DNA of 64,000 nucleotides. Source: Niallia sp. Man26 (GTDB lineage: Bacteria > Bacillota > Bacilli > Bacillales > Cytobacillaceae). Position 1 is the stretch's first letter; every line of letters begins with the position of its first letter. Of the stretch, positions 1 through 64,000 are shown piece after piece. The DNA lies in NCBI RefSeq assembly GCF_022049065.2, contig NZ_CP095744.1, positions 1,178,001 to 1,242,000 of the forward strand, written 5' to 3'. Below the pieces are notes generated by a model, which was not told the DNA's origin, made no database searches, and saw only the letters and a program-made list of their open reading frames with translations. Both the position numbers and the translations under genes were made by a program.

Positions 1-191
1 AAACAACCAACTTTTTGGGGGAGAGTTCTGAAGATTTATTAGTATTTCCTTTTATGCCTGCTGTATCTATTTATTTTGATGACCCTGATGGCCATACAAT
101 AGAATTTATTGCTATGTTAGATGACAAACCAAGACCTGAATTAAATATTATGAAGTGGAAAGAGTGGGAAATTTTATATGGTAGAGAATAA
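1..191 (+). CDS. VOC/glyoxalase-bleomycin resistance family protein, 3' end only
   Basis: The reading frame is open from the window edge (first whole codon at base 3) to TAA at 189-191 and has no start in the window. The last 62 residues contain DDPDGHTIEFIAML, the typical C-terminal beta-alpha module of vicinal-oxygen-chelate proteins in which the Glu is a metal ligand. They are followed by a proline-rich tail ending in WEILYGRE. Family members include glyoxalase I, fosfomycin and bleomycin resistance proteins and many small-molecule lyases, so the substrate cannot be given. It stands as the first of the small plus-strand accessory genes here. Confidence 0.75.
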   Translation, partial: TTNFLGESSEDLLVFPFMPAVSIYFDDPDGHTIEFIAMLDDKPRPELNIMKWKEWEILYGRE

Positions 192-374
192 ATTAATTTC
201 TCTTATCCACTATTTGTAGGAAAAGTTTCTAAACTTTAATTTTTTCATTAACTTAGTACTATCAGCAATAGGTGAAAACTTTTCTGATTGAAGAAACATG
301 AAATTTTGTTAAATAAAGAAAAGGCCTTTTTATTTAAAATTATAATTGGTCTATAAAAAAGGGGAGTGACTTAA

Positions 375-809
375 ATGGGGATAAGAAAAGCAAAGGTTGA
401 GGATTGGGAGCAAATTTCTTTGTTATTAAATCAGTTAGACTATCCTGATACGGGAACTTTTATAAAGGAAAAAATGGAAACACTTCTTGCAAATCCGAAT
501 GAGGTATTACTAGTATTTGAGGAAGATCAGAGTGTTATAGCTTTAATTTCGATTCATTTTATACCTCAGTTAGCTGTAAAAGGAGATTTCGCAAGGATAA
601 GTTATCTTGCAGTTGATAAGAACATTAGAAGTAAGGGAATAGGACGTAAGATTGAAGAATATTGCACTGATTTAGCCATAAAGAGAAATTGCGATCGAAT
701 CGAAGTGCATTGCCACTCAAGGAGAATAGATGCACATAGGTTTTATATGCGTCAAGGGTTTACGGAATCTCCAAAATATTTTATTAAAATGTTATCTCCA
801 TCTGAATAA
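375..809 (+). CDS. GNAT family N-acetyltransferase
   Basis: The 144-aa protein has the single-domain GNAT layout: an N-terminal alpha/beta unit, then an RSKGIG acetyl-CoA pyrophosphate loop (motif A, about residues 85-90), then the C-terminal FYMRQGF segment typical of the family. It would transfer an acetyl group from acetyl-CoA to an amine; the acceptor is unknown. GGGGAG at 361-366 is a well-spaced ribosome-binding site and supports the ATG. The gene is monocistronic, followed by a copy of the A/B/C repeat at 884-935, and belongs to the left accessory array. Confidence 0.85.
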   Translation: MGIRKAKVEDWEQISLLLNQLDYPDTGTFIKEKMETLLANPNEVLLVFEEDQSVIALISIHFIPQLAVKGDFARISYLAVDKNIRSKGIGRKIEEYCTDLAIKRNCDRIEVHCHSRRIDAHRFYMRQGFTESPKYFIKMLSPSE

Positions 810-883
810 TATCCGTAATATTGTTCAATTAAATGATTTGATTAATGAAGGATAAGACATATTAATTATAAAACTATATATCC

Positions 884-935
884 AGAGTTCCTGTAATCAT
901 TCTTATGGCACAAAAATGGCAGTATAGTCAAATAG
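884..935 (+). repeat. A/B/C repeat, copy 1 (degenerate B, then A and C)
   Basis: A degenerate B tail (GAGTTCCTGTAATCAT) is followed by an A box (CTTATGGCACAAAAATGGCAG is split here as CTTATGGCACAA and AAATGGCAG) and a C-like tail TATAGTCAAA. It lies between the GNAT gene and the 32-aa peptide gene, in the same orientation as all other copies. Confidence 0.7.
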
Positions 936-1060
936 TAAGAATTATCAGGAACTAAACTGTAAGTTATACGTATATGTAAAATAATGTGATTTTTTTCGGA
1001 AGTCATAATTTCCTTTTTTATCTAATTTAGAAAATTATAGTAAAGGAGTTGGTAATATTT

Positions 1061-1159
1061 ATGGAACTTTTAATTAAAGGTCTTTATGGCATTGGGGAAG
1101 CTATTGCAATTTTTGCCATGTCAGCTTGGAATAAGATCTACAAAGTTGAAAATAATTAA
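1061..1159 (+). CDS. Small 32-aa hydrophobic peptide
   Basis: A short frame begins MELLIKGLYGIGEA and ends KIYKVENN, with one amphipathic or hydrophobic stretch in the middle. AAAGGAGTT at 1042-1050 is a good ribosome-binding site at normal spacing, and a perfect terminator follows 22 bases after the stop, so the gene looks genuinely expressed. Its length and single hydrophobic helix would suit a membrane microprotein or a toxin-like peptide, but I recognise no family. Repeat copies lie on both sides, making this the smallest unit of the array. Confidence 0.55.
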   Translation: MELLIKGLYGIGEAIAIFAMSAWNKIYKVENN

Positions 1160-1180
1160 TTTATCATATGAAATAGCTAA

Positions 1181-1218
1181 TAAACAAAACACTCTCTAGA
1201 TGGAGAGTGTTTTGTTTA
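1181..1218 (+). terminator. Rho-independent terminator after the 32-aa gene
   Basis: ACTCTC-TAGAT-GGAGAGT stem inside an AACAAAAC / GTTTTGTT extension, giving a long hairpin with flanking A and T tracts; it could act in both directions. Confidence 0.85.
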
Positions 1219-1240
1219 TAAATAAATGAATAGCTCTATT

Positions 1241-1316
1241 CTTGTGTCACAAACAGGGCAGCATTCCTGTAATAAGTGAAACCTTGCTTATGGTAGAAAA
1301 AAGACAGGTTAGTGTA
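1241..1316 (+). repeat. A/B/C repeat, copy 2 (A-B-A-C)
   Basis: An A box ending ACAGGGCAG (1252-1261) is followed by a perfect B tail CATTCCTGTAATAAGTGAA (1262-1280), a degenerate second A box (TATGGTAGAAAAAAGACAG) and a C-like tail GTTAGTGTAATAAGG. This is one of the complete four-part copies. It sits upstream of the DUF4304 gene. Confidence 0.85.
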
Positions 1317-1391
1317 ATAAGGGTATGAAGGAATTATATTAATAGAAGGAGAATATAACTCATCTAGGGTAAACGGAATGGAGAAATAGAG

Positions 1392-1991
1392 ATGATTATG
1401 CAGGAAGTATTTAAACAACTTATAAAAGATGAAATTGCTCCTTTATTTAAGGAAAATGGTTTTAAAAAGAAAGGAAATAATTTTGCAAAGACATTCTCTG
1501 ACTTTGCATGGACTGTAAATATCCAATCATCTAAGTGGAATACAAAGGAAGAAGTGGAGTTTACTATTAATACTGGTATTTTTACTGATAAATTATTTGG
1601 AATAGGTTATAGAGAGAAACCACCCAAATTTCCAACAGAAATTAATTCGGTTCTTAGACACCGAATTTCTAAACTGAAAAATGAACAGGATTACTGGTAT
1701 AAAATTAACTTATCAAGTGACTTAGAGAAAGTTAAACAGGAAGTAAGCAGTGATATAGAAAGTTTGGTTTTTCCATACTTTGAAAAATTCCAAACGATTG
1801 AAGACGTCATGCAAGAGATGAAAAGAGAAGAATCACAAGACTCTTATAGCGATCTAGAACTAACTATTTTGTATCAAGTATATGGATATTATAAGGAAGC
1901 ACAAGAAAGAATTATTAAAGCATACAACGAATCTAGTTATAAATCATATATTAGAGAAGTGGCTGATCAACTAAATTTATCGATAGAGTGA
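1392..1991 (+). CDS. DUF4304 domain-containing protein
   Basis: The 199-aa protein matches the DUF4304 pattern: an N-terminal helix, then a GFKKKGNNFAK segment (about residues 23-33) leading into beta strands with WTVNIQSSKWN. The C-terminal 60 residues are helical and may be a separate add-on. DUF4304 proteins are small cytoplasmic proteins of unknown function, often found among polymorphic-toxin immunity and accessory genes. No strong ribosome-binding site precedes the first ATG; a second ATG two codons later is equally possible. The gene stands alone between two repeat copies. Confidence 0.75.
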   Translation: MIMQEVFKQLIKDEIAPLFKENGFKKKGNNFAKTFSDFAWTVNIQSSKWNTKEEVEFTINTGIFTDKLFGIGYREKPPKFPTEINSVLRHRISKLKNEQDYWYKINLSSDLEKVKQEVSSDIESLVFPYFEKFQTIEDVMQEMKREESQDSYSDLELTILYQVYGYYKEAQERIIKAYNESSYKSYIREVADQLNLSIE

Positions 1992-2055
1992 ATGGATTCT
2001 CATGTAAAAGAGATTATTTTCAATATGGTTAAAAATCTTACTAGTTTCTTCTGGC

Positions 2056-2095
2056 AATAGGAGGGGATTGATCCATAAGGATTAATCCTCGTTTT
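2056..2095 (+). terminator. Probable imperfect terminator after DUF4304
   Basis: GAGGGGATT and AATCCTC can pair around a loop, followed by GTTTTTGGTTTT. The stem has bulges, so this is a weak call. It lies directly before repeat copy 3. Confidence 0.45.
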
Positions 2096-2098
2096 TGG

Positions 2099-2176
2099 TT
2101 TTGTTACTAAAGTGGCAGCATTCCTGTAATAAATTAAATCATAGCTTATGGCACAAACATGGCAGGGTAGTGAAAT
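2099..2176 (+). repeat. A/B/C repeat, copy 3 (A-B-A-C)
   Basis: A box ending AAAGTGGCAG, B tail CATTCCTGTAATAAATTAA, second A box (CTTATGGCACAA then ACATGGCAG) and C tail GGTAGTGAAA. It separates the DUF4304 and M1 peptidase genes. Confidence 0.85.
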
Positions 2177-2266
2177 ATTTTTTAAAAACCAAGATAATAC
2201 AGGAATTTCCAACTTGTGAAGAGAATGCATATAATATGTAATTGAACTCGAGGGGGGGAGTAAGCT

Positions 2267-3700
2267 ATTAAGTACGTATACTTAAGTTTCTTTTCAGTAT
2301 TAATTATAATGCTTTGCTTTCAACTTTTAAAAGTAAATAAAGTAGAGGTTAGCAACAATACTGAAGTAATTGAAAAGTCATTTACTCCAAAAACAGTACC
2401 TCCAGGTAATCATGCTTCATACGATTTAAACATTGTAATGAGTGAAAAGGAAGAATTTGAAGTAAAAGCAAAAGTAAATGTACAGAATAAATCAGAAGAT
2501 AATTGGAGCGATTTAGTCTTTTATTTTATTCCTAATATCTTTACCAAACAGACCTTAGATAGTTTAGGTCAATCTTCTGCTCATCCTGGAACAGTTACAA
2601 TTCGTACAATTGAAATTAATGGAGAAACAGTAGAGTTTTCATTAGAACAGGATACATTGAAAATAGATTTAAATTATGAGTTATCTCCAAATAGTGAAGT
2701 ACATGTAAGCTTTACATACAATCTAACTCTTCCAGACAAAGGGTTGAGATATACAAAGAATAATGGGAACTATTACTTGGCTCAATTTTACCCAATGCTT
2801 GCTACTTATAGAAATAAGGAATGGAATAAAGAGGATTATCGGTTTAAGGGGGAGACATATCATACTAATTTTAGTGACTTTAATGTAACCTACAAGTTGC
2901 TAAATGGTTATACGCTAGTTTCTACAAGTCCAAACGATCCCAAAGAAGTTAAACAAATTGGAACATTACAAGCAAATAACGTTAAAGACTTTTTTGTAGT
3001 AATCTTGAAAGAACATTTTATAATCGAAAAAGAAGTGGGAAACACCAATATTAGAGTATTTGGCTTTGGTGATGATAAACAGCTCTCTCAGGAGGTATCG
3101 GAAATAGCTTCAGAAGCATTTATGTATTTCGAAAAAACAATTGGTCCTTATCCTCATAATCAATTAGATATTGTGTTGGATGGTAAAAGTATGGAATACC
3201 CAGGGGTTGTAACAGCATACTCAATTGATGACCATGCTAAATTACCTCCTACTTTATTAAAATCGACAGTTGTACATGAAATAGCTCATCAGTGGTTTTA
3301 TGGAATAATTAGTAATGATCCATATCATGAAGCTTGGCTCGATGAAGGCTTTGCTGAGTTTGCTACAGGCCTATATTTTTATTCGAAATCAAATGAAGGT
3401 GTACCTTATAGCGTTTTAAAAGAAATGGTAAAAGGACTTGACCCGTTGCCAGTAAACTTATCTTTGGATCAGTTTGAACAGAATAATCAAAGTTCATATA
3501 TTTATGGGAAATCCAATGTTATGTTATGGAAACTTTTTGAAAAAAGAGGTGGAATCAAAGAGGCTGAAAAATTTGTAAAGAAATACTATGATAATTATAA
3601 GTTTAAAGAGATAGATTCAGAAGAATTTATTCGGTTTACTAAATATTACTTTAACCTAGAGGATAATTCAGTTTTTAAAGATTGGTTAGAAGTAAATTAA
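2267..3700 (+). CDS. M1 family zinc aminopeptidase, membrane-anchored
   Basis: Counted from the ATG at 2309, the protein has HEIAH at residues 323-327 and Glu346, giving the HExxH-x18-E zinc site of gluzincins, plus GKSMEYPG (292-299) in the place of the GAMEN exopeptidase loop. An N-terminal beta-rich domain precedes it. It would remove N-terminal residues from peptides. The start is odd: the only good ribosome-binding site, AGGGGGGGAG at 2251-2260, is about 48 bases from the ATG but 6 bases from an in-frame ATT at 2267. Starting there adds 14 residues (KYVYLSFFSVLII) that complete a signal-anchor helix, so I prefer the rare ATT start. At 463-477 aa it is shorter than full M1 enzymes and resembles the short Bacillus membrane M1 proteins. 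Confidence 0.8.
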   Translation: MKYVYLSFFSVLIIMLCFQLLKVNKVEVSNNTEVIEKSFTPKTVPPGNHASYDLNIVMSEKEEFEVKAKVNVQNKSEDNWSDLVFYFIPNIFTKQTLDSLGQSSAHPGTVTIRTIEINGETVEFSLEQDTLKIDLNYELSPNSEVHVSFTYNLTLPDKGLRYTKNNGNYYLAQFYPMLATYRNKEWNKEDYRFKGETYHTNFSDFNVTYKLLNGYTLVSTSPNDPKEVKQIGTLQANNVKDFFVVILKEHFIIEKEVGNTNIRVFGFGDDKQLSQEVSEIASEAFMYFEKTIGPYPHNQLDIVLDGKSMEYPGVVTAYSIDDHAKLPPTLLKSTVVHEIAHQWFYGIISNDPYHEAWLDEGFAEFATGLYFYSKSNEGVPYSVLKEMVKGLDPLPVNLSLDQFEQNNQSSYIYGKSNVMLWKLFEKRGGIKEAEKFVKKYYDNYKFKEIDSEEFIRFTKYYFNLEDNSVFKDWLEVN

Positions 3701-3703
3701 TTG

Positions 3704-3735
3704 CAAAAACAGCTGCCAATGGCAGCTGTTTTTGT
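3704..3735 (+). terminator. Rho-independent terminator after the M1 peptidase
   Basis: Perfect CAAAAACAGCTGCC-AAT-GGCAGCTGTTTTTG hairpin starting three bases after the stop codon. Confidence 0.9.
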
Positions 3736-3862
3736 TCCAAGTTATATTAAGTTTGTGAAGTATTACACTTAAACTATAGGGGGCATTTCTTCTATAAGTT
3801 CTATTAAATAAGTATAATTTATAAATTACTAGTAAATACTGTTTCATAAAAAGATAGGAAAG

Positions 3863-4708
3863 ATGAATATGATTTTATCTGAAGCTTGGCAATTATATAA
3901 TGCAGATAAACAAATTCAAGGATACTCTTCCCAAACATTAAAAGCTTATAAGGTTCAATCTACCTTGTTTATAAAATACTTAGGAGATATTCCAATACAG
4001 GATGTTAAAACGGAATCTATCAAATTGTATCTTGGGGAAGTAGCGAGTGATCTAAAAGCATCTAGCCTATGTCATCGCATTCGTTTTATTAAGTCGTTGT
4101 TCAAATGGGCGCAAGAAGAGAAATATATAACTTTTAATCCAGGAACGGCAATAAAAGAGCCTAAATTAGAGAGTAAAATCCCTAAATTTTTGACGGAAGA
4201 AGAAATAGAGCTATTAAGAGAGGCATGTCTCAGTCCTTTTGAAAAAGCATTATTTGAATTTATGTATTCTACTGGTTGTAGAATAGGAGAAATAGTAAGC
4301 TTAGATCAAAGTTCTATCAACTTCTCGGAACAGTCTGTAATAGTATATGGTAAAGGGAAAAAGGAAAGAGAAGTCTACTTTAATACTCGATGTAGTATTT
4401 GGCTAAAAAGGTATATAAACAATCGAACAGACAACGAAAAAGCTTTATTTGTTACCATCCGAGCTCCCCACCGAATGGGTATTGCACAGATGAGATATGT
4501 CATTAAACAAATATCAAGAAGAGCTAAAATTAATAAGTGTATACATCCACATCAGTTAAGACACAGTTATGCAACTACACTTATCAATAATGGAGCACCA
4601 TTAGAAGTTATTCAGAATTTAATGGGACATGAAAAGAGTGAAACAACTAGGATATATGCTTATTTAAGTGGACAATTGAGACGTGAACTTTATAAAAAAT
4701 ATTTTTAA
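3863..4708 (+). CDS. Tyrosine recombinase (XerC/D-like integrase)
   Basis: The 281-aa protein has an N-terminal SAM-like core-binding domain (about 1-95) and a C-terminal catalytic domain with a full set of residues: Arg140 in TGCRIGE, Lys165/167 in GKGKKERE, His230-x-x-Arg233 in HQLRHSYAT, His256 in MGHEKSE and the nucleophile Tyr265 in RIYAYLSG. It cuts and rejoins DNA at inverted-repeat core sites. It lacks the arm-binding domain of larger phage integrases, so it is Xer-sized. No phage genes adjoin it. Being the only intact non-IS recombinase inside the repeat array, it is a candidate for moving the array units; that is inference. The start is either 3863 or the ATG at 3869 (AGGAAAG lies upstream). 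Confidence 0.88.
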   Translation: MNMILSEAWQLYNADKQIQGYSSQTLKAYKVQSTLFIKYLGDIPIQDVKTESIKLYLGEVASDLKASSLCHRIRFIKSLFKWAQEEKYITFNPGTAIKEPKLESKIPKFLTEEEIELLREACLSPFEKALFEFMYSTGCRIGEIVSLDQSSINFSEQSVIVYGKGKKEREVYFNTRCSIWLKRYINNRTDNEKALFVTIRAPHRMGIAQMRYVIKQISRRAKINKCIHPHQLRHSYATTLINNGAPLEVIQNLMGHEKSETTRIYAYLSGQLRRELYKKYF

Positions 4709-4738
4709 AAGAACTGTAGGTGATTTACAGTTCTTTTT
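4707..4738 (+). terminator. Rho-independent terminator after the recombinase
   Basis: AAGAACTGTA and TACAGTTCTT form a 10-bp stem around GGTGATT, followed by a T run. The A-rich left side could also terminate opposing transcription. Confidence 0.85.
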
Positions 4739-4842
4739 ATATGGGCATCACATCAGTTGTAGTTGATAAGAATTTTTGCTTTATCTAACATTAGTAAGAA
4801 AGGTTTTACGTTAGTAGGGAAATAGAATTAATAGCTGATACA

Positions 4843-5214
4843 CTATTCAGGCAAATGGTTCTGGTAGGAGATTACATCATAGACTCGACTTCTTTCTCCA
4901 GGAATGCGGATAGTCATTCGAATGTTATTATAAGGTGGATTAAGTGGCCCTTCGAATCCAACAACATGTAATGTTACATCATATGAGTCTTCCTGGGGGT
5001 GATAAAGAATTGATTCTATTTTTTCTTCCGTAAAAAGCTGTAAATCACCCTTTTCCTCCATTATTTTCAATATAGTAGGGCCAAGAAACCTTAAAAAGGC
5101 AGACTCACTTAAGGAGGACTTCTTAAATTGAGGGATATTTTCTGCCATAGAGTTTGCAAATGCTAAAGAGTTAAAAGAGCAAATGATGAAGAAAGATAAG
5201 AAGATTATCCTCAT
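4843..5214 (-). CDS. Secreted DUF3888 protein
   Basis: The 123-aa protein begins with a classic signal peptide (MRIIFLSFFIICSFNSLAFA). The mature part carries the DUF3888 hallmark FEGPLNPPYNNIRMTI, a small extracytoplasmic alpha/beta fold. The role of this Bacillus family is unknown. The minus orientation is unusual in this array. A second DUF3888 gene lies at 15297-15680; the two share the FEGP-NPPY core but little else, so they are divergent paralogues. AAAAAAAGGATGATATT upstream of the start includes a plausible AGGATGAT ribosome-binding site. Confidence 0.8.
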   Translation of the reverse strand: MRIIFLSFFIICSFNSLAFANSMAENIPQFKKSSLSESAFLRFLGPTILKIMEEKGDLQLFTEEKIESILYHPQEDSYDVTLHVVGFEGPLNPPYNNIRMTIRIPGERSRVYDVISYQNHLPE

Positions 5215-5352
5215 AATATCATCCTTTTTTTATAAGTATTGTCTGCAATTGAATAAGGATTATACGTGAGGAAATTATGGATTGATACAAATTTAAAAAT
5301 TATTTTAAAGTGACAGGTCATATATAACGAAAAACCGTAAATTGAAGTCTTT

Positions 5353-5386
5353 TTATGTCACAATAATGGCAGGATAGTGTAAGTGT
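5353..5386 (+). repeat. A/B/C repeat, copy 4 (A-C)
   Basis: One A box (TTATGTCACAATAATGGCAG) with C-like tail GATAGTGTAAG, between two minus-strand genes but in the standard plus orientation. Confidence 0.7.
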
Positions 5387-5518
5387 AATTTTTCACAAAG
5401 TTATAAATTTAATATAACTTTCTGGGCAACTAAGCAGTCTTTTAAGAATAGTCCGTCCTACATTAAATGGCACTTGTTCAAACACTTTTTATTGAATGTT
5501 TGTGACAAGGTAAAAAGG

Positions 5519-5989
5519 CTAACCCTTTTTACCTTCTATCATGGTGTTTTTATCTAGTATTTTTTGAAATCCGTAATTACACATAGCATAAAGGTAAGCA
5601 GAAACAAATAAGAAAACTTTGTTTACTTTCTTCAGTTTATAGAATCCATGCTTTTCAAAAAAATTATTAAGTGGTATAGCAAGTAGAATATCCATTATGG
5701 CATTAATAATTGCATATAACCAAAATTTCTTATATGTGAAATGGAAAATCAGTATATTTCCTACAAAGTAAGGACCGAAGATAAAAGTAAAGGCACTGTT
5801 AATCATTCCATGAATTCCTCCCTTAACTTTCCACCATTTGAATTTCAAGGAGAGAAATGTTTCTACTAATAGAAATATCGTTGAAAATAGAGTGACAGGT
5901 AGGAACCTAAAAAAGGATTTCTTGGGGACTAATAAAAGGCTACACCATGAGACTAAAATGATTAAAATTCTGGTTATAGTTACAAACAT
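5519..5989 (-). CDS. CBO0543 family integral membrane protein
   Basis: I place the start at the ATG whose codon ends at 5989, because AAAAGGAG lies 10 bases upstream on this strand; the longer frame to 6082 has no ribosome-binding site. The resulting 156-aa protein has about four membrane helices and the FRFLPVTLFSTI and KFKWWKVKGG stretches typical of CBO0543-like proteins. Members are abundant in Bacillus and Clostridium; their function is unknown. The gene stands alone between repeat copies. Confidence 0.75.
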   Translation of the reverse strand: MFVTITRILIILVSWCSLLLVPKKSFFRFLPVTLFSTIFLLVETFLSLKFKWWKVKGGIHGMINSAFTFIFGPYFVGNILIFHFTYKKFWLYAIINAIMDILLAIPLNNFFEKHGFYKLKKVNKVFLFVSAYLYAMCNYGFQKILDKNTMIEGKKG

Positions 5990-6204
5990 CCTTAGAACTC
6001 CTTTTAGATTTGTGTATCTCGCGATACCAGCTATTATACGAGCAGAGTAAATACCTCCCCAAAAAAATGTGGAGGCTGACATAGTTGGAAGGAATATATT
6101 TATTTTCTACTAACAATAAAGTTCTATACATGATTTTTAGGTAATAAGGAAGTGTTACCATCTTATTATTTACTGATAGCTAAATACCATTAAATTAAGA
6201 AAAG

Positions 6205-6240
6205 AACCCCCCCACTGAGATAGTGAGGGGTTAACGTGGA
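6205..6240. terminator. Hairpin of uncertain direction
   Basis: AACCCC...CACT and AGTG-AGGGGTT pair. A T-rich run (TTCTTTTCTTAATTT) follows only on the minus strand, where no gene reads into it, so its role is unclear. Confidence 0.4.
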
Positions 6241-6332
6241 AAGAACAAATTCCAATCAAACCTTTTATAACTTTCCCTACCTGTATTGAAACATTCTATA
6301 ATTAAGGAATAAAAGCTGATATATAAGAAAAA

Positions 6333-6377
6333 TCGTGTCTATGGCAGAAACTAAAGCAGTTTTAATTTAAGAAGTAA
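6333..6377 (+). repeat. A/B/C repeat, copy 5 (degenerate A-C)
   Basis: A box like CTATGGCAGAAACTAAAGCAG with tail TTTTAATTTAAGAAG, 67 bases before the next gene start. Confidence 0.55.
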
Positions 6378-6443
6378 GCAACCTTTTTTGTATTTAGTCG
6401 TATAGTTACTTATATACTAAAACAAAAAATGGAGGGAAGCAGT

Positions 6444-6725
6444 TTGAATATAAATACTCAAACTTCCCAAGAAGTTGAATTATATAAAAAAAGGAAGATA
6501 ACAATTAGAACTGTGTTAAATATATACGGAATTTTTACTGTTGTTGGATTAATCATATCAATCTTTACCATTCCAGTTTCCGTAAATGAGGATATGCAAC
6601 TTTTCTATAATAAAGAGTTATTGATGGGGAAAAGGAAGATAAAAGAGTTTCTTTTATTTATATTTAGCTCATCTGTAACTTACTTTATTTTAGTAAATGT
6701 ACATTATAAACATTTCAATAAATAG
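6444..6725 (+). CDS. Small two-helix membrane protein, unknown
   Basis: I choose TTG at 6444 as start, because GGAGGG at 6431-6436 lies 7 bases before it; the ATG at 6429 overlaps that ribosome-binding site and has none of its own. The 93-aa product has two hydrophobic helices (around TVLNIYGIFTVVGLIISIF and LFIFSSSVTYFILVNV) joined by a charged loop with KKRK and GKRK clusters. I do not recognise the family. It lies directly upstream of repeat copy 6, which holds the first IS110 element. Confidence 0.55.
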   Translation: MNINTQTSQEVELYKKRKITIRTVLNIYGIFTVVGLIISIFTIPVSVNEDMQLFYNKELLMGKRKIKEFLLFIFSSSVTYFILVNVHYKHFNK

Positions 6726-6757
6726 GGGGTAATAACCAGATAGCATTGTAATAAAGG

Positions 6758-6778
6758 CTTATGGAAGAAACAGGGCAG
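6758..6778 (+). repeat. A/B/C repeat, copy 6, left half (A box, split by IS110 copy 1)
   Basis: An A box CTTATGGAAGAA + ACAGGGCAG ends exactly where the identity between the two IS copies begins. The matching C half (GTTAGTTTAACAAAG) follows the element at 8599. Joining them gives a normal A-C repeat, so this is the target site. Confidence 0.75.
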
Positions 6779-6892
6779 CATTCCTGTAATAAGTGAAAAT
6801 GCGATTTGAAAGAAAAAAGACCTCTTGATAAGATAAATGTGTCCTCAGCTGGCCAGCTAAAAGGGACAAAATATCTACTCGGAGGTCTCACT

Positions 6893-8188
6893 ATGAATTA
6901 TAACCAAAATCATAAAATAGCTCAAATCACACCTAAAACTTTAGTAATAGGTATTGATATTGCCAAACATCATCATGTAGCTAGAGCGCAGGATTATCGT
7001 GGAATAGAACTAGGTACTACTTGCTTTTTTGATAATACCCAAGAAGGATTTAAGACATTTATTGATTGGGTTAATCAAATAAAAGAGTCATGCGAAATGG
7101 AGTCTGTCATTACTGGAATGGAGCCTACAGGCCATTATTGGCTTAATTTAGCTCATATTCTAAAGGAGGAACAGATTAAGTTCGTCACGGTCAATCCTTT
7201 ACACGTCAAGCACAGTAAGGAGCTAGACGATAACTCTCCAACTAAAAACGATGTAAAAGACGCAAAAGTCATTGCACAACTAGTCAAAGATGGTAGATAC
7301 GCCGAACCAACGATACCACAAGGAGTTTTCGCGGAACTGCGTGTGGCTAAAAAATTACGCGATTTATTAAATGTAGACTTACAAATTGTGCAGGGACAGG
7401 TACACAACTGGATTGATCGATACTTTCCAGAGTTTTTTACCGTTTTTAAAAGTTGGGAAGGGAAGGCAGCTCTTCATTTATTAAAGCTTGAAGCATTACC
7501 GGAAGAATTGGTTAGATATACAGAAGAAGAATTACTTGAATACCTTAGGCAAGCAGTGAAACGTAGTATAGGGATTAAGAAGATTCAAGCCTTAAAAGAA
7601 GTAGCCAATCGCTCGATTGGCATCCGACAGGGTGCCATGATGGCTAAAATGGAATTAAGAACCTTAATCCAAAAGTATGAACTCATTCAAGCCAAGTTCG
7701 AAGAGCTTGATCAAACTCTGGATACTCTGCTTCAAGATATTCCAGGCGTTGATCAAATGTTAGAGATAACAGGAATTGGGCGCGATACAGTGGCGGGTTT
7801 CTTCGCTGAGGTAGGCGATTTGAGTGAATACAATCATCCCCGTCAGATAACCAAACTGGCAGGACTCAGCTTAAAAGAAAATACATCAGGTAAGCATAAA
7901 GGGAGGACCAGAATAACTAAACGTGGTCGAAAGAAATTACGAGCATTGTTATTCCGGGCATCTATGATTCTAGTAGCCAAGAACAAAGCCTTTAAAGCCT
8001 TACATCATTACTACACAACGAGACCTGACAATCCGTTGAAAAAGATGCAGTCTTTAATTGCTTTGTGTAATAAGCTCATCCGTATACTCTTCTCTATTGG
8101 TAAGAAACAGTTTGTGTTTCAAGAGGAGAAGATGTTGAAGGACATCCCTCATATGCATGCATTTATCCAAGAACCAGTAGCAGCTTAA
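6893..8188 (+). CDS. IS110 family transposase (DEDD recombinase), copy 1
   Basis: The start is the ATG at 6893 with GGAGGTC 6 bases upstream; a longer frame from a TTG at 6806 lacks a ribosome-binding site. The 431-aa protein has the N-terminal RuvC-like domain (GIDIAKHHH with the first Asp, GMEPTGHYW with the Glu, KNDVKDAKV with later Asp residues). After a helical linker comes the C-terminal Tnp domain with IPGVDQMLEITGIGRDT and AGLSLKENTSGKHKGR, which carries the catalytic Ser of the family. It excises the element as a circle and inserts it by an RNA-guided reaction. It is identical to the second copy, so transposition or duplication was recent. Confidence 0.93.
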   Translation: MNYNQNHKIAQITPKTLVIGIDIAKHHHVARAQDYRGIELGTTCFFDNTQEGFKTFIDWVNQIKESCEMESVITGMEPTGHYWLNLAHILKEEQIKFVTVNPLHVKHSKELDDNSPTKNDVKDAKVIAQLVKDGRYAEPTIPQGVFAELRVAKKLRDLLNVDLQIVQGQVHNWIDRYFPEFFTVFKSWEGKAALHLLKLEALPEELVRYTEEELLEYLRQAVKRSIGIKKIQALKEVANRSIGIRQGAMMAKMELRTLIQKYELIQAKFEELDQTLDTLLQDIPGVDQMLEITGIGRDTVAGFFAEVGDLSEYNHPRQITKLAGLSLKENTSGKHKGRTRITKRGRKKLRALLFRASMILVAKNKAFKALHHYYTTRPDNPLKKMQSLIALCNKLIRILFSIGKKQFVFQEEKMLKDIPHMHAFIQEPVAA

Positions 8189-8224
8189 TCTCTATTAAAC
8201 TAAACTTTTAACAAATAGATTTGA

Positions 8225-8465
8225 ACAGATGAACAGACAAAATCAGCATGGGATTAGTCGGCAACGGAACTAACGTAAGGACATGATCCTGTAGGGCAGC
8301 ATGACCGACATCCACCTTATGGAAAGGTTGAACGAAGGAATGTAGGAGCGTAGACTCTGTGAGACTTGGGAGGGTAGACCCCCGTAAGAGATGTGGACAT
8401 CCATTGGTGCGTACATACCAATTTATCCAACTTTTTGAAATAAACCGAAGGTTGGCTGGTTTCTT
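8225..8465 (+). ncRNA. Predicted IS110 bridge RNA, copy 1
   Basis: The 400-base 3' non-coding end of the element folds by eye into two guide-bearing stem-loops. Loop 1 is closed by GTCGG (8257-8261) with CCGAC (8305-8309). It contains AACTAAC (8268-8274), the reverse complement of the right target flank GTTAGTT, and AGGGCAG (8293-8299), identical to the left target flank. Loop 2 is closed by TCCAC-CTTA (8311-8319) with TAAG...GTGGA (8385-8397). It contains AGGAATG (8336-8342), the reverse complement of the element's left end CATTCCT, and GGGAG (8368-8372), identical to its right end. Two more hairpins follow (ATTGGT/ACCAAT; CCAAC/GTTGG). The guide positions are seen in the sequence; the RNA itself is inferred from known IS110 biology. 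Confidence 0.7.
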
Positions 8466-8598
8466 GTGCTCATTTTTTTCGTAAACAGCTTGATTGTGTT
8501 CTTTTCTCTATAACTAAATCTGTAAAGTTAAACAAGTTAGGTAGTAATATGGAGAAAAACTGCGTATTTAAGAGATAAGTGTTTGTTTATTGAGGGAG

Positions 8599-8615
8599 GT
8601 TAGTTTAACAAAGAT
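8599..8615 (+). repeat. A/B/C repeat, copy 6, right half (C tail)
   Basis: GTTAGTTTAACAAAG immediately right of IS110 copy 1 resembles the C tail TTTAGTTGAAGAAGG. Confidence 0.65.
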
Positions 8616-8819
8616 TCCCAAATGCAATATAGAATGTTATTATCTTATTAGAGATGATAAAAGGAGAATTATGATGGCAACTATCCTATGACTTTTTAAA
8701 AATTTAAAATCCTTATTCCCCAAACGGGAGAAGTGTGTCATTTTTTAAAAGCATTAGGACGTGCTATATAACTGAATACTCATCTCTTTAAGTGCGTCCT
8801 CATTAAAAGGAGGATAAAC

Positions 8820-9599
8820 ATGAAGCCTTTAAATGGAAAGGTAGCTATAGTAACTGGAGCAAGTCGATCAACTGGTATTGGGGCAGCTATTTGTCTCTCT
8901 CTTGCCAAAGCAGGTGCGGATATATTCTTTACGCATTGGTCTAAATTTGATGAGAAAGAGGGCAATGGATTAGAAGTCGGTTTCCCAACCATTCTAAGTG
9001 AAAAGATAAAAAGTTTTGGGGTAAGATCAGAACATATACCATTAGATTTGAGCTTAGATGAATCTCCAACAAAACTGTTAGAAGTAGTTGAAGAAACTCT
9101 TGGAACGGCTTGTATTTTAGTTAATAATGCAACCTATGAATCTCCATCAAATTTTCGTAACTTGAATACAAAAATGTTGGATAAACATTATAAAGTAAAT
9201 AATAGCGGTACACTGATGTTATCAGTTGAGTTTGCTAAAAGATATGAAAAAGTATTTGTGAATAAAAAAGATGGTCGAATAATAAATCTTGTTTCTGGTG
9301 GGCCAGATCCCAATAATTTAGCGTACATTGCTACAAAAGGAATGATTATTGCGATAACAGAGCCATTATCCGTAGCACTTGCACCTAATGGAATTACAGT
9401 TAATTCCATTAATCCCGGACCAACTGATTCTGGATGGATTAATGAAGATATAAAGGATTATTTACTACCTCAGTTTCCTACTGGCCGTATAGGGAAGCCT
9501 GAAGACGCAGCAAAAGTAATAACATTTCTAGCCAGTGGTGATTCTTATTGGCTAACAGGCCAAACAATTAGGTGTGAAGGTGGATTTTTAGGTAAATAG
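8820..9599 (+). CDS. SDR family oxidoreductase
   Basis: The 259-aa protein is a classical short-chain dehydrogenase/reductase with cofactor motif TGASRSTGIG (about 13-22), NNAT in place of NNAG (about 101-104), and YIATKG as the catalytic YxxxK. It resembles the FabG-like group that includes 3-oxoacyl-ACP reductases, but the TGASR-STGIG insertion and lone position argue for an accessory NAD(P)H oxidoreductase with unknown substrate. AAAAGGAGGATAAAC gives an excellent ribosome-binding site. The gene lies just right of IS110 copy 1 and ends in a terminator followed by repeat copy 7. Confidence 0.85.
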   Translation: MKPLNGKVAIVTGASRSTGIGAAICLSLAKAGADIFFTHWSKFDEKEGNGLEVGFPTILSEKIKSFGVRSEHIPLDLSLDESPTKLLEVVEETLGTACILVNNATYESPSNFRNLNTKMLDKHYKVNNSGTLMLSVEFAKRYEKVFVNKKDGRIINLVSGGPDPNNLAYIATKGMIIAITEPLSVALAPNGITVNSINPGPTDSGWINEDIKDYLLPQFPTGRIGKPEDAAKVITFLASGDSYWLTGQTIRCEGGFLGK

Positions 9600-9606
9600 T
9601 TTTACT

Positions 9607-9639
9607 AAGAAAGGGACTACTACGGTAGTTCCTTTCTTT
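9607..9639 (+). terminator. Terminator after the SDR gene
   Basis: AAGAAAGGGACTAC and GTAGTTCCTTTCTT pair around TACG, followed by TATGGG; one G-T pair in the stem. Confidence 0.8.
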
Positions 9640-9648
9640 ATGGGATTC

Positions 9649-9684
9649 TTTTGAAACTATAATGGCAGGTTTGCATAAGAAGGA
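9649..9684 (+). repeat. A/B/C repeat, copy 7 (A-C)
   Basis: A box-like TTTTGAAACTATAATGGCAG with C tail GTTTGCATAAGAAGG, directly after the SDR terminator and before a GNAT gene. Confidence 0.65.
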
Positions 9685-9741
9685 TTTGTTTTATTTAGTA
9701 TCGAATTTATTTATTTATTTAAAAGTTAAGGAGACTACATT

Positions 9742-10161
9742 ATGAAATCCTTAGAAATGGCTCAATTAATTAATTTAGATGATATAGTGAAAATTGATGA
9801 ACTAGTAATCGGTAACAAAAGCAGATGTGAGTCCATTAGGAAAGCTATTAAAGAAGAGAGATGTATAGTTGCTAATGATAAGAATCTTATAGTTGGTTAT
9901 TTAATATTTGATACCAATTTCTTTGGTTGTAGCTTCATTTCACTCATAATTGTTAGTCCAACTGAAAGGCGTAAAGGATACGCTACATCGCTTATTGAAT
10001 ATTTTATAAACATTTCGCCAACAAAGAAAATTTTCTCTTCAACCAATAAATCAAATCAAACGATGCAAGAAGTTTTTAAAGCAAGTGGATTCTTACAAAG
10101 TGGGTTAATTGAAAATTTAGATGAAGGGGATCCTGAGATAATATATCATAAATCCAAATAA
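9742..10161 (+). CDS. GNAT family N-acetyltransferase
   Basis: The 139-aa protein shows the GNAT core: a strand FISLIIVSPTERRKGYATSL carrying the RRKGYA acetyl-CoA loop (about residues 78-83), then helix and strand ending with the FKASGFLQSG segment typical of motif B. The acceptor is unknown. AAGGAGACTACATT precedes the ATG. It is a single-gene unit with repeat copy 7 upstream and copy 8 (carrying IS110 copy 2) downstream. It is not closely related to the other GNAT proteins here, so these are separate acquisitions rather than duplications. Confidence 0.83.
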   Translation: MKSLEMAQLINLDDIVKIDELVIGNKSRCESIRKAIKEERCIVANDKNLIVGYLIFDTNFFGCSFISLIIVSPTERRKGYATSLIEYFINISPTKKIFSSTNKSNQTMQEVFKASGFLQSGLIENLDEGDPEIIYHKSK

Positions 10162-10167
10162 TTTCTT

Positions 10168-10211
10168 TCTTGTTCAACTACGGGGGCTTTCCTTAAATAT
10201 AAGGTGCCCTA
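10168..10211 (+). terminator. Weak hairpin before repeat copy 8
   Basis: GGGGGCTTTCCTTA and TAAGGTGCCC can pair around AATA with one bulge; no strong T run follows. It matches the hairpins that precede other repeat copies. Confidence 0.45.
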
Positions 10212-10213
10212 TT

Positions 10214-10234
10214 CTTATGTCGCTAAAAGGGCAG
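10214..10234 (+). repeat. A/B/C repeat, copy 8, left half (split by IS110 copy 2)
   Basis: A box CTTATGTCGCTA + AAAGGGCAG abuts the left end of IS110 copy 2; its C half is at 12055. Confidence 0.72.
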
Positions 10235-10348
10235 CATTCCTGTAATAAGTGAAAATGCGATTTGAAAGAAAAAAGACCTCTTGATAAGATAAATGTGTCC
10301 TCAGCTGGCCAGCTAAAAGGGACAAAATATCTACTCGGAGGTCTCACT

Positions 10349-11644
10349 ATGAATTATAACCAAAATCATAAAATAGCTCAAATCACACCTAAAACTTTAG
10401 TAATAGGTATTGATATTGCCAAACATCATCATGTAGCTAGAGCGCAGGATTATCGTGGAATAGAACTAGGTACTACTTGCTTTTTTGATAATACCCAAGA
10501 AGGATTTAAGACATTTATTGATTGGGTTAATCAAATAAAAGAGTCATGCGAAATGGAGTCTGTCATTACTGGAATGGAGCCTACAGGCCATTATTGGCTT
10601 AATTTAGCTCATATTCTAAAGGAGGAACAGATTAAGTTCGTCACGGTCAATCCTTTACACGTCAAGCACAGTAAGGAGCTAGACGATAACTCTCCAACTA
10701 AAAACGATGTAAAAGACGCAAAAGTCATTGCACAACTAGTCAAAGATGGTAGATACGCCGAACCAACGATACCACAAGGAGTTTTCGCGGAACTGCGTGT
10801 GGCTAAAAAATTACGCGATTTATTAAATGTAGACTTACAAATTGTGCAGGGACAGGTACACAACTGGATTGATCGATACTTTCCAGAGTTTTTTACCGTT
10901 TTTAAAAGTTGGGAAGGGAAGGCAGCTCTTCATTTATTAAAGCTTGAAGCATTACCGGAAGAATTGGTTAGATATACAGAAGAAGAATTACTTGAATACC
11001 TTAGGCAAGCAGTGAAACGTAGTATAGGGATTAAGAAGATTCAAGCCTTAAAAGAAGTAGCCAATCGCTCGATTGGCATCCGACAGGGTGCCATGATGGC
11101 TAAAATGGAATTAAGAACCTTAATCCAAAAGTATGAACTCATTCAAGCCAAGTTCGAAGAGCTTGATCAAACTCTGGATACTCTGCTTCAAGATATTCCA
11201 GGCGTTGATCAAATGTTAGAGATAACAGGAATTGGGCGCGATACAGTGGCGGGTTTCTTCGCTGAGGTAGGCGATTTGAGTGAATACAATCATCCCCGTC
11301 AGATAACCAAACTGGCAGGACTCAGCTTAAAAGAAAATACATCAGGTAAGCATAAAGGGAGGACCAGAATAACTAAACGTGGTCGAAAGAAATTACGAGC
11401 ATTGTTATTCCGGGCATCTATGATTCTAGTAGCCAAGAACAAAGCCTTTAAAGCCTTACATCATTACTACACAACGAGACCTGACAATCCGTTGAAAAAG
11501 ATGCAGTCTTTAATTGCTTTGTGTAATAAGCTCATCCGTATACTCTTCTCTATTGGTAAGAAACAGTTTGTGTTTCAAGAGGAGAAGATGTTGAAGGACA
11601 TCCCTCATATGCATGCATTTATCCAAGAACCAGTAGCAGCTTAA
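10349..11644 (+). CDS. IS110 family transposase, copy 2
   Basis: The 431-aa product is identical to that at 6893-8188, with the same GGAGGTC ribosome-binding site, RuvC-like DEDD domain and serine-containing C-terminal Tnp domain. No disruption is visible, so this copy should also be active. Confidence 0.93.
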   Translation: MNYNQNHKIAQITPKTLVIGIDIAKHHHVARAQDYRGIELGTTCFFDNTQEGFKTFIDWVNQIKESCEMESVITGMEPTGHYWLNLAHILKEEQIKFVTVNPLHVKHSKELDDNSPTKNDVKDAKVIAQLVKDGRYAEPTIPQGVFAELRVAKKLRDLLNVDLQIVQGQVHNWIDRYFPEFFTVFKSWEGKAALHLLKLEALPEELVRYTEEELLEYLRQAVKRSIGIKKIQALKEVANRSIGIRQGAMMAKMELRTLIQKYELIQAKFEELDQTLDTLLQDIPGVDQMLEITGIGRDTVAGFFAEVGDLSEYNHPRQITKLAGLSLKENTSGKHKGRTRITKRGRKKLRALLFRASMILVAKNKAFKALHHYYTTRPDNPLKKMQSLIALCNKLIRILFSIGKKQFVFQEEKMLKDIPHMHAFIQEPVAA

Positions 11645-11680
11645 TCTCTATTAAACTAAACTTTTAACAAATAGATTTGA

Positions 11681-11921
11681 ACAGATGAACAGACAAAATC
11701 AGCATGGGATTAGTCGGCAACGGAACTAACGTAAGGACATGATCCTGTAGGGCAGCATGACCGACATCCACCTTATGGAAAGGTTGAACGAAGGAATGTA
11801 GGAGCGTAGACTCTGTGAGACTTGGGAGGGTAGACCCCCGTAAGAGATGTGGACATCCATTGGTGCGTACATACCAATTTATCCAACTTTTTGAAATAAA
11901 CCGAAGGTTGGCTGGTTTCTT
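11681..11921 (+). ncRNA. Predicted IS110 bridge RNA, copy 2
   Basis: Identical to the predicted RNA in copy 1. The guides fall at 11724-11730 (AACTAAC), 11749-11755 (AGGGCAG), 11792-11798 (AGGAATG) and 11824-11828 (GGGAG). The right target guide matches this copy's flank TTTAGTT in six of seven positions, against seven of seven at copy 1. Confidence 0.68.
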
Positions 11922-12054
11922 GTGCTCATTTTTTTCGTAAACAGCTTGATTGTGTTCTTTTCTCTATAACTAAATCTGTAAAGTTAAACAAGTTAGGTAG
12001 TAATATGGAGAAAAACTGCGTATTTAAGAGATAAGTGTTTGTTTATTGAGGGAG

Positions 12055-12072
12055 TTTAGTTTAACAAGGAAA
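12055..12072 (+). repeat. A/B/C repeat, copy 8, right half (C tail)
   Basis: TTTAGTTTAACAAGG to the right of IS110 copy 2 is close to the C tail TTTAGTTGAAGAAGG. Confidence 0.68.
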
Positions 12073-12144
12073 ATCACACTAAATATAGAAATAAACTTAT
12101 ATAAGCTAACCTAAATAAGATAACTTGTTAATATGGAGGTATTT

Positions 12145-13320
12145 ATGCCAACTTTAAAAATAGGAAATGTTTGTGTAAAAAGGAATTCAAACGGAGATAC
12201 GGTAATTATAAACGAATTTAGTGCAATAAAAGAAAGTATTAATTATATTAATGAGTTTAATGTAACGAACGTAGATATAGAGGACTTTGATTGTTATGAT
12301 TTAAATTTCCTGAGTGATTGCCCAGATATTGAAAAGCTGTCGGTAAATAATCATTTTGTGAAAGACGTAGGTGGTATTTTTGAGTTGAAAAAATTAAGAG
12401 TGTTGGCAATTAATGAAACCACTACAAAAGTAGAATTCAGAATACACGAGATAAAAGACTTAGAAGAATTATATGGTACATTACCGAAAAACACCATAGG
12501 AATTAATGAGTTAAATAAATTAAAAAAGGTTGCATTGTGGGGTTATAAACCTAAATCAAAGAGTCTTAATGAACTTAAAAACTTGATAAGTTTAAATGAA
12601 CTTAGCTTGACACAATCAAACCTCCACACACTTGATGGTATTGAAGAATTAGTAAATTTAAAGAGCCTGGGATTGTACTACCTAAGAACATTAGCTGATA
12701 TAACAGCATTGAAAAATTTAATTGCTCCAGTTTACGAATTGTCTTTTGAGAATTGTAAAAAAATAGAGGATTTTTCTCCTATTCAAAATTTAAAGAAACT
12801 TGAAGATCTTAAAATAATATCCTGTGGTGATATACAATCCCTTAGCTTTGTACCTAAATTAACTAAACTGAAAAGTCTAGTGTTCCCTGATACAAATATC
12901 TTAGATGAAAATTTAACAGTTTGTAACGGAATTGAGTACGTTCATTATACGAAACAGAAACTTAAAACAAAGCAGATTTCAGGTGGAAAACTTCAGGATT
13001 TAACCAAACCTACATATGAGTGGACAAGTAGAATGGCGGATGGAGATGAGATATTTAATCCAGAAAATATTGAATCTACCGATAAGGTTCTTGATGCATA
13101 TATTAACAACCTAATAAAACTTGGAGTTAATCCTAAAAAGAAAGAAATAATGCATTTTGTTAAAGATGTTGTAATCAGTATAAATGAATTAAATGAAAAA
13201 AATGATAATTTTATTGAGACAATGGAGAGAGAAGAGCTGTGTGAGTATATTATTCAAGCAGCCAATATAGCTGGTTTACAATCCTATGAAGACATTACAG
13301 AACCATGGAGAGAGTGGTGA
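12145..13320 (+). CDS. Cytoplasmic leucine-rich-repeat-like protein
   Basis: I set the start at the ATG at 12145, six bases after GGAGGT (12135-12140); an ATG at 12133 overlaps that site. The 391-aa protein has about eight irregular leucine-rich units between residues 50 and 260 (LKNLISLNELSLTQSNLH, LVNLKSLGLYYLRTL, LKKLEDLKIISCGD). A charged helical C-terminal domain ends in EPWREW. It has no signal peptide or anchor, unlike internalins. The C-terminal part resembles small Bacillus accessory or immunity-type proteins, but I cannot name a function; binding to another protein is the likely role. Flanked by IS110 copy 2 and repeat copy 9. Confidence 0.7.
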   Translation: MPTLKIGNVCVKRNSNGDTVIINEFSAIKESINYINEFNVTNVDIEDFDCYDLNFLSDCPDIEKLSVNNHFVKDVGGIFELKKLRVLAINETTTKVEFRIHEIKDLEELYGTLPKNTIGINELNKLKKVALWGYKPKSKSLNELKNLISLNELSLTQSNLHTLDGIEELVNLKSLGLYYLRTLADITALKNLIAPVYELSFENCKKIEDFSPIQNLKKLEDLKIISCGDIQSLSFVPKLTKLKSLVFPDTNILDENLTVCNGIEYVHYTKQKLKTKQISGGKLQDLTKPTYEWTSRMADGDEIFNPENIESTDKVLDAYINNLIKLGVNPKKKEIMHFVKDVVISINELNEKNDNFIETMEREELCEYIIQAANIAGLQSYEDITEPWREW

Positions 13321-13354
13321 ACACAACATCTTCGGAATCGCTACTGTTGTTTTT

Positions 13355-13440
13355 CTTATTAAAGAAAATTTTCAGCATTCCTGTAATAAAAGAAGAACTC
13401 TTCTTGTGACACAAACAGGGCAGTTTTGTTGAAGAAGGAA
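13355..13440 (+). repeat. A/B/C repeat, copy 9 (A-B-A-C)
   Basis: Degenerate A box ending ATTTTCAG, B tail CATTCCTGTAATAAAAGAAG, second A box (TTGTGACACAA + ACAGGGCAG) and C tail TTTTGTTGAAGAAGG. Confidence 0.85.
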
Positions 13441-13496
13441 TTCTATAGTTATTCATAGAAAGTAGTTACCATAATAAACCAAAAGGGGTGGTAACA

Positions 13497-13937
13497 TTGT
13501 TTTATATAAATGTAGAAGGAGCAGTATATAGAGGGGATAAGTATTTAATTATTCAACGAAGTCTAAAGGAAGACCATGCGGGAGGACTTCTCTCCATGGT
13601 AGGTGGAACAGTTGAAAAGGAGGGTAACTCAATTAACTTACTAGAAAGAACATTAAGAAGGGAGTTATATGAAGAGGTAGGTGTTAAAGTAAAAGATAAA
13701 ATAATTTATGTAAGAAATACTTCCTTTGAAATAGAAAATGTTGGTGAAGTTGTTGATATTGTTTTCCTTTGTGAGTTTGAAGAAGGTGAGCCGTATATAA
13801 AAAGTCCAGATGAAGTAGATCAGGTTTATTGGATGACAACAGAGGAGATATTTAACCATTCAAATGCTACTAACTGGTTAATTGATAGTATTAAGGAAGC
13901 AGAAAAGCTTCGTAAAACATCTAGGAATTTATTTTAA
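13497..13937 (+). CDS. Nudix hydrolase
   Basis: The 146-aa protein carries a Nudix box ending RELYEEVGV (about residues 60-68) after GGTVEKEGNS. The first half has about four extra residues compared with the standard GX5EX7REUXEEXGU pattern, a variant seen in small Bacillus Nudix proteins. It would hydrolyse a nucleoside diphosphate linked to another moiety; the substrate is unknown. AAAGGGGTGG at 13483-13492 favours the TTG at 13497 over the GTG at 13488, which lies inside that site. The HIT-like gene follows 108 bases later without a repeat between, so the two may form one unit. Confidence 0.82.
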   Translation: MFYINVEGAVYRGDKYLIIQRSLKEDHAGGLLSMVGGTVEKEGNSINLLERTLRRELYEEVGVKVKDKIIYVRNTSFEIENVGEVVDIVFLCEFEEGEPYIKSPDEVDQVYWMTTEEIFNHSNATNWLIDSIKEAEKLRKTSRNLF

Positions 13938-14048
13938 AAGTATTTCATGGAAATCAAATGTAAAACGATGTTTGGAATATTAGAGCAATATTTTCACAGT
14001 AAGGTATGTGTGGTAGAGAAAAATAATAATCTTTAGGGGGAAGTTTTG

Positions 14049-14540
14049 GTGAGGGAAATAACCTTATCTAATGGTACAACAGTTGAAGTTGAATGTTTAA
14101 GTTGCGCATTAACAAATGGGTTGATTAAACCCGATGGAGGTACTGTTCTGGAGACTAAATATTTTCACGCACACCAAGATGTGGCTTATCCGATTAAGGG
14201 TTTAATTATATTAGCTTCTAAACGCCATATTAAATGTCTGGACGAACTAACAGAGGATGAACAGTTTGATTATATAAATACTTTATCAAGAATAAGACGC
14301 GCTCAAAGAAATGTATTAGGAATCGAGTATATTTATTACTTTTACAATGAAGATACAACACACCATTTTCATACTTGGATGGTACCACGATACGAATGGA
14401 TGTATAATTTTGGGCGATCAATTGAATCAGTTAGACCAATCTTACTTCACGCCAGAAACGAAATGAATACCAGAGAAAATATCCAGGAAGTAATGGCTGC
14501 ATTAAGCTCACTTACGAAAGAATTAAATACTGATTCTTAA
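14049..14540 (+). CDS. HIT-like family protein
   Basis: The product (about 163 aa) has HHFHTWMVPR near residues 105-114, matching the HxHxx signature of histidine-triad nucleotide-binding proteins, preceded by the LIILASKRHI strand. The CLSC motif near residue 17 may bind a metal, as in some HIT proteins. HIT enzymes hydrolyse dinucleoside polyphosphates or AMP conjugates. GGGGG at 14036-14040 lies 8 bases before GTG 14049 and 5 before TTG 14046, so the start is ambiguous by one codon. It directly follows the Nudix gene, another nucleotide-conjugate hydrolase, which suggests related roles. Confidence 0.75.
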   Translation: MREITLSNGTTVEVECLSCALTNGLIKPDGGTVLETKYFHAHQDVAYPIKGLIILASKRHIKCLDELTEDEQFDYINTLSRIRRAQRNVLGIEYIYYFYNEDTTHHFHTWMVPRYEWMYNFGRSIESVRPILLHARNEMNTRENIQEVMAALSSLTKELNTDS

Positions 14541-14598
14541 AATCATCTTTTCTAAATTATTCTATAGCATGGTTAAATTCTTGATAAATACGAAAAAT

Positions 14599-14640
14599 CG
14601 TCTCTACAGTAGAAACGAGGCAGTTTTGTTGAAGAAGAAC
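14599..14640 (+). repeat. A/B/C repeat, copy 10 (A-C)
   Basis: A box (CGTCTCTACAGTAGAA + ACGAGGCAG) with C tail TTTTGTTGAAGAAG, 28 bases before a GNAT start codon. Confidence 0.8.
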
Positions 14641-14667
14641 TAACCATATTTAAAAGGAGGGCTTTAT

Positions 14668-15153
14668 ATGAATATTACCATTCGTAAGATGCACTACGAT
14701 GATACAAAAAAAGTTCAAAGTATAGCGAAAACAACTTGGAATGCAACATATGAGGGCATTATTCCAATAGAAGTACAAAATAACTTCTTAAAATTAAATT
14801 ACAGTGATAAAAGTATGAAACAACGTATAGAACGGTCTATTATTTATGTTGCAGAAGTTGAGGGTGAAATTGTCGGTTTTGCAAACTATTCCACAGTAAA
14901 GGTAGGTGGAAAGGTTGAATTGGCGGCTATTTATCTTCATCCAGAATTCCAAGGAAAAGGGATAGGTAGTGCTTTAATACAACAGGCTGTTAAAGAATTA
15001 ATAGGTATAAAGGAGATTTATATAAATGTCGAAAAAGATAATAAGGTTGGCATGAACTTTTATGAAGCTAAAGGGTTCGAAATAGTTAAAGAATCTGATG
15101 TAGAGTTTGATGGACATATCTTAAAACAAGTTCGAATGGTAAAAAAAGTTTAA
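14668..15153 (+). CDS. GNAT family N-acetyltransferase
   Basis: The 161-aa protein has motif A in AAIYLHPEFQGKGIGSAL (the QGKGIG acetyl-CoA loop at about residues 98-103) and the NFYEAKGFEIVKE motif B segment near the C-terminus. It most resembles the Bacillus group of single-domain acetyltransferases with uncertain small-molecule acceptors. AAAAGGAGGGCTTTAT is a strong ribosome-binding site. The gene starts 28 bases after a repeat copy and ends in a hairpin that is itself followed by another copy, a clear example of the array unit. Confidence 0.87.
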   Translation: MNITIRKMHYDDTKKVQSIAKTTWNATYEGIIPIEVQNNFLKLNYSDKSMKQRIERSIIYVAEVEGEIVGFANYSTVKVGGKVELAAIYLHPEFQGKGIGSALIQQAVKELIGIKEIYINVEKDNKVGMNFYEAKGFEIVKESDVEFDGHILKQVRMVKKV

Positions 15154-15157
15154 CTAT

Positions 15158-15200
15158 AAGCTAACTGGTTCTCTCCATTTAATAATGGAAGTCCTTTTTT
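15158..15200 (+). terminator. AAGCTAAC-type hairpin terminator
   Basis: AAGCTAACTGGTT, then TCTCCATTT-AATAATGGAAGT pairing and a run of seven T. A closely similar block (AAGCTAACAGGTCCTTCC...GGAGGG then TTTTTT) occurs at 58675-58716, so the terminator is itself a shared sequence family. Confidence 0.7.
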
Positions 15201-15226
15201 TATGTAGCTATCAGGCAGAATAGTGT
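15200..15226 (+). repeat. A/B/C repeat, copy 11 (degenerate A-C)
   Basis: TTATGTAGCTATCAGGCAG followed by AATAGTGTCAC, directly after the terminator of the GNAT gene. Confidence 0.5.
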
Positions 15227-15296
15227 CACAAAGGGACTGTATAAAAAAACAAATAAAAAGGTAATTCAGCACACATAATACCACTGAGGTGGTTCA

Positions 15297-15680
15297 ATGA
15301 ATAGGAAAATTACATCCTTAATAGTTTTTATAATGTTATTAATAAATACACCCACGTATCCAATTGCTATAGAGTTACCGGAGACCATTGGGGACGAAGA
15401 GTTAATAAATTTGTTGAATGAACAAATCCTTTCAGTGATTGGAAGTGATTGGTTTAGGGGCAACGAAAAAATATTAGAAGTAAAACAAGATGACGGTGGG
15501 ACAGTTGAAGTAAAAGTTCAAGTGGTGAGCTTTGAAGGTCCTCATAATCCTCCTTACCTGCAAGAGATTATTACATTTAAAGTTAAAGGACATAAAGTTG
15601 AACCAATTGATTACTTCAATAGGATCATTCCAGAAAATGAATGGGACAAATTCAAAATTTCTGAAGCGATGAATGATTAA
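15297..15680 (+). CDS. Secreted DUF3888 protein
   Basis: The 127-aa protein starts with a signal peptide (MNRKITSLIVFIMLLINTP) and has the family core FEGPHNPPYLQEIITF near residues 80-95, with charged C-terminal residues. DUF3888 proteins are small exported Bacillus proteins of unknown function. It is a divergent paralogue of the minus-strand gene at 4843-5214. GAGGTGG 5 bases before the ATG supports the start. Confidence 0.8.
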   Translation: MNRKITSLIVFIMLLINTPTYPIAIELPETIGDEELINLLNEQILSVIGSDWFRGNEKILEVKQDDGGTVEVKVQVVSFEGPHNPPYLQEIITFKVKGHKVEPIDYFNRIIPENEWDKFKISEAMND

Positions 15681-15703
15681 TTAAACTTTAACAATATGAA
15701 CAA

Positions 15704-15737
15704 AAAGGGCTTTTCTTTAAAAGAAAAGTCTCTTTAA
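15704..15737 (+). terminator. Terminator after DUF3888
   Basis: CTTTTCTTT and AAAGAAAAG form a perfect stem around TA inside AGGG/CTCT, followed by TTTAATT; repeat copy 12 begins at its 3' edge. Confidence 0.8.
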
Positions 15738-15908
15738 TTATGTCGCATTAGTAGCAGTATTCACATAATAAATGAATAAAAAAGGAAGAGTTTGTGAAGA
15801 AATGTACTTAAGCTAATGGGGGCTTTAGTTGAATAAAGAGAACTAGGCAAAAAGTATTTTATATTATGTAACCAACATGGCAGTATCCCTATATTAAGTT
15901 GAAGTAGT
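15737..15908 (+). repeat. A/B/C repeat, copies 12 and 13 (two degenerate units)
   Basis: Unit one (15737-15780) is TTATGTCGCATTAGTAGCAG plus a B-like TATTCACATAATAAATGAA. Unit two (15864-15908) is TTATGTAACCAACATGGCAG plus TATCCCTATATTAAGTTGAAG, which looks intermediate between the B and C tails. The stretch 15681-16128 holds no gene apart from these. Confidence 0.6.
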
Positions 15909-16128
15909 TATTAACTATAAAATACTACGCGTTCAAAACAATGTAAAAAATTTAATCGTTTTTAAGGGACTTACAAGTTATAGTTTAAAAATATATATTA
16001 ATGTAGAAACACGATTTTTTTGTATTTTACATATTCTCTTTCCTCAAGGGTTAATCATAAAAATAGCTTGTAATAGGACGAATTAGCTTTTACATATATA
16101 TGAGTAAAATGGATTCAGGGGGCTAGGT

Positions 16129-16947
16129 ATGAATATAAACCGAATATCCCTAAAAAATATTGATTTTAACTTAATCGTGCCCATATACATACAATCGGTA
16201 TCAGATAAAGCTCTGAAAAGAAGAATTAAACTATTAGAGTTGGGAGAAAATCTTCCTAATTATTTAGTAGTGGAAAAGGAACCAAATGAAGAAAAATATT
16301 GGCTTATTTCAGGTTATACCGAATATAGGGCCTATGAGATGATTTTAGAAAAGAAAAAAGATAAGAATATTTCTGTTATCGAACAAGAATACTCTAATAT
16401 AACATCTCAAAGGATTAAGCTTTTAAGAAAAATGTTCCACGATCAAGCTAGCTGGTTAGATAAGCACTTCTTACTTCATAAGCTAATTGAAAAGGGACTA
16501 GGCTTACTTGAAATTTCTAGACAAGTAGGCATTTCACTGACAGATTTAAATAGTTTTCTAGTAAATCCAGAATTACCTAAAGATATTATAGAAAAAGCTT
16601 ATAAAAACAATGGAAGTTTAATCACCTTAGACAGGATAAGAAAACTAGAATTACATTTTTTGATAAAAAGTCGTCTTTATCGTAGGGCTGTGTTACCCAC
16701 AAGGAATTATAAGAGGTTGACTACAGAGAAGCTTCAAAAAATTTTATGGTTAATTAAATTAGAGGAATTTAATATGTTACATTGGAAAGAACAAATGGAA
16801 ATGGTTGAGCAAGCTTTTATATTCAAAGAAATATTATTGAAGAAATGGCAAGAAGAATGTAATAATAAATTATTAAAAAAGGGGCAAAAAATATTCATAA
16901 AATATAATCACTCAGAAAATAACGAAAATAATATTCCTTTTAATTAA
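16129..16947 (+). CDS. ParB/Srx-like domain protein with helix-turn-helix, role unknown
   Basis: The 272-aa protein starts with a segment (about 10-90) reading like a ParB N-terminal domain: LPNYLVVEKEPNEEKYWLIS followed by GYTEYRAYEMI, in the place of the GERR-type loop. After it, GLLEISRQVGISLTDLNSFL (about 125-144) looks like a helix-turn-helix. A basic C-terminal half follows. ParB-fold proteins bind CTP or act as nucleases or regulators. There is no ParA partner or parS site here, so plasmid partitioning is not implied. It ends in a strong terminator and marks the right edge of the left repeat array. Confidence 0.5.
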   Translation: MNINRISLKNIDFNLIVPIYIQSVSDKALKRRIKLLELGENLPNYLVVEKEPNEEKYWLISGYTEYRAYEMILEKKKDKNISVIEQEYSNITSQRIKLLRKMFHDQASWLDKHFLLHKLIEKGLGLLEISRQVGISLTDLNSFLVNPELPKDIIEKAYKNNGSLITLDRIRKLELHFLIKSRLYRRAVLPTRNYKRLTTEKLQKILWLIKLEEFNMLHWKEQMEMVEQAFIFKEILLKKWQEECNNKLLKKGQKIFIKYNHSENNENNIPFN

Positions 16948-16978
16948 AATCCCGAAATTTAAAACGGGATTTTTTATT
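16946..16978 (+). terminator. Terminator after the ParB-like gene
   Basis: AAAATCCCG-AAATTTAAAA-CGGGATTTTTTA hairpin with a T run immediately after the stop codon. Confidence 0.9.
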
Positions 16979-17123
16979 TAAGAAGAAATAAAGGTAAGTC
17001 TTTTTATTAAATTAGAAATATGCATTCTTCAGTTGAATTCACCAAAAAAATTATTATTGTCATAGCTTCATAACTTAATAGTATGGATTTGAGTCAATAA
17101 TTTGGACACAAAAAAGTTAAGTA

Positions 17124-17900
17124 TTAAGCAGTTCTTCTAATCTGATCCTCCATAGCTTGAGGTGTTTGATAGCCGATGCTGCTGTGAATTCTGTTTCTGT
17201 TGTACCAGCCCTCTATAAACTGAAACATGGCCAGCTTCGCTACCCGGTAGTCTGTGTATTGGGTATGATAGACTTCTTCTTTCTTTAATATAGCGTGAAA
17301 TGACTCTATACAGGCATTGTCATAAGGACAGCCTTTCTGACTGAAAGACTGCCTGATTCCGTATTTTTGGACATGCTGAGTAAACTCACTGCTGGTTTAT
17401 TGTGAGCCAAGATCGGTATGAAGAATTAAGCCCTTTCGGGGCTTCTGAGAAAAACAGGCGTTTTGAAGTGCTTCAATCACTAATTCCGAAGTCATAAAAC
17501 GAGAAAAAGAATAGCCAACAATTTTTTTCGAATGCAGATCCAATACTGAGGCCAGATAGCACCAGCCGTCTTTTACCGTAGGAATATACGTAATATCCGC
17601 CACCCATTTCTCATTGATCGTGCAGGTAGAGAAGTCTCTTTTTAAAAGATTACCAATGGATTTTCGGTGCGCCATAACGCGCCTTACTTTCCAGGTGAAT
17701 CTGTTGGATTTCCTGCGTGAGTTCCTGGTTTTCCAGTTCACGTTTTGACGTCGTTTTTTCAAGGGATCCATAGTAGCTGCTTCTTGGCACGGCCAGTACT
17801 TCGCACAGTTTCTGGACGGGATATTGATCCTTGTGTTCTTCGATAAAATCGAAGAGCTCTGATTCGGTTACTTTTTCGCGAATATGGCCATAGCCTTTTT
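17124..17900 (-). pseudogene. IS3 orfB transposase, inactivated
   Basis: The N-terminal part (YGHIREKVTESELF to KARYGAPKIHW) and the rve integrase part (NLLKRDFSTCTINEKWVADI onward) lie in different frames, with the region between YGAPKIH and NLLKRDF shortened. This indicates an internal deletion with frameshift near 17650. A nonsense codon (TAA where TAC is expected, in DLGSQ-TSS) at 17397-17399 breaks it again. The DDE residues are still readable: Asp in ADITYIPT, Asp in HTDLGSQ, Glu in ACIESFH. The frame ends YQTPQAMEDQIRRTA at 17124. Confidence 0.85.
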
Positions 17901-18152
17901 TAGGATTTCTACCTCCTGTTTTAACCGAAGGTTTTCTTTCTGAATCTCGGCTAACTCTTTTGGTGTAAGCGCCTCTTTTTCTGAACCAATAGGGGTAAAG
18001 TCTTTCACCCATTTATAAATAGTTACTTCTGATACGCCATATTCGCTGCTTAATTCTTTAACCGGGCTGCCGGAATGATACAAATCCACAATCGTTTTCT
18101 TAAAATCATCGTTATATTTTTTGCCTGCAGGTTTACGTTCCAATTCGGACAC
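17868..18152 (-). CDS. IS3 orfA (DNA-binding subunit), intact
   Basis: The 94-aa protein is a typical OrfA: an HTH_8-type helix-turn-helix (YNDDFKKTIVDLYHSGSPVK, then YGVSEVTIYKWVKDF) and a leucine-zipper coiled coil (LAEIQKENLRLKQEVEILKK). It starts at GTG after GAGAGGAT. OrfA binds the element's ends and normally makes an OrfAB fusion by -1 frameshifting near its 3' end, where AATATGGCC... reads on into the orfB frame. With orfB destroyed it can only act as a repressor. Confidence 0.85.
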   Translation of the reverse strand: MSELERKPAGKKYNDDFKKTIVDLYHSGSPVKELSSEYGVSEVTIYKWVKDFTPIGSEKEALTPKELAEIQKENLRLKQEVEILKKAMAIFAKK

Positions 18153-18214
18153 ATCCTCTCAAAATAATTGTAAGGACTTAATTAAATTGTGTCCATGAAA
18201 CTATACTAACTCCA

Positions 18215-18253
18215 TTGACGTGTCAAATATTAAAACACCTTAGAGTTAAGACA
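18215..18253 (+). repeat. Palindrome-bearing diverged direct repeat, left copy
   Basis: TTGACGTGTCAA palindrome followed by ATATTAAAACACC and TTAGAGTTAAGACA. The same arrangement recurs at 23326-23369. It could be an operator plus promoter. Confidence 0.45.
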
Positions 18254-18463
18254 TTCTGAAAATATGGGGGTAGATAACTTTTAATTCACTAGAAACCTAC
18301 CGTGCAATTTAACTATCATTTGAGAGGAGGAATTTGTTGTATGTTACAGCAATTGTTTATTAAATGAAAATAACTATAAGGAATCCTTGTGTAACGCTAT
18401 TTCTAAGAAATTAAAACTAAATTACTGCAAATAAATATACACACTTGAAATGGAGAGGTAATA

Positions 18464-18820
18464 TTGGCTAAAGTTTTGGTCACAGATGATGCAGCTTTTA
18501 TGCGAATGCAAATAAAAGAGATGGTTACAAAATTAGGACATGAGGTAGTAGGAGAGGCATCAAATGGTCGAGAAGTAATTAAACAATTTATCTACTTAAA
18601 ACCTGATTTAACAATAATGGATATAGTAATGCCTGAAATGACAGGTATTGAAGCTTTAAAAGAGATTAAAAAATATAGAAAAGATGCCAAAATAATTATT
18701 TGTTCTTCCATGGGACAAAAGGAAAAGGTATTAGAAGCACTTAAAGAAGGAGCAATAGACTTTATTGTGAAGCCTTTTAATCCCGAAAGGTTTAATAGTG
18801 CTATCTCAAAAGCTTTATAA
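18464..18820 (+). CDS. CheY-like single-domain response regulator
   Basis: The 118-aa protein consists of a receiver domain only: DD at residues 8-9 (acidic pocket), the phospho-acceptor Asp near residue 52 in TIMDIVMPEMTG, Ser/Thr in IICSSMG and Lys in FIVKPF. It resembles Bacillus CheY, the motor-switch response regulator, but no chemotaxis or flagellar genes adjoin it. It could equally be an orphan stand-alone regulator. It starts at TTG with GGAGAGG upstream. The 65-aa gene behind it may be co-transcribed. Confidence 0.85.
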   Translation: MAKVLVTDDAAFMRMQIKEMVTKLGHEVVGEASNGREVIKQFIYLKPDLTIMDIVMPEMTGIEALKEIKKYRKDAKIIICSSMGQKEKVLEALKEGAIDFIVKPFNPERFNSAISKAL

Positions 18821-18878
18821 ATCTTATTTATTCGTTTTATGAGAAGAAAAGTCTATATAACTAGAAGGAACTGAAAAA

Positions 18879-19076
18879 ATGAAGAAGTTTTTTTTAATTA
18901 CTACAACGGATAGAACCGTTATTTTAATTGCAAATGATGAAAGGACAGCTAGAGATACATTAAAAAGATGCGGTTATTATGGTGAAGAAATAAGAAGTAT
19001 TCGAAAACTAAGTATGTGTGATTTATCACTTATAAAGGAACCAATATTAGTATTACCTAACAGAGAGTATATCTAA
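18879..19076 (+). CDS. Small hypothetical protein, 65 aa
   Basis: AGAAGGAAC 8 bases before the ATG is a fair ribosome-binding site. The product has an N-terminal beta strand pair (KFFLITTTDRTVILIA), a helix (NDERTARDTLKRCGYYG) and a basic middle, like a small alpha/beta domain. I recognise no family. It lies 58 bases after the cheY-like gene with no terminator between, so the two are probably one transcript. Confidence 0.55.
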   Translation: MKKFFLITTTDRTVILIANDERTARDTLKRCGYYGEEIRSIRKLSMCDLSLIKEPILVLPNREYI

Positions 19077-19482
19077 TTTAATTCTTGCTATTTCATACAA
19101 ATCCTAAGTAGTTAAAGTTACTCTATTGGTAAGATAATCTGAAATTTATCCTTATTTCAAATGTTTTCATTTCAACCTATCATTTGATAAGCACAAAGAA
19201 ATTGATAGTGTATATAAGTTGTAAAGGTATAAGAAGCACTTAACAAGTTAGGCATAATAATGAAACCAGAGTAGATTAATTTTTATCCATGAAGCCCAAG
19301 TTGTATAACTTGCTTCTATTTGGAAATGGGGAAAATTATGAAATATACCATGAAAAATCAAGTGCTTATGGGTTATATTGAATTTAAGGTGAAAAATATG
19401 GGGAGAGGAAATTGAAAGTATTGCATGGTAAACCTCAATATATGCTAGGAATACAAGTATGACCGAGTATATATAAAATAAA
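19077..19482. other. Gene-free stretch of about 400 bp
   Basis: Neither strand has a frame with a ribosome-binding site. The one minus-strand frame here runs through the terminator hairpin at 19483-19523 and is rejected. The sequence is AT-rich and may be decayed coding DNA. Confidence 0.5.
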
Positions 19483-19523
19483 TTGAAAAAAGTGAATTCT
19501 ATGTCTGAATTCACTTTTTTCAT
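19483..19523. terminator. Bidirectional terminator between plus-strand genes and the kdu operon
   Basis: GAAAAAAGTGAATTC and GAATTCACTTTTTTC form a perfect 15-bp stem around TATGTCT, with A and T runs serving both strands. Confidence 0.92.
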
Positions 19524-19559
19524 TCAGTATAGAACAAGGGATGATCTATACTGAATAGA

Positions 19560-20342
19560 TTATCTTGCTAACCAACCGCCATCAACTGCTAATATATGGC
19601 CGTTCATATAGTCGGAAGCTTTGCTTGCCAAGAAAACGATAACGCCCATCAAATCTGCTGGATCTGCCCAGCGATTAGCAGGTATGCGCGATAAGATTTC
19701 CGCATTTCGCTTTTCATCAGCCCGAATTGGTGCTGTATTGGCTGTTTTGATATAGCCTGGAGCGATAGCATTAATTTGAATGTTATACTCAGCAAGCTCA
19801 TTAGCAAAGGCTTTCGTAATGCCGGCAACTCCATGTTTGCTTGCTGTGTAAGGCGGAACGAACTTGCCTCCTTGGAATGACAGCATGGACGCAACATTGA
19901 TAATTTTCCCACTGCCTTGTTCCTTCATAATTTTTGCTGCAGCTTGGCTCAAAAAGTAAACAGCATTTAAGTTAATATCCATAACTGCATCCCAATCTTC
20001 TTCAGAATACTCAAGCAAAGGAGCACGTCTAATGGTTCCTGCATTATTGACTAGTATATCAACTTTTCCGAATGCTTCTTGACATGCTTGAATGGACGCT
20101 TTTGCTTGTTCGCGATCTGTCAAGTCTGCCTTATGAAATACTACTTTTCTGCCTTCCTTCTCAAGCATTTCTTTTGTTTCGTCCCAGTCATCATTATGTG
20201 TAACGATGAATAAATCTGCACCTGCTTTAGCAAGAGCCACTGCATAGCCCTGTCCTAAACCAGTATTTCCCCCTGTTACAATAGCTACTTTTCCGACTAG
20301 CATAAAATAATCTAAAGTAAATTGATCAAATTGAGTTGTCAT
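19560..20342 (-). CDS. kduD: 2-dehydro-3-deoxy-D-gluconate 5-dehydrogenase
   Basis: This 260-aa classical SDR has the cofactor loop TGGNTGLGQG (about 23-32), NNAG, and YTASKHG as the catalytic YxxxK. Sequence and context match KduD, which reduces 2,5-diketo-3-deoxygluconate to 2-keto-3-deoxygluconate (KDG) with NAD(P)H. The start is the third in-frame ATG, 8 bases after GGAGG; two earlier ATG codons overlap or lie too near that site. It is the last gene of the kdgA-kdgK-kduI-kduD operon, 34 bases after kduI, and ends at a strong bidirectional terminator. Confidence 0.93.
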   Translation of the reverse strand: MTTQFDQFTLDYFMLVGKVAIVTGGNTGLGQGYAVALAKAGADLFIVTHNDDWDETKEMLEKEGRKVVFHKADLTDREQAKASIQACQEAFGKVDILVNNAGTIRRAPLLEYSEEDWDAVMDINLNAVYFLSQAAAKIMKEQGSGKIINVASMLSFQGGKFVPPYTASKHGVAGITKAFANELAEYNIQINAIAPGYIKTANTAPIRADEKRNAEILSRIPANRWADPADLMGVIVFLASKASDYMNGHILAVDGGWLAR

Positions 20343-20376
20343 AATCATTTCCTCCAATATATTGTCTGTTTTTGTG

Positions 20377-21216
20377 TTAGCGCAAATCTTCCATTTTTAC
20401 ATGGTCCATATCGGTATACGTAATGTTTTCCCCACACATTCCCCAAATAAATGTATAATTGCTTGTTGCTGTTCCAGTATGGATGGACCAGCTCGGCGAA
20501 ATAGCTGCTTGCTCATTACTCATAACTAAATGTCTTGTTTCTGAAGGCTGCCCCATAAAATGGAATACACGAGTCTGTGGTTCCATATCAAAATACAGGT
20601 ATACTTCCATTCTTCTTTCATGTGTATGGCATGGCATCGTATTCCAAACACTTCCTGGTGACAGCATCGTCAAGCCCATTTGCAGCTGGCAACTTTCGCA
20701 AACATTCGGGTGCACGTATTGATAGATTCGGCGTTCGTTAAGGGTTCCAGGTTCTCCCGCTTGCAGAGGATCGATTTTATTAATATCAATTTTAACAGTT
20801 GGATATTTATGATGAGCAGGTGTTGAATTGATATAAAATTTCGCTGGATTTTCCGGATCATCTGAACGGAAAATAACTTCTCTAGTTCCTTTACCGACAT
20901 ACAGACCATCTCTTTTATGCATGTCATATACTTCTCCATCTAACGTGACAGATCCATTACCGCCAATATTAATGATCCCAAGCTCACGGCGCTCTAAGAA
21001 ATATTCGACTCCTAGTTCTTTATCAAGTGTAATAGTTAAGTCTGATCGCGCTGGAGTTACTCCGCCAAAAATCATTCGGTCATTATGAGTATAAGTTAGA
21101 CAGACTTGGTCTGGTGTGAAGATAGTCTCAACGAGAAAATGGTTTCTCAAGTCTTCCGTCGTATATTTTTTCATGTCCTCAGGGTGAATAGCATAACGAG
21201 TATCTAATTCTGTCAT
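20377..21216 (-). CDS. kduI: 5-dehydro-4-deoxy-D-glucuronate isomerase
   Basis: The 279-aa protein is full length for KduI, a two-domain cupin. The zinc-binding residues are visible in the C-terminal cupin: His and Glu in CHTHERRMEVYLYFD (about 197-211) and the SIHTGTATSNYTFIW end segment (about 248-262). It isomerises 4-deoxy-L-threo-5-hexosulose uronate, the spontaneous product of unsaturated uronic acids released by lyases and GH88, to 2,5-diketo-3-deoxygluconate, the KduD substrate. AAGGAGCG upstream supports the start. It lies between kdgK and kduD in the same operon. Confidence 0.95.
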   Translation of the reverse strand: MTELDTRYAIHPEDMKKYTTEDLRNHFLVETIFTPDQVCLTYTHNDRMIFGGVTPARSDLTITLDKELGVEYFLERRELGIINIGGNGSVTLDGEVYDMHKRDGLYVGKGTREVIFRSDDPENPAKFYINSTPAHHKYPTVKIDINKIDPLQAGEPGTLNERRIYQYVHPNVCESCQLQMGLTMLSPGSVWNTMPCHTHERRMEVYLYFDMEPQTRVFHFMGQPSETRHLVMSNEQAAISPSWSIHTGTATSNYTFIWGMCGENITYTDMDHVKMEDLR

Positions 21217-21266
21217 TTTTAATCGCTCCTTAAAATGTTTTTATTAATCATTTAAGAAAAATAGTA

Positions 21267-22280
21267 TTAGCGGGAAATTCTTCCCGAGCCTGATTCTATG
21301 AATCTATGAACTTCCTCTTTCGTAAATTGGCCGCAGTCGCCAAGGACTGTGTGTTTTAAAGCAGATGCCGCAGCTGCGAATGTTACTGTCTTTTCATAAT
21401 CCATTTTCTCTAACAGTCCGTGTAAAATCCCAGCTGCAAATGCGTCTCCGCCTCCAACCCTGTCCACTATCGGCTGAATATCATGGACTTTCGACTGATA
21501 GAGCGTCCCATTTACATAAAGATTTCCTTGCAGTTCGTTTCTTGAAGCTGAAATATTGTTTCGGAATGTGGATAACATTACCTTCAAATTCGGAAACATC
21601 TTGTTAATTTTCTGGTAGTAATACACAAGCCTTTCCTCTTTTGAAAGATTATAATCAGCTTTCTTGATGCCAAGAAGAAATATGGCGTCCAATTCTCCGC
21701 ATGAACAAATATCCACATAGTGCAAGATTGGCAGAATGGCTGCTGCAGCCTCTTCTTGACTCCAAAGTGTTGCTCTGTAATTAAAATCGAAGCTGGTTTT
21801 AATGCCTTTCCTTTTGGCCGTCTTTAAAGCTTCCAAAGTTAATTCTCTTAAATTTTGTGACAGCGCTAATGTTATGCCAGAAACATGGAATAACGATGCT
21901 CTGTCAAGGATTTCCTCGAAGTTTAACTCACTAGCAGAAAGATTGGCAAAACTAGAATGCTTCCTGTCATAAGTTACTCGCGGACTCCGTTCGCCAATGC
22001 CTGTTTCCAAATAATAAGTGCCTAACCGTTCACCGCCTTGCAGCAAGTATGCTTTTGACACACCATTAACCAAAAGATGCCGCTGAACTCCTCGTCCTAA
22101 CGCATTATCTGGAACTTTGCTGACGAAATATGTATCATGCCCGTAACCTGAGAGAGCAATAGCGACATTCGCTTCGCCGCCTCCATAATGCATTTGAAGT
22201 GTATCTGCAGAAGTTAAAAGTTCGCCTGGACTTGTGGAAAGCCGCAGCATGATTTCTCCTAATGTGACAACCTTCGTCAT
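21267..22280 (-). CDS. kdgK: 2-keto-3-deoxygluconate kinase
   Basis: The 337-aa PfkB/ribokinase-family protein has the first signature GGGEANVAIAL (about 33-43) and the second around DRVGGGDAFAAGILHG (about 267-282), where Asp is the catalytic base and GGGDAFAAG the anion hole. Family and operon point to KdgK, phosphorylating KDG to KDPG with ATP. Its ATG overlaps the kdgA stop (ATGA at 22277-22280), implying translational coupling. Confidence 0.92.
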   Translation of the reverse strand: MTKVVTLGEIMLRLSTSPGELLTSADTLQMHYGGGEANVAIALSGYGHDTYFVSKVPDNALGRGVQRHLLVNGVSKAYLLQGGERLGTYYLETGIGERSPRVTYDRKHSSFANLSASELNFEEILDRASLFHVSGITLALSQNLRELTLEALKTAKRKGIKTSFDFNYRATLWSQEEAAAAILPILHYVDICSCGELDAIFLLGIKKADYNLSKEERLVYYYQKINKMFPNLKVMLSTFRNNISASRNELQGNLYVNGTLYQSKVHDIQPIVDRVGGGDAFAAGILHGLLEKMDYEKTVTFAAAASALKHTVLGDCGQFTKEEVHRFIESGSGRISR

Positions 22281-22930
22281 TGTACTATTCCTCTTGCTTC
22301 CTTGACCTTTTCGACATACTGCCTTGCATAGGCGGTTACTTGCTCGAAGTTGCCCTCTTTAGCAGGTGCTACCAAGTTGCCGCCTACACCAACAGCAGCA
22401 CAGCCGTTTCCAATCCACTCATGAATATTTTCCAAGCTTACACCGCCTGTCGGCATAATATTCACATGTGGAAGAGGTGCTTTTAGTGCCTTTACAAAAT
22501 CTGGTCCAAAAGCGCTGCCTGGAAACAGCTTGATGATGTCTGCACCATATTCAAGGGCCTGCTTTATTTCTGTTACTGTCATGCAGCCAGGCATATAAGG
22601 GATTTGATACAAGTTGCATAGTTTAGCAGTTTCCTTGTCAAAGCAAGGACTGACTATAAATTGCGCACCAGCAATAATCGCTAATCTTGCTGTATGGGCA
22701 TCCAAGACTGTGCCTGCACCAATCACTACATCCTGATTATGTTGGTAGCTATCGACAAGCTCTCTAATCGCTTTTTCTGCGTCCTGGACAGTGAATGTCA
22801 CTTCTATACCATTAATTCCGCCCTCTACACATGCCGAAGACGTCTTAACTGCTTCTTTAGGTGTATCAGCTCGGATAACAGCAACCACCCCGCAATCTGT
22901 CAAAACACTTAAAGTATTCGCTTTATTCAT
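22277..22930 (-). CDS. kdgA: KDPG aldolase (2-keto-3-deoxy-6-phosphogluconate / KHG aldolase)
   Basis: The 217-aa TIM-barrel class I aldolase has GIEVTFT (Glu45 region), GAGTVLD (about 71-77), the FIVSPCFD strand and the Schiff-base Lys in IIKLFPGSAFGP (about 134-145), then MPTGGVS. It splits KDPG to pyruvate and glyceraldehyde 3-phosphate. It is the first gene of the operon. A cre-like site lies 87 bases upstream, and CGGAGGTC gives a good ribosome-binding site. This operon looks more G+C-rich than its neighbours, possibly a separate acquisition. Confidence 0.93.
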   Translation of the reverse strand: MNKANTLSVLTDCGVVAVIRADTPKEAVKTSSACVEGGINGIEVTFTVQDAEKAIRELVDSYQHNQDVVIGAGTVLDAHTARLAIIAGAQFIVSPCFDKETAKLCNLYQIPYMPGCMTVTEIKQALEYGADIIKLFPGSAFGPDFVKALKAPLPHVNIMPTGGVSLENIHEWIGNGCAAVGVGGNLVAPAKEGNFEQVTAYARQYVEKVKEARGIVQ

Positions 22931-23016
22931 TTTAGACCTCCGATATACGATTCATTTATTTCTTATTTAGAAATAGAGTTTATTATTTGGAAACTATTGT
23001 TCATTATATCTGTATC

Positions 23017-23030
23017 TGAAAACGAATTCA
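23017..23030. promoter_or_regulatory. cre-like site upstream of kdgA
   Basis: TGAAAACGAATTCA matches the CcpA site TGWAANCGNTNWCA at all but one defined position. It lies 87 bases upstream of the kdgA start, a plausible place for carbon catabolite repression of the operon. Confidence 0.5.
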
Positions 23031-23325
23031 AGAAAAAGAAAAGTTTGTCTGTGAAAAGGATGTTGAAATTTAGTTATTATGTTCAAGACCTTTCGAATTT
23101 TATAAATAACCTAATGAATTAAAAAGAGGGTGAAAATAACTGGTTAAATAAAGGGAGATGGGTGGATAAGTAATAACGAATTGTAGATCAAATAAGGAAA
23201 CGATTTTCTAAATTAACCAAACTTTAGTCCTATTAATTGAGATGGATAATTATGTATTTTTATTACTTTGTAACTAAAAATAGTTTATTTTCTAAATTAT
23301 ATTTAAGATGATTCCGATTATATCG

Positions 23326-23369
23326 TTGACATGTCAAAGGTATATTAAGAGTGTTTTAGACGTAAGACA
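23326..23369 (+). repeat. Palindrome-bearing diverged direct repeat, right copy
   Basis: TTGACATGTCAA palindrome followed by a TATATTAAGAGTG segment and TTAGACGTAAGACA. It matches the block at 18215-18253. Here it sits in the 630-bp divergent region between kdgA and the secreted lyase, suited to a regulator of both. Confidence 0.5.
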
Positions 23370-23473
23370 CTTTTATATAGTTGGTGCTATTAATAGGAAT
23401 AATACTATGTCAAAAATAAAACTTGCTAAAGGACCGACATAAATTGGCTTAGAATTTGCTTCAATAAATAGTG

Positions 23474-23487
23474 TGATATCGCTTACA
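23474..23487. promoter_or_regulatory. cre-like site upstream of the first lyase gene
   Basis: TGATATCGCTTACA has one mismatch to TGWAANCGNTNWCA and lies 75 bases before the lyase start codon. No -24/-12 element is seen here, unlike the second lyase gene. Confidence 0.55.
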
Positions 23488-23562
23488 AAACGGTTGGGAG
23501 GTGGAATAATTTTAAGGTTTATATAAGAAAACAGAAAGAAAGGGAAGAAGGGAGTTTTTAAT

Positions 23563-26397
23563 ATGAAGAGAATAATTATACCATTTGTTACTTTTTTAAT
23601 AGTCATTGGAGTGCAGCTAACAGGGGGAACTAAAGCGAACTCAATGGAAAATGATTTGAATATCAATGAAAATATTGATTTGATTATTGAGGAGAAAGAT
23701 GGATTTGTTCATCCAGGAATTAGTGTCGATCCAGAAAAATTAGAAAATACTCGTAAAGAGCTAATTCAAGGAAATGACCCTTGGAAGAGTTATTACAAAG
23801 CGATGAAGGAAACCAAGTATGCGTCTCTTGTGTTTGAATCGACAAACTTAAAAGATGGAACAATTGATACACCAAAGGACTCTACCTTCAAGAATTCCTC
23901 TAGAAATGTAAATTTAAGCAACGATGGTTTCAGAGCTTATACCCAGGCAGTATTGTATTATTTAACGGGGGAAAGCCAATATAGATATAATGCAATAAGA
24001 CTTGTTCGAATATGGGAGAATATGGACCCAAATGAATATGAATACTACGGTGATGCTCATATTCATGTTGGCACACCATTCTATTATATGGTTAGTGCAG
24101 CCGAACTGTTAAAATATACAACTGTTGTAAATGAAGTATATAATGATGAACAAAATAATATAGAGAATTATAACCTCTTATGGACAGAAGAAGATACGAA
24201 TAAACTAACAAAAAATCTTATTGATCCAGTAATTAACACATTTTTATATTCAAATTATAGATATTTAAATCAGCATACATACCCTGTAATCGGAGCTATG
24301 GCTGGGTATATATTTAAAAATGATAAAGGGAGATATGAAGAGGCAGTAGAATGGGCAATGGTTAATTCTACAACAGAAAAGCCAGATATTAATGGGGCTC
24401 TGCAAAATCAATTTCATTTAATTGAAAGCAATCATCCTCAAAACCCTACAGGTAAGTCGTATATTCAACATTTGGAGATGGGGCGTGATCAAGCACACGG
24501 GTCTGGGGATGTGATCAATTTTACGGGCATAGCTCGTATATTGACACAACAAAAAACAAAAATTGATCCAACAAAGGGAACAGTATCTCAAGCGGAAAAT
24601 GCCCAAACCCCTTATGCCTTTTTAGATCAGCGTATATTGGACGGTGCTGATCAACTATATAGTTATATGGGTGGATACACGATTCCATGGACAGAATTAG
24701 GAGATCAAGATTTTCAGGGTCCGGTCTCTGAAGCATATCGTGGGCGTACTGGGTTATATTTTAGTATGAGTGAACTATATGATGCTTACCGATATCAAGA
24801 AGGAATGTCAAACGAACAACTAGAGAAACGTGCGCCTCAAATTTCTTTTATGGCTAAAAATTTAACTTCTCCAATTTTCTATAATGGAACGACTAAAACA
24901 AATTTTTGGGGAAGTCTTAGTGATAATAAAATGACAGAGATTGGTAGCGAGTATTGGTTATCTATCCCATCCGAACGAAACGAGGATTCTAGTCTATCTA
25001 TTCCTTCACAGATTAAAGATAGTCCAGCTGTTTCATTTGGTGAAAGAGCAGCTATGCTAGATAACAATCTAGCTTATCCTGTAAAAGAAGGTAATTCTAC
25101 TTACATTCGAGTTAAGTCGGCTAAAACCCAAAAAGAGATTAAAGAAACAAATTATGACGCTTTATTTCCAGTAGATACAAAAACAATTCGTGGAGGAAAT
25201 CAGATAGCATTACCATCTTTAATAAAGAAAAGGGGAGATGGCAATGACTATTTATCGCTACGTATACGCTCAACTGGAGAAGCTAAATTATTAATAAGCG
25301 GGAATAATTATTACGATGAAGCATACCAAGAAGTCTATATACCGAATACAAACGGGGAATGGGAAAACATTACTTATACAACTAATAGTAATAAGCAAAT
25401 CTCAAGAACAGCTAGACAGCTGGAGAATTTAGACTTTTATTCGGTTATTTCCAATACAGATGTTCAAGTAGACTTTGATAAACTCGAATATATTAACAAT
25501 GTAAATGTCCCAACATTTACTGAAAATAATAATCAAACATTTTACCTTATTAAAAACGTGCCATTTGAAAGAAAACTGATTAATATGAGCGGGGATAATA
25601 GCAGTTTAAGTCTTGTGAATCCTCCAAAAGGAATGATTATCAACCAGGACGGAACGATAAAATGGACACCAGAAATAGAAACAAATGAACCGATTAAAGT
25701 TACAGTAATAGTTGATAATGGCCAAGTGATGAACGCAATAACAATTCAATTAGTAGTCTCAAGTAGTAAAGATCAAGCGTATGAACAAGTTTTGTCTACC
25801 TTTGATGAAAACCAAGTGTATACAAATAGTAGCTATCAAAAGTTTACAGATAATAAAGAAGTTGTGGAAAGTTTAATAGAGGGAAATGCGAATACGGTTG
25901 ATATCTTAACGGCATTAAATAACTTGGTTACTGATATAGCTAATTTAGAGCTATTAAACCCAAAATTAGAAGACGGAACCTTTAATTATTATGCCTATGA
26001 TTCTATAATATCGTCTGTTACCACAATGAATAAAGATAATATTGTAAAGTTATTGGATGACGACACAGCTACTCATAGTGGTGATTTGAGAGCACCTATC
26101 ATTTTTGATTTTGGGTCTGAATATAGAATTGCGGCGAAATCCTTTTCATTACAAGCAAGAAGAGGTTTTACTAACAGAACACAAGGTACAAATGTTTATG
26201 GTTCTAATGATGGAGTGAATTGGACACTTTTAACTGAAAGTATGACAACAAAAACAGATGCGCTGGAAAGAATACCTGTAAAAGCCGATTTAGTTAACGA
26301 AGCTTTTAGATATATTAAATTTCAAGTTGATTCTCCAGCAGCCTCAATCTCTTCTTATTCGGAAATTAGAATAGAGGGAACTAGAAAGGAGCAATAA
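23563..26397 (+). CDS. Secreted alginate-lyase-like polysaccharide lyase with discoidin domain (paralogue 1)
   Basis: The 944-aa protein has a signal peptide (about 1-26), then an alginate-lyase-type alpha/alpha toroid (about 45-430). Landmarks are NLSNDGFRAYTQAV, HIHVGTPFYYM, NYRYLNQHTYPVIGAMAGY and the conserved EMGRDQAHG, whose His and Arg are likely catalytic. A galactose-binding-like beta sandwich (about 540-650), an Ig-like domain (about 655-740), a small helical segment and a C-terminal F5/8 discoidin domain (about 800-944) follow. It should cut a uronic-acid polysaccharide outside the cell to unsaturated oligosaccharides. It lies divergent to kdgA, with a cre site, and ends in its own terminator. 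The exact substrate is unknown. Confidence 0.82.
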   Translation: MKRIIIPFVTFLIVIGVQLTGGTKANSMENDLNINENIDLIIEEKDGFVHPGISVDPEKLENTRKELIQGNDPWKSYYKAMKETKYASLVFESTNLKDGTIDTPKDSTFKNSSRNVNLSNDGFRAYTQAVLYYLTGESQYRYNAIRLVRIWENMDPNEYEYYGDAHIHVGTPFYYMVSAAELLKYTTVVNEVYNDEQNNIENYNLLWTEEDTNKLTKNLIDPVINTFLYSNYRYLNQHTYPVIGAMAGYIFKNDKGRYEEAVEWAMVNSTTEKPDINGALQNQFHLIESNHPQNPTGKSYIQHLEMGRDQAHGSGDVINFTGIARILTQQKTKIDPTKGTVSQAENAQTPYAFLDQRILDGADQLYSYMGGYTIPWTELGDQDFQGPVSEAYRGRTGLYFSMSELYDAYRYQEGMSNEQLEKRAPQISFMAKNLTSPIFYNGTTKTNFWGSLSDNKMTEIGSEYWLSIPSERNEDSSLSIPSQIKDSPAVSFGERAAMLDNNLAYPVKEGNSTYIRVKSAKTQKEIKETNYDALFPVDTKTIRGGNQIALPSLIKKRGDGNDYLSLRIRSTGEAKLLISGNNYYDEAYQEVYIPNTNGEWENITYTTNSNKQISRTARQLENLDFYSVISNTDVQVDFDKLEYINNVNVPTFTENNNQTFYLIKNVPFERKLINMSGDNSSLSLVNPPKGMIINQDGTIKWTPEIETNEPIKVTVIVDNGQVMNAITIQLVVSSSKDQAYEQVLSTFDENQVYTNSSYQKFTDNKEVVESLIEGNANTVDILTALNNLVTDIANLELLNPKLEDGTFNYYAYDSIISSVTTMNKDNIVKLLDDDTATHSGDLRAPIIFDFGSEYRIAAKSFSLQARRGFTNRTQGTNVYGSNDGVNWTLLTESMTTKTDALERIPVKADLVNEAFRYIKFQVDSPAASISSYSEIRIEGTRKEQ

Positions 26398-26463
26398 CTA
26401 TTCTTACTATGTAACTATTAGAATAAAGTGTGATTATAGACAATAATTTTTATCATTTTTTAT

Positions 26464-26505
26464 TTTATGAATCTTTGGTTAATGTACCAAAGATTCATTT
26501 TATTT
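26464..26505 (+). terminator. Terminator after lyase 1
   Basis: ATGAATCTTTGG and CCAAAGATTCAT pair perfectly around TTAATGTA, followed by TTTATTTT. Confidence 0.9.
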
Positions 26506-26597
26506 TAAGTAGCCTCTATCACTTGCTTTACAACACTAAGTGAATTTTTAAGCTGACAAATAGCAAACTACTTAAACACGACAGAATTCCCTTCTAG

Positions 26598-26625
26598 TTG
26601 AAAGTGTCGAAAAATAGATTATAAT
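26598..26625 (+). promoter_or_regulatory. Sigma-A promoter of the LevR-type activator gene
   Basis: TTGAAA and TATAAT are separated by 16 bases. The spacer begins GTGTCGA, resembling the GTGTCGG element found upstream of the -24/-12 promoters, and ACACGACAG lies just upstream. The activator might therefore bind here and control its own gene. Confidence 0.6.
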
Positions 26626-26644
26626 ATTAATTGGAGGCGATTAC

Positions 26645-29401
26645 ATGTCAAAATCGAAAATTTTGAAAGCGCTAATATTACATACTGAAGAGCTTAACGC
26701 TATTGATCCTGTTGAAATATTGACCGCAGAAGGAATTTCAGAATATGTAGGAATACAGAGGAATACAGCAAGTCAATATTTAAATGAGCTTGTAAAAGAG
26801 AAGAGAGCTCTAAAAGTAAAATCTAGACCAGCCTATTTTTTTGATAGGGAAATTTTTTCCCAAAAGTTCTTCACTCCAAAAAAAGATATCTATGATAATT
26901 TTCAATTGCTGATTGATGAGCAGTATATAAATAAAATGGAAGCTGCACCTGATCCATTTAATTCATTCATTGGGGCCAACAACAGCTTGAAGCCAGCTAT
27001 TGATCAGATTAAATCTTCTATATATTACCCAGGAACGGGTCTTCCCTTTATGCTATATGGGGATACAGGTGTTGGAAAGAGTTTATTGGCGAAGATGACA
27101 TTTGAATATTGCCAACAAAAAGGACTAGTAGATTCAGATGCACCCTTTTTGGAATTGAATTGTGCTCAATACTATCATAATCAAGAACTTTTAAGCAGTA
27201 TTCTTTTTGGATATAGCAAAGGAGCGTTTACTGGAGCAAATGAAAATCACGTAGGGCTCCTTGAGGCAGCAGATGGCGGTATATTATTTCTTGATGAATG
27301 CCATCGCTTAGGTCCTGAAAGTCAGGAAAAACTATTTACTTTTATTGATAAAGGCACGTTTCAGCGAATAGGTGAAAATAATAAAGAACGTTCATCTAAA
27401 GTACGATTAATCTTTGCCACGACCGAGAATATTAAAGAAAATTTCCTAAGAACTTTTTTAAGGCGAATTCCAATAACTATTAATATTCCTAATCTTGATC
27501 AAAGAACAAAGCAAGAACTCTCAGAATTCATTTATACGTTTCTAATTAAAGAAAGTAAAAAGTTAAATAAAAAGTTAGTAGTTACATCTTGGATAATGAA
27601 CCGTCTGCTCTCTTTATCGTATGAGGATAATGTTGGTGAGTTAAAAAACATGATTAAGCTAATATGTGCAAGTGCGTACAGCAGAAATCCGAATAAAGAG
27701 GTAATTGTTCTTAATTCAGATGCTCTAGATAATAAACTTTTATCAAAATTTTTAAGTATTAAAGAAATAGATACGGTAGAAAATAAAGAAATTACTATTT
27801 TGCCAACTAGTTTAGTGCATGATTTTATTAATCAAACAAGTAACGAAACTCGTTTAATACGTAATATCTTTAAGATATATGATCGTTTGTTTGAGGAGTT
27901 TGAAAGAGGAAAACTTAATAAAGATTTCTTAATTCAGCAACTAGCTAGGGAAGCTAATACAATTATTGAGATATTGGTGAATAATGAACAAAAGGAACAA
28001 AATTCTTCATTTTATTTTTTAAAGAATACCATTAAGGAATTGGTTGGCTTTCTAGAAAGTAATCATTTTGTAAAAATTAGTGGGAACTCAATTATTGCAC
28101 TATCCAATTATATGTATAGAAGAAGTCACTTTGCTATGGAATTTCCACTTATCGATAAGAACTTAGTGCATAAACTTTATCAATTTACTGTTAAACAATT
28201 CTTAGTTGAAACTAAACTTTTGAATGCCTTATTGGAATTAATTGAAACAAAGTTGGATGTTACTCTAGAAGAGGAAGAGAAAGTCTTACTAGTACTATAT
28301 CTAAAAAGCTTAAACCTAGAAATAAAACAGCCTGATATGCATGGAGTTATTTTAGCTCATGGTTTTTCTACAGCTAGCAGTATTGCTGACGTAGTAAACC
28401 GATTTTTAGATTTTCATGTTTTTGATGCTTTTGATATGCCTTTTAATGTGTCGATAGATAAGACTAGAGAATATATGGAAAGGTACTTAAGTACCCATGA
28501 TTGTAGCAAGGGTTTAGTTGTATTAGTGGATATGGGATCATTAACAGTTTTAAGCAAAACCCTTGTTGAATATACAAATGGTCCCATTTTGATGATTAAC
28601 AATGTTACTACTCAACAAGCTTTAATTGTGGGTGAAATGCTGCGTAAAGAAATGGATATTGAAGTGATTGGGGAAAAGGTGACAACTGGATTACCTATGT
28701 CTTATGAAATTGCATACCCAGTTATGGATAAGAATCCATTAATTATCACGGTTTGTCACACAGGATTAGGAGCAGCTCAACAATTAAAAACATTTATACA
28801 GTCTAGTCTTCCTAAAGAAATCAACTTTAAGGTGGAAGCAGTTGATTACAATTATATAAAAAAGTACGGGAAGGACAATTCGTTATTTAAGCAATATGAT
28901 GTTCAAGCCATAATAGGTACAGCTAATCCGGAAGTACAAGGAATTAAGTTTATTGCTTTAGAGGATCTAATATCCGGACAAGGGGAAGCACAAATCAATG
29001 AAATTTTCTCTGTTATAGAGGATGGGGAAGTGAGAAAATCCATAAATGATGCTCTTGTTAGAAATCTTTCTATTGAACGATTAGTTTCTGCTATTACTAT
29101 ACTTGATGTTAAGAGAGTAATTTCATATATAGATAATGTTATGGACGACTTAGAAAGGCGACTGTTAGTTAGATTATCAAACAGTAAGAAAGCAATTTTA
29201 TATGTTCATATTGCAGGTCTAGTTGAACGCTCCATTAGAAATTCTGGGGGGTTAGAATACCGCTCCAAAAACAAGAATGAAAATAGCGAAACTCAAATTA
29301 AGATTATTTCACAAGCATTAGAACCCATTGAATTAGCTTATAACATAAAAATAAGTTTAGATGAATTAAATTATTTATATGATATTGTTCTGGATGAGTA
29401 G
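26645..29401 (+). CDS. LevR/ManR-type sigma-54 transcriptional activator with PTS domains
   Basis: The 918-aa protein has an N-terminal HTH (about 20-60), then a sigma-54 AAA+ domain: Walker A GDTGVGKS (139-146), GAFTGA sigma-contact loop (193-198) and Walker B GGILFLDE (211-218). A PRD-type helical region (about 400-530), an EIIA-man-like domain (MHGVILAHGFSTASSI, about 560-690), an EIIB-like domain (IITVCHTGLGAAQQ with a Cys) and a C-terminal second PRD (LYVHIAGLVERSI) follow. Such proteins drive sigma-54 promoters of mannose-family PTS operons and sense PTS phosphorylation through His residues in the PRDs. It is the evident activator of the five -24/-12 promoters downstream. Confidence 0.93.
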   Translation: MSKSKILKALILHTEELNAIDPVEILTAEGISEYVGIQRNTASQYLNELVKEKRALKVKSRPAYFFDREIFSQKFFTPKKDIYDNFQLLIDEQYINKMEAAPDPFNSFIGANNSLKPAIDQIKSSIYYPGTGLPFMLYGDTGVGKSLLAKMTFEYCQQKGLVDSDAPFLELNCAQYYHNQELLSSILFGYSKGAFTGANENHVGLLEAADGGILFLDECHRLGPESQEKLFTFIDKGTFQRIGENNKERSSKVRLIFATTENIKENFLRTFLRRIPITINIPNLDQRTKQELSEFIYTFLIKESKKLNKKLVVTSWIMNRLLSLSYEDNVGELKNMIKLICASAYSRNPNKEVIVLNSDALDNKLLSKFLSIKEIDTVENKEITILPTSLVHDFINQTSNETRLIRNIFKIYDRLFEEFERGKLNKDFLIQQLAREANTIIEILVNNEQKEQNSSFYFLKNTIKELVGFLESNHFVKISGNSIIALSNYMYRRSHFAMEFPLIDKNLVHKLYQFTVKQFLVETKLLNALLELIETKLDVTLEEEEKVLLVLYLKSLNLEIKQPDMHGVILAHGFSTASSIADVVNRFLDFHVFDAFDMPFNVSIDKTREYMERYLSTHDCSKGLVVLVDMGSLTVLSKTLVEYTNGPILMINNVTTQQALIVGEMLRKEMDIEVIGEKVTTGLPMSYEIAYPVMDKNPLIITVCHTGLGAAQQLKTFIQSSLPKEINFKVEAVDYNYIKKYGKDNSLFKQYDVQAIIGTANPEVQGIKFIALEDLISGQGEAQINEIFSVIEDGEVRKSINDALVRNLSIERLVSAITILDVKRVISYIDNVMDDLERRLLVRLSNSKKAILYVHIAGLVERSIRNSGGLEYRSKNKNENSETQIKIISQALEPIELAYNIKISLDELNYLYDIVLDE

Positions 29402-29427
29402 AGAAAAGTTTCTCTACTCCTTTTTTG
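29397..29427 (+). terminator. Terminator overlapping the activator stop codon
   Basis: AGTAGAGAAA and TTTCTCTACT form a stem around AG, followed by a run of T. The TAG stop lies inside the stem. Confidence 0.85.
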
Positions 29428-29438
29428 TTTGACGTTTA

Positions 29439-29455
29439 TTGGCATGGGATTTGCT
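29439..29455 (+). promoter_or_regulatory. Sigma-54 promoter 1 (-24/-12)
   Basis: TTGGCATGGGATTTGCT fits TTGGCAC-N5-TTGCW with one mismatch and exact GG/GC spacing, 49 bases before the HAD gene. The same 20-base core recurs at 36588-36608. Confidence 0.85.
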
Positions 29456-29503
29456 TAAATCAAAGTGAGAAATTAATTAAATATCGGTAAGTGGGGGATA
29501 TGA

Positions 29504-30316
29504 ATGAAATTAGTTGCAGTTGATTTAGATGGTACCCTTTTAAATTATGAAAAACAGGTATCTGAAAAAAATAAGAAAGCAATCCAAGAAGCGTACAAAA
29601 GTGGGATTAAGATAGTTATAGCAACAGGAAGAAGCTTGATATCTGCAAGAGATATATTTAATAATCTTGGTATTGATGGATATTTAATTGTTTTAAATGG
29701 TGCTCTAGTTAAGGAGGGAATGTCTAATAAAACCCTTTTCTGCAGTAGGCTGCCAAAAGAAGCATTAGTTAAATCATTAGAGGTTGGATATCAAGAAGGA
29801 GCAACGGTTATATTCAATACAGAAAATAGAAATTATCATATTCCCTTTACTGGAAATGGAGAATCAAAACAGGATTTTCTTAAGATGCGTGGTGATGTTG
29901 TTGAGATGGACTTTAAAAAAATGATGGAGATTCTTCAAACCGATACTCCAAAAATCATGAAAGTAGCTTTCGCCAGTGATGATAGTAAACGTTTAAAACG
30001 CATACAGAGACTAATGAACGAGGAAAACTTTAACCCTGTGTTTTCAGATACCCATTTAATTGAAATGATGGATTTTGGAATTAATAAAGGAAGCTCCTTA
30101 TTAAAAATTTGCCAACAGTTAAATATTGACCCAAATGATATTGTTGCGTTTGGAGACCAAGAAAATGATATGCAAATGATTCAACTAGCCGGACTTGGAA
30201 TAGCGATGGGCAATGCAACGAATAAACTAAAGGTTGTTGCAGATGAAATTATTGGAATGAATAATGAGTCAGCCGTTGGAGAAAAAATTATAAGTCTTTT
30301 ATCGACACAAGTTTAA
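29504..30316 (+). CDS. Cof-type HAD-IIB phosphatase
   Basis: The 270-aa protein has motif I DLDGTLLN (about 6-13), motif II in IATGRS, a Lys in GINKGSSL and motif IV GDQENDMQMI (about 216-225), with a C2B cap between. Cof-type phosphatases act on sugar phosphates, nucleotides or cofactors. Placed behind a sigma-54 promoter and between the activator and GH88, it may dephosphorylate a sugar phosphate produced after PTS import; this is inference. GGGGGATATGA precedes the ATG. Confidence 0.85.
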   Translation: MKLVAVDLDGTLLNYEKQVSEKNKKAIQEAYKSGIKIVIATGRSLISARDIFNNLGIDGYLIVLNGALVKEGMSNKTLFCSRLPKEALVKSLEVGYQEGATVIFNTENRNYHIPFTGNGESKQDFLKMRGDVVEMDFKKMMEILQTDTPKIMKVAFASDDSKRLKRIQRLMNEENFNPVFSDTHLIEMMDFGINKGSSLLKICQQLNIDPNDIVAFGDQENDMQMIQLAGLGIAMGNATNKLKVVADEIIGMNNESAVGEKIISLLSTQV

Positions 30317-30337
30317 TAAGACATAGATCTGTAAGTT

Positions 30338-30421
30338 TGTGTCGGCATTAAAAACCTAAATTGCACTTTTCTATACTTTTTTTAGTATTTATTTAATCTT
30401 AATTTAAAAAATGTCCGACAC
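30338..30421 (+). promoter_or_regulatory. Candidate upstream activator sites for promoter 2
   Basis: TGTGTCGGC (30338-30346) and the inverted TCCGACAC (30414-30421) flank the 80 bases before the -24 element. Similar boxes occur before the two IIA promoters (39801-39809; 40434-40442 with 40492-40499) and TCGACAC at 36581-36587 before promoter 3. They are candidates for the LevR-type binding site. Confidence 0.45.
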
Positions 30422-30424
30422 TAG

Positions 30425-30441
30425 TTGGCACAAAAGTTGCT
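30425..30441 (+). promoter_or_regulatory. Sigma-54 promoter 2 (-24/-12)
   Basis: TTGGCACAAAAGTTGCT is a full consensus match. It lies 162 bases before the chosen GH88 start, leaving a leader of about 150 bases. Confidence 0.92.
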
Positions 30442-30602
30442 ATATAAATTATGAATTCTATTTTTAAGCAGTAACTGCATAAATGATGGATTATATGAGA
30501 GGTATTTCAGACAGCATTAATTTGGGTGTAACTATTCCGCTAAGGATAAAAGGATTCTGATTACATTCAATACAATAAATGATTAGAAAGTGTGGGAGAG
30601 TA

Positions 30603-31727
30603 ATGATTAGCCAGGAAACAAAGCAATGGGCAGAGGATATTTTCGAAAAGTTAGATTATAAATTAGGCGTTCAAGCAGAGCGTTTAGGTAACTTAATACC
30701 TTATGTTCCTGAAAACGGAAAGTATGTAGACATGGGCGAGAAGGATATTGTCTGGTGGACAAATGGATTTTGGGCAGGGACAATGTGGCAAATGTATCAT
30801 GCTACTAATAAAGAAATCTATAAAAAAACGGCAGAATCTAATGAAGATAGATTAGATGAAGCCTTTGATAAATATACTGGATTACACCATGATGTTGGAT
30901 TTATGTGGCTTCATACAGCTGTAGCAAATTATAGACTTACAGGAAATGAACGTTCTAAGGCAAGAGGTTTGCATGCTGCTCACTTATTAGCAGGGAGATA
31001 CAATCCAAGAGGGAAATTCATTCGTTCATGGAACAGAGACCGTGCAGGTTGGGTTATTATCGACAGCATGTTAAATATTCCTTTGCTTTATTGGGCTAAG
31101 GAAACAATAGATGATCCTCGATTTGGATTTGTTGCAGAGGACCATGCGGACAAGGTGATGAACAACATTGTACGCCCCGATGGTTCTGTTAATCATATAG
31201 GAGTTTTTGACCCTTATACAGGAGAAATTTTAGACACTCCCGGCGGACAAGGCTTTGAATCGGGTTCATCATGGTCTAGGGGGCAAGCCTGGGCGATATA
31301 TGGATTTGCTTTAAGCTATCTACACACAGGTAAACAGGTATATTTAGACACAGCTAAAAAAGTTGCTCATTACTTTATTGCTAATGTAGCTAAGACAGAT
31401 TATATTCCTCTTGTTGACTTTAGAGCTCCAGAAGAACCAGTTCAGTGGGATACATCTGCAGGTGTTTGTGCAGCATGCGGATTTTTAGAAATTGCCAAAC
31501 ATGTAGGCGAACATGAAAAAGAGCTTTATATTACTGCAGCCGTCAATATTTTAAAATCAACTGAGCAAAAATATGCAAACTGGAATCCGGAAGAGGACGG
31601 CATTATTGATTATGGAACTGGCTCTTATCATGACAAAGACAATACAGAAGTTCCAATCATTTATACGGATTATTATTTTGTGGAGGCAATTCTACGACTC
31701 CAAGAGTCAGACTTTTTAATCTGGTAA
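30603..31727 (+). CDS. GH88 unsaturated glucuronyl hydrolase
   Basis: The start is the ATG at 30603, preceded by GGGAGAG; the ATG at 30579 has no such site. The 374-aa length equals the Bacillus GL1 enzyme. Family landmarks are WTNGFWAG, the catalytic Asp near residue 97 in HHDVGFM, Asp near 154 in VIIDSMLN, GSSWSRGQAWAIYG and PVQWDTSAG. GH88 enzymes hydrate the 4,5-double bond of the unsaturated uronic acid left by lyases, so the non-reducing residue falls off and becomes the KduI substrate. There is no signal peptide, so it acts on PTS-imported disaccharides. GH105 is the main alternative, but the HHDVGF and DTSAG motifs favour GH88. Confidence 0.88.
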   Translation: MISQETKQWAEDIFEKLDYKLGVQAERLGNLIPYVPENGKYVDMGEKDIVWWTNGFWAGTMWQMYHATNKEIYKKTAESNEDRLDEAFDKYTGLHHDVGFMWLHTAVANYRLTGNERSKARGLHAAHLLAGRYNPRGKFIRSWNRDRAGWVIIDSMLNIPLLYWAKETIDDPRFGFVAEDHADKVMNNIVRPDGSVNHIGVFDPYTGEILDTPGGQGFESGSSWSRGQAWAIYGFALSYLHTGKQVYLDTAKKVAHYFIANVAKTDYIPLVDFRAPEEPVQWDTSAGVCAACGFLEIAKHVGEHEKELYITAAVNILKSTEQKYANWNPEEDGIIDYGTGSYHDKDNTEVPIIYTDYYFVEAILRLQESDFLIW

Positions 31728-31734
31728 ACGGAAG

Positions 31735-31767
31735 AAGAGCCATTCTATTAAATGGCTCTTTTTTTAA
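31735..31767 (+). terminator. Terminator after GH88
   Basis: AGAGCCATT-CTATTA-AATGGCTCT hairpin with a run of seven T. Confidence 0.92.
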
Positions 31768-31887
31768 AAAATATGAGGAGTAGTTCCAACTGTGGCTAAA
31801 CGATTTCAGTAAAATGATTCTAAAACTATACACTTATGGGGATACCATAGCTAACAAATTGTATAAAGAAAGTAAGGGGTTAAAACA

Positions 31888-34062
31888 ATGATTCAATATC
31901 AAGAGGAACAGCAACAACTGAATCTCTATACGGAAAACAACCAACTTTCCATTGGGATTTTACCTAGTGGTCACGTTGTCCTATTGTATTTTGGGAAAAA
32001 AATAACCTCGGACTCCCTCTCATATATAACAGGTGAGATCAAAAGAGCCAGTTATTTAGCAGATACGGACAGCATAAAGGATTTTAAACTAGAACAACTC
32101 CCATTTATTTATCCTGCATATGGGAACCCAGATTTGCGTACACCAGCTTTTCAATTTACTTATGAAAATGGAAGCAGAATTTCAGATTATCGTTATAAAA
32201 CTCATCGTATTTACGATGGTAAAAAAAAGATACCTGGTCTACCTAGTACGAATACAGCTACAAAGTTATCGACACTAGAACTAGTATTGAAAGATGAGAT
32301 TACTAGTAATGAGATTATGTTATCAATCAGCTGTTTTGATGAATATGATATCTTCACACAGCATGTAGAAGTTTTTAACTATTCTAAAGAAAAACTGAAG
32401 ATAAACCAAATAATGTCTGTTAATTTAGACTTTTTAACAGATAAGTTTGATTTAATCACGCTAAGTGGTGCGTGGGGTAGAGAATCACATATTCATCGTA
32501 ACAAAATCCGCCAAGGGTATCAGGGTATAGATAGTAAACGAGGAGCAAGTGGCCATGGGCAAAATCCTTTTATAGCTTTAGTTGACCCATCTACCAATGA
32601 AAACAGTGGAAATGTATACAGTATGAATTTTATTTACAGTGGTAACTTTATTGCTAACGTAGAAGTGGATATGCACCAAAATACTCGAATGCAATTAGGA
32701 ATTAATCCTTTTGATTTTGAGTGGTGTCTATCTCCTGGTGAAGTGTTTTATACACCAGAAGCAGTATTAGTTTTTTCTAATGAAGGATTAAATGGGATGA
32801 GCCAGCTATACCATCGATTTTATTTAGAGTGCTTAATGCAAAGCAATCATGCCAGAAAAGAACGTCCTGTTTTAATTAATAACTGGGAAGCAACTTATTT
32901 TGATTTTAATAAAGAAACTATTTTAAGTTTAGCCAAAGAAGCAAGTGAGATTGGAATCGAATTGTTTGTTTTAGATGATGGATGGTTTGGAGAGCGCAAT
33001 GGTGATAATTCGTCACTAGGGGATTGGGTTCCGAATGAAAAGAAACTTGGCGGCTCACTCAAAAACTTAATTAAGGATGTTAATAAGCTAGGTCTCGATT
33101 TTGGTCTTTGGTTGGAACCCGAAATGATTTCGAGAAACAGTAATTTATTTAAAGAACATCCGGATTGGATTATCCAAGTTCCAGGTCGTGTTCCACAGCA
33201 AGTGCGTAACCAACTAGTTTTAGACTTGAGTCGAAAAGATGTACAAAATTTCTTAATTGAAACTATCGATTCGCTCCTGAAAGAAAATAATATTACTTAT
33301 TTGAAATGGGATATGAATCGTAATCTTACAGATATGGGAAGCATCCTACTGGAAAGTGACTACCAAAAGGAATTGGGACATCGCTATATTCTTGGCTTGT
33401 ACTTTATATTAGAAACGTTGCTAGCCAAACACCCAGATGTATTAATAGAAAGCTGTGCTGGCGGTGGCGGTCGTTTTGATCCTGGTATGCTATATTACAC
33501 TCCACAAATTTGGACCAGTGATAATACCGATGCAATAGAGCGTTTGGCAACTCAAGAAGGAATTTCTCTACTCTACCCTCCAGTCTCAATGAGTTGTCAT
33601 GTCTCAGCCGTCCCGAACCATCAAGTCGGTCGTATGACAACATTAAATACTAGAGGAATTGTCGCACAACAAGGGAATTTTGGTTATGAAATAAATTTAC
33701 TTGATGCAACTATGGAAGATAAACTTCAGATGAAATTACAAATTGAATTTTATAAGAAATATCGTAACACGTTTCAGTTTGGACAACATTATCGACTTAA
33801 TGTATATGATGAGCAAAATGAAAAAGCTTGGATGAAATTGGACGCAAAAAAAGTGATAGTAAGTCATGTTTATCGACTCGCCAAAGTAAATACTGTACCC
33901 AAACGATTAAAGCTCCAAAATCTTGAGGAAACAGCATCATATCGTTTAGAAGGAACAAAAAGAACATTTAAAGGTGACGAATTAATGGAGATTGGAATTG
34001 CCTTAGATAAACCAACTCATGATTTTTATGCGTCACAATGGGTTTTTACAAGGGAAAAGTAG
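31888..34062 (+). CDS. GH36 alpha-galactosidase
   Basis: The 724-aa cytoplasmic protein has the GH36 layout: an N-terminal beta super-sandwich (about 1-310), then a TIM barrel. It carries VLDDGWFG, the nucleophile Asp475 in LKWDMNR, the ESCAGGGGRFDPG loop, the acid/base Asp545 in TSDNTDA, and a C-terminal beta domain. It releases alpha-linked galactose and implies that the imported oligosaccharide carries alpha-galactosyl units. AAGGGGTTAAAACA gives a good ribosome-binding site. No clear -24/-12 element precedes it; readthrough past the GH88 terminator or an unrecognised promoter in 31768-31887 must serve. The next gene starts 24 bases after its stop. Confidence 0.93.
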   Translation: MIQYQEEQQQLNLYTENNQLSIGILPSGHVVLLYFGKKITSDSLSYITGEIKRASYLADTDSIKDFKLEQLPFIYPAYGNPDLRTPAFQFTYENGSRISDYRYKTHRIYDGKKKIPGLPSTNTATKLSTLELVLKDEITSNEIMLSISCFDEYDIFTQHVEVFNYSKEKLKINQIMSVNLDFLTDKFDLITLSGAWGRESHIHRNKIRQGYQGIDSKRGASGHGQNPFIALVDPSTNENSGNVYSMNFIYSGNFIANVEVDMHQNTRMQLGINPFDFEWCLSPGEVFYTPEAVLVFSNEGLNGMSQLYHRFYLECLMQSNHARKERPVLINNWEATYFDFNKETILSLAKEASEIGIELFVLDDGWFGERNGDNSSLGDWVPNEKKLGGSLKNLIKDVNKLGLDFGLWLEPEMISRNSNLFKEHPDWIIQVPGRVPQQVRNQLVLDLSRKDVQNFLIETIDSLLKENNITYLKWDMNRNLTDMGSILLESDYQKELGHRYILGLYFILETLLAKHPDVLIESCAGGGGRFDPGMLYYTPQIWTSDNTDAIERLATQEGISLLYPPVSMSCHVSAVPNHQVGRMTTLNTRGIVAQQGNFGYEINLLDATMEDKLQMKLQIEFYKKYRNTFQFGQHYRLNVYDEQNEKAWMKLDAKKVIVSHVYRLAKVNTVPKRLKLQNLEETASYRLEGTKRTFKGDELMEIGIALDKPTHDFYASQWVFTREK

Positions 34063-34086
34063 TTTCATGTTGAGGAGGATTTAAAA

Positions 34087-34887
34087 ATGTTGACATTAAG
34101 ATTAAGAAACAGTGAAGGGGAAATTTTAAGTGAAAGGTCCCATAAAACAGAAACATATTTAGCCTTTAAAGAATATGCGTACGAAAGCGGCGATTATATT
34201 GAGCTAGTTGTTGAAAAAGTACCCCAGTTTTTGTGGATACAAGTTGATGAGGCGCTTGCTCCAAGTTTAATTTATTTAACGGAGAAAACTTGGAAGTATA
34301 AAGTAATTACAGAACCAACACTTAAAAGAGCGTTTTCTCCAAAAATATTTAGTGGAGAGCGCCACTACATAACTGTTAAAAAAGCAACCAAACAAGATAT
34401 TAACACGTATAGAAATTTGGCTTTAAATCCTCATGACCAAAAAGACGATTCTGGAGCCTATCCACATGCTTATGCCAATGTAGAAACTAGAAACGATTCA
34501 ACTTTTTTTGCACGAAATGCAATAGACGGAATAATAGCAAATGAAAATCATGGTTCTTTTCCTTATCAGTCTTGGGGAATTAATCAGCAAGCAGATGCTG
34601 AAATTACAATTGATTTTGGTCGGCTTGTAAGTATCAATAAGGTAGCTCTAGTGCTAAGGGGAGACTACCCACATGATAGCTTTTGGGAAAAAGTAACAGT
34701 GGAATTTTCTAATGGTCAGGATTTTACTATTAATCCAACTAATAGCTTAGAAAGGCAATTTTTCAGTTTTGAAGATGTGGTATCTAGTTCAGTAAAATTA
34801 AAGGAACTTATTAAACATCAGGATGATTCCCCATTTCCTGCTCTTACTCAAATAGAGATTTACGGTAAAGAAATAAATGAATTTTAA
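34087..34887 (+). CDS. Cytoplasmic discoidin-like carbohydrate-binding protein
   Basis: The 266-aa protein has no signal peptide. Its C-terminal half (about 115-266) reads as a galactose-binding/discoidin fold: ARNAIDGII, then SWGINQQADAEITIDFGRLVSINKVALVLR and a closing ALTQIEIYGKE strand. The N-terminal half looks like another beta-rich domain. Similar genes accompany glycoside hydrolases in Firmicute polysaccharide clusters. No catalytic motif is seen, so binding or an accessory role is likelier than an enzyme. It is 24 bases after GH36, with a GAGGAGGATTTAAAA ribosome-binding site, and is co-transcribed. Confidence 0.7.
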   Translation: MLTLRLRNSEGEILSERSHKTETYLAFKEYAYESGDYIELVVEKVPQFLWIQVDEALAPSLIYLTEKTWKYKVITEPTLKRAFSPKIFSGERHYITVKKATKQDINTYRNLALNPHDQKDDSGAYPHAYANVETRNDSTFFARNAIDGIIANENHGSFPYQSWGINQQADAEITIDFGRLVSINKVALVLRGDYPHDSFWEKVTVEFSNGQDFTINPTNSLERQFFSFEDVVSSSVKLKELIKHQDDSPFPALTQIEIYGKEINEF

Positions 34888-34949
34888 TCTCTGTTGCAGC
34901 AATTAATAAGCGATTATCATTCTAAAGGTAGATAGAGAGGGGATTATAT

Positions 34950-36548
34950 ATGATAGTAAATCCGATTTTAAGAGGATTTAATCCAGATGCAAGTGTAGTA
35001 AAAGTAGGAAGTGACTATTATCTAGCTACTTCGACCTTTGAATGGTGGCCGGGAGTAGAAATCTATCACTCTACTGATTTAGTTAATTGGAATTTGGTAG
35101 CGCAACCTATAAATAGAATTAGTCAAGCAAATTTAGTGGGGAATTATAACTCAGGTAGTATATGGGCCCCCCATCTTAGCTACTCTAAAGGAAAGTTTTG
35201 GCTATTATATACAGATGTAAAAACCGGCACAGCTTTTAAGGATACCATTAACTATGTTATTTCATGTGAGACTATTGATGGAGAATGGAGTGAACCCACT
35301 TTTGTAACAGCAAGTGGATTTGACCCAGCGTTTTTCCATGATGAAGATGGTCGTCATTATGTTATGAATATGCTATTTGACCATCGTTTGGATAAACCAA
35401 ACTTTTCAGGATTAGTCATACAAGAATATGATTTAGAAGAAATGAAACTTATTGGGGAACGAAGTCACTTTTTTCGGGGGACAGATTTAGGCGTCTGTGA
35501 AGGACCCCAGTTATTAAAAAAAGATGGGTGGTATTATTTGCTCTGTGCAGCAGGGGGAACAGGGTATAGTCATGCCTCAACAGTTTGTCGAAGCAAAAAC
35601 ATCTTTGGCCCTTATGAGCTATCACCGTTTCATCCTCTTATCACAACTAAAACAGATTCAACAAATCCATTACAAAAAAGTGGTCATGCATCCTTTGTAC
35701 CAATATCTGAACAGGAGTGGTATATTGTTCACTTATGTTCCCGTCCCTTAACTGAGCGTGGAAATTGTACTTTAGGTAGAGAGACTGCTTTACAAAAAAT
35801 TGAATGGATTGATGGATGGCCGCGTTTGGTTAATGGAACTCCATATCCGGAAATGAGGGTACCAAAGCCTAGCATTGCGCTAAATACCAGTCAGAACACA
35901 GACAATTCAACATTCTGTAATTTTAACACAGAAGTTTTACCAAATTACTTTAAAACATTGAGACGCCCTCTTGGTGAAAAAGCTTCACTTATTGAACGCC
36001 CTGGATATTTACGATTATATGGAGAGCAGAGTTTATCAAGTCTTCATCAACAATCTTTAGTAGCGAGAAGGTGGCAAAGTTTTCGATTCCGAGCGGAGAC
36101 AGAGATAGAGTTTTCTCCGAAAAGTTTTCAACAACTTGCAGGGCTAGTATTATTTTATGATACGGATAATTGGATTTATTTACATATATCCTATGATGAA
36201 GAAAGAAGAAGGAAATATATCCAACTTGAAACAGCTAAAATTAATCAATTCAGTTATGAATCAGATCGAATTCTCATTAGCCAACATGAAGAACCTATTA
36301 AATTAGCGGTAGAAGTTAACAGAGAAAAGGCACAGTTTTATTATAACTTATCTAATGAATGGATTAAGATTGGCGAAGAGATAGAAGTTAATCATTTAAG
36401 TGACGACTATATAAAAGCTAATGGTAAATTAGCTTTTACAGGTGCTATGGTGGGAATATGTGCTCAAGATATGGATAATCATACTTCTTACGCAGACTTT
36501 AAGTATTTTAATTATCAAGAAATATCACGAGATAAATTAAAAATATAA
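34950..36548 (+). CDS. GH43 beta-xylosidase / alpha-L-arabinofuranosidase
   Basis: The 532-aa protein matches XynB-type GH43: a five-bladed beta-propeller (about 1-310) with catalytic Asp13 in GFNPDAS, Asp125 in SGFDPAFFHD and Glu184 in VCEGPQ, plus a C-terminal beta-sandwich (about 330-530) that closes the active site. It is cytoplasmic and would remove beta-xylosyl or arabinosyl residues from imported oligosaccharides. It ends 151 bases before the second lyase gene and probably belongs to the GH36 transcript (62-base gap from the previous gene). Confidence 0.92.
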   Translation: MIVNPILRGFNPDASVVKVGSDYYLATSTFEWWPGVEIYHSTDLVNWNLVAQPINRISQANLVGNYNSGSIWAPHLSYSKGKFWLLYTDVKTGTAFKDTINYVISCETIDGEWSEPTFVTASGFDPAFFHDEDGRHYVMNMLFDHRLDKPNFSGLVIQEYDLEEMKLIGERSHFFRGTDLGVCEGPQLLKKDGWYYLLCAAGGTGYSHASTVCRSKNIFGPYELSPFHPLITTKTDSTNPLQKSGHASFVPISEQEWYIVHLCSRPLTERGNCTLGRETALQKIEWIDGWPRLVNGTPYPEMRVPKPSIALNTSQNTDNSTFCNFNTEVLPNYFKTLRRPLGEKASLIERPGYLRLYGEQSLSSLHQQSLVARRWQSFRFRAETEIEFSPKSFQQLAGLVLFYDTDNWIYLHISYDEERRRKYIQLETAKINQFSYESDRILISQHEEPIKLAVEVNREKAQFYYNLSNEWIKIGEEIEVNHLSDDYIKANGKLAFTGAMVGICAQDMDNHTSYADFKYFNYQEISRDKLKI

Positions 36549-36556
36549 AAATAGTA

Positions 36557-36604
36557 AAATCCCATGCCTATTATTTGTCATCGACACTTATTGGCATGGG
36601 ATTT
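36557..36604 (+). repeat. Inverted repeat overlapping sigma-54 promoter 3
   Basis: AAATCCCATGCC and GGCATGGGATTT are perfect inverted 12-mers 24 bases apart. The right arm is the -24/-12 element itself, and the hairpin could also end the GH43 transcript. Confidence 0.7.
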
Positions 36605-36607
36605 GCT
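36591..36607 (+). promoter_or_regulatory. Sigma-54 promoter 3 (-24/-12)
   Basis: TTGGCATGGGATTTGCT, the same 17-mer as promoter 1, 93 bases before the second lyase gene. Confidence 0.87.
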
Positions 36608-36699
36608 TTATGTTAAGTGTGGTATGCGCTTACATTAAGTGGGGTGGTAGAATACAAATTAATGAATTTTAGCTGATTTAATCTTTAAAGGAGGATAAT

Positions 36700-39582
36700 A
36701 TGAGGATAAAAATATTTCATTGTCTATTAGCAGTATTATTAGTTATGAGCTTTAGCTGGAAAACAGAGCCTAAAGTTTCTGCAGAACAGATTCAAAAAGA
36801 TTTAAGTGAGGAAGTAAATCTCATTATTGAAGAAAAGGATGGGTTTATTCATCCAGGGATCAGTGTTGACCCAGAAAAATTAATGGAAACAAGACAGGAA
36901 TTAATAAAAGGGAACGATCCTTGGAAAAGCTATTATAACGCTATGAAAGAGACTAAATATGCCTCAAAAACATTTGAATCGGCTAACTTAAAAGCTGGAA
37001 CAATAGATCAGCCTAAAGATACCACTTTTCAGAAGGCTTCGGCTAATGTTAATTTAAGCAACGATGGTTTTAGAGCATACACACAGGCAGTATTATATTA
37101 TTTAACTGGTGATAGTCAATATAGATACAATGCATTAAGACTAGTCCGTATTTGGGAAAACATGGACCCAAATAGTTTTAAGTATTATGCCGACTCCCAT
37201 ATACATGTTGGAACACCATTTTATTATATGATAAGTGCTGCGGAGCTACTGCGATATACTACAGTTTTAGATTCAACATACAATGATGAGAAAACAGGAA
37301 TAAAGAATTATAATTTAAATTGGACAGAAGAGGATACTAATAAACTCACTGAAAATTTAATTGATCCAGTTATCGACACTTTCTTATACACGAATTACAG
37401 ATACTTGAATCAACATACCTATCCCGTAATTGGAGCTATGGCAGGATATATATTTAAAGATGACAAAAAACGATATGAAGAAGCAGTAGAGTGGGCAATG
37501 GTCAACTCCACAACGGAAAAACCAGAAATAAACGGTGCTCTTAGTAACCAATTTAAATTAATAGATAAAGATAACCCTCTAAATCCCACTGGTCAAGATT
37601 ACGTACAACATTTAGAGATGGGACGAGATCAAGCTCACGGGTCAGGGGACGTCATCAATTTTACGGGTATTGCACGAATTCTTACCCAACAAAAAACAAA
37701 AGTGGACCCTGTCAACGGAACAGTATCCATAGCAGAAAATGCAGTAACTCCTTATTCTTTTCTGGAAGAGCGAATATTAGAAGGTTCAGAAAAGCTTTAT
37801 AGCTATATGGGAGGTTTTACTATACCTTGGACAGAGCTAGGGATTCAAGACTACGGTGGGAAAGTATCTGAGGCATATCGTGGACGAACAGGTCTATACT
37901 ATAGCATGAGTGAGCTTTATGATGCATATAGATATAAGGAAAATATGACAAAAGAAGAGTTAGAAAAACAGGCTCCACAAATTTCATATATGGCCAAAAA
38001 CTTAACTTCACCTGTTTTTTATAACGGAACAGTTAAAACTAATTTTTGGGGATCTTTTAGTGATAATAAACTGACAGAAATAGGAGCTGAATATTGGTTA
38101 TCTATCCCAAAAGAGCGGGATTTAGACAGCGAGTTATCTATCCCTTCTCAAAATGTAAGCGATTCCTCCGTTTTGTTTAGTGAAAGAGCAGCTATATTAG
38201 ACAAGAGCTTAAGTAAGTTGATAAATACAGAGGATATATCTTTTATACGTGTTAACTCGGCAAATAATCAAGGTGATATAAAAGAAACAGATTACAATAA
38301 CCTCTATCCGAATGATAAAAATACAGTACGTGGAGGGAATCAAATAGCATTGCCTTCTTTAATAAAATCAACTAAAGAAGAGAGTAAATATCTTTCCTTG
38401 CGAATACGCTCAAATGGTAATGCAAAGTTATTAATTAGCAGCAATAATTATTTGGATGAAGCTTACCAAGAAGTAAGTATCCCAAATACTCACGGAGAAT
38501 GGAAAAACATAATATATACAACTAGTGATAAAAAACAAATCTCCAGAACTGCTAGGCAATTAGATAATATGGACTTTTATTCTGTGATTGCAGATACAGA
38601 TGTTCAAGTCGATTTTGACCGTCTACAATATGTAAATGGAAACGGTGGATTAGCAACAGAAGTACCAGCATTCCATGATACTTTTAGCAATGATTACTAT
38701 CTCCTTAAAAAGGTACCTTTTGAGGAAAAAATTGAGGTTGATAGTAAGGATAAACTAGTTTACAGTCTAGAAAATGCCCCAGAAGGAATGACTATTGATA
38801 ATAATGGGATTATCAAGTGGACGCCTGATAAAAAGACCAAGGAACCAATTACTGTCACAGTGGTTGTGGATAATGGTAAGGTAATAAATACAACCCAACT
38901 TAAGTTTAATGTTGCAAATAATCCTAACCAAGCTTATAAAAATGTTCTATCTTTATATGATCAAAATCAGGAATACACACAAAAAAGTATTCTAGAAGTT
39001 TCTAAAATGAAAGAAGAAGTAGAGATATTATTGGATAAAAAGGCTGAAGATATAGAATTCTTATCAGCATTGAGCAAATTTGCAAAGAGTATAGGAGCAT
39101 TAGAGTTGTTGAATCCACACTTGGAGGATGGTTCCTTTAATTACTATGCTTATGACTCCATTTTATCTTCAGTAACAACCATGAATAGAGACAACGTAAA
39201 AAAATTAGTAGATAATGATACAGCAACTTTTAGTGGAGATTTAAGAGCCCCAGTTATATTTGATTTTGGAGCAGAATATAAAATCTCTCCAAAAGCTTTT
39301 TCTATCCAAGCAAGAAAAGGATTTCCTAATCGATCGGAAGGATTAAATGTTTACGGGTCTAATGATGGGAACGAATGGACATTACTATCAGATAGACCTA
39401 CTACGAATACAGAAGAAATGGAACGAATTCCTGTAAAGTCTTCCTTGACCGATCAATCTTTTAGATACTTTAAACTTCAAATAGATTATCCAGGTATACC
39501 AACAGATCCGGCATATCCAGGGATTTCGTCATTTGCAGAATTGAGAATAGACGGGTCCCGTCTAGAAGTAGATAATCAATAG
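36700..39582 (+). CDS. Secreted alginate-lyase-like polysaccharide lyase with discoidin domain (paralogue 2)
   Basis: The 960-aa protein is closely similar along its whole length to the lyase at 23563: signal peptide (about 1-29), alpha/alpha toroid with the same HIHVGTPFYYM, NYRYLNQHTYPVIGAMAGY and EMGRDQAHG landmarks, beta sandwich, Ig-like segment and a C-terminal discoidin domain with KGFPNRSEGLNVYGSNDG. It should cleave the same or a related uronic-acid polymer. It differs in having a sigma-54 promoter, so the two paralogues are wired differently. AAAGGAGGATAAT is the ribosome-binding site. A long terminator follows. Confidence 0.82.
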   Translation: MRIKIFHCLLAVLLVMSFSWKTEPKVSAEQIQKDLSEEVNLIIEEKDGFIHPGISVDPEKLMETRQELIKGNDPWKSYYNAMKETKYASKTFESANLKAGTIDQPKDTTFQKASANVNLSNDGFRAYTQAVLYYLTGDSQYRYNALRLVRIWENMDPNSFKYYADSHIHVGTPFYYMISAAELLRYTTVLDSTYNDEKTGIKNYNLNWTEEDTNKLTENLIDPVIDTFLYTNYRYLNQHTYPVIGAMAGYIFKDDKKRYEEAVEWAMVNSTTEKPEINGALSNQFKLIDKDNPLNPTGQDYVQHLEMGRDQAHGSGDVINFTGIARILTQQKTKVDPVNGTVSIAENAVTPYSFLEERILEGSEKLYSYMGGFTIPWTELGIQDYGGKVSEAYRGRTGLYYSMSELYDAYRYKENMTKEELEKQAPQISYMAKNLTSPVFYNGTVKTNFWGSFSDNKLTEIGAEYWLSIPKERDLDSELSIPSQNVSDSSVLFSERAAILDKSLSKLINTEDISFIRVNSANNQGDIKETDYNNLYPNDKNTVRGGNQIALPSLIKSTKEESKYLSLRIRSNGNAKLLISSNNYLDEAYQEVSIPNTHGEWKNIIYTTSDKKQISRTARQLDNMDFYSVIADTDVQVDFDRLQYVNGNGGLATEVPAFHDTFSNDYYLLKKVPFEEKIEVDSKDKLVYSLENAPEGMTIDNNGIIKWTPDKKTKEPITVTVVVDNGKVINTTQLKFNVANNPNQAYKNVLSLYDQNQEYTQKSILEVSKMKEEVEILLDKKAEDIEFLSALSKFAKSIGALELLNPHLEDGSFNYYAYDSILSSVTTMNRDNVKKLVDNDTATFSGDLRAPVIFDFGAEYKISPKAFSIQARKGFPNRSEGLNVYGSNDGNEWTLLSDRPTTNTEEMERIPVKSSLTDQSFRYFKLQIDYPGIPTDPAYPGISSFAELRIDGSRLEVDNQ

Positions 39583-39594
39583 TTAGAACAAACA

Positions 39595-39640
39595 AAAACA
39601 ACCATACTCATTTGAGTGTGGTTGTTTTTGTTTGTTCTTA
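39595..39640. terminator. Long terminator after lyase 2
   Basis: AGAACAAACAAAAACAACCA and its complement form a stem of over 20 bp closed by CTC-ATTT-GAG, with A and T tracts on the two sides. Confidence 0.93.
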
Positions 39641-39855
39641 AATGGTATAAGCCTATAAGCCGAAATTTATTGCAAAGAAAAGAATAGCCAAACAATAGTA
39701 TATACTTCTTCTAAGTGAATCTAAAATATTTGGCAATTTAAAATTGCTGCAAAAGAGTTGTGATTACGCTGGAAAATATAAATAAAGGAATTAAAAAAAT
39801 TGTGTCGGATTTTTTCGTATTCCTTATTTAAATATTATTTACAAACCGCCACAAG

Positions 39856-39872
39856 TTGGCACGAAAATTGCT
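39856..39872 (+). promoter_or_regulatory. Sigma-54 promoter 4 (-24/-12)
   Basis: TTGGCACGAAAATTGCT is a full consensus match 36 bases before the first IIA gene; TGTGTCGGA at 39801-39809 is the matching upstream box. Confidence 0.92.
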
Positions 39873-39907
39873 ATTAATAATGTAAAAGATAAGGGAGAAG
39901 GTTTAAA

Positions 39908-40318
39908 ATGACAAAGAAGGTATTTTTAGTTTCACACAATAAATTAGCAGAAGGCTTAAAAAAGTCTGCAGAAATGATAGCTGGAAAGCAAGATAATGTA
40001 TATGCATACTGCTTAATGGAGGATAATTCTCCTAATGGCTTAATTAAGGAACTAAAACAACAGATTAAAAAGGAAGATCAAGTCTTCTTATTAGCAGACA
40101 TTGTTGGGGGAAGTATGTATAACGAGGCAATGACTTTATTATCCTTACCCAATATAAAATTAATAGGAGGAATGAATTTATCTTTATTATTAAACATTAT
40201 TTTACATGAGGATATAACAGATGAACAGCTGTTAACTATTATCCAGGAAGCAAAAGACGGCATAAGTTTAGCACAAATCCCATTAGTTGCTAGCAATCAA
40301 GGTAATTTTTTCAGCTAA
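39908..40318 (+). CDS. Mannose-family PTS EIIA component (copy 1)
   Basis: This 136-aa single-domain EIIA has the phosphorylation site His10 in VSHNKLAEG, the DQVFLLADIVGGSMYNEA core and a GGMNLSLLL helix. It receives the phosphoryl group from HPr and passes it to EIIB. It has its own -24/-12 promoter and is separated from the rest of the PTS by 242 bases carrying another promoter. It is clearly paralogous to the next gene. Confidence 0.93.
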   Translation: MTKKVFLVSHNKLAEGLKKSAEMIAGKQDNVYAYCLMEDNSPNGLIKELKQQIKKEDQVFLLADIVGGSMYNEAMTLLSLPNIKLIGGMNLSLLLNIILHEDITDEQLLTIIQEAKDGISLAQIPLVASNQGNFFS

Positions 40319-40503
40319 AATAGGATATTCTTTAGCTAATGGTAAGATTCTATATATGATAACTCCTTTTACAAAAAACGCCAAAGAGCTTTATGGTTAT
40401 ATAAAATCGCGCCAGAAACATGAAATAGATATTTGTGTCGGAATAAATATATAAATTTTATAAAAACATGCAATTATAAGGATTTTTTAAATTCGACAGT
40501 AAG

Positions 40504-40520
40504 TTGGCACAGAAATTGCT
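40504..40520 (+). promoter_or_regulatory. Sigma-54 promoter 5 (-24/-12)
   Basis: TTGGCACAGAAATTGCT is a full consensus match 40 bases before the second IIA gene; TGTGTCGGA (40434-40442) and TTCGACAG (40492-40499) lie upstream. Confidence 0.92.
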
Positions 40521-40560
40521 TTATAAATAGTGAAACAAAATATTAAGGGAGAATTAAAGA

Positions 40561-40968
40561 ATGGAGAAAAAAATATTTTTAATTTCACACAGTGATTTTG
40601 CCGAAGGGATTAAAGGAGCATTAGAGATGATCACGGGAAAACAAGATAATCTTTTTGCGTATTGTTTAAAAGAAGATAATACGCCTAATGTTTTAATTGA
40701 GGATATTCGACAAAAAATTAACGAGAATGACCAAGTAATCCTACTGGCAGATATTACTGGAGGAAGTATGTATAATGAAGCAATTTCTCTACTAGTTCTT
40801 CCGAATGTCAGATTAATAGGAGGGATGAATTTATCATTATTGTTAAGTCTTGTTTTAGAAGAAAATATAACAGACGAGAATCTAGAAAAGATTATACAGA
40901 GTGCAAAAGATGGAATTAAACCAGCTAATATAAGTAAGATTACTGAACAAGATGATTTCTTTAATTAA
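40561..40968 (+). CDS. Mannose-family PTS EIIA component (copy 2)
   Basis: This 135-aa protein is similar to copy 1 throughout and has the same His10 (ISHSDFAEG). It starts the IIA-IIB-IIC-IID operon: IIB follows after 15 bases. The family (N-acetylgalactosamine, GAG-disaccharide and mannose importers) commonly has a free IIA as here. Two IIA genes with separate sigma-54 promoters are unusual; one copy may serve the PTS while the other signals to the activator's PRDs, which is inference. Confidence 0.93.
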   Translation: MEKKIFLISHSDFAEGIKGALEMITGKQDNLFAYCLKEDNTPNVLIEDIRQKINENDQVILLADITGGSMYNEAISLLVLPNVRLIGGMNLSLLLSLVLEENITDENLEKIIQSAKDGIKPANISKITEQDDFFN

Positions 40969-40983
40969 GGGGGATAATTAATA

Positions 40984-41466
40984 ATGAATAAGTTAATTAG
41001 AATAGATGAAAGATTAATCCATGGACAAGTGGCGTTTCTTTGGACTAAGCATTTGAATTTAGACAGAATTTTAGTCGCAAATGACTCTGTAGCAGATAAT
41101 GAAATTCAAAAAACTTCTTTAATCATGGCTGCAGGAGATAGGGTGAAAGCAAGTATTGTGAAGGTTAAAGAAGCTGTTGAAATCTTAAACGACGAGCGAA
41201 TTGATAAACTTAAAGTCTTAGTATTGGTAAATAACCCTGAAGATGCCCTATACATTTGTGAGAATGCTACTAATATACCTAAAGTAAATGTTGGGAACTA
41301 CGGAAGAGTGAGTGGAAAGATAAAAGAAAAGAAAGCGGTTACGGAAAACTTGTATGTAGAAGATAACGATATAAATACTTTTAAGAAAATAATAGATTTA
41401 AAGATTCCTTTGGAATACCAATTAGTACCTGATAATACACCGTTAGATTTAACAAGTAAATTTTAA
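40984..41466 (+). CDS. Mannose-family PTS EIIB component
   Basis: This 160-aa EIIB has the phospho-site His13 in DERLIHGQVAFLW, and the fold landmarks ILVANDSVA and PKVNVGNYGRV. It phosphorylates the incoming sugar at the membrane. AAGGGGGATAATTAAT precedes the ATG, and it is packed between IIA and IIC. Similarity to the AgaB/AgaV type and the GH88 neighbour favour an unsaturated uronyl disaccharide as the cargo. Confidence 0.93.
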   Translation: MNKLIRIDERLIHGQVAFLWTKHLNLDRILVANDSVADNEIQKTSLIMAAGDRVKASIVKVKEAVEILNDERIDKLKVLVLVNNPEDALYICENATNIPKVNVGNYGRVSGKIKEKKAVTENLYVEDNDINTFKKIIDLKIPLEYQLVPDNTPLDLTSKF

Positions 41467-41498
41467 ACAATATACAGACATAAAAGGGGGAGCAAGCT

Positions 41499-42326
41499 AT
41501 GTTAGTGGAAGCTATACTTATAGCAGTAGTAACGTATTTGGCTAAGTTTTTTTCATTAAGTTTTGCGAATCTACAAATGCGTCCGATTATCCTCGGACCG
41601 ATAGTAGGATTGGTTTTGGGGGATTTTCAGCAAGGCATAATTATAGGAGCAGCATTAGAAGCTGTATTCTTGGGGATTTTTGGAGTCGGTGGATCACTAC
41701 CATCAGATACTGAAATGGGAGCAATAATCGGTACTTCTTTTGCCATATTAATGAGCAAAGATGTTGGAGCAGCGGTAGCTCTAGCTGTTCCGGTTGGTTT
41801 AATTTCCGTATTTATTTACCAATTGATTAAAATAGTTTGGCATAATGCCGTAGTTTCTATAGTAGATAAAAGTATTGAAAATGGAAATAATCGACGGTTT
41901 GAACAGATTCATATATTTGCTGTTATTGTCTTTGGGATACCATATGCTATTATCTCATTTATCGCTATTTTGGTTGGTGTAGAACCAATAAATAACTTAA
42001 TGAATAATTTGCCTCAAGTAGTTAATGATTTCTTAACTATTGCATCTCGCTTATTGCCTGCTTTAGGATTCGGTTTATTATTAAAGTCTCTATGGGACAA
42101 AGAAATTATTGCGTTCTATTTCCTTGGTTTTGGATTAGCAGCATATTTAGGTTTAGATACGATGGGTATTGCTCTATTTGGAACAGTAGTAGCTGTTGTT
42201 TACGCAATGAATTATTTTAATAAACAAAAATTAGAACAAAAACTTCGATTAGCTGGTGAAAGCAGTTCTTTGCAGACAAATGAAAGCGCTAAAAATAATA
42301 ATACAGTAGATGATTTCTTTAACTAG
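41499..42326 (+). CDS. Mannose-family PTS EIIC component
   Basis: The 275-aa protein has the family's membrane core with repeated hydrophobic segments and the RPIILGPIVGLVLGD and GGSLPSDTEMGAIIGTSFAI motifs near the N-terminus. These line the substrate path in EIIC-man. The hydrophilic tail ends DDFFN. With EIID it forms the transport channel. AAAAGGGGGAGCAAGCT is the ribosome-binding site, 33 bases after IIB. Confidence 0.93.
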   Translation: MLVEAILIAVVTYLAKFFSLSFANLQMRPIILGPIVGLVLGDFQQGIIIGAALEAVFLGIFGVGGSLPSDTEMGAIIGTSFAILMSKDVGAAVALAVPVGLISVFIYQLIKIVWHNAVVSIVDKSIENGNNRRFEQIHIFAVIVFGIPYAIISFIAILVGVEPINNLMNNLPQVVNDFLTIASRLLPALGFGLLLKSLWDKEIIAFYFLGFGLAAYLGLDTMGIALFGTVVAVVYAMNYFNKQKLEQKLRLAGESSSLQTNESAKNNNTVDDFFN

Positions 42327-42343
42327 GATAAGGAGGGTAAATA

Positions 42344-43186
42344 ATGGCTAAAAAAATGAAAGCAAAAAATAATAATATAGCTCCCGAAGAAAAGAAAATA
42401 TTAAAAAAGGTATTTTGGAGATCTTTAACACAATCTGCAGAAATGAATTATGTAAAAATGCAAGGTATCGGTTATGGATTTGCCAGCATTCCTTTTCTAA
42501 AACATATTTATAAAGATAATAAAGAGGAATACTACAAGGCACTTGAAAGAAGTTCATCATACTTTAACACTTATCCAGGTTTTGTTCCTTTTATTATGGG
42601 TGTTACCCTTTCAATGGAAAAAGAAAACTCAGTAAAAAAGATTGATAATATGGATGAAACTGTTAATGGAATTAAGGTGGGGTTAATGGGACCACTAGCC
42701 GGTCTTGGTGACTCTTTCTTTATGGGAACCTTAAGAGTAATAGTTACAGGTATATCTTTAAGCCTAGCAACTGCTGGGAATATATTAGGTCCTATATTAT
42801 TTTTCTTACTTTTTCATATCCCATTCTTCTTTGTTAGATATTTCGGAACATTTATCGGTTATTCGGTAGGCGCAACTTATATTAAAACAGCAACCGAGAG
42901 CGGCTTATTAAAGGCAGTTACAAAAGGTGCCACTATATTGGGACTTATAATGGTAGGTGCGATGACCTTTTTGAATGTTCCCTTTACCTTAGGTTTTACA
43001 ACCACTATTTCAGGTCAAGAATTTGTCCTTCAAGATATCCTAGACAAAATTATGAAAGGTATACTTCCGCTTTCTCTAGTTTGGTACTGTACACACTTAT
43101 TAAGAAAAGGAAAAAGTGGGAATTTTGTCTTAATGATTATTGTTGTCTTATCAGCAATATTAGCCGTTCTAGGCATTGCTGTTTAA
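42344..43186 (+). CDS. Mannose-family PTS EIID component
   Basis: The 280-aa protein has a cytoplasmic N-terminal half with EMNYVKMQGIGYGFASIPFL and FNTYPGFVPFIMGVTLSME, then GLMGPLAGLGDSFFMGTLR and three to four membrane helices, as in EIID-man. It completes the permease. AAGGAGGGTAAATA overlaps the space after the IIC stop (17 bases). The next gene starts 11 bases after it, so the operon continues. Confidence 0.93.
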   Translation: MAKKMKAKNNNIAPEEKKILKKVFWRSLTQSAEMNYVKMQGIGYGFASIPFLKHIYKDNKEEYYKALERSSSYFNTYPGFVPFIMGVTLSMEKENSVKKIDNMDETVNGIKVGLMGPLAGLGDSFFMGTLRVIVTGISLSLATAGNILGPILFFLLFHIPFFFVRYFGTFIGYSVGATYIKTATESGLLKAVTKGATILGLIMVGAMTFLNVPFTLGFTTTISGQEFVLQDILDKIMKGILPLSLVWYCTHLLRKGKSGNFVLMIIVVLSAILAVLGIAV

Positions 43187-43197
43187 GAGGTTAAATC

Positions 43198-44105
43198 ATG
43201 AATAAGAATGGGGAAAAGTGGTATACAAAATCAGGTGATGAAATACAGGCTCATGGTGGAATGATTTTAAAATTTAATGAAAAATATTATTGGTATGGAG
43301 AATATAAGGGAGCACCAAATGTTGAAAATACAACACGTGTAGACTTTATCGGAATATCGTGTTATGAATCGGATAATTTGATTGATTGGGAGTATGTGGG
43401 ATTAGTTTTACAAGCAGATTGTGAAAATAAGGAAAGTTATTTACATCCTTCTAAAGTAATTGAACGTCCAAAAGTCCTTTATAATGAGAAGACAAAGAAA
43501 TTTGTTATGTGGTTTCATTATGATACAGCAGATTATCTATATGGGGGGCTGGAATTGCAATATCTGATAGCCCTCAAGGACCATTTGAATTAACGAAGGT
43601 AATAAAACCTAATCGAAAAGATTGCCGTGACATGACTCTATTCGAAGAAAATGGAAAAGGGTATTTAATTCATAGTAGCGATTTTAACAAAACACTTTAT
43701 ATCTCTGAACTAACAGATGATTTTCTAGATGTAAGCGGCTTATATACTAAAATATTAGTAGATCAAGAAAGGGAGGCACCAGCAATCTTTAAAGCCAATA
43801 ATTATTATTTTACCATTACATCTGGCTGCAGCGGTTGGTCTCCCAATGCTGCTTTATATTCTAGAACACCTCATCTATTTTCACCGGCTAAATTAATAGA
43901 TAATCCATGTGAAGGGCCTAATTACCGTAGTACATTTAATGGGCAAGGAACATTTGTCTTTGAAGATAAAGGGGAGTTATTCTTCATGGTAGATCATTGG
44001 GTCCCTAAAAATTTACGTGACTCTGGTTACAGTATCTTACCTATTAAAGTCAATAATCGAGAAATAACAGTATCTTGGACAGAAACTCCCTTTTCTAGAG
44101 ACTAA
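43198..44105 (+). pseudogene. GH43-like glycosidase, split by a frameshift in a G run
   Basis: Two frames make one protein of about 302 aa. The first (43198-43593) begins MNKNGEKWYTKSGDEIQAHG and has YYWYGEYKG, ERPKVLYNEKTKKFVMW. The second resumes as GAGIAISDSPQGPF, then CRDMTLFEENGKGYLIHSS and EREAPAIFKANNYYFTITSG. The order and motifs match GH43 subfamily proteins of the exo-beta-1,3-galactanase type. The break is at GGGGGG (43543-43548): seven G would restore the frame. It may be a true mutation, slippage-based switching or a sequence error. It closes the PTS operon and is followed by rpoN. Confidence 0.82.
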
Positions 44106-44160
44106 TTTTTATCCAGAAACAAATCTCTCTATGTATATATGTTATGAAAGGAGAAAGAAG

Positions 44161-45486
44161 ATGCGAATTGAACTGAATCTGGGGCAGAAGCAAAGTCAGA
44201 AACTTATTATGACACAGTCATTACAACAATCCATTGAAATTCTTCGTTTTAGTAATGAAGAATTAAATGAATTTCTTCAAGAGAAATCTTTAGAAAACCC
44301 ATTTCTCGATGTGAATATAGTAAGTGATTTTGTGAATGTTCCAGTTCGGTCTTCAAATCAAAATGCTTCTCACAGTAAGGAACCTATTGACATTTATCAT
44401 ATAAAAGATAAAAATATCTCTTTGCGTGACTACCTAATAAGTCAAATTAATTTGGAATTTGATGATACGTTTTTGAGGAAAATTATTTTATATTTAACAG
44501 AAAACCTTGATGCAAATGGTTATCTAGATATAAATTTAGAAGAAGCACAGCAACAAACCGCTGCTAGTATTGAAATATTAACTAAAGCACTTAGTTTGTT
44601 GCAACAATTAGATCCCCCTGGGGTTGGAGCAAGGAATTTGCAAGAATGTTTGCTGCTACAAGTACAACGAATTGGAGAGAAATCTCCACCTTGTACATAC
44701 GAAATATTAAAGGATAATTTTGACGATTTTGTTCATAAAAGATGGGCGAAAATTGCAGAGATTTATAGATTAGAGCTAAACAAAATACAAAAAATTGCTG
44801 ATTTCATACGAAATTTATCTCCTTATCCAGGTGGTAATTTTGGTGAAGTCGATAAAAATTATATTGTTCCAGATGTTATTGTACATATTGAGAATAATAA
44901 TATTACCCTTTCATCTAATAAGTCGGGTAAACAAAAAATCATTTTTAGATCAAAGTACTTTGATAAAATTAGTAAATTAAAAGACGAAGAAGTACAAACC
45001 TATTTGAAAGAAAAGAAAGATGATTTTGATTTATTGCAAAAAAATATTATACAAAGAGATAATACTATTCTGCGGGTAAGTAACGAGATAGTGAATATTC
45101 AACATGAGTTTTTCTTAAATCCTAGCAACCCATTAAAAGCTCTAAAATTAAAAGACATTGCTAAAAAATTAGAACTACATGAATCCACAGTGAGTCGTGC
45201 AGTAAATGGTAAATACCTGCAAACTAATTTTGGCGTTTTTGAATTAAAGTATTTTTTTAATGCAGGGTTGGCACAAAAAAATGTAAAGGAAGATATTTCA
45301 ACAGCAAAAATAAAACAAAGAATTAAAGAGTTCGTTAAAGAGGAAAATAAAAGAAAACCTTTATCCGATCAAAAAATAGTTGAATTAATTAAAAAGGAAG
45401 GTATTCAAATCTCAAGAAGGGCGATTGCAAAGTATAGGGAAGAATTAAATATACCCTCTTCTACTAATAGGAGAAGATATGATTAA
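44161..45486 (+). CDS. rpoN: RNA polymerase sigma-54 factor
   Basis: The start is the ATG at 44161 after AAAGGAGAAAG. The 441-aa protein has the Gln-rich region I (QKQSQKLIMTQSLQQSIEIL, about 9-28), the core-binding domain (QLDPPGVGARNLQECL), the HTH region and the C-terminal RpoN box ISRRAIAKYREELNI, here with SRR in place of ARR. It recognises -24/-12 promoters and needs an AAA+ activator to melt them. Five such promoters and a LevR-type activator lie within 18 kb upstream, so it appears to be the dedicated sigma factor of this regulon (SigL in Bacillus terms). It ends in a strong terminator. Confidence 0.95.
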   Translation: MRIELNLGQKQSQKLIMTQSLQQSIEILRFSNEELNEFLQEKSLENPFLDVNIVSDFVNVPVRSSNQNASHSKEPIDIYHIKDKNISLRDYLISQINLEFDDTFLRKIILYLTENLDANGYLDINLEEAQQQTAASIEILTKALSLLQQLDPPGVGARNLQECLLLQVQRIGEKSPPCTYEILKDNFDDFVHKRWAKIAEIYRLELNKIQKIADFIRNLSPYPGGNFGEVDKNYIVPDVIVHIENNNITLSSNKSGKQKIIFRSKYFDKISKLKDEEVQTYLKEKKDDFDLLQKNIIQRDNTILRVSNEIVNIQHEFFLNPSNPLKALKLKDIAKKLELHESTVSRAVNGKYLQTNFGVFELKYFFNAGLAQKNVKEDISTAKIKQRIKEFVKEENKRKPLSDQKIVELIKKEGIQISRRAIAKYREELNIPSSTNRRRYD

Positions 45487-45534
45487 AGAATGGATAAATT
45501 TGAAATAAACTATTATTTACAGATAATGAAGTTT

Positions 45535-45573
45535 GTTAAAGCATAAATCTAAAAAGATTTATGCTTTATTTGT
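45535..45573 (+). terminator. Terminator after rpoN
   Basis: AAAGCATAAATCT-AAAA-AGATTTATGCTTT hairpin followed by ATTTG; ends the polysaccharide block. Confidence 0.9.
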
Positions 45574-45704
45574 AAATTTAGTTGGGTGGGAAAGCTTTAC
45601 AATTTTAAATAATATAATTATTTTTCATGTCCCTTTAAAATACTGCTTTGGATTTGTGTATCATTCATGTTTACACTAAAAAATTAGGCAAGTTAATTAA
45701 GTTT

Positions 45705-46817
45705 TCATTTACGTCCAAAAGAACGACTAAAACTTTGTCCCGATTGCACCATTTGGCGTACAATCTTTAAACGCCGAGATTCATATTCCTGTAGGGCCAC
45801 ATTTGCTGAATTTCCTTTAATCCCCATTTCAATACAGCTAGCTAAAGTGTCAGCATCTCTTAATGAAGAATTGAATCCTTTTGCAGTAAGGGGTGTTAAT
45901 ACGTGTGCTGCATCTCCTACCAATGCTATACGTCCACGTGCAAGGTTATCAGGAACGTATTCGGCGATTGGAATTCCCGTAAGGTTACGTGTTTTAATGC
46001 TATGATTAATAGCGGATAACCAAGGTTGCTCCCATCTTTGATTAGCTTGATTTACTAGTTCAATTAGTGTCTGTTCTGGAATGTCGGTCCCATTAAGTGA
46101 ATGTTTAACAACCATTCCATCCACACATCCTAGCTCACGCAATAAATCGTTACGAGTATTATCGTACCAAGCCCATCCTAACCGTCGATTTCCTAGCTCG
46201 TACGAACCGTCTTCAGCACCAACAATAGATCCAAGTAAAAAATCACCGATTCCATCTGGCATAACAAATCTAGGAGCATAGAGGCTTGGGCGATATTCAT
46301 TAGGTATATCCTTCTCATCTACAATACCTACCCATATCAAGTATCCCGCAAAGGTTGCGTTTGGGTTGTGCGGTGCAACATGACGACGTACAATACTACG
46401 ATGTCCATCGGCCCCAATTACAATATCTCCAAGGAAGGTTTCGCCCTTATCCGTAACTACCCACGCTGAGTTTTCATCTTGATTCACAGTTTGGATGCGA
46501 GTATTGTAGTGTAAGTCAATCCTAGGATTTGCTAAAGCCTCTTTGCGTAATCGGAACTCTATTGATGTCCAAGCCTCAGCAGATTTAATCCCACCTGATG
46601 CGAGACTTCTAAGGAATTTAGCTGTTTTAGTTTGATCAATTTCTCCACTGTCAACCTGAAGTCCAGCTCCATTTCGTCGTTCCACACTAGCTCTCTCTAA
46701 AATGGTAACGTTTATTCCAGTTCGCGACAGAGCAATTGCTGTCATTAATCCTGAAAGCGACGCACCTACCACTATTGCAGACTGTTTTTCATGGTTAATT
46801 TTAAAATTTCCGATCAT
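45705..46817 (-). CDS. FAD-dependent monooxygenase
   Basis: The 370-aa flavoprotein has an N-terminal Rossmann motif VGASLSGLMTA (about 17-27), the DG-type motif IVIGADGHRSIVRR (about 131-144) and the FAD-ribityl motif GDAAHVLTPLTAKG (about 298-311), the layout of class A hydroxylases such as salicylate hydroxylase. It would hydroxylate a small aromatic or similar compound using NAD(P)H and O2. AGGAGTGATGAA precedes the ATG. It lies downstream of an aldo/keto reductase on the same strand, with a long hairpin between them. Confidence 0.85.
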   Translation of the reverse strand: MIGNFKINHEKQSAIVVGASLSGLMTAIALSRTGINVTILERASVERRNGAGLQVDSGEIDQTKTAKFLRSLASGGIKSAEAWTSIEFRLRKEALANPRIDLHYNTRIQTVNQDENSAWVVTDKGETFLGDIVIGADGHRSIVRRHVAPHNPNATFAGYLIWVGIVDEKDIPNEYRPSLYAPRFVMPDGIGDFLLGSIVGAEDGSYELGNRRLGWAWYDNTRNDLLRELGCVDGMVVKHSLNGTDIPEQTLIELVNQANQRWEQPWLSAINHSIKTRNLTGIPIAEYVPDNLARGRIALVGDAAHVLTPLTAKGFNSSLRDADTLASCIEMGIKGNSANVALQEYESRRLKIVRQMVQSGQSFSRSFGRK

Positions 46818-46885
46818 TTCATCACTCCTATTTAAATTATGTGTTAGAACTATGTAATTAGGAGAGAGGATAAATCAAACCAATA

Positions 46886-46932
46886 TTCTACATATGGAGA
46901 GCCGAATTTCATCGGCTTTTCCATATGTAGAA
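46886..46932. terminator. Long hairpin between the AKR and monooxygenase genes
   Basis: TTCTACATATGGA-AGCCGA pairs with TCGGCT-TCCATATGTAGAA in a stem of about 19 bp with one mismatch around ATTTCA. No T run follows on the minus strand, so it may be an attenuator or RNA-processing site rather than a simple terminator. Confidence 0.6.
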
Positions 46933-46963
46933 ATAGTAAAGTAATCATAGGTTAGATAAATCA

Positions 46964-47944
46964 TCAATTGTGACCAGAAATTGGGTGAGGTACATAGGGT
47001 TTTTCGAGTAATGCGATATCTTCAGTAGTTAATTTAACAGATAAGGAACCTAATGCATCTTGAAGATGGGATATTTTTGTAGCTCCGACAATAGGAGACG
47101 TTACTTGTTCTTTTTGTAACAACCAAGCAAGAGCAATATGAGAACGTGGAACACCATATTTTTTGGCAATCAAAGATACTTGTTCCACAATTTCTTTATC
47201 GGCTTCAGCTGTCGAATCATATTTAATTTTTTGTACGCGATCAGTTTCAGAACGGTGTGTTTTTTCTGACCAATCTCTGGTTAATCTTCCAGAAGCAAGT
47301 GGACTATAAGGAGTTACTCCAATCTTCTCTTCCTTGCATAGCGGAAGCATTTCTCTTTCGTCTTCACGATAAATTAGGTTTAGGTGGTTCTGCATGGAAA
47401 CGAACTTAGTCCAACCATTTTTTTCAGCAACATACAAAGCCTTTTGAAACTGCCATGCAAACATAGCTGAGGCACCAATATATCTAGCTTTTCCAGACTT
47501 AACTACATCATTAAGTGCTTCCATTGTTTCTTCAATAGGAGTGTCGTAATCCCAACGATGGATAATGTACAGGTCAACGTAATCAGTTTCTAATCTTTTA
47601 AGACTTTTATCAATTTCGCTCATAATAGATTTTCTGGATAATCCCTTACCATTAGGACCTTGATGCATTTGATTATATACTTTTGTTGCTATAACAACTT
47701 CATCTCTATTAGCGTAATCTTTTAATGCTCGGCCAATAATTTCTTCACTTATACCATTTGAATAAACATTGGCAGTATCAAAGAAATTAATCCCTAATTC
47801 AATGGCCTTTTTAATAATAGGACGAGAATTATCTTCGTCTAATGCCCAAGGGTGAACCCAACCCTTTGGGTCACCAAATCCCATAGTGCCAAGGCATATT
47901 CTAGAAACATCTAACCCGGTATTCCCCAGTTTTGTATATTCCAT
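46964..47944 (-). CDS. Aldo/keto reductase
   Basis: The 326-aa protein is a full-length AKR barrel: Asp in INFFDTANVYSNG (catalytic Asp and Tyr), Lys in VIATKV, His in DLYIIHRWD, and SLARSHIALAWLL-type C-terminal NADPH region (VPRSHIALAWLLQKEQVTSPIVG). It reduces aldehydes or ketones with NADPH; the substrate is unknown. It is divergent from the MerR gene at 48174 and has a 19-bp-spacer promoter that this MerR protein should activate. Confidence 0.92.
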   Translation of the reverse strand: MEYTKLGNTGLDVSRICLGTMGFGDPKGWVHPWALDEDNSRPIIKKAIELGINFFDTANVYSNGISEEIIGRALKDYANRDEVVIATKVYNQMHQGPNGKGLSRKSIMSEIDKSLKRLETDYVDLYIIHRWDYDTPIEETMEALNDVVKSGKARYIGASAMFAWQFQKALYVAEKNGWTKFVSMQNHLNLIYREDEREMLPLCKEEKIGVTPYSPLASGRLTRDWSEKTHRSETDRVQKIKYDSTAEADKEIVEQVSLIAKKYGVPRSHIALAWLLQKEQVTSPIVGATKISHLQDALGSLSVKLTTEDIALLEKPYVPHPISGHN

Positions 47945-48110
47945 TGTTTTTTCCTCACTTTCTATTTGTCCTCAATTGATTTTATAATTCTCCTAAAATT
48001 AACATAAGAAACTGTTTGGATTGTAGCTAAACTTTTTCAACTTTCCTCCTTCTCAAAATGTAGTTTTAAGTTCTAGTTTATTTACAAATTAAATAACTAG
48101 AACTATTATT

Positions 48111-48141
48111 AGTCTAACAACTTCGTGTTACACGAAGTCAA
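48111..48141 (-). promoter_or_regulatory. MerR-type promoter/operator of the AKR gene
   Basis: On the minus strand TTGACT (48141-48136) and TAGACT (48116-48111) are 19 bases apart. The spacer contains the palindrome ACTTCGTGTTACACGAAGT (48120-48138). This overlong spacer with a dyad is the hallmark of MerR-activated promoters. Confidence 0.8.
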
Positions 48142-48173
48142 GAGATGTGTACCAATTTTATAGGGGGGATTAG

Positions 48174-48614
48174 ATGTATACTGTTAAAGAAGTAGCTAAG
48201 ATGTTAGATATAACAGAACATACTGTACGATTTTATACTGATAAGGGGTTAGTTCCAAGTTTAAAACGGGATAAAAATAATAATCGATTATTCGATCAAG
48301 ATTCTGTGAACTGGCTAAAAGGTGCTAAGGCTTTAAAGAAAGCTGGCATGTCAGTTGAAGCAATAAAAAACTATGTAGATTTGTGTTTAAAAGGAGATGA
48401 AACGGTAATAAAGCGTTATGAAATTATATTGGAGCAAAAAGATGTGGCATTAAAAAAGCTTGAAGAAGCTAAAGAAATAGCAGCATTATTGGAAAAGAAG
48501 GCTGCACGGTATCTGGACATTATCAACCAGGAAATGCCTGATCATATGAATCCAGCGAAATGGGGAGATAATAATAACAAGAACGAAAAGGAAATAGAAG
48601 TAATACCTAAATAA
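48174..48614 (+). CDS. MerR family transcriptional regulator
   Basis: The 146-aa protein has the MerR winged HTH (MYTVKEVAKMLDITEHTVRF, then YTDKGLVPSLKRDKNN, about 1-42), the KAGMSVEAIKNY helix and a long dimerisation coiled coil (about 75-120). There is no cysteine effector site, so it senses small molecules or redox state rather than metals. It lies divergent from the AKR at 46964, over a textbook MerR operator. GGGGGG 5 bases before the ATG is the ribosome-binding site. Confidence 0.92.
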   Translation: MYTVKEVAKMLDITEHTVRFYTDKGLVPSLKRDKNNNRLFDQDSVNWLKGAKALKKAGMSVEAIKNYVDLCLKGDETVIKRYEIILEQKDVALKKLEEAKEIAALLEKKAARYLDIINQEMPDHMNPAKWGDNNNKNEKEIEVIPK

Positions 48615-48717
48615 CATAAGTAATACTAAATAATTGTTAGAACATTTAGGAACATAATTTCAAGTAAGAAAATAGTACTACAATTAAGTAAATTGATTAG
48701 TCTATTGGAAATCTTTA

Positions 48718-48763
48718 TAAGAGTGATTACTTATAGTGTTATTATATGTAATCACTCTTTTTA
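48718..48763. terminator. Bidirectional terminator between the MerR and TetR genes
   Basis: AAGAGTGATTAC and GTAATCACTCTT form a perfect 12-bp stem with a 17-base loop, followed by TTTATATTT. Confidence 0.88.
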
Positions 48764-48835
48764 TATTTGAAAGAACTTGCTCGAAAACAATATTTTTAAT
48801 TTTTATGGCGTCATTGAGAAGGCGTAGGATGGAAT

Positions 48836-49393
48836 TTATTCTAAATTTCTTTCTAATAATATTTCAATTTGTTTTTCCATTACTTGAGGTGGGTATGGCA
48901 TCTCATTAGTGAACCACCATTCGACAACTTGTACATAAGCTGCCCCAAAAAATTGAAGTATAACGTCTTCACTTAGACCAAGATTCTTTCCGTCTAAAGT
49001 TATATCCCAACCGTTTTTAATATCCTCAATAACAAACTCTAAAAATCGTTTACGAAAAAAAGGAGCTCCTTTACTATTTAACATCATGGAAAAGAAGAGA
49101 TAGTTATCCCTGAAATATTCAAACCAGCTTACAACCTCATTCTCTTCAGATGCTGAATCACATATTTCTCGTAGCTCATGTATATGTTCTTCAATAAGTT
49201 TATCAATTAGATCAAACTTATCCAGATAATGAAGGTAAAAGGTTTTTCTGCTAATATCTGCTTGATCGACAATGTTTTGAACTGTAATTTGATCAAAACT
49301 ATTTTCAGACATTAAATCAATTAGTGCTTTTTTTATTGCCTTTTTAGATTTGATTATTCTTCTATCGACTTTAGTCATGTGTGGAAACACCAA
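48836..49393 (-). CDS. TetR family transcriptional regulator
   Basis: The 185-aa protein has the N-terminal TetR HTH (AIKKALIDLMSENSFDQITV, then VDQADISRKTFYLHY, about 18-55) and a helical C-terminal ligand domain of the TetR_C type seen in DhaS-like proteins. The start is uncertain: TTG at 49393 or ATG at 49378. It lies divergent from the SDR-MFS pair at 49610, and the palindrome TTGTGT-N6-ACACAA (49429-49446) between them is the likely operator. Confidence 0.88.
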   Translation of the reverse strand: MVFPHMTKVDRRIIKSKKAIKKALIDLMSENSFDQITVQNIVDQADISRKTFYLHYLDKFDLIDKLIEEHIHELREICDSASEENEVVSWFEYFRDNYLFFSMMLNSKGAPFFRKRFLEFVIEDIKNGWDITLDGKNLGLSEDVILQFFGAAYVQVVEWWFTNEMPYPPQVMEKQIEILLERNLE

Positions 49394-49428
49394 TCTTTCT
49401 TAAAAGTAATTACACATTATTATAAAAC

Positions 49429-49446
49429 TTGTGTATTAACACACAA
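49429..49446. promoter_or_regulatory. Palindrome, likely TetR-type operator
   Basis: TTGTGT-ATTAAC-ACACAA in the divergent region between the TetR and SDR genes. A similar palindrome with a 4-base spacer lies at 56189-56204. Confidence 0.55.
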
Positions 49447-49609
49447 ATTTAGGATATATGGGAATTGCAGTCATTTTATTTCTCTATATAATTATACACA
49501 GTTGTCTCCTATTATACCATTGTAACTTTTTATCTTTTTAATTCATAATAGGGAGTCAACCTATCTAAAGTTATAGTTTTATTATAATAAAAGGAAAGGA
49601 AGAATTATT

Positions 49610-50350
49610 ATGTCAAAAATTCAGGATAAAGTAGTAATTATTACTGGTGTTTCTAGTGGAATTGGTGAAGCTACTGCAAAAGAACTTGCTTTTAGAGGAG
49701 CAAAGGTAGTTATGGCCGCTAGAAGAGAAGAAAGATTAAAAACAATCCAAGAAGATATAAAAAATAATGGAGGGGAAGCTCGCTATAAAGTAACAGATGT
49801 TTCCTCACATCAACAAATGGAGGAATTAGCTGACTATGCTTTAAAGGAGTTTGGCAAAATTGATGTATTGATTAATAATGCAGGGGTAATGCCATTGTCA
49901 CCTGTACATGAGAATAAAATTAAAGAGTGGGATACGATGATTGATGTAAACATTAAAGGTGTACTTTATGGTATTTCCGCTGTTCTTCCGTTTATGAGAG
50001 AAAGGAAAGAGGGGCATATTATTAATGTATCATCGGTAGCTGGTCATTTAGTCTTTCCATCCAGCTCAGTGTATAGTGGTACAAAATTTGCTGTACGAGC
50101 TATTACAGAAGGACTACGTCAAGAGGAATGTATGAATAATATACGTACAACTATAATTTGCCCAGGTTCTGTTGCTACAGAATTAACTGACCACATTTCG
50201 GATGAAGAATTAAAAACATCTATAAAAAAACAAAGTGAAATTGCTATTGACCCAGCTAACATTGCTCGTGCAATTGGATTTGCAATTGAGCAGCCATCAG
50301 ATGTAGCTATTAATGAGTTAATTATTCGTCCTACAATTCAAGAACTATGA
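49610..50350 (+). CDS. SDR family oxidoreductase
   Basis: The 246-aa classical SDR has TGVSSGIGEA (about 12-21), NNAG and YSGTKFA as the catalytic YxxxK, and ends NELIIRPTIQEL, as in the YdfG/serine-dehydrogenase-like group that reduces 3-hydroxy acids or carbonyls. AGGAAAGGAAGAATTATT is the ribosome-binding site. It starts a probable operon with the MFS transporter 81 bases downstream and is likely repressed by the divergent TetR protein. Confidence 0.9.
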   Translation: MSKIQDKVVIITGVSSGIGEATAKELAFRGAKVVMAARREERLKTIQEDIKNNGGEARYKVTDVSSHQQMEELADYALKEFGKIDVLINNAGVMPLSPVHENKIKEWDTMIDVNIKGVLYGISAVLPFMRERKEGHIINVSSVAGHLVFPSSSVYSGTKFAVRAITEGLRQEECMNNIRTTIICPGSVATELTDHISDEELKTSIKKQSEIAIDPANIARAIGFAIEQPSDVAINELIIRPTIQEL

Positions 50351-50431
50351 TAATAACAAAAATAATCGTAACACTATTTGGTATTCTTTACACCACATCT
50401 TATAATGTAAATTCTTATAGGAGATGATTAC

Positions 50432-51598
50432 TTGGATAAACAAAATAAACTGTTGATAATAATATTAACAATAGGAGTATTTGGTCTTTTAACTACTGAA
50501 ATGGGAATCACCGGAATATTACCAACACTAGCAGAACATTTCAATATTAGTATATCCAAAGCGGGCCTTCTAGTTAGTCTCTTTGCACTTGCTGTTGCTA
50601 TCTCTGGACCGACTTTACCAATATTGTTCTCAGGAATTAATCGTAAAACGGTTATGTTACTGGTACTTGGAATATTTGTTATAGGTAACATTGTTTCAAT
50701 GTTCGCACCAAACTTTACTGTATTGCTAGTTGCTCGTGTTATACCTGCCTTTTTTCATCCAATTTATTGTTCTTTGGCTTTGACAGTTGCGGCTACTTCC
50801 GTAAGTAGGGAAGAAGCACCGAAAGCTGTTTCAAAAGTAATTATGGGTGTTACTGCAGGAATGATACTTGGTGTACCAATTACCAATTTTATTGCTAGTC
50901 AGACATCTATAGAGATGTCAATGTTATTTTTTGCATTAGTTAATGCTATTGCTTTTATGGCTACATTGATTTTCGTTCCATCGTTGCCTGTTAAAGAAAG
51001 GTTGTCTTATGGAACACAATTAGGAGTATTGAAAAAGCCGTTAGTATGGTTAGCGATCTCTACCGTAATATTTATTGGATCTGCAACTTCTAGCATTAAT
51101 AGTTTTATTGCAGAGTATCTCGGATCTGTAACAAATATATCTGGAAATACTTTAACTTTGGCATTATTTATTTTAGGGGTTTCTAGTCTGATAGGTAACC
51201 TTGCTGGAGGAAATTTACTTACTAAAAATGCAGTAAAAACCGCCATGTATTTTCCTGTTCTGTTAATAGTAGTTCATATATTGTCCTTTTTTACAGGAAC
51301 GTCAACTATTCCTATGATGATAACAATTTTTTTATGGGGAATTTTATTTGCAATATCCAATAATGTTAGTCAGTTTTGGATTACCTCAGCGGCTCCAGAA
51401 GCTCCTGATTTTGCGAATGGTCTGTTTTTAGCTTGTGGTAATTTAGGGATAACAATTGGGACTGCTGTTGGTGGATTTTTCATATCAGGTATGGGAACTC
51501 AATATATCGTATTAGGAGGAATTATATTCCTAATATTGAGCTTTGTTTCTATTCTACTAAGAAGTTATATGTATAACATGAAAAATCAGTCTGTATAG
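50432..51598 (+). CDS. MFS transporter, DHA1-type exporter
   Basis: The 388-aa protein has twelve predicted membrane helices. Near helix 1-2 it reads TTEMGITGILPTLAEHFNIS, typical of the AraJ/YdhP-type DHA1 exporters, and RKTVML marks the loop 2-3 region. It probably exports a small organic compound or drug. It starts at TTG with AGGAG upstream. Its location behind a TetR-controlled SDR gene suggests that the modified compound is pumped out. Confidence 0.9.
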   Translation: MDKQNKLLIIILTIGVFGLLTTEMGITGILPTLAEHFNISISKAGLLVSLFALAVAISGPTLPILFSGINRKTVMLLVLGIFVIGNIVSMFAPNFTVLLVARVIPAFFHPIYCSLALTVAATSVSREEAPKAVSKVIMGVTAGMILGVPITNFIASQTSIEMSMLFFALVNAIAFMATLIFVPSLPVKERLSYGTQLGVLKKPLVWLAISTVIFIGSATSSINSFIAEYLGSVTNISGNTLTLALFILGVSSLIGNLAGGNLLTKNAVKTAMYFPVLLIVVHILSFFTGTSTIPMMITIFLWGILFAISNNVSQFWITSAAPEAPDFANGLFLACGNLGITIGTAVGGFFISGMGTQYIVLGGIIFLILSFVSILLRSYMYNMKNQSV

Positions 51599-51819
51599 TT
51601 AGTAGTTGCAATGCACTTTAACTAAAACATCTGACTTAATATATAAAGAATCGCCTTTAACTCAACATTTATCATTGTATTGATTCACTTTTAATAAAGT
51701 AATAGCTGTTAGTTCCTACTTATGGAATCTAAAAAACATATACCGTAACTTTAATTCGGATTACATGTAGGATTACTATTGCTTTAACAAGTTTAGTTAG
51801 AAAAATATTTTTATAATGA

Positions 51820-52683
<864 letters not shown>

Positions 52684-52726
52684 TTGATAAGAATTATTGT
52701 TGGTTCTATAAGTAAAGAGTAAACTA

Positions 52727-52768
52727 TAAAAGACCGATTTTTCCTATTAGGAAATTCGGTTTTTTCTA
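52727..52768 (+). terminator. Terminator after the second AKR gene
   Basis: ACCGATTTTTCC and GGAAATTCGGT pair around TATTA, followed by TTTTTC. Confidence 0.88.
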
Positions 52769-52906
52769 TTCAAATGGATAAGGAGGGCGAATTAAAAGAC
52801 AAGTGGCCGCTAACTTATTTTTATATTCATTACTTTCCTTTACGTATAGGAACTTGCTGAACAGCTAAATATACGTATATATTTCAAAAAGATTGAGGAT
52901 GATCAT

Positions 52907-53833
52907 ATGTCTAAACTAATCAAACAACAAAAAGAACTTATCGAATTTCTTGAACGTTATACACGAGAAGACGGATATTATGATACTGCCATTCCATTTT
53001 TACGTTTTGTTCGATTATCTAATACTACTGATCCGGATTATAGTGTGTATAAACCTGCCCTATTCATTGTTGTTCAGGGTACGAAGGAAGTCACTTTAGG
53101 ACAGGAGCATTTTACTTATGGACCTTCTGATTATCTTGTGGCATCAGTTGGATTGCCAGCCAGAGCCCGTGTATTGGAAGCTTCTTCCGATGTTCCATAT
53201 TTATCATTAAGAATTGAGTTTACGGCAAGTCAAATTCTAGAGGTTCTAAGCGGTACTGAAATTCAAGGTACCCCAATTGAAAAGGGAGAGCGAGCAATCT
53301 ATGTTAGCCAGATTGAGTCATCTTTATTAGATGCTGTCATTCGATTAGTAAATTTGTTAGATAATCCAGAAGATATACAAGTACTTTCTCCTCTCTTTAT
53401 TAAAGAAATTTTATATAGGGTTCTTCAGGGTACTCATGGAAATATATTGAGGCAGACTGCTATTGAAGGAAGTCACACTCACCGAATAAAAGAAGTAATT
53501 GAATATATAACAAATAATTATCATAAGGCATTTCATAGTCAAGAAATTGCGGATATAGCAAATATGAGTGTTGCCTCCCTTTATAGGTATTTTAAGGAGG
53601 TAACAGCTATGAGTCCTCTTCAATTCCAAAAGAAAATTAGACTGCAACAGGCTCGTCACCTACTATTCTCTGAGTCAACAGATGCAGCTGATGTTGCTTT
53701 CCGGGTAGGATATGAAAGTCCTTCTCAATTTAGTCGTGAATATTCTCGTTTCTTCGGTCTTCCACCAAAAGAGGACATAAAGGGATTAAGAGAGAAAAAA
53801 GACTACAAACTAAAAAGAATAAGTCTCTCCTAA
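52907..53833 (+). CDS. AraC family transcriptional regulator
   Basis: The 308-aa protein has the AraC_N ligand domain (about 25-180, starting at RFVRLSNTTDPDYSVYKPAL) and a C-terminal double HTH (about 195-300) with SQEIADIANMSVASLYRYFK and ADVAFRVGYESPSQFSREYS. This matches the AraC_N-type regulators found beside oxidoreductase genes in many bacteria. It probably activates the AKR next to it in response to an unknown compound. Monocistronic. Confidence 0.9.
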   Translation: MSKLIKQQKELIEFLERYTREDGYYDTAIPFLRFVRLSNTTDPDYSVYKPALFIVVQGTKEVTLGQEHFTYGPSDYLVASVGLPARARVLEASSDVPYLSLRIEFTASQILEVLSGTEIQGTPIEKGERAIYVSQIESSLLDAVIRLVNLLDNPEDIQVLSPLFIKEILYRVLQGTHGNILRQTAIEGSHTHRIKEVIEYITNNYHKAFHSQEIADIANMSVASLYRYFKEVTAMSPLQFQKKIRLQQARHLLFSESTDAADVAFRVGYESPSQFSREYSRFFGLPPKEDIKGLREKKDYKLKRISLS

Positions 53834-53845
53834 TTGTTTTGAAAA

Positions 53846-53880
53846 AAATAAACTCATTGACATAATTAATGAGTTTTGAA
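53846..53880 (+). terminator. Hairpin after the AraC gene
   Basis: AACTCATT and AATGAGTT pair around GACATAATT, followed by TTG; modest terminator. Confidence 0.6.
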
Positions 53881-54006
53881 AACAATATAAAGGGACATGT
53901 AAAATATAGTTGTTAATTCATCAAGTGAAATAATTTAATAAGAAGAGATTAATAATGGATTTCAAGACTATATTATAAAAAAATATGTAATGATATTAAG
54001 GGTGAA

Positions 54007-54043
54007 AAAAAGACTAGATAGGTGAGCATATCTAGTCTTTTCT
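54007..54043. terminator. Bidirectional terminator between the AraC and MFS genes
   Basis: AAAAGACTAGATA and TATCTAGTCTTTT form a perfect 13-bp stem around GGTGAGCA. Confidence 0.9.
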
Positions 54044-54114
54044 TCATTTTGTTTGCTAATCTTTTACTTAATGAATATTTGTAATAAAACAACTAAATAG
54101 TAAATATTTCAATC

Positions 54115-55302
54115 TTAGCTATTTATTGATGCAGTATTTTTTGAAGGGCGAGTAAGTCCAAGTGAGATTGCTGACAATAGTGCTGCGATAGCTATTAATA
54201 CAGCCCCAATCCAGACGTTTGCTAGCATTGAAACACTTCCTACTATAATCCCGCCAATACCTGCACCAACAGCCATACCGATATGAATGAAGGAGGTATT
54301 TAGACTAAGCATGATACCAGAAGCTTCTGGAGCTAGTGAGGCTAAATTGAAATTCTGTGTTGTGGCAAAAACCCAGGCTGAGCCTGCCCAAATCATAAGT
54401 AATATTACTCCAGTTACTATTGAACCAGAAGTAATAGAAAGGATTATAAATAGTATAAAAAGAGAAATTAGTAATATACTAATGCTACTAATTAGTGTTT
54501 TACCACTACCAAATCGATCTCCCAAAAACCCTCCAAGCTTGGAACCAATTAAGCTAACAATTCCTAAGGAAAAGAAAGTTAAACTTATACCATCTTCATT
54601 CATGCCCATTACAATAGACAAGAATGGTGTCATGTATGTGTTTAATACTGAATAGCCAGTAAATACAAAGAAAGTGATCCCAAATGCTAAAGTTATTCTA
54701 GGTTTTTTTAAGAAAGCTAGCTGTTCACGTAGTGGAACAGGTACTTCAGCTTTAGTAGCAGGTATAGTTTTAGCTATCACTAGAATACCTACAAGACTCA
54801 AGATACCGATTCCCCAGAAAATAACTTTCCAATCATATGTGGATGCTATAACACGACCTATTGGTACGCCAAAAATTAAAGCAGAGCTAGAGCCCGCTAA
54901 AACGGTTGCTATTGCTCCTGCCTGACGATTTGGACCAGCTAATTTCGGTGCTACAGTCATTGCAGTAGTAACAAAAACTCCTGTTCCTACTGCAAGTATA
55001 ACTCGAGAAACTATTAAAAAAGTAAATCCAGATAGTGTAGCAGTTAAAATACTTCCTATTACTAAAATCATGAGAGAAAGCATTAATAATTTACGACGAT
55101 CCATTTTTGCTGCAGCCATCATTACAATTGGAGAACCAATAGCGAAACCAATAGAAAAGATGGTTATTAGTTGTCCTGCGGTTGATAACGAAACATTTGC
55201 TGAATCTGCAACTTTATCTAGTATGCCAGCAATTACAAATTCTGCTGTACCCGCTAAAAAGCTAATAAAAGCTAACATATATATTTTCAAAGTGTTTACC
55301 AT
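54115..55302 (-). CDS. MFS transporter, AraJ-like DHA1 exporter
   Basis: The 395-aa, twelve-helix protein begins with AFISFLAGTAEFVIAGILDK, the AraJ/YdhP signature, and has DRRKLLML in the loop 2-3 position and LPLLGTGVF-like LAVGTGVFVTTAMTVAP in helix 4. It is similar in type to, but clearly distinct from, the MFS protein at 50432. AGGAGTAGATAAAT precedes the ATG. It stands alone, so its regulator is unclear. Confidence 0.9.
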   Translation of the reverse strand: MVNTLKIYMLAFISFLAGTAEFVIAGILDKVADSANVSLSTAGQLITIFSIGFAIGSPIVMMAAAKMDRRKLLMLSLMILVIGSILTATLSGFTFLIVSRVILAVGTGVFVTTAMTVAPKLAGPNRQAGAIATVLAGSSSALIFGVPIGRVIASTYDWKVIFWGIGILSLVGILVIAKTIPATKAEVPVPLREQLAFLKKPRITLAFGITFFVFTGYSVLNTYMTPFLSIVMGMNEDGISLTFFSLGIVSLIGSKLGGFLGDRFGSGKTLISSISILLISLFILFIILSITSGSIVTGVILLMIWAGSAWVFATTQNFNLASLAPEASGIMLSLNTSFIHIGMAVGAGIGGIIVGSVSMLANVWIGAVLIAIAALLSAISLGLTRPSKNTASINS

Positions 55303-56185
55303 ATTTATCTACTCCTAATTTTAAAAAAATTTCACGATAGGTTATTAATAATAAATTCATTCTTAACAATCATTAGGGTGAGGAACATTTGAGATTGTGA
55401 ATAATAGTTATCTAATACTATTTTTGACATTCCGATACTTTCCTACATGCAATTTATTTGCATTAAAACAGTTAATTCCCGATAAGTCCTATGATTTTTA
55501 TATTTAATCCATAAAATAACTTACTTATTCATCGTCAACTGAACTTAATAAACACAGGGACATTTTCTAAGACCATAAAAGCAGAAATAAAAATTAGCTA
55601 AAAAAAGAGTATGAGAAATGAAATTAAATATAAGCCGATTACCTAACAGTAAATTACGGGAGATATACGGAGTAAATCACAGGCCTCTTTTTATGTGGAA
55701 AGAATTAAGGAACTACTATGTTATTGTGTACTTGTTTTGCTGACTCTTTAATATTTTAATTAGTTGTTTTACAAAACAAGGTTCTTAATACGTGGTATTT
55801 ACATATGAAATCATCCTATTTTCTAAGTTCTTTATACCTAGGTTTGTTTAATACTAGAAAATTACTTAACTACCTCCAGTCTTTTTCCTTAATATAGGTG
55901 AACTATATACTCTCTCTACTTATAGTCTTAAATGATTAATGCTTCCTTTTTATAGTCGACACTTATAAGGGCAATAATATTTATTACATGTTTATTATGC
56001 CTTAAGTAATATGAACATCGTTATCTCATTCTTATCAAATGCTTGCCTAAATTTATCAGATGTATTAGATAAGTAATTTCAATTTGTGGCCCTTTTTAGT
56101 TTCCTTATTATAATTACTATTACTACAAGGCAAATTAATATCTGATACAAGTGTAGAAACTAGAGCACAATTTTAGGTTTAATTT
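55303..56185. other. Gene-free stretch of about 880 bp
   Basis: All six frames are broken by frequent stops, and no ribosome-binding site plus frame is convincing. The DNA is very AT-rich. It may hold the promoter of the MFS gene near 55320-55400 and otherwise looks like decayed sequence. No A/B/C repeat is present. Confidence 0.5.
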
Positions 56186-56188
56186 CTT

Positions 56189-56204
56189 TTGTGTAAACAC
56201 ACAA
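56189..56204. promoter_or_regulatory. TTGTGT/ACACAA palindrome
   Basis: TTTTGTGT-AAAC-ACACAAAA (56187-56206) is a perfect palindrome just upstream of the MerR promoter. Its half-sites match those at 49429-49446, so the same TetR protein might bind. Confidence 0.45.
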
Positions 56205-56210
56205 AAGTAC

Positions 56211-56241
56211 TTGCCTTGTAGTTAACTACAAGGTATATAAT
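56211..56241 (+). promoter_or_regulatory. MerR-type promoter of the merR-AKR operon
   Basis: TTGCCT and TATAAT are 19 bases apart. The palindrome CCTTGTAGTTAACTACAAGG fills the spacer. It lies 63 bases before the MerR start codon, implying autoregulated activation. Confidence 0.85.
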
Positions 56242-56303
56242 TCAATTTGATTTTATATCCCCTATAAGTAAGGTATCTCTAAAATACTAAAGGAGTACTG
56301 CTA

Positions 56304-56714
56304 ATGAATATAAAAGAGGTCAGTATTAAGTTTGATATTTCTACAGAAACTCTAAGATATTATGAGCGAATTGGCTTAATACCAAAAATTACTCGTGACG
56401 ATAAAGGTTATCGAAATTATTCAGAGCAAGACCAGCGTTGGGTTTATTATGCTAAGGCGCTTAGAAAAGCAGGGGTTTCGATTGAATCTTTAATTGAATA
56501 TGTATCACTTGTACAAGAAGATGAAAGCTCACGTCAACTGAGGAAAGAAATATTAATCGAACAAGAAAAAAAGTTAGAAGAGAAGATTGAAATAATGCAA
56601 GAGGCATTGGGTTACTTGAGAACTAAAATAGTTGCTTATAATGATTATATTAAATCTTATGAAAAAACATTAGAGCTAGGTTACAAAGAAAATGAAGAAG
56701 GAGTTGTAGAATAA
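56304..56714 (+). CDS. MerR family transcriptional regulator
   Basis: The 136-aa protein has the MerR HTH and wing (SIKFDISTETLRYYERIGLI, then PKITRDDKGYRNY, about 6-40), KAGVSIESLIEYV and a C-terminal coiled coil. It is related to the MerR protein at 48174 but not identical. AAAGGAGTACTGCTA is the ribosome-binding site. Its stop codon shares one base with the ATG of the AKR gene (TAATG), so the two are translated together from the 19-bp-spacer promoter upstream. Confidence 0.92.
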   Translation: MNIKEVSIKFDISTETLRYYERIGLIPKITRDDKGYRNYSEQDQRWVYYAKALRKAGVSIESLIEYVSLVQEDESSRQLRKEILIEQEKKLEEKIEIMQEALGYLRTKIVAYNDYIKSYEKTLELGYKENEEGVVE

Positions 56715-57571
56715 TGGATTACGTTACATTAAATAATGGAATAAAAATGCCAATGGTGGGATTAGGGGTATTTAGAGTCAAAGACCAAAAGGAATGTGAA
56801 GAAATGGTCTATCAAGCAATAAAATTAGGATATCGTTTGATAGATACAGCAGCAGCTTATGAAAATGAAGAAGCTGTGGGAAGAGCGATTAAAAGAAGCA
56901 GTGTGCCACGTGAAGATTTATTTATTACTACTAAGCTATGGGTAACAGATACTAATTATGAAAGAGCAAAAAAAGGTTTTCAACGGTCATTGGATCGTTT
57001 GGGATTAGATTATATAGATTTATATTTGATACATCAACCGTATAATGATTACTATGGTGCTTGGCGGGCACTTGAGGAATTATATAGAGAAGGTAAAGTC
57101 CAAGCAATTGGCGTTGACAATTTTCAACAAGATCGTTTAATAGATTTCATCAGCTTTATTGATATAAAACCAGCTGTTAACTTGATTGAAGCGAATGTTT
57201 TCTTCCAACGTGAGGAAGAACTATTAGTAATGAAAAACAAAAATATACAGATGGAAGCATGGTCACCTTTTGCTGCTGGAGAAAATAAATTATTTACCAA
57301 TGAACTTCTACAAAAGTTGAGTATAAAATATCAAAAATCTGTAGCCCAAATTGTTTTACGTTGGTTATATCAAAGAGGAATTGTATCTATTCCTAAGTCT
57401 TCAAACCCTGAAAGAATGAAAGAAAATATTGATATTTTTGGATTTGAAATAACAAGAGAAGATATGAACGCAATCGCACATTTAGATACTAGTCAAAGTT
57501 GTTTCCCAACACGTACTAAAGCTAATGAAGTTGAAGAATTTCTAGAAAACGCCAAAAAATTTCAAGTGTAG
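56714..57571 (+). CDS. Aldo/keto reductase
   Basis: The 285-aa AKR is similar throughout to the one at 51832: [43 protein letters not shown] and IPKSSNPERM. The catalytic Asp, Tyr, Lys and His are present. It is the partner of the upstream MerR regulator in a two-gene operon. Such MerR-AKR pairs in Bacillaceae respond to electrophiles such as methylglyoxal or aldehydes; that function is inferred. Confidence 0.93.
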   Translation: MDYVTLNNGIKMPMVGLGVFRVKDQKECEEMVYQAIKLGYRLIDTAAAYENEEAVGRAIKRSSVPREDLFITTKLWVTDTNYERAKKGFQRSLDRLGLDYIDLYLIHQPYNDYYGAWRALEELYREGKVQAIGVDNFQQDRLIDFISFIDIKPAVNLIEANVFFQREEELLVMKNKNIQMEAWSPFAAGENKLFTNELLQKLSIKYQKSVAQIVLRWLYQRGIVSIPKSSNPERMKENIDIFGFEITREDMNAIAHLDTSQSCFPTRTKANEVEEFLENAKKFQV

Positions 57572-57591
57572 TGTAATAAGATATTTATAAA

Positions 57592-57629
57592 ATAGCCAGG
57601 CTTTCCTTGATAAAGAAAAGCCTAGGCTA
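57592..57629. terminator. Hairpin after the MerR-AKR operon
   Basis: TAGCC-AGGCTTT and AAAGCCT-AGGCTA pair around a short loop; no T run, so termination is uncertain. Confidence 0.55.
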
Positions 57630-57817
57630 ACAGTCTTGGCCAATTGAGAGTATGGAAAAATATCGATGAAATTTACACCGAACCGGTATTGAGAAAGATT
57701 AAAGATAGGGGAATAGTAGAAGGCACCTGTTGGAGCGAGTAGGGATGTATGTTTTCCTAATTATTCCTAAAAAATAAAGGAAAGTAGTTACCAATTCTCA
57801 ATAACTGAAACAACTAA

Positions 57818-57940
57818 ATATGTCACAATAATGGCAACATTCCAAAACTTGCTTATGTCACAAACGTGGCAGCATTCCTGTAATAAGTGAAGAGAATCCT
57901 TCTTGTGTCACAAACGGGGCAGGTTTGTTGAAGAAGAATT
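57818..57940 (+). repeat. A/B/C repeat, copy 14 (A-x-A-B-A-C)
   Basis: Three A boxes in tandem. The first (TATGTCACAATAATGGCA) has a shortened B-like tail ACATTCC. The second (CTTATGTCACAA + ACGTGGCAG) is followed by the perfect B tail CATTCCTGTAATAAGTGAA. The third (TTGTGTCACAA + ACGGGGCAG) carries C tail GTTTGTTGAAGAAG. This is the first copy of the right-hand array. The rest of 57630-58097 holds no gene. Confidence 0.88.
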
Positions 57941-58097
57941 AAAATTAAAATAGCCTTGTACTTACTGAATTTTAAAACAGATAATTGATCAAGAACGGAG
58001 TGTTCCATAAATGATTATTATTTATAACTAGTTAGTATTCTGTTTAAATAGCTTTAGGCATAACCTTAACTAACATTAATAGTAGGAAGTGAACATA

Positions 58098-58661
58098 ATG
58101 TCGGTTTTTATTCAAAATAGCGATATAAGCATTATTAACTCAATTAAGTTTAAAAAGAGGAATCTCACAGTTTTAAGTCTTGGAGTAAATTTTAGAGATT
58201 TTGAAGGTTTTTCAAATAATTTTATAAAAAATACTTTTGAGTTTCCTTTATTCTTTGTATTATCAACTGAGTTAATGGATGATGAAGATATAGAAAAGGT
58301 GAAGGAATTACATACTGATTACTTATGTAATAAAAAAAATGAATGGATGATTCTTAAAGTAGAGTCTGCTGCTCAATTAAAACTAACAACGAGACATTGT
58401 GAGGGGTTTGCTTCTAATGGTTTCCGTTCGTTTATGATAAAAGGTGAGAGTTTACTATTGGGTGAGTTATGTCCAAGTGTGAATTGGAATCATCCAATAG
58501 AATTCCCTGATCTTAATTGGGACAAGGTAATAACCTTAATTGATATAGAAGAAGTTGGGTTAACGGTATTCACTGATGATAATAGAATCAATAGTACATT
58601 AAAATTGTTAAATTATATTCCTAAAGAGTATGAAATTGATTTGAAGAATTGTGATATTTAA
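58098..58661 (+). CDS. Hypothetical protein, 187 aa
   Basis: The start is the ATG at 58098, 8 bases after AGGAAG; a GTG at 58089 overlaps that site. The protein is a mixed alpha/beta fold with no membrane helix or signal peptide. Notable segments are SLGVNFRDFEGFSNNF, a CxxxFASNGFRSFM stretch around residue 105 and a late LNWDKVITLIDIEEVG. I recognise no family. It sits between a repeat copy and an AAGCTAAC-type terminator, like other units of the array. Confidence 0.6.
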   Translation: MSVFIQNSDISIINSIKFKKRNLTVLSLGVNFRDFEGFSNNFIKNTFEFPLFFVLSTELMDDEDIEKVKELHTDYLCNKKNEWMILKVESAAQLKLTTRHCEGFASNGFRSFMIKGESLLLGELCPSVNWNHPIEFPDLNWDKVITLIDIEEVGLTVFTDDNRINSTLKLLNYIPKEYEIDLKNCDI

Positions 58662-58674
58662 TTTAAAAGTTCAT

Positions 58675-58716
58675 AAGCTAACAGGTCCTTCCTTAAATAA
58701 TGGAGGGTTCTTTTTT
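58675..58716 (+). terminator. AAGCTAAC-type hairpin terminator
   Basis: AAGCTAACAGGTCCTTCC-TTAAATAAT-GGAGGGTTC with six T; imperfect stem. It is closely similar to the block at 15158-15200. A degenerate A box (TATACAACAATCTGGTCAG) follows at 58716-58734. Confidence 0.6.
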
Positions 58717-58849
58717 ATACAACAATCTGGTCAGAATCCTTATTATAACTTAAGCATTAACCAAGTTTTGTGCTTGTTAGCCCAAGAAGGATTTTAAAAT
58801 TATTGTACGAATATCTAAGTTATCCTATTTAAAGAGAAGTGATTTCTAT

Positions 58850-59245
58850 ATGAAATATAAACAAACGGAATTTACCGGAGAACTAAGAGATAAGATTAAA
58901 AACACCGAATTAATACTAAAAGACTATATCGAAAGTTTGTTAGACGAATATAAATCTGTTTTTGCAATGAAGAATTTAGAGTTTGATGCTGGATTCGATA
59001 TAGAGGGAAATGACCCCTTTATGCCTGGGTACAGCTCCACAATTTCATTAGGAATTGCTGATGAAAATGAGGAACTAATAGATATACATATCATTAGAAT
59101 TTGGGAATGCGAACGTTATTTATTGGGAATGGCAACTTCAAAAAAAGTTCCTGGTAGCAAAGTTATCGGTGAATTAATTGATGAGACTTTTGAAGATATC
59201 AAGGAAGAATTGAAAGAATATATTGATGAGTTTTTAGCTGATTGA
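58850..59245 (+). CDS. Hypothetical acidic protein, 131 aa
   Basis: This small, very acidic cytoplasmic protein has an N-terminal helical pair (about 8-42), beta strands around FDAGFDIEGNDPFMPG and HIIRIWECERYLLG, and a strongly acidic C-terminal helix (IDETFEDIKEELKEYIDEFL). The size and acidity fit small immunity-type proteins, but that is only a resemblance and I recognise no family. GAGAAGTGATTTCTAT precedes the ATG. Repeat units follow it. Confidence 0.6.
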   Translation: MKYKQTEFTGELRDKIKNTELILKDYIESLLDEYKSVFAMKNLEFDAGFDIEGNDPFMPGYSSTISLGIADENEELIDIHIIRIWECERYLLGMATSKKVPGSKVIGELIDETFEDIKEELKEYIDEFLAD

Positions 59246-59270
59246 TTATGCTATTTTTCAACTATTGTAT

Positions 59271-59452
59271 GGATCTGGTACAAACTTGGCAATATCAGTG
59301 TAAGCTATAAAAGGGTTATTGTTTATAACACAATCATGGGAGTATTTTTCTGTGTATAAGAAAAAAACCTTATTGTGTCACAAACAGGGCAGCATTCCTG
59401 TAATAAATGAAAAACTGGCTTATGGCAGAAACATGGCAGTTTAGTTGAAGAT
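59271..59452 (+). repeat. A/B/C repeat, copy 15 (four tandem units)
   Basis: Two degenerate units (GGTACAAACTTGGCA then TATCAGTGTAAG; TATAACACAATCATGGGAG) precede a complete A-B-A-C: TTGTGTCACAA + ACAGGGCAG, CATTCCTGTAATAAATGAA, CTTATGGCAGAA + ACATGGCAG, TTTAGTTGAAG. The tandem phasing shows the basic unit is about 47-60 bases. Confidence 0.85.
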
Positions 59453-59510
59453 TATTAATTAAGAAAGGAGTATTATAATTACTATTAGTGTTTTAAGGGA
59501 GATATATTAA

Positions 59511-59867
59511 ATGAGGCTAATTTGTCAAAAATGTAAAATTGTCATTTCTAAAGAAATAACAGAATTAAAAAATGTATCTGCATTAAATAACAAAGATCAA
59601 GCTGATTACATACCCGAAGGATTTTTCATTATTGAAAATGGCGAACAAGATATAAATTATAAGGGTCAAATTATAATGAACTTGAAAGATTTAATCAACT
59701 CTGAATATCATACTGATTCAAGTAGACTAAATGGCTGCTGTGGATACGATGGTTTAGACGGGATAAACAGAGTTTGTATAAATAATCATGAAATTGGTAC
59801 TGAAAATTCGGATTGTTGGATGCCACATTTTATTTCTATTGATCCTATATTAGTTGACTATGATTAA
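59511..59867 (+). CDS. Hypothetical protein with probable zinc site, 118 aa
   Basis: Cysteines occur as LICQKCK (CxxC, residues 4-8), NGCCGYDG (about 77-84), INRVCINNHEIGT (about 88-100) and DCWMP (about 103-107). The paired knuckles and the HEIGTENSDCW motif suggest one or two structural zinc sites in a small standalone domain. I have the impression of a widespread uncharacterised family with this GCCG...C...HE-GTE-SDCW pattern, but cannot name it. It is a single-gene unit between repeat copies 15 and 16. Confidence 0.65.
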   Translation: MRLICQKCKIVISKEITELKNVSALNNKDQADYIPEGFFIIENGEQDINYKGQIIMNLKDLINSEYHTDSSRLNGCCGYDGLDGINRVCINNHEIGTENSDCWMPHFISIDPILVDYD

Positions 59868-60002
59868 AATTTTTATCCGATTAAATAGGGTCTCCTTTAA
59901 TTATTGTAGATATTGATCAAGTTTCTTTTGTAATCTGGTACATAATCGAGGTTTCACTTTAACGAGGAAGATATTTCCTTTTTGAGTAGCACCTTTAAAA
60001 TA

Positions 60003-60086
60003 TTTTGTGTCACAAGCGGCGCAGCATTCCTGTAATAAAGAAATCTTGCTTATGTAACAATAATGGCAGTTGAGTTAAAGAAGGAG
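60003..60086 (+). repeat. A/B/C repeat, copy 16 (A-B-A-C)
   Basis: TTGTGTCACAA + GCGGCGCAG, CATTCCTGTAATAAAGAAA, CTTATGTAACAATAATGGCAG, TTGAGTTAAAGAAGG. A further weak A-C echo (TTGTGGCAGTTTAAAAATT) lies at 60150-60169. Nothing else is seen in 59868-60240. Confidence 0.82.
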
Positions 60087-60240
60087 ATGAATACAAGTTT
60101 GACCTAGACATTCCGTCTTTGTTAAAAGAATGCAAATTCAATAGTTAAAATTGTGGCAGTTTAAAAATTTGAAAAAGGGTTTAAAGTTTAATGGTATAAT
60201 CTACCTTAGATAAAGACCACATCTCACTGGAGGGATTAAT

Positions 60241-60609
60241 TTGTTAAATGAAGATATAGAAATAATTTTAAGTAAAATTGAGGAACTTGAAAGTTATGAT
60301 GTTGAGATTGAAGTAGATGACCCTGAAATTGAATCTATATCTATTCACTTATTTTCAATAGAAGAATTTGAAGAAGGGCAGTTAGGATATAGAATGGACG
60401 AAGATGGCAATTCTTTAACAGGGGATAACGAGGGTGATTGGAAAGAAAATTGGTATGTTATTGGATACGATGAACTTGTAGGAGACCCAATTTTTATTGA
60501 TATAAAAAATAAAAACTATCCTGTATTGACTGCAATACACGGTGAAGGAGATTGGGAACCAGAAGTAATGTATTCCTCATTAAATGAATTTTTAGAATAT
60601 GTATCTTAA
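60241..60609 (+). CDS. SUKH/SMI1-KNR4-like protein
   Basis: This very acidic 122-aa protein contains the run WKENWYVIGYDELVGDPIF, then IDIKNKNYPVLTAIHGEGDW and a closing SSLNEFLEYV helix, which reads like the core of the SUKH superfamily. SUKH proteins are often immunity proteins to polymorphic toxins. No toxin gene adjoins it, so an orphan immunity role is only a suggestion. It starts at TTG with CTGGAGGGA upstream, in the middle of the right-hand array, and ends in a strong terminator. Confidence 0.7.
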   Translation: MLNEDIEIILSKIEELESYDVEIEVDDPEIESISIHLFSIEEFEEGQLGYRMDEDGNSLTGDNEGDWKENWYVIGYDELVGDPIFIDIKNKNYPVLTAIHGEGDWEPEVMYSSLNEFLEYVS

Positions 60610-60640
60610 AAAGGACTGGTTTAACAAGTCCTTTTTTATC
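60608..60640 (+). terminator. Terminator after the SUKH-like gene
   Basis: AAAAAGGACT-GGTTTAACA-AGTCCTTTTTT hairpin overlapping the stop codon region. Confidence 0.9.
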
Positions 60641-60709
60641 TGATTTTATTAAGGATTTTGAAAGTTGAAACAACTAATTATTTTAACTTTCCCTGCGAAA
60701 AGAGAACCC

Positions 60710-60765
60710 GTTATGCGGCAGCTCCATTTTCTTTTTTACTAACGTGGCAGTATAGTTTAAGTTCA
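60710..60765 (+). repeat. A/B/C repeat, copy 17 (degenerate)
   Basis: TTATGCGGCAG, then TTTACTAACGTGGCAG with C-like tail TATAGTTTAAG. Confidence 0.55.
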
Positions 60766-60914
60766 TTTGTTCACAAAGTTTCTCGTAATGATAGTTAAAA
60801 GAACCATATATGATAACTCGTTCTTTTACTCTTTCTCTGGATACTTTAATTCAAAATTTCTAGACTTTCCAGAGCTTGGGGTAGGTTAGTTTCATTAATT
60901 CCTATAAGGGGCCA

Positions 60915-60941
60915 ATAAAAAAACCGTCAAAGACGGCATTA
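60915..60941 (-). terminator. Minus-strand terminator
   Basis: On the minus strand GCCGTC-TTT-GACGGT is followed by TTTTTTATTGG. It lies directly behind the small minus-strand frame at 60939-61091. Confidence 0.75.
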
Positions 60942-61091
60942 TTTTATTCGAATAATTATATCCTCATATTTAATTAAGATTATCGCTTTAGTTATTGGAT
61001 TTTGGACTTCTAACAAGCCGTTTTCATAGTCAAAAAAAACAAAGTGGATTCTGCTTCTATATATTACTTTCTGACCGAATACAATATGGCA
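60939..61091 (-). pseudogene. Small minus-strand frame, probable gene remnant
   Basis: A 50-codon frame reads ...VFGQKVIYRSRIHFVFFDYE then NGLLEVQNPITKAIILIKYE and ends DIIIRIK, immediately followed by a good terminator. It has no ATG, and an in-frame TGA lies just upstream (61092-61094). A neighbouring frame does have ATG ATG after an AGGATGATG stretch. This looks like a real small gene broken near its start by a frameshift. No family is recognised. Confidence 0.35.
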
Positions 61092-61275
61092 TCATCCTAA
61101 ATGGTATTCAAAAAAATAATATTTGATTTATACAGAAAGTGATGAATAGCTGTATGTAATATTATTTTGGAGTAATTCAAGGATAACATAATCCCGATTA
61201 TTAAGATATGAATATTAAGTAGGAATAAGCTTACTGATTAGGTCAGTATGTATGACAAATTTAAGCATCTTAAAT

Positions 61276-61310
61276 AAAAAAAGTCTGAATCAAACTACTT
61301 CAGACTTAGA
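61276..61310 (-). terminator. Terminator after the RsbR-like gene
   Basis: AAGTCTGA and TCAGACTT pair around ATCAAACTACT; on the minus strand the stem is followed by a run of T. Confidence 0.85.
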
Positions 61311-61361
61311 TTAGTTTATGGGAGACTAATTTTAACTTCATTAATTCTTCTATACTAAATA

Positions 61362-62189
61362 TTATGGATTGATATTGATATACTTTATTGCTTTATGCAA
61401 ACTTGAAAATGTAGTTAGATCCTGCGTTTTAATCCCTAATTGTATCATCGTTTGGGCGATTTCTGGACGTATTCCCGAAAGTATTGTTTTTACACCTACT
61501 AAATTTAAATCATCTATTACTCTAAATAGATGATTTGCTACCATTGTATCAATTATAGGAACCCCTGATAAATCAATAAAAACATGAGATAACCCTAACT
61601 TAGAAACAGATTCTAAAGCCTTCTCCATAAGTTCCTGAGCCCTCTGGGTATCAATATCTCCTATTAATGGTAGAACACCTATATTTTCTGTAATTTGAAT
61701 GACCGGTATAGATAACTCCATTGCTGTTATTTCAGCTGCCTTTATTCGGGAAAGATAATTTTCAGAATAGGATAAACTTAGTAAATGTACAGCTCGATCA
61801 ACAACCGAATCAAAATTAGAAATTATTTTGTAGAACTCAGAAAGAGACATATGATTTTGGATAGCTTCATTTTTTATCATTTCTCCAATTTCATTACGAT
61901 AGAATCTAACTTCCTCTATACCTACATCTAGTGGTAAATTTAATTTTATTAACAATTTTATGCCTTCATTACCCCAATGTGTTAAATGTTGATAGGTCAT
62001 TTCTAAATCATCTGAGATAGATTTTGCAAAAATATCAATTAGGTTTTCTCTCCACTTTTTGAGTTCCTTATCAACTTCCATTGAATAATGATTCAAATCT
62101 GTGGTGTATCGTTGTACTGCTAAACTGGATTTTTTGTCTATTATTTCTGTAGTTATTTTTTGTACAACAATATTTGTTGAAATACTCAT
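61362..62189 (-). CDS. RsbR-family stressosome protein (RsbT co-antagonist)
   Basis: The 275-aa protein has an N-terminal non-haem globin-like sensor (about 20-150) and a C-terminal STAS domain (about 160-270) with VIQITENIGVLPLIGDIDTQ, FIDLSGVPIIDTMVA (site of the RsbT-phosphorylated Thr) and a second phospho-site position in ILSGIRPEIAQ. RsbR paralogues build the stressosome with RsbS and RsbT, which releases RsbT to activate sigma-B. No rsbS or rsbT is nearby, so this is an accessory paralogue such as RsbRB-RsbRD. AAGGTGG upstream supports the start. Confidence 0.9.
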   Translation of the reverse strand: MSISTNIVVQKITTEIIDKKSSLAVQRYTTDLNHYSMEVDKELKKWRENLIDIFAKSISDDLEMTYQHLTHWGNEGIKLLIKLNLPLDVGIEEVRFYRNEIGEMIKNEAIQNHMSLSEFYKIISNFDSVVDRAVHLLSLSYSENYLSRIKAAEITAMELSIPVIQITENIGVLPLIGDIDTQRAQELMEKALESVSKLGLSHVFIDLSGVPIIDTMVANHLFRVIDDLNLVGVKTILSGIRPEIAQTMIQLGIKTQDLTTFSSLHKAIKYININP

Positions 62190-62351
62190 TAGAAAACCAC
62201 CTTTACTAGTTCATATATAATAATTATATCTCAAAAACCTTATAATCAGAATTCCAATGAATAATTATAGATAGCCTCATCCCGTTCAAACTCTCAACTT
62301 CTTAATGAGAGATTTAAAAACTACCATTAACGGGACAGTTTAGTGTTAAAA

Positions 62352-62402
62352 CAAAAAACCCTTAACTAAAGGTTAAATTAGGTAGTTAAGGGTTTTTTGT
62401 TT
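62352..62402. terminator. Terminator after the 63-aa minus-strand gene
   Basis: AAAAAACCCTTAACTA and TAGTTAAGGGTTTTTT form a perfect 16-bp stem with a 14-base loop; symmetric A and T tails. An isolated C-like tail (GGGACAGTTTAGTG) lies at 62332-62345. Confidence 0.92.
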
Positions 62403-62408
62403 TAATTA

Positions 62409-62600
62409 TTAATTACTCTGCTTGGTGGCTATGTCCGTCACTTTTCCTGATTTTCTCAATATATTAAGTTCATTTATCTTTGCGATTTTTTCTATCTCTT
62501 TTAAAAGCGAAGATCTTAGCCATAGAGTGTTTAAAATGGAGACTATTGCCCCAATAACGGTAATCAATATAATTTCTGTTAGCCTTTGTCGTCTGAACAT
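62409..62600 (-). CDS. Small single-helix membrane protein, 63 aa
   Basis: The product begins MFRRQRLTE, continues with one membrane helix (IILITVIGAIVSILNTLW) and ends in a charged, helical cytoplasmic tail (LLKEIEKIAKINELNILRKSG). AGGAGATAACCAACC before the ATG and the terminator behind it support a real gene. The shape resembles small phage-derived or sporulation-related microproteins, but no family is recognised. Confidence 0.6.
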   Translation of the reverse strand: MFRRQRLTEIILITVIGAIVSILNTLWLRSSLLKEIEKIAKINELNILRKSGKVTDIATKQSN

Positions 62601-62655
62601 GGTTGGTTATCTCCTAGGTTTTTTAATTATGCTTTGTTAAATAACATGAATATAT

Positions 62656-62699
62656 ACGCAACAATGGAAGGAACATGGCAGTTTAGTGGAAGAAGGTTT
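62656..62699 (+). repeat. A/B/C repeat, copy 18 (A-C)
   Basis: A box (CGCAACAATGGAAGGA + ACATGGCAG) with C tail TTTAGTGGAAGAAGG, 85 bases before the nucleotidyltransferase gene. Confidence 0.8.
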
Positions 62700-62783
62700 T
62701 GAAAAAATTAGGAGGAAATTCAATGGTTTTGTTGAATCCTAATGGCATGATATCCGTCAATATGCGATTGGGAGTTGTAAAAA

Positions 62784-63539
62784 ATGACTTGGCAGCCTAA
62801 TAAGTTCTCTACTGAAGAAAGATTTGAAGTTGCATATGAAATACTTAATGAGTTACTAAATAAATATAAGAAAAACCTTCTCTCTGTTGCGATAGAAGGA
62901 TCTACCGCAAAGGGAATGGATGGACCTGAATCCGACTTAGAATTAAGAGTAGTAATAAATGGGCGAGAGAGCAGTTGGGAAGCTTTTTTTTACAAAGGTA
63001 TGTTTGTTGGCATTAGTTTTAGTACTCTAGAAAAAATGAAATCGAAAGCAAAGAGTATTGATTATGAGTGGCCAGTAAAAAGTGATTCTCTTTTTACAAG
63101 TAAAGTTTTATATGATTCAACAAATCTCTATGAAGAAATAAGGAATACCGCGAAAGAAGCAGAAGAGCAAGCGGACTTTAACATCTTGATTAAAGATGCA
63201 CTTACTGATATGTATGAACATGTTTATAAGGTTTTTGCATTAAAGGATACAGATTCTATACTTGCTGCGCATGAATCAAGACAAGTTGCATATTGGGCGG
63301 TAATGTCCGTTGGTTTAAAAAATAAGCACAGATATTTATCAAGTAGGGCAATGTATAAAGAAAGTTTTGAGTTGGAATGTTTGCCTGAAGAATTTGAACA
63401 GAAAATACGTGGCTTACTATCTTTAAATACGGATGTCCATAGTTTGAAAAATAATGTGGGAGGATTATGGGTTTCTACTCTTAATTGGATTGAAAATATT
63501 AATATAAATCTTGAAAAAACGGAACTTTCCTTTTTATAA
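62784..63539 (+). CDS. Kanamycin-nucleotidyltransferase-like protein
   Basis: The 251-aa protein has the nucleotidyltransferase motif GSTAKGMDGPESDLEL (GS...D-x-D/E type, about residues 39-54), then a helical C-terminal domain (about 130-245) like that of ANT(4') kanamycin nucleotidyltransferase. Length matches the family. It would transfer AMP from ATP to a hydroxyl group, possibly of an aminoglycoside; actual resistance is not shown, since the second acidic residue of the D-x-D pair is Glu here. GGGAGTTGTAAAAA precedes the ATG. It is another unit of the repeat array. Confidence 0.82.
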   Translation: MTWQPNKFSTEERFEVAYEILNELLNKYKKNLLSVAIEGSTAKGMDGPESDLELRVVINGRESSWEAFFYKGMFVGISFSTLEKMKSKAKSIDYEWPVKSDSLFTSKVLYDSTNLYEEIRNTAKEAEEQADFNILIKDALTDMYEHVYKVFALKDTDSILAAHESRQVAYWAVMSVGLKNKHRYLSSRAMYKESFELECLPEEFEQKIRGLLSLNTDVHSLKNNVGGLWVSTLNWIENININLEKTELSFL

Positions 63540-63641
63540 AAGAGGTACTGTATATCAACTTACTTTGATTCTAAGCATCAGGGTATGCATTTTAAATAAC
63601 TTACAAAAGAAACAGTAACATTGTTTAGGGAGTGAGAAAAA

Positions 63642-64000
63642 ATGGATAAACTACTCCAGCAGTTACAAAGTGTCGGTGTTCATTACATTAAAAGTGATCG
63701 TTTAATCATTTTAGAAATTCTGGAGAATAACATTACTCAAGCTTCAGAAATAGATATGCTAATAAACAAGTTTTTAAACCAACTAAAAAGCAGTAAACTG
63801 AAAAAAGTAAAATTTGAGTGTCCTAAAACATTATTAGATAGCTTGAATATTACTAGAACTAAAATGAAAATTGTTGGTGAAAGGGTTATATATACGAGAT
63901 CTTTTACAACCCCACTAGATAATTTGGTACCAAAATTTGAGGTTTGGTCTATTACTGAACATAACTCTATCTCCTTTTTATCTGAAGTAATGGGTAAAAA
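63642..64000 (+). CDS. Hypothetical protein, 5' end only
   Basis: AGGGAGTGAGAAAAA precedes an ATG opening a frame to the window edge (119 codons). The visible part begins MDKLLQQLQSVGVHYIKSDR and has alternating strands and helices (VIYTRSFTTPLDNL, FEVWSITEHNS). It might be the N-terminal portion of a larger, perhaps acetyltransferase-like, protein, but the diagnostic region lies beyond the window. Confidence 0.6.
   Translation, partial: MDKLLQQLQSVGVHYIKSDRLIILEILENNITQASEIDMLINKFLNQLKSSKLKKVKFECPKTLLDSLNITRTKMKIVGERVIYTRSFTTPLDNLVPKFEVWSITEHNSISFLSEVMGK

Follow-up and report, generated by a model that had tools for sequence, protein, structure and literature searches.

Guide RNAs have been described for two groups of the IS110 superfamily, and the statements on them made here are drawn from passages of three papers. 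IS621, a member of the IS110 group, has an RNA with two loops and a DEDD plus serine enzyme, and its left guides pair with the bottom strand and its right guides with the top strand (PMC11208160, PMC11208158). In the IS1111 elements with a seekRNA (ISEc11, ISPa11, ISKpn4, and ISPst6), the RNA lies downstream of the transposase gene and the complement of the top strand precedes the match to the bottom strand, whereas IS110 proper has the reverse arrangement (PMC11187229). According to the same source, some members target attC and REP hairpins, and re-aiming has taken place in nature. The subterminal inverted repeats of IS1111 elements are usually 11–13 bp long, at distances of 7 bp and 3 bp to the two ends.

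The window analysed here is the whole stretch of 64,000 nt corresponding to positions 1178001–1242000 of contig C2 of genome G000 (5.7 Mb, Bacillaceae). It contains two copies of an insertion sequence (a slash marks the cut point throughout):

6779–8598, plus strand: IS copy A, 1,820 bp, with left end CATTCCTGTAAT and right end TTATTGAGGGAG, which are common to most homologues
6896–8188, plus strand: transposase gene of copy A, 430 aa from an ATG behind GGAGG
6759–6778, plus strand: left target half of copy A, ending in AACAGGGCAG
8599–8618, plus strand: right target half of copy A, starting with GTTAGTTTAAC
10235–12054, plus strand: IS copy B, 1,820 bp, no mismatches to copy A, offset 3,456
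10352–11644, plus strand: transposase gene of copy B, identical to that of copy A

In pairwise comparison, the copies were identical across 1,820 bp and their flanks differed. The termini are ambiguous by up to two bases because the left flank and the right end have AG in common. The open reading frame listed by the program for the transposase of copy A begins at TTG 6806; the ATG at 6896 was preferred here. The protein contained the domains DEDD_Tnp_IS110 and Transposase_20 (Pfam, 106.5 and 77.8 bits against cut-offs of 29 and 21.3) and scored 210.4 with NCBIfam NF033542 (cut-off 140). Residues D21, E76, D119, D122, and S331 were invariant across the nine-sequence transposase alignment A1 and aligned to D11, E60, D102, D105, and S241 of IS621 (match to the IS621 structure, E 3e-22), which are named as active-site residues in the passages of PMC11208158. 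The predicted protein has the features of an IS110-superfamily enzyme, a RuvC-like DEDD domain and a Tnp domain with a conserved serine.

In genome G000, the element had 43 matches, with 40 of 88 candidates scored; seven were nearly full-length, and all 43 were located on contigs C2, C3, and C4. Plasmid records matching the element were Niallia taxi pMEGANia and a plasmid of Mesobacillus foraminis. Element ends were sought by comparing several copies within one genome. In seven of the nine multi-copy groups obtained, the copies shared the left end CATTCCTGT and the right end GAGGGAG, down to approximately 45% protein identity; target flanks varied between groups. The other two groups (G001 and G008, about 44% and 42–43% identity) lacked these ends. 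The common stretches of these relatives (L057, L116, and L117; L060 and L118), with transposases approximately 42–44% identical, end in different, inverted sequences. At another locus (L109, G047:C1:1742664–1746947), one IS copy has CATTCCTGTTAGG directly behind its right end, a sequence similar to the left end of a second IS type (45% identical) found in that genome.

The non-coding DNA of the element comprises 410 nt downstream of the transposase gene and 117 nt upstream of its ATG. The downstream part contains four short strings matching the element's own junctions:

8268–8274, plus strand: right target guide AACTAAC of copy A, reverse complement of the right flank GTTAGTT
8293–8299, plus strand: left target guide AGGGCAG of copy A, equal to the left flank
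8336–8342, plus strand: right donor guide AGGAATG of copy A, reverse complement of the left end CATTCCT
8368–8372, plus strand: left donor guide GGGAG of copy A, equal to the right end
11724–11730, plus strand: right target guide of copy B, identical, offset 3,456
11749–11755, plus strand: left target guide of copy B, identical, offset 3,456

These strings had been pointed out in a first-pass annotation of the window. Each was indeed found at its position and has a single occurrence in the non-coding end, not counting its last 12 bases, and the proposed right-before-left order holds in both loops, running from right target through left target and right donor to left donor guide. The claimed flank matches are complete for copy A; in copy B, the left flank fits at 7/7, but the right flank TTTAGTT fits the guide at only 6/7.

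This arrangement is that of IS1111, with the right target guide (8268–8274) ahead of the left one (8293–8299) and the RNA downstream of the gene; the layout of the IS110 group sensu stricto, with the RNA upstream and the bottom-strand match first, was not found in the element. The reading as an IS110 element with a bridge RNA was thus correct as to the superfamily and the target loop, but the layout and the guide order point to IS1111 and not to IS110 proper. Likenesses to IS621 are the two loops, the DEDD plus serine enzyme, and the pairing of left guides with the bottom and of right guides with the top strand; the position of the RNA and the guide order are reversed, and behind the right target guide stands GT, where a CT would be needed for pairing with the AG core (PMC11208160, PMC11208158). 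With the IS1111 elements, as presented in PMC11187229, the locus shares the downstream RNA, the top-strand complement in first place, a hairpin-like target in some members, and naturally re-aimed relatives; its transposase has 430 aa, that of ISEc11 339 aa. Unlike those elements, it has no significant subterminal inverted repeat (best 8/11, a score reached by 160 of 200 shuffles). By its sequence, we classify it as an IS110-superfamily element with an IS1111-like RNA. Since IS1111 elements are already known to aim at attC and REP and to be re-aimed, the guide RNA would be of a known kind.

The RNA was modelled from 38 sequences chosen by hand from the parsed loci (alignment A3):

8250–8413, plus strand: bridge/seeker RNA core of copy A as modelled, six helices
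8257–8261, plus strand: helix 1, 5' side of the outer stem of the target loop, pairing with 8305–8309; 4/5 pairs compensated
8316–8322, plus strand: helix 4, 5' side of the stem of the donor loop, pairing with 8382–8388; 3/7 pairs compensated

The 27 pairs of the six helices were formed in 97.4% of 1,023 cells of A3 (90.2% after shuffling), 15 of the 27 were compensated (7.8 shuffled), compensated cells numbered 87 (23.3 shuffled), and covariation was 0.287 compared to 0.151 shuffled, with none of 500 shuffles reaching 0.287. The count of further pair types, one of the five structure measures on A3, was not above the shuffles (168/500). When the structure was slid along the alignment, only 31–47% of positions were paired; as the structure was drawn with the window in view, it is favoured over such slid controls, and the shuffles are fairer, as is RNAalifold, which recovered the same core helices without an imposed structure. 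Single-sequence folding of the window was no better than shuffled (z +0.62 and −0.40) and was dropped as evidence. The claim that the 3' end folds into two stem-loops therefore stands only through the comparative data, with the guides in internal loops: the target guides between 8257–8261/8305–8309 and 8279–8281/8287–8289, the donor guides between 8326–8329/8377–8380 and 8346–8348/8355–8357. A covariance model placing the heptamers inside conserved stems had been named as contrary evidence; the comparative structure leaves all four in unpaired loops. Rfam gave no match at gathering score in the window. By this sequence comparison, the RNA has a conserved fold, which includes a target loop as well as a loop of donor type.

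To compare guides with landing sites, homologues were taken from relatives and from a scan of named genomes. The transposase protein matched in 43 of 61 genomes, including the window's own, and the scan gave at least 583 relatives among at least 594 matched stretches, of which the best 80 were used. Guides were read from the alignment for 117 items. Five of the 80 loci (L172, L187, L191, L198, and L214) had no donor-guide anchor and remained unparsed; L222 (misplaced anchor) and EL046 (gap in a guide column) were left out, which gave 115 parsed items and 102 distinct rows. Eleven rows had no usable left flank or CATTCCT left end, and 19 no usable right flank or GAGGGAG right end.

The left target guide matched its own left flank at a mean of 6.68 of 7 positions (91 usable of 102 distinct rows), perfectly in 67 junctions and at six or more positions in 86. 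Shuffling gave 4.59, shuffling within the target class 5.70, and 6.68 was reached by none of 10,000 shuffles of either kind. Because the homologues share ancestry, shuffles overstate independence, and within-class and per-guide shuffles correct for this only partly; with one row per distinct guide pair (47 rows), the mean was 6.74 compared to 4.58 and, within class, 5.69 (0/10,000). Sliding the left flank by one base reduced the fit to 2.31, and by one to four bases to 1.79–2.31 (86 rows). The right target guide followed its flank more weakly: 4.16 of 7 (83 rows) compared to 3.10 shuffled and 3.82 within class (reached by 0 and 1 of 10,000), and 4.28 compared to 3.02 and 3.75 when each guide pair was counted once (40 rows; attained by 0 and 2 of 10,000). 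Within the classes, its values were 4.58 compared to 4.25 in PAL (73/10,000) and 3.40 compared to 3.06 in the Shine-Dalgarno class (70/10,000), where PAL denotes every row whose left guide does not end in AGGAG, including four rows (AAGAAAG, AGGAAAG) with a target neither palindromic nor plainly Shine-Dalgarno. Some right-guide rows (L148, L177) look misregistered by one base.

Differing left guides had correspondingly differing left flanks, with single mismatches in some: AGGGCAG, GTGGCAG, CGGGAAG, GGGCCAG, AAAGGAG, CGAGGAG, AAGAAAG, and others. The pattern that would have spoken against the guides, different guides with the same target flanks, was not the one found, and the proposed covariation of flanks and guides was borne out, strongly on the left and more weakly on the right. 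It is visible even among close copies with 94% DNA and 94–96% protein identity to the window element: L015 and EL045 have GTGGCAG, and EL044 has ATGGCAG, in both guide and flank. Single left mismatches occur in L014 (guide ATGGCAG, flank GTGGCAG) and L016 (AGGGCAG, ATGGCAG). We conclude that the element's choice of target is very probably RNA-guided. The 47 distinct guide pairs with matched landing sites form a natural series from which the pairing rules of downstream-RNA recombinases could be learned.

The donor side behaved differently. In the window, the right donor guide matches at 7/7 and the left at 5/5. All 38 aligned sequences had GGGAG as the left donor guide; at the right end, GGGAG was present in 107 of 117 items, with 8 items unread. 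The right donor guide was AGGAATG in 17 of the 38 sequences, where its match is perfect, AGGAATT in 18, and another string in 3; the left end was CATTCCT in 112 of 117 items and stayed so while the guide varied, so the guide does not follow the end. The fit of donor guides to the ends was mostly six or seven of seven. No covariation of donor guides with element ends was found (38 guides, 117 items), and it was dropped as support; guides and ends are both largely conserved. Donor pairing is plausible from the matches, and is less firmly shown than target pairing.

The homologues fall into two target classes. The first inserts mostly at GGGCAG/xTTAGTT (Niallia, Cytobacillus, Peribacillus, Neobacillus, Paenibacillus, and others), and the second at the Shine-Dalgarno sequence AGGAG/ (Bacillus methanolicus, Halalkalibacterium, Aneurinibacillus, Clostridium thailandense, and others; L194–L221 and loci from G047, G015, G045, G026, and G009). 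A start codon 3–15 nt behind the element that opens a frame of at least 40 codons was present in 17 of 30 junctions of class two (489 of 3,000 positions drawn at random from the loci concerned) and in 7 of 50 of class one (623 of 5,000). The right end of the element, GAGGGAG, would supply a replacement Shine-Dalgarno sequence. The junctions show relatives re-aimed in nature between a hairpin-like site and ribosome-binding sites. Such a branch, together with the occurrence of the relatives mostly in Bacillales, is a difference from the described IS1111 elements. Among the literature titles and abstract openings searched, no IS1111 elements aimed at Shine-Dalgarno sequences were found.

The target of class one was considered next to its unoccupied form:

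13424, plus strand: target site without an element, given as an example, AAACAGGGCAG/TTTTGTTGAAGAAGG, with the cut ahead of base 13424

The guides had been taken to aim at a chromosomal repeat family. The target is recurrent, as claimed, but this description is too simple, since the site behaves like a recombination site between gene cassettes. The strict target site (at most one mismatch) was present in 29 of 61 genomes, and a reversed control pattern matched twice in all. The densest array, in G031 (C1:3,155,549–3,204,645; L245–L247), has its sites on the minus strand at strict stringency, and a laxer search adds two plus-strand matches (pieces shown); the median spacing is 752 nt over 26 gaps. 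It and a stretch of G028 (C1:3512k–3546k; L253–L255) are arrays of small genes split by the palindromic site, mostly in one orientation, in genera other than that of the window. A codirectional open reading frame started 10–160 nt behind the site in 26 of 51 cases in G031 (9% at random positions), 14 of 31 in G000, and 4 of 10 in G028; in G031, a start facing away on the other side was found at 3 of 51 sites. Sites lay inside an open reading frame in 8 of 51 cases in G031 (65% at random), 1 of 31 in G000, and 1 of 10 in G028. Some genes in the arrays are long or oppositely oriented. All 65 left-end-type sites of G000 were on contigs C2–C4. In stretches of this genome, the majority strand of the sites agreed with the sign of the GC skew (65/69, 14/14, 4/4, 20/20, 3/4, 5/5, 1/1, and 3/3); the C3 stretch at 180–220 kb was mixed, with 10 of 15 sites on the plus strand and a skew of 0.006 in its second half. 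On pMEGANia, 27 of 31 sites point one way. In the window itself, the site scan found no site over 42 kb (approximately 15884–57873), although the surroundings are rich in them; this stretch may be an inserted element.

Near the IS copies, the window encodes a recombinase:

3863–4708, plus strand: tyrosine recombinase of 281 aa, from the clade that co-occurs with the target sites; putative cassette integrase

Members of the clade are 59–86% alike, compared to about 29–38% for other family members; they include this protein, a second copy in G000, and a copy in G031. In G031, the start of the gene lies 81 nt away from a site, to which the gene is oriented oppositely; in N. taxi, the copy (G005:C2, about 1387869–1388482) is broken. 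With fragments and broken copies counted, the clade was present in 21 of 61 genomes. Target sites occurred in 17 of these 21 and in 12 of the 40 genomes without it (p 3.2e-4), and outside the genus in 12 of 16 and 9 of 32 (p 0.0046). Near 15 recombinase loci, 11 sites were found in 56 kb (9 loci) and none when shuffled; IS-bearing loci had 21 in 432 kb. The closest solved relatives by sequence were XerD, XerC-like, and XerA. Identity with the integron integrase was rejected (TIGR02249, 101.6 bits, cut-off 265), and TIGR02249 exceeded its cut-off in none of the four genomes searched.

These observations suggest that Bacillales may carry an integron-like system so far undescribed, a reading to which we give about an even chance: mostly one-gene cassettes on the leading strand, bounded by an imperfect palindrome (loop GGGGCAG, cut GGGCAG/) and served by a clade of non-IntI tyrosine recombinases. 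IS1111-like elements would have independently aimed a guide RNA at these boundaries, as others did at attC, and the same IS family could be re-aimed to Shine-Dalgarno sequences, with its own right end GAGGGAG replacing them. This array reading is less certain than the guide-RNA reading. To our knowledge, integron-like cassette arrays are not generally recognised in Gram-positive bacteria, and none in Bacillales was found in the literature titles and abstract openings searched. If the reading holds, the guides, used as a probe, led to a possible counterpart of integrons in Gram-positive bacteria. Like the IS1111 elements at attC, the window element would sit at recombination sites of gene-cassette arrays. 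Unlike theirs, the target sites here do not look like attC, and the nearby recombinase scores far below the integron integrase cut-off.

A serious alternative, to which we give somewhat less than an even chance, is that the target is an ordinary interspersed palindromic repeat (REP-like) and that homology breaks there because repeats seed deletions or alignments stop in repeats. Published IS1111 elements do target REPs (PMC11187229), sites are also present in 12 of the 40 genomes that lack the recombinase clade, and the hairpin arms of single sites do not covary (0.729 paired, 0.731 shuffled, 65 sites). The breakpoints themselves speak against it. In tests that omitted same-genome alignments and those lying in recognised IS copies, cross-genome homology ended no more than 12 nt from a cut point in 78 of 660 cases (5.2 expected, maximum 15 in 500 shifts). 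Among 665 ends, 26 fell at unoccupied sites alone (2.9 expected), 30 at left-end sites (2.2), and 22 at element right ends (0.5). They lay at the cut point: within 60 nt, 21 of 72 left-side homology ends were at 0 to +4 and 31 of 54 right-side ends at −10 to −1. Furthermore, three segments (455, 521, and 1,285 bp; 91–98% identity) are duplicated with both query ends at cut points, and in two of them both subject ends are at sites too; this list includes same-genome pairs. The codirectional starts in G031 (26/51 compared to 9%, and 3/51 on the opposite side) and the co-occurring recombinase clade likewise speak against plain repeats. On the side of the repeat, none of 16 clean indels had both ends at sites, and the precise cassette indel was dropped as support for arrays.

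It is improbable that the element, and not the tyrosine recombinase, builds the array, with two copies flanking a gene, moving as one circle, and each being excised precisely to leave the gene between two sites. IS110 elements are capable of scarless excision, the element ends coincide with the same cut point, and breakpoints are enriched at element right ends (22/665 compared to 0.5). A circular intermediate form is mentioned in PMC11208158. Against this, the densest array, that of G031, has one transposase relative in its genome (E up to 0.001), 40% identical and approximately 0.75 Mb away.

The left end CATTCCTGTAATAA recurs in many short units without an element; thus, two kinds of repeat occur near the IS copies:

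57873–57922, plus strand: a 50-bp unit lacking a transposase, as an example; its start resembles the IS left end, its last bases are GGCAG, and a right target half follows

Such units occur in the window at 1262, 2119, 13376, 57873, 59393, and 60025, single or in tandem and without transposase, and similar ones in Cytobacillus gottheilii (L144, L151, and L191). Where both ends are clear, they measure 44–51 bp, and each leaves a fresh target behind its GGCAG end. The 85 left-end-type sites in stretches from four genomes comprised 15 IS, 37 units of 44–51 bp, and 33 without a clear right end; all 37 units end in GGCAG at the next site, and 6 of them are then followed by another left-end site. 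We rejected the units as host repeats proper: their first 14–20 bases equal the IS left end, which is also present in relatives with other targets, so they are more likely derivatives of the IS. They might be minimal mobile elements, although a 48-bp DNA circle is physically awkward and their right end is GGCAG, not GGGAG.

By analogy with published work on IS621, ISEc11, ISPa11, and ISKpn4, we propose that the non-coding end at 8189–8598 encodes the guide RNA of an IS110-superfamily element with IS1111-like layout, and that this RNA would bind the transposase. Its donor guides would pair with the junction of the circularised element, GAGGGAG/CATTCCT, and its target guides with the chromosomal site, GGGCAG/GTTAGTT, and the DEDD/serine active site would exchange strands at the common AG. 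Less certainly, the target may be the boundary site of a mobile gene-cassette array; the element would then parasitise a cassette system, as some IS1111 elements do with attC.

It is very unlikely that the structure of the end RNA serves a different function, such as mRNA stability or termination, while the protein determines the target preference by reading a hairpin and the heptamers are coincidental or fossil target sequence taken up by the element. One target class does have a palindromic consensus. Capture by recombination is also conceivable: the left guide with its following CAT resembles an integrated left junction, AGGGCAG/CAT, and a damaged copy, L021, has a junction at the left-guide string. 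Yet the left guides of the Shine-Dalgarno class, where no palindromic target is apparent, fit at 6.66 of 7 (35 rows), and the covarying structure holds the guides in its loops, with the strand order as published.

We give practically no weight to chance matches picked by a reader searching many strings: AACTAAC, AGGGCAG, AGGAATG, and GGGAG are expected in base-shuffled non-coding DNA with frequencies of 0.032, 0.015, 0.042, and 0.28, so the 5-mer alone would appear in 28% of shuffles, but the same columns fit the left flank at six or seven of seven positions in 86 of 91 junctions, as the first-pass annotation had anticipated in calling chance unlikely. The product of the four frequencies, 5.6e-6 before any requirement on order, ignores that the strings had been chosen by the earlier reader, and the weight was therefore placed on the homologue comparison.

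The damaged copy L021 (G000:C3:230461–230775, minus strand) lacks a transposase. In this remnant, a GGGGCAG resembling the target site abuts the RNA sequence precisely where the left guide lies, CATGACCGAC, which gives the impression of a recombination event at the guide.
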